Assembly: GCA_015062445.1 (NCBI GenBank) | Contig: SUUQ01000009.1 | Location: forward strand, 1-32,888 | Direction: 5' to 3' | From: Alphaproteobacteria bacterium | GTDB lineage: Bacteria; Pseudomonadota; Alphaproteobacteria; Rs-D84 | Length of the DNA stretch: 32,888 nt | Shown here: in pieces, positions 1-32,888 of the stretch | Numbering within the stretch: position 1 is the stretch's first letter | How the letters are laid out: each line of letters starts with the position of its first letter | Notes under the pieces: generated by a model | Databases searched by the model: none | Seen by the model: the letters and a program-made list of their open reading frames with translations, nothing else | What the model was told of the DNA's origin: nothing | Program-made: the position numbers and the translations under genes

Positions 1-2366
1 CAACTTGCATTCGCAGGACAAGATGATGTTGCGTTCCCCGAACACTTATTGCTACATGACTTTGTACACTGCGATTCAGATGTACTGCCCGCTGGACTGC
101 TGTATCCGCTGTCACATGCATTACATACACCATTTTCTAACCAATAATTTACCTTGCAACTGTCTATTTTCAGTGAACATGTTGATGATGCTGCACTGCA
201 TGAACCACCGTAATAGTATGTTCCACTTGTACTGGTTGTACCATGTGTCACAGATTGTGCACCTGTTGGTACAGGTTGTTGTGTACATGCCTGTGTACAA
301 TTCTTATAGCATACACCACTGCCACCTGTGTTGCCAGATTGTGATAACGTAAATGATTTATCACCAACTGTACTGCAAGACGGGCAGGTGATACCATCAA
401 CATAGTTGCCTGAACTGGCGGTGACTGACTTTACTGTTTTTTTGCACGATTCGTTATTGGTTGAGCAACCTGATTTTATTGTTCCATCCCCCGTACCAGC
501 ACTGTTTGAATATGCAACATAATTACATTTATCACGCGAACAAGATTCACATGTTGCAGATTCGCATCCCGATGGCGTATCGCACTCTATCTGCTTGCCC
601 GACCATGTGCGTTGTTTCGTATTGCTATAGCAATCTGTTATTGCTGTTGCACCTGCGTCAACATTCGGATAACCGCTGGGGCAACTGTGCACAGTATTAT
701 CACCTGGACACCAACCGTTTGAGCATTGCACGCACGCACCACTTTTCAAATAGTATCCAGGATTACATGTTATATTCTTTGTACAGTTACCACACGAACG
801 TGATGTTGATTTATATGTGCTGTAATCACCGTTTTTACAGCCACTGCATGTATCGCCACCAGACGAACAAGCATTTCCACTGCCGCCTGTAAAGTTTGTG
901 GAACACTGATAAACATTATCTTCGGTACACCCCGAATATGTACACGTACCGTTCGCAATTGTGCAACCTGTCAACGAACAAGATTCTGTTTTTGTTGTTG
1001 TTTCAGTACTGGCCACTTCTGTACACGCAGTGCGACATTCTTCAGATAATTTTGTACATGTTTTTGTTGGTGGTGTACATTCTGTATGCTGACATGCCCC
1101 CCAGTCACCCCAGCTGTCATAACTGGTAATCGAACAATCATATGGATCGCCAACATCGTACCAGCCACCCCATTCGTCGCATCCCGAACAATCATCGTCA
1201 GCCGATGCACATCCGCCGGATGTAAAACTGCCGATACAGTCATTTTTCTGATTTTGTTTGCAGGTCTGATATGCGGGGCGGCTGCGGGACTTTGTTCCTG
1301 TTGCGGTACAGCTGCTTTGTTCATCTGCCCATGTACAGTCATATCCACTTTTACAGGTTCCCACTACACAATCTTTATAATATGTTTCTTCACACCCCGT
1401 GGTTTCGGTGTCAGTTGTATCTGGTCCATCCACAGGAATGGTTTGCTCATCTGTTTCATCACTGTCCACATCTGAACACGACTGAACACACGTTTCAGAT
1501 AATTTTGTACAGGTTTTTGTTGCAGGCGTACAGGGAGTTGCATCACAGTCGCTCCAATCGCTCCAATCGCTCCAACTGCTAATTACACATTCTTCATAGT
1601 CGCCACACGACCAACTGCCCCAACTGGAACATCCCGAACACTCATCGCCTGCTGATGAACAGCCCCCACTGGTATATATACCAGAACATGTACGGTTGCA
1701 ATCTCGAGACTTTGAACCTGTGCCGATACGACTGCGATATCTGTTGCCATATGTGGTGCAACTGCTTTGTTCATCTGCCCATTCACATTCATATCCATAC
1801 GCACATGTTCCTTCTACGCAATCCTTATAATATGTTTCTTCGCAGTCATCTTCGTCTTCCTCGGTTTCCGAACACGGGATCGAGTCAATTTTACTGTCTG
1901 TTTCATCACTGGACAAAGAAGCACACGATTGATCACAGGTACAACCTGCATCACTGCTTGTACACTCGTTATAACACCCAGAATACCCATCGGCACAGGC
2001 CGCACACGTATCGCACTCTTCTTCTTCGGTTATGCATTCCCCAGACACACATACCATACCGTCATCACAATCACTGTCAGAATTACATTCATACAAATTA
2101 CCACCATCAGGTGTACATGTATCTGTTCCCAAACATTCATTTACACAACCGCTGTATCCAGGTGGACATGGCGCACACGTGTTGCAGTCGATTTCAACGG
2201 TCGTACAGACACCACTGTCGCAAAATTCGTCTTCGCCACAATCAGTATCTTCCATGCATTCATATGCAATGTCTTGGTCTGCACCGAACGCCATTTTTTG
2301 CGGCACAACCCCAAACAGCAGTGCCAAGGCGACAAAAAATCTCAGGAATCTGCGAAGATTATCCAT
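1..2366 (-). CDS. Secreted cysteine-rich modular protein with TSR-like tryptophan motif (3' end outside window)
   Basis: An open frame with no stop runs from ATG 2366 to the left edge: 788 residues are visible and the C-terminus is missing. The start is supported by an AGAGGAAG ribosome site just upstream. Residues 1 to about 29 form a signal peptide (basic MDNLRR, a hydrophobic FFVALALLFGVV core, cleavage near AFGA). The rest is dense in Cys with little hydrophobic core, made of short Cys modules such as CxxDxDCGxxxxCxxGxC. A module of about 150 residues occurs twice: it opens with EETYYKDCV, continues with WADEQSSCT and ends with TKTCTKLSE. Between the copies lies WSDWSDWSDC, which matches the WxxWxxWxxC signature of thrombospondin type-1 repeats. 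By family analogy this is an exported adhesin-like or surface protein stabilised by disulfides; that role is inference. It lies downstream of rplS but behind a terminator, so it is probably transcribed separately. Confidence 0.85.
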   Translation of the reverse strand, partial: MDNLRRFLRFFVALALLFGVVPQKMAFGADQDIAYECMEDTDCGEDEFCDSGVCTTVEIDCNTCAPCPPGYSGCVNECLGTDTCTPDGGNLYECNSDSDCDDGMVCVSGECITEEEECDTCAACADGYSGCYNECTSSDAGCTCDQSCASLSSDETDSKIDSIPCSETEEDEDDCEETYYKDCVEGTCAYGYECEWADEQSSCTTYGNRYRSRIGTGSKSRDCNRTCSGIYTSGGCSSAGDECSGCSSWGSWSCGDYEECVISSWSDWSDWSDCDATPCTPATKTCTKLSETCVQSCSDVDSDETDEQTIPVDGPDTTDTETTGCEETYYKDCVVGTCKSGYDCTWADEQSSCTATGTKSRSRPAYQTCKQNQKNDCIGSFTSGGCASADDDCSGCDEWGGWYDVGDPYDCSITSYDSWGDWGACQHTECTPPTKTCTKLSEECRTACTEVASTETTTKTESCSLTGCTIANGTCTYSGCTEDNVYQCSTNFTGGSGNACSSGGDTCSGCKNGDYSTYKSTSRSCGNCTKNITCNPGYYLKSGACVQCSNGWCPGDNTVHSCPSGYPNVDAGATAITDCYSNTKQRTWSGKQIECDTPSGCESATCESCSRDKCNYVAYSNSAGTGDGTIKSGCSTNNESCKKTVKSVTASSGNYVDGITCPSCSTVGDKSFTLSQSGNTGGSGVCYKNCTQACTQQPVPTGAQSVTHGTTSTSGTYYYGGSCSAASSTCSLKIDSCKVNYWLENGVCNACDSGYSSPAGSTSESQCTKSCSNKCSGNATSSCPANAS
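1030..1885 (-). repeat. Diverged internal duplication of about 450 bp within the cysteine-rich gene
   Basis: Two stretches match at an offset of about 450 bp. A 22-bp segment at 1311-1332 recurs at 1761-1782 with one mismatch at its edge. The ACATATTATAAAG-like segment after each copy and the TTTTGTACA(T/G)GTTTTTGTTG stretches near 1045 and 1505 also match. The protein copies share EETYYKDCV, WADEQSSC and KTCTKLSE. Module boundaries are approximate. Confidence 0.75.
1549..1575. repeat. Three perfect tandem copies of a 9-bp unit inside the cysteine-rich gene
   Basis: TCGCTCCAA occurs three times back to back and encodes Trp-Ser-Asp three times on the minus strand. The unit is a multiple of three, so changes in copy number would keep the frame and only lengthen or shorten the tryptophan ladder. 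Confidence 0.9.
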
Positions 2367-2426
2367 TACTTCCTCTCTTTTACCAGACAGGATAGAAAAT
2401 TTACACACTGTTATGCAAGAAAAAAA

Positions 2427-2500
2427 GTTCCCATCTCGGCTGGGGGCGCAGGGCGGGGTGGTCCCATCCATGTCATACCGGCGCAGGCCGGTATCCATTG
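2427..2500. repeat. Intergenic palindromic repeat, copy 1 (mate at 31228-31298)
   Basis: The core palindrome TACCGGC-GCAG-GCCGGTA sits in a 29-bp segment (2472-2500) that recurs exactly at 31270-31298. A second shared block, TTCCCATCTC(G/A)GCTGGGG, lies about 40 bp before it in both copies. It resembles the dispersed palindromes that are read as VIPAQAGIH-like peptides when translated. It is non-coding here, in the 370-bp gap between rplS and the left-edge gene. Confidence 0.8.
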
Positions 2501-2523
2501 TGTTTTTTTCCACCCCCCCCCTA

Positions 2524-2590
2524 TGTCATCCCGTGGCTTGCCTGTCGCACGAAGTTTTAACGAAGTGTGAACCACGGGACCCAGGTGTAT
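2524..2590. repeat. Palindromic repeat CCGTGG...CCACGGGA, long form
   Basis: TGTCATCCCGTGGCT opens and ACCACGGGACCCAGGTGTAT closes this unit, as in the copy at 2649-2685. About 30 bp containing CGCACGAAG and CGAAGTGTG are inserted in the loop. The insert resembles the imperfect palindrome at 6947-6977, suggesting mix-and-match repeat modules. Confidence 0.7.
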
Positions 2591-2648
2591 CCTTTTTTTC
2601 TTACCTTGACCACATAATTGGCAAGGTCTAAAACACCCCGCCCACTCT

Positions 2649-2685
2649 TGTCATCCCGTGGCTGGACCACGGGACCCAGGTGTAT
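2649..2685. repeat. Palindromic repeat CCGTGG...CCACGGGA, short form
   Basis: GTCATCCCGTGGCTGGACC and its complement form a nearly perfect palindrome followed by CAGGTGTAT. It is the compact version of the unit at 2524-2590. Apart from these repeats and the rplS terminator I see nothing in 2367-2736. Confidence 0.75.
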
Positions 2686-2703
2686 GCCTTTTCTTACTTC
2701 AAC

Positions 2704-2732
2704 ACAAAAAAAATCCCGCCGATTGGCGGGAA
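2704..2732 (-). terminator. Intrinsic terminator ending the rpsP-rplS operon
   Basis: On the minus strand a CCCGCC-AATC-GGCGGG stem is followed by a run of Ts. It begins four bases after the rplS stop codon. Confidence 0.9.
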
Positions 2733-2736
2733 TTCA

Positions 2737-3126
2737 TTATTTTGCATTCTTTTCTGCAGATGTTGCGGACAAATCTTCCACGATACGTGCTTTTTTGCCT
2801 GACAACCCACGCAAGAAGAATAACTTTGCACGACGTACTTTACCGATACGAACCTTTTCAATCTTCTCGATTGATGGGCTGTACAGTGGGAACTTGCGTT
2901 CTACACCGACACCGTATGATTCACGACGTACTGTAAAGGATGCATTATTTCCCATGCCGCCATCACGTGCGATAACAACACCTTCAAAGACCTGAATACG
3001 GAACTTGTCACCGTCTTTAATTTTGACGTGAACCTTCAGTGTATCCCCAGCTTTGAAGTTTGGGATTTTTTTGTCGCCCGCCAGTTTTGCAACCTGGGCC
3101 GCTTCGATTTTTTTAATAATGCTCAT
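2737..3126 (-). CDS. rplS: 50S ribosomal protein L19
   Basis: This 129-residue protein binds 23S rRNA at the 30S-50S interface. Family signatures are [32 protein letters not shown] residues around 22-49 and the conserved [18 protein letters not shown] segment near 68-85, followed by [12 protein letters not shown]. Length is normal for the family apart from a slightly long tail ([11 protein letters not shown]). Its ATG overlaps the trmD stop as ATGA (ATG 3126-3124, TGA 3125-3123), so the two are translationally coupled. It is the last gene of the operon and is followed at once by a terminator. Confidence 0.97.
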
Positions 3127-3809
3127 TTTTCATTTTCCTTTATTAAGTCCGGCCGACGTTCTTTTGTTATGTCAACCGATTGTTGTTTCCGCCACCGTTC
3201 GATATTGCCGTGGTGACCGGACAGCAGGACTTCTGGGACACTTTGTCCACGCCATACTGACGGGCGGGTATATAACGGCCATTCCAGCCCCCCGATTTCG
3301 AAACTTTCATTATTGGTGGTGTCTGCACCACCGTGAACGACATTATCCATCAGACGAACGCAACTGTCAACAAAAACTTGCGCAGCGATTTCGCCCCCCG
3401 ACAGTATATAGTCGCCAATTGATAATTCCATGATATTATATTCTGTTATTACCCGTTCGTCAATTCCTTCGTATCGGCCACACAACAGGGTGTACGTTGC
3501 ATCTGGTGCTGCGGTAAATTCCCGCACCATTTTTTGATTTAACGTTGCGCCACGTGGCGAAAAGTATATGATTTTACCCGGATTTTTAATCGAATCTAAT
3601 GCCGCCCCCAGTACATCTGGCCGCATTACCATACCGGCCCCGCCACCGAATTGCGTATCGTCAACACTGCCATAGTTGTTAATGGCAAAGTCACGAATGT
3701 TAATCACATCATACGTCCAGATTTTTTTATCCAACGCACGTCCAACAACACCACCCGACAGTGTCCCTGGAAACATTTCTGGAAAGATTGTCAGTATATT
3801 AAAGTGCAT
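3123..3809 (-). CDS. trmD: tRNA (guanine-N1)-methyltransferase TrmD
   Basis: TrmD methylates G37 next to the anticodon, using S-adenosylmethionine, and prevents +1 frameshifting. The 228-residue protein begins [15 protein letters not shown], as the family does. It carries GGGAGMVM (55-62), SPRG (84-87), [11 protein letters not shown] (109-119) and [10 protein letters not shown] (131-140), the SPOUT trefoil-knot SAM site, plus RPSVWRG and LSGHHGNI towards the C-terminus. No key residue is visibly missing. It lies between a small Cys-containing ORF (9-bp gap to 3818) and rplS, with which it overlaps by 4 bp. Confidence 0.97.
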
Positions 3810-3817
3810 TTTTATTA

Positions 3818-4096
3818 TTACCTGGTTTTAATTTTTGTAACAAAACGTCTGTTTTTGCATTGTTGGCATGCCTGACGGGTGATATCCAGTGCTGTTGGCA
3901 TTGCTGCCTGAATTTCCGCAGGTGTTCCCCGTAATATTATGCTGCACCGGAACAAGTTATTCTGTTTTTGGTCGCACAGCACACGTGTGTTGGGCAATGG
4001 TGCGAACAACCGTGTCAGTGGACATGTTGCACGTGTTTTGATACATGTTGCAAAGACAGTCTTGTCCGAATGTTGTATTGAATAATCTTGTTTCAT
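3818..4096 (-). CDS. Small cysteine-containing protein inserted between rimM and trmD (92 aa)
   Basis: I do not recognise this protein. The chosen ATG (4096) has an AAAGGAC ribosome site about 8 bases upstream and follows the stop of the preceding ORF by one base. A longer frame starting at 4150 would overlap that ORF and lacks a better ribosome site. There is no signal peptide or membrane segment. Residues include IQHSDKTVFATC near the N-terminus, spaced Cys in CIKTRATCPLTRLF, a central LRGTP, and a CQQCKNRRF C-terminus rich in Arg/Lys. The layout resembles the neighbouring 4098-4367 product (HxDKxxxxC, xC, then a basic CxxC tail), so the two may be old paralogues. A metal- or RNA-binding role is possible but unproven. 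Confidence 0.72.
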   Translation of the reverse strand: MKQDYSIQHSDKTVFATCIKTRATCPLTRLFAPLPNTRVLCDQKQNNLFRCSIILRGTPAEIQAAMPTALDITRQACQQCKNRRFVTKIKTR

Positions 4097-4097
4097 A

Positions 4098-4367
4098 TTA
4101 GCGTGTCCTTTGTCTGGTGCGTTGGCAACACAGAAAGCATATTTGTTCAACGTGTTGCCCCAGTGTTGGTGAAAAATTTGGTTGAAATCTGGGGGCCATC
4201 AATATGCCTGTACCACGTGGCAGGTCATATGCCTTGATTAAATAAGTATTAGTCCGCCAAAACAGCCCCAGCATACATTGTTTTGAATACCCCGGACACT
4301 CAACCGTGATTTTATCATCGTGTTTTGTGATGCGATATGGCAGTCTGTGATTTGTATTTTTTATCAT
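4098..4367 (-). CDS. Small cysteine-containing protein downstream of rimM (89 aa)
   Basis: I do not recognise this protein. The ATG at 4367 has AAGGTAA seven bases upstream. The longer frame to 4484 would lie inside rimM. The gene starts 5 bases after the rimM stop and ends one base before the next ORF, which is typical operon packing. The product is basic and soluble, without a signal peptide. It shows ITKHDDKITVECPGYSKQC near the N-terminus, a central YDLPRGTGI and a C-terminal ICFLCCQRTRQRTR. The Cys spacing and basic tail resemble the next ORF (3818-4096). Confidence 0.72.
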   Translation of the reverse strand: MIKNTNHRLPYRITKHDDKITVECPGYSKQCMLGLFWRTNTYLIKAYDLPRGTGILMAPRFQPNFSPTLGQHVEQICFLCCQRTRQRTR

Positions 4368-4372
4368 AAGAT

Positions 4373-4843
4373 TTACCTTGTTACAATTATACGATTTTCT
4401 GCATCGACTGTTGCACCGACAAAAGACACCATCTGTCCATTGTCCAGTTCGATTATGTCGCCCGCACCAAAGTTCTGAAAGCATGCAACCGTTCCGATTG
4501 TTGAACCATCCCGCACAACGTTAAAGCCGATTAAGTCCGCCTGATAGTATTCGTCATCTGCACTTAATTGGGGCAGGGTATCACGCACCACGAACAGTTC
4601 TGTCCCCCGCAATGCTTCTGCGGCATTTCGGTCATCGATTTTATCGATTTTTGCGATAATAACATTTGAACTGGGAATGGTTCTGATGAAACGAAATGCA
4701 CCATCGGCAAATTTATCAGACACAATCTGCAGTGTTTTCATATCTTGTGGAGATTGTGTAAAAGTTTGCACACGAACTTCACCCCGTATACCCTGGGGGG
4801 CAACAATTTTACCGACCAAGATTTTTTTGCTATTATCTGCCAT
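4373..4843 (-). CDS. rimM: Ribosome maturation factor RimM
   Basis: RimM binds S19 and assists maturation of the 30S head. The 156-residue protein opens with the family signature VGKIVAPQGIRGEVRV (about 10-25). It contains KIDDRNAAEALRGTELFV, then LPQLSADDEYYQADLIGFNV, which marks the PRC-barrel domain. AAAAGGA lies upstream of ATG 4843. Its first 11 bases overlap the end of the preceding small ORF, implying coupled translation. The usual rpsP-rimM-trmD-rplS gene order is kept, but small ORFs separate each of the first three genes. Confidence 0.96.
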   Translation of the reverse strand: MADNSKKILVGKIVAPQGIRGEVRVQTFTQSPQDMKTLQIVSDKFADGAFRFIRTIPSSNVIIAKIDKIDDRNAAEALRGTELFVVRDTLPQLSADDEYYQADLIGFNVVRDGSTIGTVACFQNFGAGDIIELDNGQMVSFVGATVDAENRIIVTR

Positions 4844-5138
4844 TGTTTTTATTCCTTTTTAACCAGTGACGATAACGCACACATTTATCAAACCCCATGT
4901 TACATGCATCATGTGCACCATCTCTGGTATAAATAACCTCATTTATGTGATTTCGTGCACAGTATTCTATTGCCTGGCGGAATTTGATTAATTCCTGCAT
5001 TTTCTTGCAGCACAGATTCAAATCATACGGGCAGGAAATTTCTGCGATACAGGCATTTTTAATGTCTGCCACAGAATTTATTAATTCCTGTTTTTTCTGT
5101 GCTGAAAAAAGTTCATCCGGGTTAAACAGTTGTGGCAT
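4833..5138 (-). CDS. Small Cys-rich protein upstream of rimM (101 aa)
   Basis: I do not recognise this protein. It is predicted cytosolic and mostly helical, with Cys in ISCPYDLNLCC and a second group in ACNMGFDKCVRYRHW near the C-terminus. It shares a pattern with its upstream neighbour (5143-5340): CPx(5-6)C, then a Phe/Tyr-Arg-Gln segment, then a Cys pair ending DxCxR. Four paired Cys suggest a structural metal site, by inference only. It starts 4 bases after the previous stop and overlaps rimM by 11 bp. The ribosome site is weak, so coupling to the upstream ORF is likely. Confidence 0.72.
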   Translation of the reverse strand: MPQLFNPDELFSAQKKQELINSVADIKNACIAEISCPYDLNLCCKKMQELIKFRQAIEYCARNHINEVIYTRDGAHDACNMGFDKCVRYRHWLKRNKNNGR

Positions 5139-5142
5139 ATGA

Positions 5143-5340
5143 TTACCGTTGTTTCTGCTGTGTGCTGTTTAATAAACGCAGACAGTTATCGTGATTTACT
5201 GGGCATACACCTGGTGCGCATACATACTTGAAAGATTTTGCACAATTTTGAAATGCAATTTTTGTCTGGCGGTAAAATTCATCCAGACGATAAATAGAAT
5301 TACATTCGATTTTATCATTATGTGGGCATACATCTGCCAT
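5143..5340 (-). CDS. Small Cys-rich protein downstream of rpsP (65 aa)
   Basis: I do not recognise this protein. ATG 5340 is preceded by a strong AAAAAGGAAAT ribosome site. The sequence has VCPHNDKIECNS at the N-terminus and YVCAPGVCPVNHDNCLRLL near the C-terminus, so two Cys-containing halves flank a helical LDEFYRQTKIAF stretch. It looks related to the next ORF (4833-5138). No signal peptide is visible, so the Cys probably face a reducing cytosol and could bind a metal. It is the first gene after the hairpin that follows rpsP. Confidence 0.72.
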   Translation of the reverse strand: MADVCPHNDKIECNSIYRLDEFYRQTKIAFQNCAKSFKYVCAPGVCPVNHDNCLRLLNSTQQKQR

Positions 5341-5384
5341 CTTTAATTTCCTTTTTTATATAATTATTAAACCATTGTTGCGAA

Positions 5385-5412
5385 AATACTGCCCGGGGGG
5401 ATGCCCGGGCCA
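5385..5412 (-). terminator. Strong GC hairpin after rpsP, terminator or attenuator
   Basis: On the minus strand GCCCGGG-CATCCC-CCCGGGC forms a perfect 7-bp stem followed by AGTATTTTCG, which is only partly U-rich. It lies 23 bases after the rpsP stop, within the operon. It may reduce read-through from rpsP into the downstream genes or protect the rpsP 3' end. Confidence 0.6.
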
Positions 5413-5435
5413 TACCATTTTATTTTTGAATAAAA

Positions 5436-5873
5436 TTATTCTGCAACTTCTGTGGCCTGGGCATCATCAGCTGGTGCTTCTGCTGCGGCTTTTGCTGCTG
5501 CTTCTGCGGCTGCCTTTTCTGCGGCTATTTTGGCCAACTTTTCTGCTTTATCTTTGATTTTCATCTGTGTTTTTTCTGACTGCAGATGTTTTTTTGTTTG
5601 AACAGGGATTGCCTTTGGTTTAACCAAATCTGCCTTGGCCAAGAATTTGTACACACGATCAGATGGCTGCGCACCCTTTGCCAACCATGCTTTTACTGCA
5701 TCGATTTTCAAGACGACACGTTTATCGCTGTCTTTTGGTTGCATTGGGTCGTATTTACCGACAGTATCCAACACATTACCAGAATTACGTGCATTACGTG
5801 AATCTGTAACCACGATGTGATAGTATGGACGTTTTTTTGCGCCGAAACGTGCCAAACGAATAACAGTTGCCAT
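5436..5873 (-). CDS. rpsP: 30S ribosomal protein S16
   Basis: This 145-residue S16 binds 16S rRNA in early 30S assembly. The first 80 residues are canonical: [22 protein letters not shown], the [21 protein letters not shown] segment, and [17 protein letters not shown]. The remaining 60 residues form a Lys/Glu then Ala-rich low-complexity tail, as in many alphaproteobacterial S16 proteins. The start at 5873 is chosen over a longer frame because AAGGAGT lies 8 bases upstream. It leads the operon towards rplS. Confidence 0.97.
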
Positions 5874-6123
5874 AATTTTACTCCTTGGTATTAAATAACT
5901 GTTTTTCCACAAAGAAAACCGCCATCAAGGGCGACACTCGCCGGATGATGTACCACACGCATACTGCGAACTGGCTTATTAACGATGGCAATCTTTATGG
6001 GAATTGCGCACGCATTATGTACCAAAAAACGATAAATGTCAACTGTTTATTACAAAAAGCAGATTATTATCTGTGCGTGTCCGTGCCATTTTTGTCAACG
6101 GCAAACAATTTTTTCAACTTTAC

Positions 6124-6153
6124 TTGCAAAATGAATACATAATGATGTATAAT
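6124..6153 (+). promoter_or_regulatory. Sigma-70-type promoter for RNA A
   Basis: TTGCAA (6124-6129) and TATAAT (6148-6153) are separated by 18 bp, with a predicted start near 6160. The -10 box is followed by ATAC, exactly as at the RNA B promoter. Between rpsP and this promoter (5874-6123) I see no gene. Confidence 0.7.
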
Positions 6154-6159
6154 ATACCA

Positions 6160-6344
6160 AAGATTCCAAAAGGAATCTTGTGATATAAAGAGTGCAAGGG
6201 TTTAGACACCCTATACACGATATGCTCTGTTTATATCCCGACTGAATGGTCGGGATGTCGTTGTCATAAGGTTTTGCCAAAAGCAACGAAGTTTCGTGTA
6301 AACTGTCTAACTCCCGACCACCTTTAAAAAAGTGGTCTTTTTTT
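6160..6344 (+). ncRNA. Structured RNA A, unassigned family (paired with RNA B)
   Basis: This is a predicted transcript of about 185 nt. Visible pairings are: a 5' hairpin AGATTCC/GGAATCT (6161-6178); a long-range helix TTAGACA (6202-6208) with TGTCTAA (6304-6310), continued by TACACGA (6214-6220) with TCGTGTA (6294-6300); an inner hairpin ATCCCGAC/GTCGGGAT (6235-6256); and an alternative long-range pairing of GTCGGGA (6249-6255) with TCCCGAC (6312-6318). It ends in a terminator. RNA B has the same plan with different bases in the helices, which is what a conserved structure would produce. It has no tag frame or CCA end like tmRNA, and I could not match it to 6S RNA or RNase P. It may be a free small RNA or a leader controlling the nuclease gene. 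Confidence 0.68.
6316..6344 (+). terminator. Terminator of RNA A, abutting the nuclease start codon
   Basis: GACCAC/GTGGTC (6316-6321 with 6332-6337) is followed by seven Ts, and the next base is the A of the downstream ATG. The stem shares its first three bases with the TCCCGAC strand, so stem and long-range pairing compete. Confidence 0.85.
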
Positions 6345-6878
6345 ATGGGTAAAACGGTCAATTTTTTTCTTTTTAATATATTTGTGTTGGCTTCCCTAGA
6401 TGCTTGTGTCGCCATAAAAGTGCCCCAAACTGAAACGACCAATGTTAAAAATAATGATATTGAAATCTTTTTTACCCCTGGGCCAGATTGCGAAAATAAC
6501 ATCATTCAAAGAATAAATGAATCCGATAAAATAGATATTGTCGTTTATTCGATTACTAATCCAAAAATTACAAATGCTATAATCGGTGCATATAAAAACG
6601 GGGCAATCATTCGAATTATTACTGATAAAACACAATCAACGGGCAAAAAGTCATTGGTTGCAGACCTTAAAAAAGCGGGTGTTCCAGTTTTAACCAACAG
6701 AAAGCATAAAATTGAACACAATAAATTTGCGGTGTTTGATGATGATACGGTGGTATCAGGGTCATATAATTGGACAACAAATGCCAGTATACACAACAGT
6801 GAAAATTGCCTGTTTTTCAAGCAGCCGAACCAAGAATATTCAAATCGGTTTAAGTATCTGTGGAACATATATAAATAA
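6345..6878 (+). CDS. Secreted phospholipase-D-family nuclease (Nuc-like)
   Basis: This 177-residue single-HKD enzyme of the Nuc / PLD superfamily would act as a dimer to hydrolyse phosphodiester bonds, typically in DNA. The catalytic motif is HxKxxxxD (His125, Lys127, Asp132), followed by GSYNWT (139-144), with IEIFFTPG (39-46) at the domain start. Residues 1 to about 23 form a signal peptide with a long hydrophobic core. An LDAC segment at 18-21 could be a lipobox. Export suggests nutrient DNA scavenging or defence outside the cytosol. The ATG directly follows the T-run of the RNA A terminator and has no clear ribosome site, so expression may need read-through, or the 5' end may be processed. 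It is more A/T-rich than its neighbours. Confidence 0.85.
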   Translation: MGKTVNFFLFNIFVLASLDACVAIKVPQTETTNVKNNDIEIFFTPGPDCENNIIQRINESDKIDIVVYSITNPKITNAIIGAYKNGAIIRIITDKTQSTGKKSLVADLKKAGVPVLTNRKHKIEHNKFAVFDDDTVVSGSYNWTTNASIHNSENCLFFKQPNQEYSNRFKYLWNIYK

Positions 6879-6974
6879 TTCTGTTTGCCCGCAGCAAATA
6901 ACATATCTGGGCTTTCCAATAAAATCGGGCATACGAGAGACACTAGCCACACGAAGCGTCACAAACGCGAAGTG

Positions 6975-6994
6975 TGGTGCGGGCGAAGGGAATC
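6975..6994. repeat. Duplicated 3' end of tRNA-Gly (attachment-site-like)
   Basis: These 20 bp are identical to 7089-7108, the last 20 nt of the minus-strand tRNA including CCA, at an offset of 114 bp. Such copies usually arise when an integrase uses a tRNA 3' end as an attachment site. No integrase gene is visible here. An imperfect palindrome, CCACACGAAGCGT / ACGCGAAGTGTGG (6947-6977), ends on it. Confidence 0.75.
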
Positions 6995-7006
6995 CGCATG
7001 TATAAA

Positions 7007-7046
7007 CACACAATGAGTTGCGTTATTAGCAACGAATTGATGTGTG
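7007..7046. other. Hairpin with tandem G-A mismatches between tRNA and its partial copy
   Basis: CACACAAT-GA-GTTGC (7007-7021) pairs with GCAAC-GA-ATTG(A)TGTGTG (7029-7046) around a 7-nt loop, leaving a symmetric GA/GA internal loop and one bulge. It could be a processing signal downstream of the tRNA or the scar of a mobile element. Apart from this, the duplicated tRNA end and the tRNA, I see nothing coding in 6879-7303. Confidence 0.4.
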
Positions 7047-7088
7047 CGTCACAAGGATACCCGATTCAAACATAACCAACTTCAAACT

Positions 7089-7162
7089 TGGTGCGGGCGA
7101 AGGGAATCGAACCCTCGTCTTCAGCTTGGGAAGCTGACGTGCTGCCATTATACCACGCCCGC
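7089..7162 (-). tRNA. tRNA-Gly (anticodon CCC)
   Basis: The 74-nt minus-strand gene has a perfect 7-bp acceptor stem (GCGGGCG/CGCCCGC), discriminator A and an encoded CCA. The T-arm has a GGTTCGATTCC loop region and the anticodon arm is TCAGC-TTCCCAA-GCTGA, giving anticodon CCC, which reads GGG. It closely resembles glyU-type tRNAs. Confidence 0.95.
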
Positions 7163-7303
7163 CAAGAACGTGTTCGATAATATACTAAAAAACGACATAT
7201 GTCCAGTTAAAACATTTTTTATTTTATGTGGGCTTGCAAACAGGGGCAAATTGTGCATACATATCATATGTCCAACAGAACAAAACACGGAAAGGAATAA
7301 ATA

Positions 7304-8557
7304 ATGTCTAATGAAAATACTAATCCATTAATTGGCGCCCAGTTGCGTGTTCGCAGTGCGTGTGAACATTTGGGGCTGCCAAATGAAGTATATGAGATTC
7401 TAAAGAATCCAATGCGCATGGTCGAAGTGTCTATACCTGTCAAGATGGACAATGGCACCACACGTGTATTTACCGGATTTCGTGCCCAGCATAACACTGC
7501 GATTGGTCCGTCCAAGGGCGGTGTGCGTTTTCATCCGATGGTATCCCGTGACGAGGTTGCGGCCCTGTCTATATGGATGACGTTCAAGTGTGCCGTAACT
7601 GGTATTCCATATGGTGGGGGCAAGGGCGGCATAATTGTTGATCCAAAAGAGTTATCCACTGGCGAATTGGAACGGCTGTGTCGTGGTTATGTTGATGCGA
7701 TATATCCGATTTTGGGCGAAAAGAAAGACGTTCCGGCCCCAGACGTTAATACCAACGGTCAAATAATGTCGTGGTTTATTGATGAATATATCAAATTATC
7801 TGGCGACCAGTCACTGGGGACCTTTACTGGCAAACCAATTGAACTGGGCGGTTCCCAGGGGCGGACCTGCGCAACCGGATTGGGGATTGCGATTGTCATA
7901 TCAGAATCATTGCAGACAATGGGGGCCAGCATTAACGGTTCTCGCATTGCGATTCAGGGATTTGGCAATGTTGGTTCATATACAGCACTGTGCGCATCTG
8001 AAATGGGGGCACGCATTGTTTCGATTGCTGAATGGAACGTTGTTTTGTACAACGCAGACGGTATTGATATTGCGGAATTAATGAAATATAAATCAGAAAA
8101 CAACGGCAGTATCTGTGGTTTTCCTGGCGCATCCGAAATAACCCCCGACCAGTTCTGGTCATTGGACGTTGATGTTTTGTGTCCTTGTGCGATGGAAAAC
8201 ACGATTAACTCAGAAACCGCACCATTGATAAAGACATCATTAATTGTCGAAGGTGCCAATGGTCCAACGACCCTGGACGCAGAACAATTACTGTCATCAC
8301 GTGGTGTTACGATTGTTCCTGATATTTTGGCCAATGCCGGTGGTGTGACGGTGTCGTATTTTGAATGGGTCCAGAATCGCTATGGCTACTACTGGACGGA
8401 TTCAGACGTTCGTGACAAAGAAATTCGTGCCATGACAGATGCGTTCCATGCAATAAATAAAATCCGTCTGGAATATAAAGTATCGATGCGTGATGCTGCA
8501 TATATGCACTCGATCAGGCGTGTTGCCAACGCAATGAAATTGCGTGGATGGTATTAA
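7304..8557 (+). CDS. gdhA: Glutamate dehydrogenase (Glu/Leu/Phe/Val dehydrogenase family)
   Basis: This enzyme reversibly converts glutamate to 2-oxoglutarate and ammonia with a nicotinamide cofactor. At 417 residues it has the size of hexameric catabolic-type enzymes. The substrate region reads GPSKGGVRFHP (68-78), then GGGKGGI (104-110, catalytic Lys107) and PAPDVNTN (144-151, Asp147). The Rossmann glycine motif is GFGNVG (219-224). The N-terminal LKNPMRMVEVSIPV segment is also typical of the family. AAAGGAAT precedes the start. It is a single gene between a tRNA and a terminator. Cofactor preference (NAD or NADP) cannot be settled by eye. Confidence 0.93.
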   Translation: MSNENTNPLIGAQLRVRSACEHLGLPNEVYEILKNPMRMVEVSIPVKMDNGTTRVFTGFRAQHNTAIGPSKGGVRFHPMVSRDEVAALSIWMTFKCAVTGIPYGGGKGGIIVDPKELSTGELERLCRGYVDAIYPILGEKKDVPAPDVNTNGQIMSWFIDEYIKLSGDQSLGTFTGKPIELGGSQGRTCATGLGIAIVISESLQTMGASINGSRIAIQGFGNVGSYTALCASEMGARIVSIAEWNVVLYNADGIDIAELMKYKSENNGSICGFPGASEITPDQFWSLDVDVLCPCAMENTINSETAPLIKTSLIVEGANGPTTLDAEQLLSSRGVTIVPDILANAGGVTVSYFEWVQNRYGYYWTDSDVRDKEIRAMTDAFHAINKIRLEYKVSMRDAAYMHSIRRVANAMKLRGWY

Positions 8558-8564
8558 GCAACGA

Positions 8565-8593
8565 ATCCCCACTGCAGTGGTGGGGATTTTTTT
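8565..8593 (+). terminator. Terminator after the glutamate dehydrogenase gene
   Basis: ATCCCCAC (8565-8572) pairs with GTGGGGAT (8580-8587), followed by a T-run. The T-run touches the stop codon of the convergent radical SAM gene at 8592. Confidence 0.9.
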
Positions 8594-9428
8594 ATCTAAT
8601 ATTTTGCATTAAATTATTAACCACCTGTGTCAGTGGTTGACCATTAATTTTTGAACGAAAAACATTGTTCAGCACGGCCATATCGTTATTGTCTACCATC
8701 AGACAGTGTCCTGTATCATCTGGTCGCCCATCCAGTTTATACACCCCCAGATTATTTTCTTGGGCCCGTCCCGCACTGGCAATTTTTGAATTTGTATCAC
8801 AAAAAACCGGGAACATAAGTTTACCTGGAACCTCTATCAGCAATGTGTTGTCATTGGTTTCTGCCACCAACAGTCCCCGATTGCATAACTGCATCAGCAA
8901 TTCTGCAAACACCATCATTTGCTTTGGCGTGTTCAGTCCCACCATCGACAGTCGTATTGCTGGCGATAAATAATCACTGGCGCTGACATCACGAATAACA
9001 TTTGCAACACCATTTAAGTTATTGTGAAATTCATCGACAGACATTTCTATGGTCATCAGTTTTTTGTGTTTATATGCAGTTTTTGCGAAATCCCCCAGTA
9101 TCAGTTGCCGCATTTTATCATCATTTCCCCACATTGCATTTGTCTTGACGACTGGCACCATATTATTGTGTACTGCGATATCCAGACATGTTGGTATGTA
9201 CTGTGTTTGGTTGTGATAGTATGGTGCCAATGTTTCACCACCTGTAAACACCATATATTCAGATTTTGTACAGGGCATTGCATTAAACTCGACGATATAT
9301 TTTTCAACTTTGCCCAGTGGCATGATGTTTGGCGCCATATTTGGTCCACTGCATTCGCAACAGTGTGCACATTTCAGATTGCACCAATTTGTATTTTTGA
9401 TTGAAAAGCTGACTTTTTCACAACTCAT
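8592..9428 (-). CDS. Radical SAM domain protein
   Basis: This 278-residue protein carries the [4Fe-4S] motif CxxxCxxC (Cys16, Cys20, Cys23) followed by CECSGP, and a FTGGE motif (61-65) that binds S-adenosylmethionine. The second half has scattered Cys but no clear SPASM cluster, so only the core cluster is supported. The substrate is unknown: peptide, RNA or cofactor modification are all possible. It is the last gene of the LysM-HNH-radical SAM operon. Its ATG (9428-9426) starts one base after the HNH stop codon (9432-9430), so the two are tightly coupled. It has no signal peptide and is presumably cytosolic. Confidence 0.88.
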   Translation of the reverse strand: MSCEKVSFSIKNTNWCNLKCAHCCECSGPNMAPNIMPLGKVEKYIVEFNAMPCTKSEYMVFTGGETLAPYYHNQTQYIPTCLDIAVHNNMVPVVKTNAMWGNDDKMRQLILGDFAKTAYKHKKLMTIEMSVDEFHNNLNGVANVIRDVSASDYLSPAIRLSMVGLNTPKQMMVFAELLMQLCNRGLLVAETNDNTLLIEVPGKLMFPVFCDTNSKIASAGRAQENNLGVYKLDGRPDDTGHCLMVDNNDMAVLNNVFRSKINGQPLTQVVNNLMQNIR

Positions 9429-9429
9429 A

Positions 9430-9960
9430 TCAACGTTTTTTACTTTTTCGTTGTTCGAACTTATTATTTTTCAGACACTTTGCCTTGCGAAATTTTTCTT
9501 TCATTTTTGAATCTACCACAATGACTTGTGGAACAATAATAATCGCATACTGAACATCAAACAAATTTTCAAAAATCTGTGCACCTTTTTGTTCATTGCA
9601 CATCTTGTGTATTGGGTACAGATTGTCCATATTATCTTGCCCACCCCCACATCGCGGATGTAAATGATCCCATGAAAAATCACGCATATTCAGAATTGGC
9701 TGATTACAGGCATAGCATTTTGGGTTTAAATCATAGTCAATTGCAATTTTATACAGTTTTTTGATATGCCGTTTCCCCAATGCATTGACATTTTTATTCA
9801 GCATTTCCAGAATCTGATGTGGATTCCACATGATGTCACGGCGAACACCTGCGGCAATCTCTGCCGCCATATTATACAGTTGTTTTACGTGTGTTCGGTC
9901 TAATTTATTTGCACACAAATCTATGGATGCCAACAGGTCCTGAATATCTTCTGGTTTCAT
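9430..9960 (-). CDS. HNH endonuclease domain protein
   Basis: This 176-residue protein has a C-terminal HNH fold. CYAC (Cys82, Cys85) is followed by SWDHLHPRCGGGQDNMDNLYPIHKMC-type residues, with Asp98-His99, Asn113, His118 and Cys121 in the ββα-metal pattern, and ends in NEQKG. The N-terminal half contains two similar helical units, LDRTHVKQLYNMA (20-32) and LGKRHIKKLYKIA (61-73). The C-terminus is strongly basic (KCLKNNKFEQRKSKKR), suiting nucleic-acid binding. It lies between the LysM gene (2-base gap) and the radical SAM gene (1-base gap). A DNA or RNA nicking role is inferred from the fold; the target is unknown. Confidence 0.85.
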   Translation of the reverse strand: MKPEDIQDLLASIDLCANKLDRTHVKQLYNMAAEIAAGVRRDIMWNPHQILEMLNKNVNALGKRHIKKLYKIAIDYDLNPKCYACNQPILNMRDFSWDHLHPRCGGGQDNMDNLYPIHKMCNEQKGAQIFENLFDVQYAIIIVPQVIVVDSKMKEKFRKAKCLKNNKFEQRKSKKR

Positions 9961-9962
9961 GA

Positions 9963-11114
9963 TTATTTACCATCAACTGGGATTTGCAGTTCTTGTTTTG
10001 GAAAGATTAAATCCGGATTTTCGATATTGTTACGTTCTGCGATAATGCTGAACAGAATACCGCGGCGCAAAAAGTTCCGTGCAATAATCCACAGGCAATC
10101 CCCACGGCGCACGGTATAGTACGTATCGTCATCGCCGGTCATTTCTGGCATTGTGAATTTGTGCAATACAGTTGCAACAGTGCGTCCGTCGCCATCGTGC
10201 AGTCGCACCGCCAGTTCATATTCACGTCCTGTTTCCAAATCGCCTACATCCGCCCCCAGCCCAAAGTGTTTATAGTCTGATACACGTGCAAACCCCAGAT
10301 ATTTTCCATCCAGCGCCAATGATACACGCAGCCGTGGCATTGCATCACCTGTTACAACAACACGACCTGTGCTTAAATAGTCTATTTTCGATACCCGCAG
10401 ATCACCGTCTGTCAACATTGCAGGGTGCTGTAATAATGTGCTGCCATCTTTGGTCATCAACAGCGATACAGAATTTTCTGATCCCGCATCTGAAATATAT
10501 ACAAATACTTTGTCTGACGATTTTACTTCTGGTTCCGTCCCCAGCAGTGCGATTGTATAGTTCCCTGGTTTCCATGGGTTCATTGTGACATATACAAATT
10601 CGCCGTATTCATTTGTCTGTTCTGTTGCGACAATTTTACCATTTACCATGATTGATATGCCACGGTTTTCCATCCATCGTCCTGCGATTAAGACATTTCC
10701 ATCATTTTGAATACGCACGATATCAAATTCTGGTACGACAATATCTTTTTTATCTGGCTTGACGGTTTGAATGATTGGTTCTGGAACACTTGGCACAACG
10801 ATTACCCGTGATGGCTGTGGCGAACGGATAAACATAACCCAAATTGCGATAAAAATCACAATCAGTGCACACATTACCGGGAACCAGTATGCACTCAGAC
10901 CTGTACGACGTCTGCGTGCAGCATCGATATCATCTTTGTTCACAGATTGGTTTTCTTGATTGTTCTTGTCAGATTTCTTTGCGAACATGTTCAGTGATTT
11001 CAAAAATCCCCGTGTGTATTCCCGTCTGTTTTCTTGCCAATTATTTTGCTGTGCGATTGCATCATTAATCAATTCATCTGTTGAACGTTTTGTTTTATTA
11101 TTCTTTTTTGACAT
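9963..11114 (-). CDS. Single-pass membrane protein with C-terminal LysM domain
   Basis: This 383-residue protein has a charged cytosolic N-terminus (1-72), one membrane segment (about 74-97, YWFPVMCALIVIFIAIWVMF), then a periplasmic part. That part shows β-rich Ig-like repeats such as GNVLIAGRWMENRGISIMVNG and GRVVVTGDAMPRLRVSLALDG, and ends in a LysM peptidoglycan-binding domain (YYTVRRGDCLWIIARNF to about 381). The ATG at 11114 is used because AGGAG lies about 10 bases upstream. A TTG-initiated extension to 11159 lacks support. Similar proteins in alphaproteobacteria anchor to or sense the cell wall. It heads the operon with the HNH and radical SAM genes. Confidence 0.9.
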   Translation of the reverse strand: MSKKNNKTKRSTDELINDAIAQQNNWQENRREYTRGFLKSLNMFAKKSDKNNQENQSVNKDDIDAARRRRTGLSAYWFPVMCALIVIFIAIWVMFIRSPQPSRVIVVPSVPEPIIQTVKPDKKDIVVPEFDIVRIQNDGNVLIAGRWMENRGISIMVNGKIVATEQTNEYGEFVYVTMNPWKPGNYTIALLGTEPEVKSSDKVFVYISDAGSENSVSLLMTKDGSTLLQHPAMLTDGDLRVSKIDYLSTGRVVVTGDAMPRLRVSLALDGKYLGFARVSDYKHFGLGADVGDLETGREYELAVRLHDGDGRTVATVLHKFTMPEMTGDDDTYYTVRRGDCLWIIARNFLRRGILFSIIAERNNIENPDLIFPKQELQIPVDGK

Positions 11115-11198
11115 ACCGATATACTCCTGAAATACCCTTGCGTTATTAATGCTAGACAAATTATTCCAAAATTTATTTCTTTGTCAACTTAATTATGG

Positions 11199-11204
11199 TA
11201 TAAT
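11199..11204 (+). promoter_or_regulatory. -10 box (TATAAT) for the phosphofructokinase gene
   Basis: A perfect TATAAT lies 25 bases before the start codon, giving a short leader. A TTGTCA sits only 12 bp upstream, too close to be a standard -35, so only the -10 is supported. Confidence 0.55.
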
Positions 11205-11228
11205 GCTTCTCAGAAAATAGGGGTAGAT

Positions 11229-12308
11229 ATGAAAAAGATAGGAATTATGACAACAGGTGGCGATTGCAGTGGTCTGAACACTGTGATACATCGTGTGGTT
11301 CAGGGGGCACGCCAACGTCAATGGCAGGTCTGGGGGATATTGGATGGAACAGATGGGTTATATGTAAATCCGCCGGCAGCCATTAGACTGGATGACATGA
11401 TGTTGCCAATTGAAAATGCACGTCTTGCAGGCAGCTTTTTGCACAATGGTCGTGCCAATGCATTAAATTTTGAAACTGCCGCCGAAACTGGCAAGATTGC
11501 GGCATTTAACAAACGGCTGCACAGTGCACTGCACGAATTGGAATTGGACGCATTGATTTTAATTGGTGGCAACGGCAGTTTGTCTTTGGCATGGGCAAAT
11601 CGTGACACATACCGTGATGTCCAGTTGATTTGTATCCCCAAAACGATTGACATGGACATGCCGCTGACCGAACGCACAATTGGTTTTGACACAGCGGTTG
11701 AACAGTTAACCCGATTCTGTGACCAGTTAATGTTAACCGCCCGCAGTCATCATCGTTGGTTTGTTGTCCAGGCAATGGGACGTGATTGTGGATATCTGGC
11801 ATTGCATGCTGGGATTGCGTCTGGCGCATCTGCGATATTGGTACCCGAAATTCGATTTAATATTGACGATTTGGTAAAACGCATTTCAGATGCAGACACA
11901 GACTATGGCATTATCATGGTGTCCGAAGGCATTACCTTGCGTGGTCATTCTGGTCGACCTGCAGACATGATATCACGGAAATTGAATACCGCTGGCATAA
12001 CAAACCGTACTGCATTTCCCGAACATATCCAGCGGGCAGGGGACACCGCTGCAACCGATCGTATATTGGCGACCCGTTTTGCTGATTGTGCATTAAATGC
12101 AATTGAAAATGGCGAAACGTACGTGATGACGGCCTTGGAATGCGGCAATGTGCACACGGTTGGTCTGTCTGACTTTGTTGCATCTGGCGAATGTGTGTCT
12201 GATCCGCACATTCCGGAATTATTAACGTCGAACGCATACATTTCACCAGACGAACCACTGCTATCTGTTGCCCGTGACATGGGGATATACATTGGTGACA
12301 TAAAGTAA
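11229..12308 (+). CDS. pfkA: 6-phosphofructokinase (PfkA family, atypical site residues)
   Basis: This enzyme phosphorylates fructose 6-phosphate in glycolysis. The 359-residue protein has TTGGDCSG (8-15), GGNGS (113-117), PKTIDMD (137-143, catalytic Asp141), IGFDTA (151-156), MGRDCGYLA (183-191) and HIQRAGD (266-272), all recognisable PFK motifs. Two positions are unusual. The Asp of GGDGS is Asn here, and TIDND is TIDMD. Lys138 before TID is a hallmark of pyrophosphate-using forms, whereas the Gly of GGNGS points to ATP, so the phosphoryl donor is uncertain. AGGGG precedes the start, and a terminator follows 15 bases after the stop. Confidence 0.88.
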   Translation: MKKIGIMTTGGDCSGLNTVIHRVVQGARQRQWQVWGILDGTDGLYVNPPAAIRLDDMMLPIENARLAGSFLHNGRANALNFETAAETGKIAAFNKRLHSALHELELDALILIGGNGSLSLAWANRDTYRDVQLICIPKTIDMDMPLTERTIGFDTAVEQLTRFCDQLMLTARSHHRWFVVQAMGRDCGYLALHAGIASGASAILVPEIRFNIDDLVKRISDADTDYGIIMVSEGITLRGHSGRPADMISRKLNTAGITNRTAFPEHIQRAGDTAATDRILATRFADCALNAIENGETYVMTALECGNVHTVGLSDFVASGECVSDPHIPELLTSNAYISPDEPLLSVARDMGIYIGDIK

Positions 12309-12322
12309 ACATATAAAAACCA

Positions 12323-12347
12323 CCCCGCCAAATGGCGGGGAATTTTT
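12323..12347 (+). terminator. Terminator of the phosphofructokinase gene
   Basis: CCCCGCC-AAAT-GGCGGGG is followed by AATTTTT. The hairpin with its left flank is identical over 22 bp to the one ending dnaK (13821-13842). Confidence 0.88.
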
Positions 12348-12351
12348 ATGC

Positions 12352-12381
12352 TTGTATTCAACTAAATATATACGATATAAT
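12352..12381 (+). promoter_or_regulatory. Promoter of RNA B
   Basis: TATAAT (12376-12381) with a weak TTGTAT (12352-12357) 18 bp upstream. The -10 box continues into TATAC and then AGATT, the same as at the RNA A promoter, which is the main reason for calling it. Confidence 0.6.
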
Positions 12382-12387
12382 ATACAA

Positions 12388-12617
12388 CAGATTTACAGGG
12401 GAGGTAAATCTGGGACTTAGAAAATCCCATAAGAAAGTGGCAAATATATTGCCAAAAATCCCACGCAGACCGAAAAAAATCGGTCTGTATTTTCCGGCAT
12501 ACCAATGTCGGGAAGCTGTCGGATATACAATAGGTTTACACCAAAAACCGACGGGATCATTCTTTCTTATGATTTTTCTAACTTCCCGACCACCAACTGT
12601 ATTTTGGTGGTTGTTTT
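12388..12617 (+). ncRNA. Structured RNA B, unassigned family (paired with RNA A)
   Basis: This is a predicted transcript of about 230 nt. It has a 5' hairpin AGATTTAC/GTAAATCT (12389-12411). A long-range helix pairs TTAGAAAA (12417-12424) with TTTTCTAA (12574-12581) and CATAAGAAAG (12428-12437) with CTTTCTTATG (12562-12571). A local AGACCGA/TCGGTCT hairpin lies inside. GTCGGGAAG (12507-12515) pairs with CTTCCCGAC (12582-12590), after which the terminator begins. Order and spacing match RNA A, but most helix bases differ in a compensated way. It lies 18 bases before a secreted-protein gene and could be a leader or a free RNA. A 139-codon frame that crosses it has no ribosome site and is not considered coding. 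Confidence 0.68.
12589..12617 (+). terminator. Terminator of RNA B
   Basis: ACCACCAA (12589-12596) pairs with TTGGTGGT (12604-12611), followed by TGTTTT. It shares two bases with the long-range CTTCCCGAC strand, as in RNA A. Confidence 0.8.
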
Positions 12618-12635
12618 ACAGCACACGGGGAAGAC

Positions 12636-13070
12636 ATGAAAAGATTGATTTGTTTTATACTTATAACAGCAACGTTAGTGCCGTTAAACGCTATTGCAAC
12701 AACGCACTGTATAATGATGTCTTCAAATACAGTTTGCACAACGTCAAATGACTGTTATAACACATCCGACTGTACAGTTTCTTGCGATAATGTTCCAATA
12801 ACTATAATTGGTCGGTGCAGTTCAACCAGTGGCAATGCCGACAGCAGTGTTGCCGCCAACATCAGTACCAGCAGTACAAGTTCTAATAATATTTGGTGTT
12901 GGTGCACATTGGTATCGCCTGTGACGACACGTTGGGTTTTGCGTTTCCAGTATTCATCGGCATCATACTGTGCATCGCAGTGCGGTCGTGGTTGTCGTAA
13001 TGCAATGATATTTGATAATGATTCCGACAAAAACTTTCGTTCAACATTGTTTAACAATATTATCGAGTAA
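12636..13070 (+). CDS. Secreted Cys-rich protein with CWC domain (144 aa)
   Basis: Residues 1 to about 21 (MKRLICFILITATLVPLNAIA) form a signal peptide. GGGGAAG precedes the ATG. The mature chain is small and Cys/Ser/Thr-rich. From Cys61 to the end it matches the downstream gene product: a CSS...G start, Cys-Trp-Cys (88-90), a Ser-Pro followed by Trp, three Cys spaced by four (112, 116, 120) and a closing FRSTLFNN. I do not recognise the family. Disulfide bonding outside the cytosol is likely. It lies 18 bases after the RNA B terminator and 4 bases before its paralogue. Confidence 0.83.
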   Translation: MKRLICFILITATLVPLNAIATTHCIMMSSNTVCTTSNDCYNTSDCTVSCDNVPITIIGRCSSTSGNADSSVAANISTSSTSSNNIWCWCTLVSPVTTRWVLRFQYSSASYCASQCGRGCRNAMIFDNDSDKNFRSTLFNNIIE

Positions 13071-13074
13071 TGAT

Positions 13075-13815
13075 ATGCATTCATATAAATACATTTTTAT
13101 TGTGATACTTTTTCCATTGCGGACAATTGCATCGGCATGTCCAACTGGATATATTGAAATCAGCGCATCCAGTTATATTGTAATTTCCCCATCATGCACG
13201 TCTGCTCAAACAGATTTAGGACCAATTGCCACAGATTGCACTACATCAGAATGTTATCCTGAATACACATGTGGTGCATCGTATTCAAATCTAAAGTTTT
13301 CTAATTCTGTGTCTGTTCCTGTTTATGCAGGGATGCACACATCGCCTTCGTTGCATGTTTTATTTGGCGAAACGGAATGCACTATTCCATTAGTTATCGG
13401 TTTGAAATCTGGCACATTAAATTTACAGTCCAACTCGACCACATATCATGTCAGTGCGTTGCACAGTTGCTTGAAATTAAACGCATCAACGACCCCCAGT
13501 GTGACAACACCTGCATCATATACTGTGAATTGGACAGCAACATCTGATGGCACCGCTATTTCAGGTATTTCACACTGCAGCAGCTCAACTGGCAGCATCA
13601 GTTCAACCGCATCTGCATTAACAATCAGTTCCACTATTGCAGATAACAAATATTGTTGGTGCCGCATTTTATCGCCGGCTGATTCCTGGTGGGCATATGC
13701 GACCGCCTATGCGTCTGACACGACATGTTATTCTGGTTGTGCCGCCGCCTGTGCCAGCACGTTTCAGTCGAACCAAACATTTCGAGCGTCCTTGATAAAC
13801 AGTATGATGATGTGA
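13075..13815 (+). CDS. Secreted Cys-rich protein with CWC domain (246 aa)
   Basis: The signal peptide covers about residues 1-21 (MHSYKYIFIVILFPLRTIASA). An N-terminal region unique to this gene (22-165) has spaced Cys. The C-terminal domain matches the preceding gene: HCSS at 167-170, Cys-Trp-Cys at 194-196, SPADSWW, Cys at 218, 222 and 226, and FRASLINS at the end. The distances from CWC to the Cys triplet are identical in the two proteins. ATG 13075 was chosen over an in-frame upstream frame because it starts the signal peptide and lies 4 bases after the preceding stop. The ribosome site is weak, which fits coupling. Function is unknown; a tandem duplication is likely. Confidence 0.83.
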   Translation: MHSYKYIFIVILFPLRTIASACPTGYIEISASSYIVISPSCTSAQTDLGPIATDCTTSECYPEYTCGASYSNLKFSNSVSVPVYAGMHTSPSLHVLFGETECTIPLVIGLKSGTLNLQSNSTTYHVSALHSCLKLNASTTPSVTTPASYTVNWTATSDGTAISGISHCSSSTGSISSTASALTISSTIADNKYCWCRILSPADSWWAYATAYASDTTCYSGCAAACASTFQSNQTFRASLINSMMM

Positions 13816-13843
13816 AATAAACCACCCCGCCAAATGGCGGGGC
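13815..13843 (-). terminator. Terminator of dnaK
   Basis: CCCCGCC-ATTT-GGCGGGG read on the minus strand is followed by TGGTTTATTT. The plus-strand gene ending at 13815 may share it, although its own T-run is broken. Confidence 0.8.
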
Positions 13844-13865
13844 AGTTTGTTGATATCAATCCAGA

Positions 13866-15758
13866 TTATTTCTTTTCAGAAAAATCTGCATCAACCGTGC
13901 CGTCTTCATTTTTCTTTTCATCGGCACCTGCGTTTTGCTGTTCGGCCTGCTGCGCTTTATAAACCGCTTCGCCCAGTTTCATGGCTTTATCGTTCAGCGC
14001 ATCTGTCTTTGCCTTCAGTGATTCTACTGTGGCATCTGCCTTGGCAACTTCGTCTGCCAATTCTTTTTTTGCATCTTCAATTGCTTTCTTTTCATCTTCG
14101 CTGATTTTATCGCCATGTTCTTTCAGTGCTTTTTCAATTGCAAACACTGCGGTTTCTGCGGCATTTTTTGCCTCGGCCAGTTCACGTTTCTTTTTATCGG
14201 CTTCGGCATTTGCAGCGGCTTCGTCAACCATGCGTTTGATTTCGTCTTCACTTAATCCGCCATCAGACTTGATTGAAATTGCCTGTTCTTTACCTGTTCC
14301 TTTGTCTTTTGCGGACACGTGAACGATACCATTTGCATCGATATCGAACGAAACTTCGATTTGTGGCATGCCACGTGGGGCCGGTGCGATACCTTCCAGA
14401 TTAAACTGTCCCAACAGTTTGTTATCTGCGGCCATATCACGTTCACCCTGGAACACACGGATTGTTACAGCAGACTGATTGTCTTCTGCAGTACTGAACA
14501 CCTGTGATTTTTTTGTTGGGATTGTTGTGTTGCGGTCAATCAGACGTGTGAAAACCCCGCCCAGTGTTTCGATACCCAATGACAATGGTGTCACATCCAG
14601 CAACAGAACATCTTTTACATCGCCTTTCAGAACACCGCCCTGAATTGCAGCCCCCATACCGACAACTTCGTCTGGGTTAACGCCTTTGTGTGGTTCACGA
14701 CCAAAGAATTCTTTGACTGTTTCTGCGACCTTTGGCATACGTGTTTGTCCGCCGACCAAGATAACTTCATTAATCTGTGATTTTTCCAGACCTGCATCTT
14801 TCAGTGCCTTTTTGCATGGTTCGATTGTGCGTTCAATCAGGTCTGCCACCAACGACTCCAGCTTTGCACGTGTCAACGTTGTGTTAAAGTGCTTTGGTCC
14901 TGTTGCGTCTGCTGTCAGATATGGCAGGTTAATATCCGTGCTGGTTTTAGAAGACAGTTCGATTTTTGCCTTTTCTGCTGCTTCTTTCAGACGTTGCAGT
15001 GCCAATTTATCACCGGACAGGTCGATACCAGATTGTGCTTTGAATTCTGCGATCAGATGTTCCAAGATACGTGCGTCAAAGTCTGAACCACCCAATGCTG
15101 TATCGCCGTTTGTTGATTTTACTTCGAACACACCATCAATAATTTCCAGGATAGACACGTCAAACGTACCACCCCCCAGGTCATAAACTGCGATAACACC
15201 GTCTTTGCCTTTGTCTAATCCGTATGCCAATGCGGCTGCGGTTGGTTCATTAACGATACGTAAAACGTTCAGTCCTGCGATACGACCTGCATCTTTTGTT
15301 GCCTGACGTTGTGAATCGTTAAAGTATGCAGGCACGGTAATAACAGCATCTGTCACAGTTTCGCCCAAATAGGATTCTGCATCTTTTTTCAGTTTGGCCA
15401 AAATCATTGCAGAAATCTGTGAAGGTGCATATTTTTTGCCGTCCATTTCCACCCATGCATCGCCATTATCGCCTGCGACAATTTTATATGGCACACGTGC
15501 GGCGATTTCTTTGACTGCTGGGCTGTCAAAGCGCAATCCCATCAAACGTTTAATTTCATAAATTGTATTTTCCGGGTTTGTAACCGCCTGGTTTTTTGCG
15601 GTAATACCGACCAGCTGTTCGCCACCAGATGTCAGTGCCACCACAGACGGTGTTGTACGTTGTCCTTCGGCATTTTCGATAATCTTTGGGTCTGTTCCAT
15701 CCATGAATGCCATGGCTGAATTAGTTGTCCCCAGGTCAATACCAATAACTTTTCCCAT
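13866..15758 (-). CDS. dnaK: Molecular chaperone DnaK (Hsp70)
   Basis: This 630-residue Hsp70 folds client proteins using ATP with DnaJ and GrpE. The ATPase domain begins [14 protein letters not shown] and has [13 protein letters not shown] and [12 protein letters not shown]. The linker and substrate domain follow at [19 protein letters not shown], and the helical lid ends in an Ala/Gln-rich stretch and DADFSEKK. Length is standard. AAGGAGT lies upstream of ATG 15758. No dnaJ or grpE lies beside it in this window, unlike the common dnaK-dnaJ pair. It is a single-gene unit with its own terminator. Confidence 0.98.
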
Positions 15759-15856
15759 AATTTATACTCCTTAGATTTTTTAGCTTAACCACGATATAGT
15801 TATGCAAAAAAAGATTTCAAGGGGCAACAGACATATTTTCTTAAATCGCTGCCATG

Positions 15857-15886
15857 AAAAAAAGCCGCCCAAAAATGGGCGGGATT
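15857..15886 (-). terminator. Terminator of rplY
   Basis: On the minus strand CCGCCC-ATTTTT-GGGCGG is followed by CTTTTTTT. Confidence 0.88.
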
Positions 15887-15909
15887 TTTTCTGTTCAGAA
15901 CACGAACAA

Positions 15910-16527
15910 TTATTTTTTGCCTGCGGCAGCCATTGCAGCGGCCTTGGCTTTTTCGTCTTCTTCCATTGGCATCTTACCACCGATTGTTGCGAATGCCAAT
16001 TCTGCCTGGTGCAGCCCCAGTTCAATACCGTCTGGCAATACCAGGTCAGAACCGTGAACCACATCACCGATTGTCAATTCGGCCAAATCGATAATAATTT
16101 TTTCTGGGATAACATCGACCAACCCACGCAGTGCAACCTTACGTACTGCAAAGTTCAATGTACCACCCAATTTCAAACCCTTAGAAGTTTCTACATTGAT
16201 GACTTCTACAGGCACAACCACGTTAACAGGTTTTTTCACATCGATACGCTTAAAGTCTGCATGAATAACTGCATCAGACACAGGATGATATTGCACATCC
16301 ATCAGCATTGCATCTTCTGTACCATCGGTTGTTTTGATTTGGAATAATTTTGTCCGCAAACCGGGTGTTTTCAACAACATATCGAATTCACGACCGTTCA
16401 GTTCGATTGCGATTGGGGCTTTCTTTTCGCCATAAATCACCGCAGGAATATTTTTATTGTTGCGGATGCTGCGTGCGGCCCCCTTGCCAGCAACGTTGCG
16501 AATTTCTGCATTTAAGTTAATTGCCAT
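15910..16527 (-). CDS. rplY: 50S ribosomal protein L25 (CTC/TL5 type)
   Basis: L25 binds 5S rRNA. The 205-residue form is the long CTC type with an N-terminal 5S-binding domain (VAGKGAARSIRNNKNIPAVIYG, about 12-33, and DVQYHPVSDAVIHADF) and a C-terminal β domain (VPVEVINVETSKGLKLGGTL, then VDVIPEKIIIDLAELTIGD). An Ala/Lys/Glu tail follows. AAAAGGAT precedes the ATG. Many bacteria place pth after this gene; here dnaK follows instead, behind a terminator. Confidence 0.95.
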   Translation of the reverse strand: MAINLNAEIRNVAGKGAARSIRNNKNIPAVIYGEKKAPIAIELNGREFDMLLKTPGLRTKLFQIKTTDGTEDAMLMDVQYHPVSDAVIHADFKRIDVKKPVNVVVPVEVINVETSKGLKLGGTLNFAVRKVALRGLVDVIPEKIIIDLAELTIGDVVHGSDLVLPDGIELGLHQAELAFATIGGKMPMEEDEKAKAAAMAAAGKK

Positions 16528-16632
16528 TTTTTTATCCTTTTGATAGCATTGTTTTTGTGTATTGCACGGCCTCCAAGGGTGCTGTGCGGGGCATATTATT
16601 ACTTAAACCCACAAAAAAATCAAGTAATTTTA

Positions 16633-17193
16633 TTATATTTTTCTCAGAATCAAAAATCTTGCACGTCCATATGTTTTATCACGCAGCACTTCCCATGCAT
16701 CTGCATTTGGTGCAACCTCGTGTCCGATTTCTTGTTCCCAAATCAGTATGGTGCCACTTTTAACAACATTTGCTGCCCGCCGTACCAGCGCCACCCCCAG
16801 TTCATACATTGCATAGGGCGGATCAACAAATATCAAATCTGCATCTGCTGCAATTTTTTCTGTATTGCCCACTGCATCGGCCTGGATAACCTGACATCTG
16901 CCACATTCCCCCAGTCGTTTTATATTATCTGTAATTGTCCGAACCGACGATGCCGCCGTATCTGTAAACACAACCGTGGCATCCGGATATCTGGATACGC
17001 ATTCCAGCCCAAATGCCCCACTGCCTGCGAACGCATCCCAAACGCAGATGTGTTCTGTCGGATTTATGATGCCCGATTCCAGCATATTAAACAGCGCAAT
17101 CCGTGCCCGATTTTGTGTTGGTCGTGCATCGGGCGGTAAATTCAATCGCCGCCCCCGATATTTACCCGAAATAATTTGCAACTTTGAATCCAT
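16633..17193 (-). CDS. rsmD: 16S rRNA (guanine966-N2)-methyltransferase RsmD
   Basis: RsmD methylates G966 of 16S rRNA using S-adenosylmethionine. Signatures in the 186-residue protein are IISGKYRGRRLNLP (about 7-20), RPTQNRARIALFNML, the SAM-binding DAFAGSGAFGLECVSR and the catalytic FVDPPYAMYE. The ATG at 17193 is preferred over a GTG at 17202, because the GTG adds only three residues and neither has a ribosome site. The start lies 17 bp from the divergent tadA start, so the mRNA may be leaderless or nearly so. Confidence 0.92.
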   Translation of the reverse strand: MDSKLQIISGKYRGRRLNLPPDARPTQNRARIALFNMLESGIINPTEHICVWDAFAGSGAFGLECVSRYPDATVVFTDTAASSVRTITDNIKRLGECGRCQVIQADAVGNTEKIAADADLIFVDPPYAMYELGVALVRRAANVVKSGTILIWEQEIGHEVAPNADAWEVLRDKTYGRARFLILRKI

Positions 17194-17210
17194 GTGATAC
17201 ACTATACAGT

Positions 17211-17657
17211 ATGAAATTTATGAATCAAGCCATTATTGCTGCCCGCCGTGCGGCCGCTCATGACGATGTACCAATTGGTGCAGTGATTGTTCACAATGGC
17301 AAAATCATTGCCCGTGGCGAAAACCAGGTCCAGCAAAAGCGCAACCCCACATTGCACGCAGAAATTGTTGCAATAAACCGTGCATGCAAAAAACTGGGGC
17401 AAAAGTTTCTGGACGAATGTGACATTTATGTATCATTAGAACCGTGTGCGATGTGTGCAACTGCAATATCGTTTGCCCGCATCCGCAACATATATTATGC
17501 TGCCACCGATGCCAAGGGCGGCGGGATAACGGCGAATGCCCGTATTTTTGATACTGATTCCCACCTGTGGAAACCGACCATTCACCACATGCCAGAATAC
17601 GCAGCGGAATCTGCCCAGATGTTGCGGGATTTTTTTGCCACCCGCCGCAAAAAATAA
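17211..17657 (+). CDS. tadA: tRNA-specific adenosine deaminase TadA
   Basis: TadA converts A34 to inosine in tRNA-Arg(ACG). The 148-residue protein has DVPIGAVIV, the zinc and catalytic HAE (His49, Glu51) and EPCAMC (Cys79, Cys82), followed by FARIRNIYYAATDAKGG. The ATG at 17211 begins the conserved N-terminal helix; a longer frame from 17184 would run into rsmD. TATACAGT lies just before the ATG and no ribosome site is visible, so translation may be leaderless. The gene is divergent from rsmD and ends in a shared terminator with gpmI. Confidence 0.92.
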   Translation: MKFMNQAIIAARRAAAHDDVPIGAVIVHNGKIIARGENQVQQKRNPTLHAEIVAINRACKKLGQKFLDECDIYVSLEPCAMCATAISFARIRNIYYAATDAKGGGITANARIFDTDSHLWKPTIHHMPEYAAESAQMLRDFFATRRKK

Positions 17658-17682
17658 TCCGCCAATTGGCGGACTTATTTTT
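17653..17682. terminator. Bidirectional terminator between tadA and gpmI
   Basis: TCCGCC-AATT-GGCGGA (17658-17673) is a perfect palindrome with T-rich tracts on both strands. Confidence 0.85.
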
Positions 17683-19153
17683 ATACCAGTGATTTTCCAG
17701 TCATCTGGGCTGGCTGTTCAATCCCCAGCAACTTTAACATTGTCGGCGCAATATCGGCCAGTCCGCCATCACGAACCGCCGGTGCATTATTTGCAACAAC
17801 GACAAAGTTTACCGGATTTGTCGTATGTGCTGTCCACGGCAGGTTATTTTCCATATCCCACATTTTTTCTGCATTTCCGTGATCGGCAGTAATCAGAACA
17901 ATTCCATCCAGTTTTAACACCGCCTTGACCAGTCGTTCTAACTGCGAATCCAGTACCTCCATTGCCTGAATGGTTGCGTTCATATTTCCTGTATGCCCGA
18001 CCATATCACCATTGGCCCAGTTCAGTATCACAACGTCAAAGTCGCCCAAGATTGGCAACAGTGCATCTGTGATTTCCACCGCAGACATTTCTGGTTTCAT
18101 ATCAAACGTTGCAACATTTGGCGATGGAATCAGAACTTTTTTTTCACCGTCCAGGTCAATATTTCTTTCTGCGTCAAAAAAGTACGTCACATGATTATAC
18201 TTTTCTGTTTCCGCAATGCGCAGTTGGCTTAATCCATGCTGTGCCAAGACATCGCCCAGCGTATTTTGAATTGCCTCATCCGGCAACAGGGCGGGGCAAA
18301 CCTCGTTCAGTCCTTCGCCATATTGTGAAAAGCATAAAATGTGTACCCCTGTTTTGACGATTTCACGCATAATCTGTCTGGCACGGTCGCTGCGATAATT
18401 TCCGAACAGGAAACCATCTTTGGCTGTAATCGGCACATCGCCATCTATGACGGTTGGCCAAATAAATTCGTCTGTTTCGCCCCGTTCATATGCCGCCGCC
18501 AGTGCATCCTGAATTGTTTTTGCACGATACTTTGACGATGCGTTTGCGATTGCGTCGATTGCAACCTGTGTTCTGTCCATGTTTTGATTTCTGTCCATGG
18601 CATAGTACCGTCCAGACAGTGTTCCCCAAAACACTTGTCCATCTGCAAATTCATTGGTCAAATTTGATTGTATTAAATCAATATACTTTCCAGCCGATTG
18701 GGGCAGGGTATCCCGTCCATCTGCGATAAAGTGTACGCACACACGCAGTCCATTTTTAACAACATACTTAACGATTGTGACAATATCGTTAATATCTGCA
18801 TGCACCCGTCCGTCAGACATCAGTCCCGCCACATGTACGATACCACCATCGTTTTTTATCGTCTGAATAAATTTTTGTAATTGTTTGTTATTGTCCCAGT
18901 TTTCCAGTTGGAACCGCCGCAAGAACTGATTTACGACCCGTCCAGCACCGATTGTAATGTGACCGACCTCGGAATTACCCATTGTGCCATCTGGCAGCCC
19001 GACTGCAGTTCCACTGGCATTTAAAATACTGTGCGGATATTTTTTCAATATCGCCTTCCAGAACGGCATATTCGCCTGTTCGACTGCATTAAATTTTTTA
19101 TCTTGATTGATACCAATTCCGTCCATAATGCACAGAACTAATGGCCTTTTCAT
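17681..19153 (-). CDS. gpmI: 2,3-bisphosphoglycerate-independent phosphoglycerate mutase
   Basis: This enzyme interconverts 3- and 2-phosphoglycerate in glycolysis with two Mn ions and a phosphoserine intermediate. The 490-residue protein shows Asp11 in MDGIG, the catalytic Ser61 in GNSEVGH, SDGRVHADI, ADGRDTLP, NWANGDMVGHTGN (metal Asp and His), TADHGNAE and HTTNPV. The ATG at 19153 has AAGGGG upstream; longer frames lack a ribosome site and family similarity. Trp is usual where DGIGI has Ile. It is divergent from the XRE regulator. Confidence 0.96.
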   Translation of the reverse strand: MKRPLVLCIMDGIGINQDKKFNAVEQANMPFWKAILKKYPHSILNASGTAVGLPDGTMGNSEVGHITIGAGRVVNQFLRRFQLENWDNNKQLQKFIQTIKNDGGIVHVAGLMSDGRVHADINDIVTIVKYVVKNGLRVCVHFIADGRDTLPQSAGKYIDLIQSNLTNEFADGQVFWGTLSGRYYAMDRNQNMDRTQVAIDAIANASSKYRAKTIQDALAAAYERGETDEFIWPTVIDGDVPITAKDGFLFGNYRSDRARQIMREIVKTGVHILCFSQYGEGLNEVCPALLPDEAIQNTLGDVLAQHGLSQLRIAETEKYNHVTYFFDAERNIDLDGEKKVLIPSPNVATFDMKPEMSAVEITDALLPILGDFDVVILNWANGDMVGHTGNMNATIQAMEVLDSQLERLVKAVLKLDGIVLITADHGNAEKMWDMENNLPWTAHTTNPVNFVVVANNAPAVRDGGLADIAPTMLKLLGIEQPAQMTGKSLV

Positions 19154-19204
19154 ATAAAACCCCTTCGTAATATTATTGCTTAGCACAGTATAACTGTTTT
19201 TTAA

Positions 19205-19233
19205 TTGCAAAATCAAAAGAAAAATTGTATAAA
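19205..19233 (+). promoter_or_regulatory. Sigma-70-type promoter for the XRE regulator
   Basis: TTGCAA (19205-19210) and TATAAA (19228-19233) are 17 bp apart, about 40 bases before the start codon. The region also faces the gpmI start, so regulator binding here could affect both. Confidence 0.6.
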
Positions 19234-19271
19234 ATGTAATACAGGAACCTGTTCTTATGGAGTAAGAAATT

Positions 19272-19691
19272 ATGAGTGGAAAACCATTTATACCATCTGC
19301 GATTGATGAACACATTGGCCAGCGTATGCAATTGCGCCGTGTCATGATGGGCATGTCCCAGAAAGACCTGGCAAAAATATGTGGTGTCACCTTTCAGCAG
19401 ATTCAAAAATATGAAAGTGCGGGCAACAGAATATCTGCATCACGTTTATTCGAACTCAGTGCAGCTCTGGAAACCCCCGTGTCATTTTTCTTTGCTGGAT
19501 TACCTGGGTATATTGAACGTGAACCCCGCAATGGCCATATCCCACGCAATCGCATGTGTGACCAGCCGACAAATGACCCCCTGGCCAGAAACGAATCATT
19601 ACAGTTAATAAATCTGTATTGGAAGCTAAGTTCAGATGACCAGCGTAAGATGGTCATGAAAATGTTGCGGGCATTAACCGGCCAAGACTAA
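19272..19691 (+). CDS. XRE-family transcriptional regulator
   Basis: This 139-residue protein has a Cro/CI helix-turn-helix at about 15-72: IGQRMQLRRVMMGMSQKDLA, then GVTFQQIQKYESAGNRISASRL. It is followed by a short LETPVSFFF linker and a helical C-terminus (SDDQRKMVMKMLRALTG). This is the standard layout of a compact XRE regulator widespread in alphaproteobacteria. It probably acts as a dimer; targets cannot be read from the sequence. TGGAG precedes the ATG. It is a single gene between divergent gpmI and a bidirectional terminator. Confidence 0.92.
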   Translation: MSGKPFIPSAIDEHIGQRMQLRRVMMGMSQKDLAKICGVTFQQIQKYESAGNRISASRLFELSAALETPVSFFFAGLPGYIEREPRNGHIPRNRMCDQPTNDPLARNESLQLINLYWKLSSDDQRKMVMKMLRALTGQD

Positions 19692-19692
19692 G

Positions 19693-19724
19693 AAAAAAAG
19701 TTCCACATATGTGGAACTTTTTTA
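19693..19724. terminator. Bidirectional terminator, XRE gene and secreted-protein operon
   Basis: GTTCCACATATGTGGAAC (19700-19717) is a perfect palindrome flanked by A-rich and T-rich runs, so it serves both strands. Confidence 0.88.
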
Positions 19725-20936
19725 TTCATTTAGTGGCACCGTGCTGGATGGGCGCGCCGTACTTACGGTACTGGCACCTGACTTGACACAGTTTACATAT
19801 TCTGACGGAATTGTTTTTGTCCAACATTGCTGTTCCAAGTCCGGCTGTGTCATTTTTGTTTGTCCTTTGCCAAATATCATATCTGCCTTGGAATACGCAG
19901 TTGCATTTACACATCGATTTGCCTTGGCATCAAATACCATACCTGTTGAACATTGCACACAAACACCGGTTTGTGTGTGTACACCGCCACGAATACCTGC
20001 AGAACAGTTTATACAGTTGGTGTCCATTGATGATGCAAACCCCTTGGTTGTATCACCACAAAAATACTTTATACAGTTCCCATCAGTAATCTTATGATGC
20101 ATTTCGGACTTAAACCCGTCTTTTGGGAATCCAGAACAAAACTTTTCCTCTTCTATTTTTTCCTGTACTTGTGGATCCTGTGCTGCGACTTTTTCTTCTG
20201 CGACAACAATCGGAATACAGTCTGCATTATTTGCATCTGCTTTATATCCTTCTGCGCACAGCAATTTTGTTGTTCCTGCCACAGAAACAGATTTAACAAA
20301 CGAGTCTATTTTTTTCCAATTATCACGTCCGCACTCAATCATAACTGGTGCCGCCATGATACCGTGTTCCATGAAACGTACCCCGCCCAACAGCGCAACA
20401 AATTTTGGATCTTCGCCCCATTCACTAAACGCGGCAACGTTTGCAGACCTTTCGTTTGTATCATTGCCCGAACTTTTTATACCCAACCCTGCAAACAAAC
20501 CATTAGTTCTGTTATTCAACAGAGCTGTTTCATATCTCAGAGGTTTTTCGCCTTGTTTTGTGCAATTAACCCCTGCATATCCGCTTTCGCACAACCACAG
20601 ACATTGATCATATCTGAATCCGTTTGGTGAAAAGTACTTGGTCCATGTACGTTTCTTTTTTGCCTTATTCGCACACTGAACCTGATATGGACAGAAATAG
20701 CCGCCATGTTCTACTATTTTTTCTGCGACCAAACCAACAACTCCCCACTCATCATCCCAGGTTCCATGTGTGCCACCTTTACCAGTGCGGCCCGATAAAA
20801 TAAATCCCGATGCATTCCCAGACGCAGACGTACTTTTATATCCCCACCAAGAACTTGCAGAACCATTAATATTAACAGCCCCCGCTGTTCCAACAAGCAT
20901 CATGCACGCAATAAATGAAACGCAATATTTTTTCAT
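19722..20936 (-). CDS. Secreted Cys-containing protein (404 aa), unknown family
   Basis: The signal peptide spans residues 1 to about 20 (MKKYCVSFIACMMLVGTAGA). ATG 20936 has AAAGG upstream; a longer frame to 20984 would overlap the preceding gene. The mature N-terminus is Ser/Gly/Trp-rich (SSWWGYKSTSASG), followed by YFCPYQVQC and LWLCESGYAGVNC. The C-terminal third has Cys pairs typical of small disulfide modules (CINCSAGIRGG, CVQCSTGMVFD). I cannot name the family. It is the last gene of the secA-dnaE-rsmH run, 13 bases after the 809-residue secreted protein, and is probably co-expressed with it. Confidence 0.85.
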   Translation of the reverse strand: MKKYCVSFIACMMLVGTAGAVNINGSASSWWGYKSTSASGNASGFILSGRTGKGGTHGTWDDEWGVVGLVAEKIVEHGGYFCPYQVQCANKAKKKRTWTKYFSPNGFRYDQCLWLCESGYAGVNCTKQGEKPLRYETALLNNRTNGLFAGLGIKSSGNDTNERSANVAAFSEWGEDPKFVALLGGVRFMEHGIMAAPVMIECGRDNWKKIDSFVKSVSVAGTTKLLCAEGYKADANNADCIPIVVAEEKVAAQDPQVQEKIEEEKFCSGFPKDGFKSEMHHKITDGNCIKYFCGDTTKGFASSMDTNCINCSAGIRGGVHTQTGVCVQCSTGMVFDAKANRCVNATAYSKADMIFGKGQTKMTQPDLEQQCWTKTIPSEYVNCVKSGASTVSTARPSSTVPLNE

Positions 20937-20949
20937 TTGATATAAACCT

Positions 20950-23379
20950 TTAGTTTTCTGATGGCACGACATAGCAAACCCCACCTTCGAAATAACCTGT
21001 TCCCAACTCTTTGCATTGCATTTCGTACCACTCGTCTGTCATGACACATTCGTCTTTGACAGGATCGTACGTTGCCAACGGCTGGCCAGAATTAGATTTA
21101 ATATCCAATGCATCTATATAATCTTGGCAATACAGCATCACAGTTGGATCAACACATCTGCCCCATGTTGCCACACTGTCTTTTTTGCCATTGTTCGCAG
21201 CACGTGTATTCCCCAGTCCATACACCGCGGTATAGAACGCCATAATATCATTTCCGCCTTGCGAACCAGGTTCCATCCAGTATCCACCAACATCGTCACA
21301 CAGTTCCGTCAACAGATATTCCATTTGTTCCACAACGTCATCCACAGATTTTCTAACCTGATTCTGTGTTTGCACTGGCAGTGCTTCAAACACCCGTTCG
21401 TCTTTATCCACAGTTGGGTCGCTGCACATATCAACGGCATACTTTTGTACCAATCCTTCAAATGTTTTTTCTGGTGCATCTGCATCGTCAATTATACGCA
21501 GTGGCAAATTACGACAGTTCCACGGAAAACCGACGTCACCTGCGTTTGGTGTGCATAAATCTTTGATATAATTATCGATTGCGGTCGCACATCCTTCGGC
21601 CACACGAACCGTATCAACCGTATCAACAAATTCCAGCAACTGAACAATTCCACAACTTTTTGAATTTTCGGCTGTTATATGTCCATTATCATCAAATTGA
21701 CATTGTGTGTTATTGCCATACAGCGCCGCACATGCCACGACTTTTTCGCGACACATTTCACGTGCTGCATACGCAGATATGGCACCCGCGGCCTGCGCGG
21801 TCGATGTATCAAAATCCCGCAGGGCAGATGTCTGTGTATCATAACACTCACTCATTGTGCTGACACAGGACATTTTTACTTCTTCTATTTTTTCATCTTG
21901 CGCCTGTGCGATTTCGATTAACGCGGTTCTTTTAAATTCCTCCCATACAATATCTGCCAAATCCCGACATGTGTCCAGTGCAGTATTTGCATACATACGC
22001 TTTGTATTCAAGAACGCATTAAATTTATCATTTTGGGCCAACACATCTGCATCCGTACCATCTAACGTAATCAGATTTTCCAGTTGAAACAACCTTGGTG
22101 AATAAATTGGTTCGCCTGTTGTTTGATTTACATATGCACCGGAATAGTCCAAGCACCTCTTATAATTAACTCCGCATGCTGCATCACTGGTCATCGCAGT
22201 CCGCACCTTTGCCACGCACTCATTGACATCAGACGAATTGTGTGCGCGATATTCTTCCAATCGTGCATCTCGCAGTATTTTTTCTGCCTGACGCACAGTC
22301 TGCTTTACACCTTCGCGTTTTGCGTTTATACTTTTTTCATATGCATTACAATCTTGCGTAATCAGTATACTATATGCACTGGTTGCCATATCCACAACAG
22401 GTTTGCTTTCACATTGGGCACCAATCATTTGCATACATTGTTTATTCACCGCCTGATACAGTGCCTGTCCTTCCAGTGACGTTAAATCAACCCCCGTACT
22501 GGTGTCAAATATCGAACTAGATGTTGCATCGCCCCAAATATCACCAATATCTGCAGAAAAATCCAGCGACAAAACCCCCACTGAATTATATGGATTAGAC
22601 GTAGTTGTTGCTTTTTTCTTGCCCGCCAACAGGTCCCCAATTTCGTTTAATATTGACTGTGCTGCACTGGTATCTTTTTTTATTGCGGCTTCTCCGACTG
22701 TTGCGGAATACATTGCATTAACTTCAGCAGCGGTTTTATCAACTGCATTCAAATTATTGTCTTCAAACTGCATCAGCAATGTTTTTGCCTCGTCCAGTGC
22801 GTATTCTGTATCACGAAAATCAAGAAAACGGTCGCTGCAATAGCATCTGCGATATGTATCATTTGCATTTGCGCAGAATTGATCCATACATGTTGCATAT
22901 GCCTCGCGACAGGTTGCATATCCCCCACCAATTTTCGAGATATCATTAAACACCGCTGTTGCCCGTGCAGACGTTGCCGCCCGTGCCAACCCACTGTTTG
23001 AAACATTCGCCGTACTGCGTGGTGTATTAATACCTATGGCACTGCGCGCAGAATTTATTGCTGTTGCACGTGCTGATTCAACGCGACCGACACTATGACT
23101 GTTTTGTCGTGCAACATTTCTCTCTGTCTGGCTGATTGCAGCCGAACGGGCCACATTGACTGGTGCTGCACGGCGAATTGCACTGCGTGCGGACACATTG
23201 ACAACCTGTCCAGAATCGCCGTTACCACGACTGATTGTGCGTCCATCTGAACGTTGTGTTGCATTTGCGATGATTGAACTGCGTGGATTTGGCGCCTGAA
23301 CCCCAGATGCCGCAGACACACCAAACACAGTTGCGAAAACTGCTGAAAACTGACCAAGATGCTTAAACACGTGTTTCAA
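20950..23379 (-). CDS. Large secreted helical Cys-containing protein (809 aa), unknown family
   Basis: The frame starts at TTG 23379 with GAGAGAAG four bases upstream; no ATG lies near, and a GTG three codons later is an alternative. A signal peptide runs to about residue 29 (AVFATVFGVSAASGVQA). The next 110 residues are low-complexity with repeated short Ala-Arg-Ser/Thr-Ala units (SARSAI, NVARSA, SARATA, NSARSAI). Beyond that is a mostly helical body with regularly placed Cys, such as TCREAYATCMDQFCANAND, RRCYCSDRF, MSCVSTMSEC and CREKVVAC. The C-terminus has YWMEPGSQGG and CYVVPSEN. The family is not recognised. It is probably periplasmic or surface-exposed, a partner of the next gene, and stabilised by disulfides. 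Confidence 0.85.
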   Translation of the reverse strand: MKHVFKHLGQFSAVFATVFGVSAASGVQAPNPRSSIIANATQRSDGRTISRGNGDSGQVVNVSARSAIRRAAPVNVARSAAISQTERNVARQNSHSVGRVESARATAINSARSAIGINTPRSTANVSNSGLARAATSARATAVFNDISKIGGGYATCREAYATCMDQFCANANDTYRRCYCSDRFLDFRDTEYALDEAKTLLMQFEDNNLNAVDKTAAEVNAMYSATVGEAAIKKDTSAAQSILNEIGDLLAGKKKATTTSNPYNSVGVLSLDFSADIGDIWGDATSSSIFDTSTGVDLTSLEGQALYQAVNKQCMQMIGAQCESKPVVDMATSAYSILITQDCNAYEKSINAKREGVKQTVRQAEKILRDARLEEYRAHNSSDVNECVAKVRTAMTSDAACGVNYKRCLDYSGAYVNQTTGEPIYSPRLFQLENLITLDGTDADVLAQNDKFNAFLNTKRMYANTALDTCRDLADIVWEEFKRTALIEIAQAQDEKIEEVKMSCVSTMSECYDTQTSALRDFDTSTAQAAGAISAYAAREMCREKVVACAALYGNNTQCQFDDNGHITAENSKSCGIVQLLEFVDTVDTVRVAEGCATAIDNYIKDLCTPNAGDVGFPWNCRNLPLRIIDDADAPEKTFEGLVQKYAVDMCSDPTVDKDERVFEALPVQTQNQVRKSVDDVVEQMEYLLTELCDDVGGYWMEPGSQGGNDIMAFYTAVYGLGNTRAANNGKKDSVATWGRCVDPTVMLYCQDYIDALDIKSNSGQPLATYDPVKDECVMTDEWYEMQCKELGTGYFEGGVCYVVPSEN

Positions 23380-23454
23380 TTTACTTCTCTCTTTTCCATA
23401 ATTTTATCATTTTTCATGGCATTGAATCAACATGAAATTAATACTGGTCGTCAA

Positions 23455-23856
23455 TTATTTATCATTTGTATTAAATCCATACAAAATTCCCATAAATACA
23501 ACCCATGCTTCATACGCAGAATCAAAGGCAGCATACGCAGTTTCTTTTTCGCCTGATTCCAGTGCGCGCAGTCCTGCATCCATATGCAAGACAGCTGAAT
23601 TCAGCATATTTTCTGATGCGTCCCACACATCACCTTCATATACGGAATTGTTCAGCAAAGGTCGCATTAAGTTTGTGCGCATTTCTTGAACCATCTGCAC
23701 CAACTGTGGCGAACTGGATTGTTTTTCGATGGCAACCATATTCATAAATGCAATGGTCAGGTCCTGATCCGCAGACAAATCCAGCGGATTTACTTTTTTT
23801 GCATTATCCGAACACTCGACCGCTGATTTCAATGCCGCAAATTGATTTTTTTTCAT
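23455..23856 (-). CDS. Small helical protein downstream of rsmH (133 aa)
   Basis: I do not recognise this protein. ATG 23856 lies 17 bases after the rsmH stop, with AAGG upstream. The protein is largely α-helical and acidic to neutral, with DLTIAFMNMVAIEKQ, a central LVQMVQEMRTNLMRPLL, and a C-terminal amphipathic SAVLHMDAGLRALESGEKET followed by WVVFMGILYGF. There is one Cys, no signal peptide and no clear membrane span. Position suggests co-transcription with rsmH. It might be a small regulatory or scaffolding protein, but that is a guess. Confidence 0.75.
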   Translation of the reverse strand: MKKNQFAALKSAVECSDNAKKVNPLDLSADQDLTIAFMNMVAIEKQSSSPQLVQMVQEMRTNLMRPLLNNSVYEGDVWDASENMLNSAVLHMDAGLRALESGEKETAYAAFDSAYEAWVVFMGILYGFNTNDK

Positions 23857-23873
23857 GTTATTATTGCCTTGTG

Positions 23874-24722
23874 TTATTTTTTAATTACACCCCTCATATG
23901 TGCCGAACGTGCCCGTGGGTTGTTGCCCAGTTCTGAATCAGACGGTGTTTTTGTTTTTAGCGCCTCGAACAGGGGTGGGGTCACAGTTGGCATACGTGGA
24001 TCGCCCGGGGGTGTTGTCCATTCACGAAATGTATTTTTTACAATCCGATCTTCGATTGAATGAAACGTCACACAGATACACTTTCCACCTGGCACAATCA
24101 GCGCCGGCACCGCCGCCAGTGTGCGTTCCAGCTCTCCCATTTCATCATTAACTGCAATCCGCAGGGCTTGGAACACGGGTGCAACATCTTTTGGGTTGTG
24201 AATCAAGTCCCGTAATTCGAACGTTGTTTTTGGCATTACTCTTTTTATTTCTCGTGCCAGAATTCCGGATTTTTTCACATCACCATAATCACGCAGAATT
24301 TGCGCCAACTTTTCTTGCATTACAATTTCGATTAGCTGCGCCGCTGTTGTGCCAGATTGACTCATCCGCATATCCAGTTCTGCATCTGCCCGGAAAGAAA
24401 AACCACGGTCTGGATTATCAATTTGCATCGAAGATATCCCCAAATCCATAACGACCGCATCGACCGTCTGATTCAGCGCAGAAATATTTGAAAATGTTTT
24501 CGGAACAAATTGGAATTGATTGGGGTATTTGTGTGCCAATCTTTCTGCATCGACAATCACATTCGGATCACGATCGAACGCAATCACATTCGCCCCCCGT
24601 TCCAGGAATGCCTGACTATATCCACCGGCCCCGAATGTACAATCAACAATTTTTCGGTTCCGAATATCGCCCAGTGCATCCAAGACAGCCCCCAACAGAA
24701 CAGGAATATGCTTTTCCACCAT
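23874..24722 (-). CDS. rsmH: 16S rRNA (cytosine1402-N4)-methyltransferase RsmH
   Basis: RsmH (MraW) methylates C1402 in the 30S decoding site. In 282 residues it has HIPVLLGAVLDAL, the SAM-binding DCTFGAGGYS (27-36), DLGISSMQIDNPDRGFSFR, LDMRM, PVFQALRIAVNDEMGEL and the C-terminal FHSIEDRIVK. Its ATG directly abuts the dnaE stop (24725-24723). In most bacteria it sits with mraZ, ftsL and ftsI; here it is between dnaE and a small unknown gene, so the usual division cluster is broken up. Confidence 0.96.
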   Translation of the reverse strand: MVEKHIPVLLGAVLDALGDIRNRKIVDCTFGAGGYSQAFLERGANVIAFDRDPNVIVDAERLAHKYPNQFQFVPKTFSNISALNQTVDAVVMDLGISSMQIDNPDRGFSFRADAELDMRMSQSGTTAAQLIEIVMQEKLAQILRDYGDVKKSGILAREIKRVMPKTTFELRDLIHNPKDVAPVFQALRIAVNDEMGELERTLAAVPALIVPGGKCICVTFHSIEDRIVKNTFREWTTPPGDPRMPTVTPPLFEALKTKTPSDSELGNNPRARSAHMRGVIKK

Positions 24723-27700
24723 TTATTCGACCTTTATCTTCAACCCCAACGCAGTTAAATCCGCGATTGTCGTGTTTCCCAGTTCTACACCGCCAGGCAA
24801 TGCAACGGTTGCTGTTTTTTCTGCCCCGTGCAGCACCAGTTCCACCCGTGTATATCCACGTGGCAACGCAATCAGCGCCTTCTTTACATCATGCAGCACC
24901 ATTTGATCACGAATGTCCAGTGTAACTTTTTTTGCAATTTTCGCCACCCATTGCGTCAGCGGGATAATAGAATCAATAAATATCGATACCCGATCGTCAC
25001 GATTTGATGTTTTGCCCGAAATCAGAACAGCACCTTTTTCATTCGCCAACACCTGTGACAGTGCCAATGCAGATTCGCCAAATGCCACGGCATCAATGTT
25101 TCCAAAACTGTCTGATGCTGCAACGGTCAACATATCCTTGCCTGTTTTTGTTCTGCGCCGTCCGAAAGAGTTTACATTTGCGGCAATCTGTACCGACTTT
25201 CTGTCGCCCAGTCCTTCCAAAGTCGCACTGGTTGCTAAATTTGCACGTTGAATCAGGTGTTTATACTGGTCCAGCGGATGTGCCGAGATATAGAACCCCA
25301 ACGCAGACAATTCATTCTCCAATTTTTGTCCAAATGTCCACGGTTCTGTTTTGGGCAGATTTTTTGTTAATCGGTCTTCTGACACATCATCTTCGACCGT
25401 ATTCGCAAACAGCGACAGCATATTTCCGCCATCTTTAGACTTTGCCGCATATGACAAAATTGCATCTGCATTCATAAAGATTGCCGCCCGATTTGGTTCC
25501 AGCGAATCTAACACACCTGTTTTTGCGAAAGCTTCTAATATGCGCTTGTTCATAATCGGTGCGCATCGCTTTGCGAAATCGGTCAGATTTTTGAATTTTC
25601 CATTTGCATTTCTTTCTGCAACTATGGCATCTGTTGCGACCGTTCCGACACCTTTTAATGCCGCCAATCCATATATAATTTTGCCATCACGCACCGTAAA
25701 CAGTGATTCGCTTTGGTTTATATCGGGTGCAACAATTTGTATTCCAAAGTTATTTTTTGCATCGTCAACAAAGATTGCCAACTGGTCTGTGTCATTCAGA
25801 TTGCTGGACATTGATGCCGCCAGAAATTCTGGTGTATAGTTTGCCTTCAGATACGCACATTGATTTGCCACGATTGAATATGCAATTGCATGCGATTTAT
25901 TAAACGCATACTTTGCAAAATCCTTGAACTTTTCCCACAAATCCTTTGCGGTCGCTCTGTCCAGTGTACCTTCTTTTTCGCATCCTTCATAGAACAAACC
26001 TTCCAGTTCATCCAACATTGCGATAATCTTTTTACCCATTGCCTTGCGCACGTTATCTGATTGACCACGGGTAAATCCAGCCAATGCACGCACCAGCTGC
26101 ATCACCTGTTCTTGGTAAACGATAATACCGTATGTTTCTTTCAAAATTGGCTCGGCACGTGGATGCACATATTCGATTTCTTCTTCGCCATGCATACGTG
26201 CGATAAATTGTGGAATAAATTGAATTGGTCCTGGTCGATTTAACGCATTCAATGCCGATATTTCCAAGAAACTGGTCGGGTGCATTTTACGCAGTGTTTG
26301 TTGAACAAAATCCGCATCGAACTGGAATATTCCTTCGGTCAGTCCCTGTTGCCACAGATGCATTGTTTTTGGGTCGTCCACTGGAATTTGATCCAGATCT
26401 ATATTTATACCACGTGTTTGCTGAATCAGTCGTATTGCATATTTCAACACCACCAACGTTTCCAACCCCAAGAAGTCAAACTTAATCAACCCCGACTTTT
26501 CCAGATATTTTCCATCGAATTGACATGATGGCAACGGGTTTGCCGGATCCCGATAAACGGGTGCAATTTTGGTTGTTGGTCTGTCACCAATAACAACACC
26601 GCACGCATGTTGCCCCAGGTTTCGCAGCGAACCTTCTAATTCTTCTGCAACTGTGACAACCTTGTTCAAATCTTCGTCATTATTTAATATATCTTGAATT
26701 TCTGTCGAACCACCAACCGCATCTTTCAAGTCCTTTGCGTCTTGTGGAATCATTTTTGATAATCTGTCCGACTTAGAATAGGGCAGTCCATACACACGTC
26801 CAATATCCCGAATCGCCCCACGTGCCAGCAGTTTACCAAACGTAATAATACGACACACAGAATCATGGCCATATTTTTCACACACATACCGCAGCACCTT
26901 TTCTATCCCTGTTGGTTCAAAGTCAACATCAAAGTCGGGCATTGAAATACGGTCAGGGTTCAAGAAACGTTCAAACAGCAACCCATATTTTAATGGGTCT
27001 ACATTTGTAATTCCCAACGCCCATGCAACAATTGACCCCGCCCCAGATCCACGTCCAGGTCCTGTTAATACGTCATTATTTCTGCACCAATCAATATAGT
27101 CCGCCACGATCAAGAAATATCCTGGGAACCCCATACCGATAATAACCCCCAGTTCAAATTCTGCCTGTTCATAGTATGGCGCCGTATCTGTAATACCATG
27201 CTGTTCCAGACGGCGTTTCAACCCGTCCATTGTATTGTCACGCAGCATTTGACATTCTGTCTCTAAATCATCGCCAAATCGGGGCAACAGTGGTTTTTCA
27301 TGCACATTAACCATAAAACCACATCGTTGTGCAATGACAACGGTGTTTTCGATGGCCTCGGGCAAGTCCGAGAACAATTCATTCATCTGTTCATACGACT
27401 TAAAGTATTGTTCAGATGATTTTCGTGGTCTTTCTGGGTCAATAACTTTTGTTTGCCCCAGAACACATCCCAATGCATCTGCTGGCTCATAATCCTTGTC
27501 AGATGCAAAACATACGTCATTTGTTGCCACAATTGGGATATTCATATCCTGGGCAATGGACAAGAAAGTTGGTTCTGTCTTGATTTCATTTTCCAGTCCA
27601 TGTCGTTGAATTTCGATATAAAACCTGTCACCAAATATATCCACAAATCGTTTTGCATATGACTTTGCCTGGTCTTCTTGCCCATTCAGAATTGCCACAC

Positions 27701-28133
27701 CAATCGGTCCCAAATGCGCCCCCGACAAACAGATAACCCCATTGCTGTGTTCCGCCAGCTCGTCAAATGTTACATACGGCCCCAAGTGATGATTATCTGG
27801 GCGCATATACATTATTCTATTCAGTTCACACAGGTTCAAATACCCTTCATGATTTTGCGCCAGCAGCACAATCTTAGACAGTGCGCTTTCTCGCAGCATT
27901 TTTGGATCGACCGCATGCTGATTCAGTGTGATTTCCACCCCGATAATTGGTTGCAGTTTATTTGACGGCATAACATCTGAAAATTCGGCACATCCCGACA
28001 TCAGATTTGTATCTGTTAATGCACAAGCGAACATATCAGCGGCGGCACACAATTTTGGTATAGACTTCACCCCCAGTGTACTGGCCCCGACTGAAAACCT
28101 TGAATGTGTTCTCAGATGAATAAACTGCCCCAT
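24723..28133 (-). CDS. dnaE: DNA polymerase III alpha subunit
   Basis: This is the replicative polymerase. At 1136 residues it is close to the usual 1160. The N-terminal PHP domain begins FIHLRTHSRFSVGAS and continues through ALTDTNLMSG. The catalytic palm includes GPGRGSGAGSIVAWALG and MPDFDVDFE, which holds two metal-binding Asp. A helix-hairpin-helix region follows, with TDFAKRCAPIMNKRILEAFAKTG, then an OB fold (NSFGRRRTKTGKDMLTV). The C-terminal tail is short. AAGGAAGGGG precedes the ATG. It lies 31 bases after secA and is joined to rsmH, a rare pairing. Confidence 0.98.
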   Translation of the reverse strand: MGQFIHLRTHSRFSVGASTLGVKSIPKLCAAADMFACALTDTNLMSGCAEFSDVMPSNKLQPIIGVEITLNQHAVDPKMLRESALSKIVLLAQNHEGYLNLCELNRIMYMRPDNHHLGPYVTFDELAEHSNGVICLSGAHLGPIGVAILNGQEDQAKSYAKRFVDIFGDRFYIEIQRHGLENEIKTEPTFLSIAQDMNIPIVATNDVCFASDKDYEPADALGCVLGQTKVIDPERPRKSSEQYFKSYEQMNELFSDLPEAIENTVVIAQRCGFMVNVHEKPLLPRFGDDLETECQMLRDNTMDGLKRRLEQHGITDTAPYYEQAEFELGVIIGMGFPGYFLIVADYIDWCRNNDVLTGPGRGSGAGSIVAWALGITNVDPLKYGLLFERFLNPDRISMPDFDVDFEPTGIEKVLRYVCEKYGHDSVCRIITFGKLLARGAIRDIGRVYGLPYSKSDRLSKMIPQDAKDLKDAVGGSTEIQDILNNDEDLNKVVTVAEELEGSLRNLGQHACGVVIGDRPTTKIAPVYRDPANPLPSCQFDGKYLEKSGLIKFDFLGLETLVVLKYAIRLIQQTRGINIDLDQIPVDDPKTMHLWQQGLTEGIFQFDADFVQQTLRKMHPTSFLEISALNALNRPGPIQFIPQFIARMHGEEEIEYVHPRAEPILKETYGIIVYQEQVMQLVRALAGFTRGQSDNVRKAMGKKIIAMLDELEGLFYEGCEKEGTLDRATAKDLWEKFKDFAKYAFNKSHAIAYSIVANQCAYLKANYTPEFLAASMSSNLNDTDQLAIFVDDAKNNFGIQIVAPDINQSESLFTVRDGKIIYGLAALKGVGTVATDAIVAERNANGKFKNLTDFAKRCAPIMNKRILEAFAKTGVLDSLEPNRAAIFMNADAILSYAAKSKDGGNMLSLFANTVEDDVSEDRLTKNLPKTEPWTFGQKLENELSALGFYISAHPLDQYKHLIQRANLATSATLEGLGDRKSVQIAANVNSFGRRRTKTGKDMLTVAASDSFGNIDAVAFGESALALSQVLANEKGAVLISGKTSNRDDRVSIFIDSIIPLTQWVAKIAKKVTLDIRDQMVLHDVKKALIALPRGYTRVELVLHGAEKTATVALPGGVELGNTTIADLTALGLKIKVE

Positions 28134-28164
28134 AAACCCCTTCCTTTACGTTATTCAATCAATC

Positions 28165-30780
28165 TTAATGTAATTTTCCACAACAGTGCTTAAACTTTAA
28201 TCCTGAACCACAGGGGCAGGGCGCATTTCTACGTGCATCTGCACTGCCTGCTGCCTGATTTAATCCTGCGTCATGTTTTGCCCGTTCTGCTTCTGTTGCT
28301 GCGACATCTTCACGTGTCAGTTCCATCCGACAGATATATGACACAGACATAATCTTAAAGTTATTAACTGTATTTTTGAATAAGTCCAATGCCTCGCGCT
28401 TATATTCATACAGTGGGTTTTTCTGTGCATACCCACGCAACCCGATTGCACTTTGCAGATAGTCCATCTGTTGCAGATGTTTTTTCCACACTGCATCCAG
28501 CGCTCCCAGCATCATCTGACGAGATGCCATTTGCATCAATTCTGAACCATATTTTTGTGTTTGTTGCTCATATCTACGCAGTGCCAAATTCAACAGAACA
28601 TCGTATGCCTTGCGTTCTGTGATTTGTTCATCTGTTTTCCACTTCTCGATATCTGTGATATCCAGTGCAAAAACACGTCTCATTGCGTTATTTATTCCCG
28701 CCAGGTTCCAATCTGCCGGTGTTGACTTTTCTGGGATACTATTTTCACAGATGATTTCCACAACATCCCCAATAATTTCACGTGCCAAAGGACTTAAATC
28801 ATCGGACACCATTAAATCATCACGTTGTTTATAAATGACAGTACGTTGTTCATTTGCCACATCATCGTACTTCAGCAACTCTTTACGTGCCTCAAAGTAT
28901 CTTGCCTCTACCCGTTTTTGTGCTTTTTCCAATGCCTTGGTAATCCATGGGTGTGTAATTGCTTCACCTGTCTTCAATCCCAACGTAGTCAGCATTCCCT
29001 GCAATCTTGCAGCGCCGAAAATACGCATTAAATCGTCATCCAATGCCAAAAAGAACTTTGAATCACCGGGGTCCCCCTGGCGACCTGAACGTCCACGCAA
29101 TTGGTTGTCAATTCGACGTGATTCATGACGTTCTGTACCAATCACATACAAACCGCCTGCATCCAAGACTTGTTTTTTATTGGCTTCAATTTGCGCATAG
29201 ATTTCCTTCTTTTTTTGTTCCAAATCTGGCATATCTGGATCCAGTGCCGCAATTAATTCTTCGGCATTTCCCCCCAGTTTAATATCAGTTCCACGTCCTG
29301 CCATATTGGTTGCGATGGTGACTGCCCCCGGCGCACCGGCCTGTGCAACAATTTTGGCCTCAGACTCGTGGTGTTTTGCATTCAACACGGCTGGTTCAAT
29401 TCCCAATTTTTTTCGTACGATTGCCGCTAATTCTTCGGACTTCTCTATTGAAACTGTCCCAACCAGCACAGGTTGTTTTCGTGTCATACAATCCTGGATT
29501 TGTTTCAGAATTGCTTCATATTTTTCATCTTTGTTGCGATATATTTCATCATGATGATCATTACGTGCCACTGGTCTATTTGTTGGAATCGACACAACAC
29601 GCAGCTTATAAATTTCTTCAAACTCTGCCGCTTCGGTCATTGCCGTACCTGTCATGCCTGACAATGTTGGGTATAACCGGAACAAATTTTGATACGAGAT
29701 ACTGGACACCGTCTGATTTTCCGGTTGCACCTTTACGTGTTCTTTGGCTTCGATTGCCTGGTGCAGTCCCTTGCCAAATCTGCGACCTGTCATAACACGA
29801 CCTGTAAATTCATCAACAATTAAAATTTCACCGCCACGCACAACATAGTTCACATTTTTCTGATACAAATGATGTGCCAACAGCGACTGTTGAATATGCA
29901 TAACCAATGCCGCATTTTCAGATGCATACAAATTATCCCCAATCAACAGCCCTGCATCTTTCAACAAACGTGTTGCATTATCAACCCCCGGTTCAGTTAA
30001 TGTGACATGTCTGTCTTTTTCGTCTTTTTTGAAATCGTTTTCAGTCAATTGTGCGACTACGGTATCAACTTTCGCATACAGTTCACTGGTATCTTCGGCT
30101 GGCCCAGAAATAATCAATGGTGTACGTGCCTCGTCAATCAGAATACTATCAACTTCGTCCACAATTGCATAGAAAAAAGGCCGCAAAACCTGCTGTTTTT
30201 TTGTAAATTTCATATTGTCACGCAGATAATCAAACCCCAGTTCAGAATTTGTTACATACGTGATATCGCATGCATATGCTGCCCGTCTTTCATCATCTGT
30301 CATATCGTGCTGAATAATGCCAACGGTCAGTCCCAGGAACCGATAAATTTCCCCCATCCATGCTGCGTCACGTGATGCCAGATAATCATTAACTGTAATC
30401 AGATGTGCCCCTTTGCCATGCAGCGCCTTCAAATACATTGCCAACGTTGCAACCAGTGTTTTACCTTCACCTGTTTTCATTTCTGCGATTTGTCCATTGG
30501 TCAATACCATACCGCCAATCATCTGAACATTAAAGTGCCGCAATCCAATGGTGCGAATTGATGCCTCACGCACCAGTGCGAATGCATCTGGCAAAATATC
30601 TTTTTCTTTTTCACCCGACACCAACTTTGCCCGCAGCACTTCGGTTTGGTTTTTCAGTTCATCATCACTCATCGCATGATATTTTGGTTCCAGATCATTA
30701 ATTAATGACACTGTTTTATCATAACTTTTAACCAGTCTGTCATTTGCAGACCCCAATAACATACCAAAAATATTTTTCAT
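28165..30780 (-). CDS. secA: Protein translocase ATPase SecA
   Basis: SecA drives preproteins through SecYEG. The 871-residue protein has Walker A MKTGEGKT (101-108), VDEVDSILIDEARTPLIISG, a preprotein cross-linking region, ATNMAGRGTDIKLGGNAE, QLRGRSGRQGDPG, helical scaffold segments and a C-terminal zinc-binding tail CPCGSGLKFKHCCG. AAGGAAAG precedes ATG 30780. It is the first gene of the long run secA-dnaE-rsmH and may be co-expressed with the secreted proteins further downstream that it would help export. Confidence 0.98.
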   Translation of the reverse strand: MKNIFGMLLGSANDRLVKSYDKTVSLINDLEPKYHAMSDDELKNQTEVLRAKLVSGEKEKDILPDAFALVREASIRTIGLRHFNVQMIGGMVLTNGQIAEMKTGEGKTLVATLAMYLKALHGKGAHLITVNDYLASRDAAWMGEIYRFLGLTVGIIQHDMTDDERRAAYACDITYVTNSELGFDYLRDNMKFTKKQQVLRPFFYAIVDEVDSILIDEARTPLIISGPAEDTSELYAKVDTVVAQLTENDFKKDEKDRHVTLTEPGVDNATRLLKDAGLLIGDNLYASENAALVMHIQQSLLAHHLYQKNVNYVVRGGEILIVDEFTGRVMTGRRFGKGLHQAIEAKEHVKVQPENQTVSSISYQNLFRLYPTLSGMTGTAMTEAAEFEEIYKLRVVSIPTNRPVARNDHHDEIYRNKDEKYEAILKQIQDCMTRKQPVLVGTVSIEKSEELAAIVRKKLGIEPAVLNAKHHESEAKIVAQAGAPGAVTIATNMAGRGTDIKLGGNAEELIAALDPDMPDLEQKKKEIYAQIEANKKQVLDAGGLYVIGTERHESRRIDNQLRGRSGRQGDPGDSKFFLALDDDLMRIFGAARLQGMLTTLGLKTGEAITHPWITKALEKAQKRVEARYFEARKELLKYDDVANEQRTVIYKQRDDLMVSDDLSPLAREIIGDVVEIICENSIPEKSTPADWNLAGINNAMRRVFALDITDIEKWKTDEQITERKAYDVLLNLALRRYEQQTQKYGSELMQMASRQMMLGALDAVWKKHLQQMDYLQSAIGLRGYAQKNPLYEYKREALDLFKNTVNNFKIMSVSYICRMELTREDVAATEAERAKHDAGLNQAAGSADARRNAPCPCGSGLKFKHCCGKLH

Positions 30781-30849
30781 AATTAACTTTCCTTATTTTA
30801 TCACGAAATATATAGCAATTTTGTGCCTTTCGGTCAAGATACTTTATGT

Positions 30850-30855
30850 TATAAT
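30850..30855 (+). promoter_or_regulatory. Possible -10 box (TATAAT) for the 69-aa ORF
   Basis: A perfect TATAAT lies about 75 bases before the start, but no -35 matching TTGACA is at the right distance. It is a weak call. Confidence 0.35.
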
Positions 30856-30929
30856 TAATTCCCATAAATTAAACAAGTGGCAAACTGAAAAAAATATGAT
30901 AAAATAAGCTGGGCAAGGGGGAAAGAGAT

Positions 30930-31139
30930 ATGCAACAAACGATCAAGAAATTAAATTTATCCGATATAACCAGCGATGTATACGTGATTGCACCTACGCA
31001 AATTGATTATATTGCAGAAACATTTGGTAATATTGTTGCCGACCGCATGCAGATGCGTACATTTGCTCCTAAAATCCGCCAAATCGCCGAACAGGCCATC
31101 CGTCAGGCACTAAATGCCGCCAAAACCCAGGGCTGTTAA
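30930..31139 (+). CDS. Small helical protein divergent from secA (69 aa)
   Basis: The ATG at 30930 is preceded by a strong AAGGGGGAAAGAG ribosome site, which is the best evidence that it is real. The protein contains NLSDITSDVYVIAPTQIDYI and a basic amphipathic helix (FAPKIRQIAEQAIRQALNAA), ending in a Cys. There is no signal peptide. The family is not recognised. It stands alone between the secA promoter region and a repeat cluster. Confidence 0.65.
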   Translation: MQQTIKKLNLSDITSDVYVIAPTQIDYIAETFGNIVADRMQMRTFAPKIRQIAEQAIRQALNAAKTQGC

Positions 31140-31227
31140 GCTTCTAATTTATTATTTTTTCAAACAAAAATCGTTTTTGCATTGGCGATAAGCACCTGTT
31201 TCTTCATGCTGTCATCAGCCCCACAGG

Positions 31228-31298
31228 GACAAAAACTTCCCATCTCAGCTGGGGGGCATCACCAACATCGTCATACCGGCGCAGGCCGGTATCCATTG
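31228..31298. repeat. Intergenic palindromic repeat, copy 2 (mate at 2427-2500)
   Basis: It contains the same 29-bp core (31270-31298) with palindrome TACCGGC/GCCGGTA and the upstream TTCCCATCTCAGCTGGGG block. The spacer between the two blocks differs from copy 1. The copies are 28.8 kb apart and in the same orientation. Confidence 0.8.
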
Positions 31299-31328
31299 CA
31301 ATCTGTGTATTCAACTTTCAATATCCCC

Positions 31329-31348
31329 ATTCCTGCCTTCGCAGGAAT
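31329..31348. repeat. Short palindrome ATTCCTGC-CTTC-GCAGGAAT
   Basis: A perfect 8-bp inverted repeat around CTTC, of the same general kind as widespread intergenic palindromes in proteobacteria. It lies 30 bp after repeat copy 2. Nothing else is visible in 31140-31410 apart from the terminator. Confidence 0.6.
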
Positions 31349-31379
31349 GACAAAGTTCTTTCTGTGAACAATACATGAA

Positions 31380-31406
31380 CAAAAAAACATCCCCCATTTG
31401 GGGGAT
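31380..31406 (-). terminator. Terminator of the right-edge cysteine-rich gene
   Basis: ATCCCCCAAATGGGGGAT on the minus strand is followed by GTTTTTTTG, four bases after the stop codon at 31411. Confidence 0.88.
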
Positions 31407-31410
31407 TGAA

Positions 31411-32888
31411 CTACCATTTCATATAACCTGGTGCGCATTCACGAACACATTTCTTGGTATCTTCATCCCAGTGTTGTGAACCTGTGCCATCATCTGCAAC
31501 ACTGATTTCGGGGCATATAAACAAACATTCGTTATTCACCAGTGCATATTTTTCTCCTTGATACATACAGGCCGCAATTTCGCACCCGTCAACATACCCG
31601 CTGACCGCCAATTCGCCGTTCTCGGCATACATATTATTGCACCGACCACATTGTTCCCAGTATTCATTGGTCAAACTGCTGTCCATGGTATAACCTGGTT
31701 CGCACTTGGTTGCAATACAATCATCCCATTCGTTTCTATTATGATTCCATGTGCGTACGCCGACACCATGTGGCAATTTGCAGTTTTGCTGGTCTTCTTG
31801 ACACGTATTATTGATCAAGTGATACCTATCACCACATTTTTTAATAACACATTCTGCAAATGCATTTTTTTTGCTATCCCAAATTCTGTTTGCAACAACT
31901 GCATTTGGCGCAGTACATTCAATCACATCACCTTCGCAATACTGACCATTTGGATGATATCCCAGTGCGCACGATTCAACAACGCAATTTGCATTGGGTT
32001 TATATGATATCGCAAATGGGCGATTACATGGCTGACACTTGCCATTAATCATTTCAAAGTTGTAATTACATGATGTTTCTACACATCTACCATTAACAAC
32101 TTCACCTGGATTTCCTGTTTCAGAAACACACCCATATTGACATGCGTTCGGATAAAACGCATTATCTGAAACTGGTACGGCCATACCACCTGTCACAGCA
32201 TACGGTTCACATTTTTTAAAGCAACTTTTTACACCACTCATACCTGGCAATGACAGTACATATTTTCCATCAGTCAGGGCTGCACACGACTGTGGATTTG
32301 GATTGTCCGGTGTACAGATGCTGCCAGCAGGACACTCGACACAGCGACCATTGCTCAATGTATACCCTGCGACACAAACCTTGATTTCACAGGTGTCTGT
32401 TGCACGCCAGTAATCATGTCCAGTCATTGCATATGCTTTTTCGGCCAATTCACACTCCCGCCAGCAATATGCCGCATCTGTCGTTCCTTCATCTGCCTTG
32501 GTATATGCACCATCGGTCAGTTCTGCGCACGTAAATTGTTTACCACCTGTACACACATGATCCTCAGGACATCCGATACAACTATTTCCAACCTGTACGA
32601 AATCCACCTTGCACCCTGTCACAATACACTGGGTACAATCTGCGACATACGCAGACTTTGCTGCAGAATAATTACATGTATTTTCACCTGTACCATTTTT
32701 AATATAACACGACAATTTTTCTTTATAGCAATCTGCAATATCCGAACTGACATTTGTTTTGGTTTTACCATCATCTGGACAGATTGCGCGTGCGGTTAAC
32801 AGGTTGTTATTATTAACATCTGCAACCGGACCATAATGGTCATAACCAACGACAGAACATACTCCATCGGTTGCCTTGGCCCAGTAAT
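31411..32888 (-). CDS. Cysteine-rich modular protein, C-terminal part (5' end outside window)
   Basis: The frame is open to the right edge with no stop, so the N-terminus and any signal peptide are outside. Internal TTG or ATG codons are not needed as starts. About 490 residues are visible. Repeated Cys modules include a TDGxY unit seen twice (CAELTDGAYTKADEGTT and CAALTDGKYVLSLPGMSG, each followed by CxxxC). There are also units of the type CxxGYxxxxGxCxxC, such as CVAGYTLSNGRCVECPAG and CNYNFEMINGKCQPC. This resembles growth-factor/TNFR-like disulfide modules, a structural analogy only. Probably surface-exposed or secreted. It is not obviously a copy of the left-edge gene. Confidence 0.82.
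   Translation of the reverse strand, partial: YWAKATDGVCSVVGYDHYGPVADVNNNNLLTARAICPDDGKTKTNVSSDIADCYKEKLSCYIKNGTGENTCNYSAAKSAYVADCTQCIVTGCKVDFVQVGNSCIGCPEDHVCTGGKQFTCAELTDGAYTKADEGTTDAAYCWRECELAEKAYAMTGHDYWRATDTCEIKVCVAGYTLSNGRCVECPAGSICTPDNPNPQSCAALTDGKYVLSLPGMSGVKSCFKKCEPYAVTGGMAVPVSDNAFYPNACQYGCVSETGNPGEVVNGRCVETSCNYNFEMINGKCQPCNRPFAISYKPNANCVVESCALGYHPNGQYCEGDVIECTAPNAVVANRIWDSKKNAFAECVIKKCGDRYHLINNTCQEDQQNCKLPHGVGVRTWNHNRNEWDDCIATKCEPGYTMDSSLTNEYWEQCGRCNNMYAENGELAVSGYVDGCEIAACMYQGEKYALVNNECLFICPEISVADDGTGSQHWDEDTKKCVRECAPGYMKW

What the first reader, a model, noticed from the sequence alone, without database searches (positions are those of the whole stretch)
3818..5340. Four small Cys-containing ORFs inside the rpsP-rimM-trmD-rplS operon
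This operon is usually compact and conserved in order. Here two small ORFs lie between rpsP and rimM and two between rimM and trmD. All are packed with 1-9 base gaps or overlaps, and three of the four have good ribosome sites. They form two pairs of possible paralogues with spaced Cys. Their position suggests a link to ribosome assembly or tRNA modification, perhaps with metal or redox sensing.
Basis: partly seen in the sequence, partly recalled or inferred. Interest (0 to 1): 0.66.

Follow-up and report, generated by a model that had tools for sequence, protein, structure and literature searches.

The report
Small cysteine proteins in ribosomal operon
A genus of tiny-genome gut bacteria has slipped two families of small, fast-changing four-cysteine proteins, seen in no other genus searched and of unknown job, into one of the most conserved ribosome-building operons, each family staying on its own side of the gene rimM.

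Summary
rpsP-rimM-trmD-rplS (minus strand, 5873-2737) carries four extra ORFs: sA (65 aa) and sB (101 aa) between rpsP and rimM, sC (89 aa) and sD (92 aa) between rimM and trmD. They are real genes. Profiles built without the window recover all four as two paralogue pairs. Omega is 0.12 and 0.32, and Cys are kept in 71 of 75 ortholog comparisons. Their relatives occur only in this genus, most likely Candidatus Enterousia (1 of 23 genera of the order); other genera have the normal compact operon. The families are position-locked: family A hits lie upstream of rimM in 88 of 103 cases and never downstream; family B downstream in 107 of 123 and never upstream. Copies are gained or lost repeatedly and recombine between species. 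No convincing Pfam, PHROG, NCBIfam or PDB relative was found. Best reading: genus-specific accessory proteins with a four-Cys (probably zinc) core and a basic C-terminal tail, expressed with ribosomal genes and perhaps acting on translation. Function is unproven; a type IV secretion substrate role is a live rival. Metal or redox sensing is untested.

The parts
5436..5873 (-). rpsP, ribosomal protein S16 (upstream flank)
   Evidence: Pfam PF00886 1.5e-22
5391..5410 (-). G+C-rich hairpin in the 95-nt rpsP-sA gap (GCCCGGG-CATCCC-CCCGGGC), without a clean T tract; possible attenuator or mRNA stabiliser
   Evidence: terminator-like scan; fold of the gap not better than shuffles (z -1.1); a G+C hairpin follows rpsP in 47 of 86 relatives
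5143..5340 (-). sA, 65 aa, family A: CPHNDKIEC...CAPGVCPVNHDNC, tail QKQR
   Evidence: leave-out profile E 1e-13
4833..5138 (-). sB, 101 aa, family A: CPYDLNLC...CNMGFDKCVRY, tail NNGR; overlaps the rimM start by 11 nt
   Evidence: leave-out profile E 3e-15; AlphaFold2 pLDDT 85.8, helical
4373..4843 (-). rimM, 16S rRNA processing factor
   Evidence: Pfam PF01782 1.9e-17
4098..4367 (-). sC, 89 aa, family B: CPGYSKQC...CFLC, tail RQRTR
   Evidence: leave-out profile E 5e-8
3818..4096 (-). sD, 92 aa, family B: CIKTRATCP...CQQC, tail KIKTR
   Evidence: leave-out profile E 2e-13; AlphaFold2 pLDDT 82.7, beta2-alpha-beta2-alpha
3123..3809 (-). trmD, tRNA m1G37 methyltransferase (downstream flank)
   Evidence: Pfam PF01746 3.9e-42
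2737..3126 (-). rplS, ribosomal protein L19; junction with trmD carries no insert

Best explanation
These are two orphan families of accessory small cytoplasmic proteins that arose in one genus and have been kept at one address, family A between rpsP and rimM and family B between rimM and trmD. SHOWN: protein-coding, under purifying selection, genus-restricted, position-locked, amplified and lost locally, exchanged between species by recombination within the cassette. INFERRED: the four conserved Cys form one structural metal site, most likely Zn(II), holding a small fold together; packing and overlaps make the ORFs translationally coupled to the ribosomal operon, so they are made constitutively and in quantity. 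INFERRED AND WEAKEST: they act as lineage-specific accessory factors on the translation apparatus (ribosome, RimM, TrmD or tRNA). Pointers are the place, other copies or look-alikes beside rpsD, rpsB-tsf, metG-queH, ileS and lepA, and the basic pI and C-terminal tail.
For: Coding and paralogy; all 141 family members counted at the site start with ATG. Selection: omega 0.12 (A) and 0.32 (B) against trmD 0.07 and rimM 0.17-0.18; Cys kept 29/32 and 42/43. Four Cys columns invariant in 61 family B proteins; two invariant and one at 90% or more in 48 family A proteins. Confident compact AlphaFold2 models. Genus restriction and lock. Recombination mosaic L008/L009/L013. Translation-linked neighbours elsewhere: own genome metG-queH, ileS-nth, lepA; other genomes rpsD, rpsB-tsf. 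Basic: median pI 8.5-8.8 against 6.4, C-terminal K/R 89-92% against 31%.
Against: No direct evidence of any function, of zinc, or of expression. Presence or absence changes at least 18 (A) and 13 (B) times on the trmD tree and 7 of 85 loci lack both, unlike a core translation factor. Divergence (often 26-40% identity while trmD is about 90%) is fast for a ribosome-binding protein. Some other copies sit beside non-translation genes such as ACP and DHFR. The list of translation-linked neighbours in the own genome is post hoc and small (four loci). Position alone can reflect descent, not function.
Confidence: 0.38

Rival explanations
1. Operon stowaways: real small Cys4 proteins with no special role in translation (for example regulation, stress, or phage defence) that use the strong, always-expressed ribosomal operon as an expression platform and its conserved flanks as recombination arms.
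For: Repeated gain/loss and copy-number variation, recombination at the site, fast divergence, other families of similar small Cys proteins scattered elsewhere in the genome.
Against: Strict side-specificity over a whole genus and translation-type neighbours at several other sites. Only one weak PADLOC match among family B members and scattered weak PHROG matches; family A was not scanned against PADLOC.
Confidence: 0.3
2. [quoted passage not shown]
For: Members of family A, family B and the other gap ORFs end in K/R in 89%, 92% and 76% (R in 56-68%) against 31% (R 8%) of proteins of 200 aa or more, also where the next gene starts 25 nt or more away (9 of 10). The genus encodes VirB4 and VirD4 (all 8 good genomes sampled) and the own genome VirB3. 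Positively charged C-terminal signals are one of two originally described T4SS signal types (PMC10025392). The lineage is predicted to be partner-dependent (PMC12306168).
Against: A ribosomal operon is an odd place for effectors; no export shown; the tail is short and could instead aid termination or protect from proteolysis; pooled omega is well below 1.
Confidence: 0.18
3. The ORFs matter only as spacers, leader peptides or translational couplers for rimM and trmD, not for their products.
For: Tight packing, overlaps and SD sites at ORF ends.
Against: Cys conserved at protein level, omega 0.12-0.32, confident folds, and other species run the same junctions with no ORF at all.
Confidence: 0.04
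4. Chance ORFs or assembly error.
For: None beyond small size.
Against: Independent MAGs from many animals and studies carry homologues at the site.
Confidence: 0.01

Closest known systems
Taxonomically restricted (orphan) small-protein genes within housekeeping operons
   Same: Small, fast-evolving, genus-limited, no database relatives, co-directional and tightly packed
   Different: Two families locked for a whole genus to fixed, different sides of one gene in a near-universal operon, with conserved Cys and repeated local amplification and recombination
Small Cys4 zinc-binding proteins and domains (zinc ribbons, treble clefs)
   Same: Four Cys in two pairs, one pair CxxC in family B, small compact predicted folds
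   Different: No convincing match at sequence or structure level; Cys pattern C-x6-8-C ... C-x2-C (B) and CP-x4-6-C ... C-x5-8-C (A); metal not shown
VirB/VirD4 type IV secretion substrates with basic C-terminal signals
   Same: Basic hydrophilic C-terminus shared by unrelated proteins; genus has VirB4 and VirD4
   Different: No export evidence; genes sit in a ribosomal operon; tail is only about 4-8 residues

Membership tests
Known protein family (Pfam, PHROGs, NCBIfam) | Profile match at curated cut-off | tested here: not met
   sA-sD: no match at cut-off. Family members against Pfam and PHROGs: only scattered weak matches; the best, DUF5651 5e-7 in 2 of 61 B members, was not traced to those members, and a genus search with that family found nothing over its cut-off
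Known solved fold | Significant structural match | tested here: inconclusive
   sD: best Foldseek E 0.03, best Z 8.3 at rmsd 6.5 over 75 residues, otherwise Rpb11/Pcc1/S6-like Z about 6-7. sB: none with E under 5, Z 2.0
Small Cys4 zinc protein | Four conserved Cys in two pairs | tested here: met
   (family B all four invariant; family A two invariant, one at 90% or more, one shifting in spacing)
Small Cys4 zinc protein | Binds one zinc per chain | not testable with these tools
   needs metal analysis of purified protein
Translation accessory factor | Binds ribosome, tRNA, RimM or TrmD | not testable with these tools
   only gene position is available
Core translation factor | Retained together with the machinery it serves | tested here: not met
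   presence changes many times on the trmD tree; 7 of 85 loci lack both families
Type IV secretion substrate | Host encodes the system with VirD4 | tested here: met
   VirB4 and VirD4 in all 8 good genomes sampled, VirB3 in the own genome; the other components were not sought
Type IV secretion substrate | Basic hydrophilic C-terminal signal | tested here: inconclusive
   tail enriched in K/R, but short and with other possible causes
Type IV secretion substrate | Exported in a VirD4-dependent way | not testable with these tools
   needs an assay
Mobile or phage-borne gene | Relatives in viruses or at many unrelated sites | tested here: inconclusive
   IMG/VR scans with three single proteins found no relative, but reach close relatives only; 195 of 226 family hits lie at the one site

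The most novel reading that the evidence does not exclude
The genus carries a large repertoire of unrelated small Cys4 proteins that share one C-terminal basic address tag, are expressed from translation operons at ribosomal-protein levels, and are handled as a class (exported by the type IV system to a partner cell, or recruited to ribosomes); the rpsP-rimM-trmD cassette is its recombination-driven diversification site.
Probability: 0.17. Interest if true: 0.86.

Novelty: new variant of a known kind. Interest (0 to 1): 0.62.

Why it matters
Ribosomal-protein operons are treated as fixed. Here one genus keeps a hypervariable slot inside one, filled with position-locked small Cys4 proteins that no library used here recognises. 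If they act on ribosomes or tRNA, they are lineage-specific translation factors; if they are exported, they are a new class of secreted protein made at high level by an uncultured, partner-dependent gut bacterium. Either can be tested with short synthetic genes in laboratory strains.

Tried and rejected
Chance ORFs and assembly error: rejected by relatives and omega. Pure spacer or leader role: disfavoured by Cys and protein-level conservation. Family A and B as one family: profile comparison gives probability 0.9%. Known domain: Pfam, PHROGs, NCBIfam, PDB sequence and PDB fold searches gave nothing convincing; DUF5651 followed up in 59 genomes and dropped. PADLOC was run on family B only. IMG/VR profile scans with A1 and A2 could not be run because no stretch is conserved enough. 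C-terminal K/R as a by-product of the next gene's Shine-Dalgarno site: not supported, since it also holds when the next gene starts 25 nt or more away, though n is 10. Structured leader in the rpsP-sA gap: not better than shuffles. Literature: no paper found on small proteins at this site.

Full report
WHAT IS THERE. On the minus strand the window has rpsP 5436-5873, sA 5143-5340, sB 4833-5138, rimM 4373-4843, sC 4098-4367, sD 3818-4096, trmD 3123-3809, rplS 2737-3126. Spacing from sA on is 4 nt, an 11-nt overlap, 5, 1 and 8 nt; the rpsP-sA gap is 95 nt and holds a G+C hairpin.

WHOSE GENOME. The window is contig C2 of a 1.05-Mb assembly. The nearest trmD genes are in alphaproteobacterial MAGs from sheep, deer, goat and buffalo guts, with named relatives Candidatus Enterousia onthequi and scatequi. 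The genus is therefore most likely Ca. Enterousia, order Rs-D84, with reduced genomes and a predicted partner-dependent lifestyle (PMC12306168).

REAL GENES. In 86 distinct loci (85 relatives and the window) the rpsP-rimM and rimM-trmD gaps vary from about 0 to 1789 bp and nearly always hold one to six small ORFs, mostly with 4-8 Cys. Of 87 clustered first-gap ORFs of 50 aa or more, 85 fall in one cluster; second-gap ORFs fall in other clusters and singletons. The first-gap cluster also contains a Cys-poor helical family, linked through fusions. The Cys members give family A (48 non-redundant rows, two invariant Cys, CPYD-x3-C...CP-x5-C-x-R) and, from the second gap, family B (61 rows, four invariant Cys, C-x6-8-CP...CxxC). 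Profiles built without window sequences recover sA and sB only in A and sC and sD only in B, far above 1000 shuffled decoys. All 141 A and B members counted start with ATG. Pooled NG86 omega in close ortholog pairs is 0.12 for A (7 pairs) and 0.32 for B (9 pairs), against 0.07 for trmD and 0.17-0.18 for rimM; Cys are kept in 29/32 and 42/43 cases. Single B pairs with omega near or above 1 have very low dS, which may reflect recombination or small numbers.

POSITION LOCK AND GENUS LIMIT. In the own genome the A and B profiles hit only this operon. In 201 genomes of the order, A hits 78 and B 88 genomes, all in the one genus, 1 of 23 genera. Order relatives of other genera mostly have the compact operon. 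Of 103 A hits, 88 lie within 2.2 kb upstream of rimM on its strand and none downstream; of 123 B hits, 107 lie downstream and none upstream. A and B are unrelated by profile comparison.

TURNOVER. On a quick trmD tree, presence of a Cys ORF changes at least 18 times for A and 13 for B, and 7 of 85 loci lack both. In L008, L009 and L013 the second B gene of L013 is 94-100% identical to that of L008 while the first is 95-99% identical over most of its length to that of L009, against a background of about 0.85-0.95: single ORFs recombine inside the cassette. So the slot is amplified, lost and swapped while the flanks stay fixed.

STRUCTURE. AlphaFold2 with the family alignments gives mean pLDDT 82.7 for sD (beta2-alpha-beta2-alpha, Cys 18/25 before or at helix 1 and Cys 77/80 in the last helix) and 85.8 for sB (helical). 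No convincing PDB match. Most of these proteins show no signal peptide by eye; L073 g2b looks like a lipoprotein carrying a similar domain.

C-TERMINAL TAIL. A, B and the other gap ORFs end in K or R in 89%, 92% and 76%, against 31% of proteins of 200 aa or more; R alone 56%, 68% and 62% against 8%. It is not tied to a close downstream start, though only 10 cases test this. Several other small Cys ORFs of the own genome end the same way. Export address, RNA contact, termination efficiency and protection from proteolysis are all possible causes.

RELATED ORFS ELSEWHERE. Other genomes have A or B copies beside rpsD, rpsB-tsf, an ACP cluster, ruvA/yebC, xseA, and downstream of rplS on the opposite strand (gene names from sequence by eye). 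The own genome has other tightly packed orphan Cys ORFs after metG, ileS and lepA. This suggests a tie to translation operons but was noticed after the fact.

INTERPRETATION. Existence, families, genus limit, position lock and turnover are shown. A structural zinc site and high constitutive expression are likely but inferred. Action on translation is the leading guess (0.38), against stowaway proteins with another job (0.30) and type IV secretion substrates (0.18; VirB3, VirB4 and VirD4 are present; basic C-terminal signals are described in PMC10025392).

NOVELTY. No family library or paper searched describes them. Orphan small proteins are a known kind; a genus-wide, side-specific, recombining cassette of them inside a ribosomal operon is, as far as searched, a new variant.

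Noticed in passing
window 6160-6347 (+): Strongly folded stretch upstream of rpsP on the other strand (MFE -61.4, z -5.7, 0 of 200 shuffles as good), preceded by a promoter-like TTGCAA-18-TATAAT at 6124 and ending in a hairpin plus T tract. No Rfam match and no blastn match in relatives' loci: a candidate small RNA.
   Followed up: partly
window 3-2513 (-) and 31411-32886 (-): Two very Cys-rich, probably secreted proteins with EGF-like CxxCxxGY repeats at the window ends.
   Followed up: no
own genome C4:80656-80913, C8:80043-80294, C9:126588-126995; L218: A further family of small Cys proteins (MSFTQ...CxGCxKHC...CDNYKTR) with the same basic C-terminal tail, seen at dispersed sites.
   Followed up: partly
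own genome C9:73971-74273, C9:83561-83767, C12:27663-28016: Orphan Cys ORFs tightly packed after metG (before a QueH-like gene), ileS (before nth) and lepA.
   Followed up: partly
own genome C9:58379-60631 and C9:103567-106292: VirD4, and VirB3-VirB4 type IV secretion genes; VirB4 and VirD4 occur across the genus.
   Followed up: partly
L023, L024, L025, L027, L030, L059 and others, first gap: A Cys-poor helical family (DSYxxNLxxLMxYAxxNNIDExEYIxxIR) directly after rpsP in some relatives, absent from the window.
   Followed up: no
L212, L213, L214, L216: Weak family A copies on the opposite strand about 1-2 kb downstream of trmD-rplS.
   Followed up: no
window 8592-9960 (-): A radical-SAM-like ORF (WCNLKCAHCCEC) next to an HNH-like ORF, by eye.
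   Followed up: no
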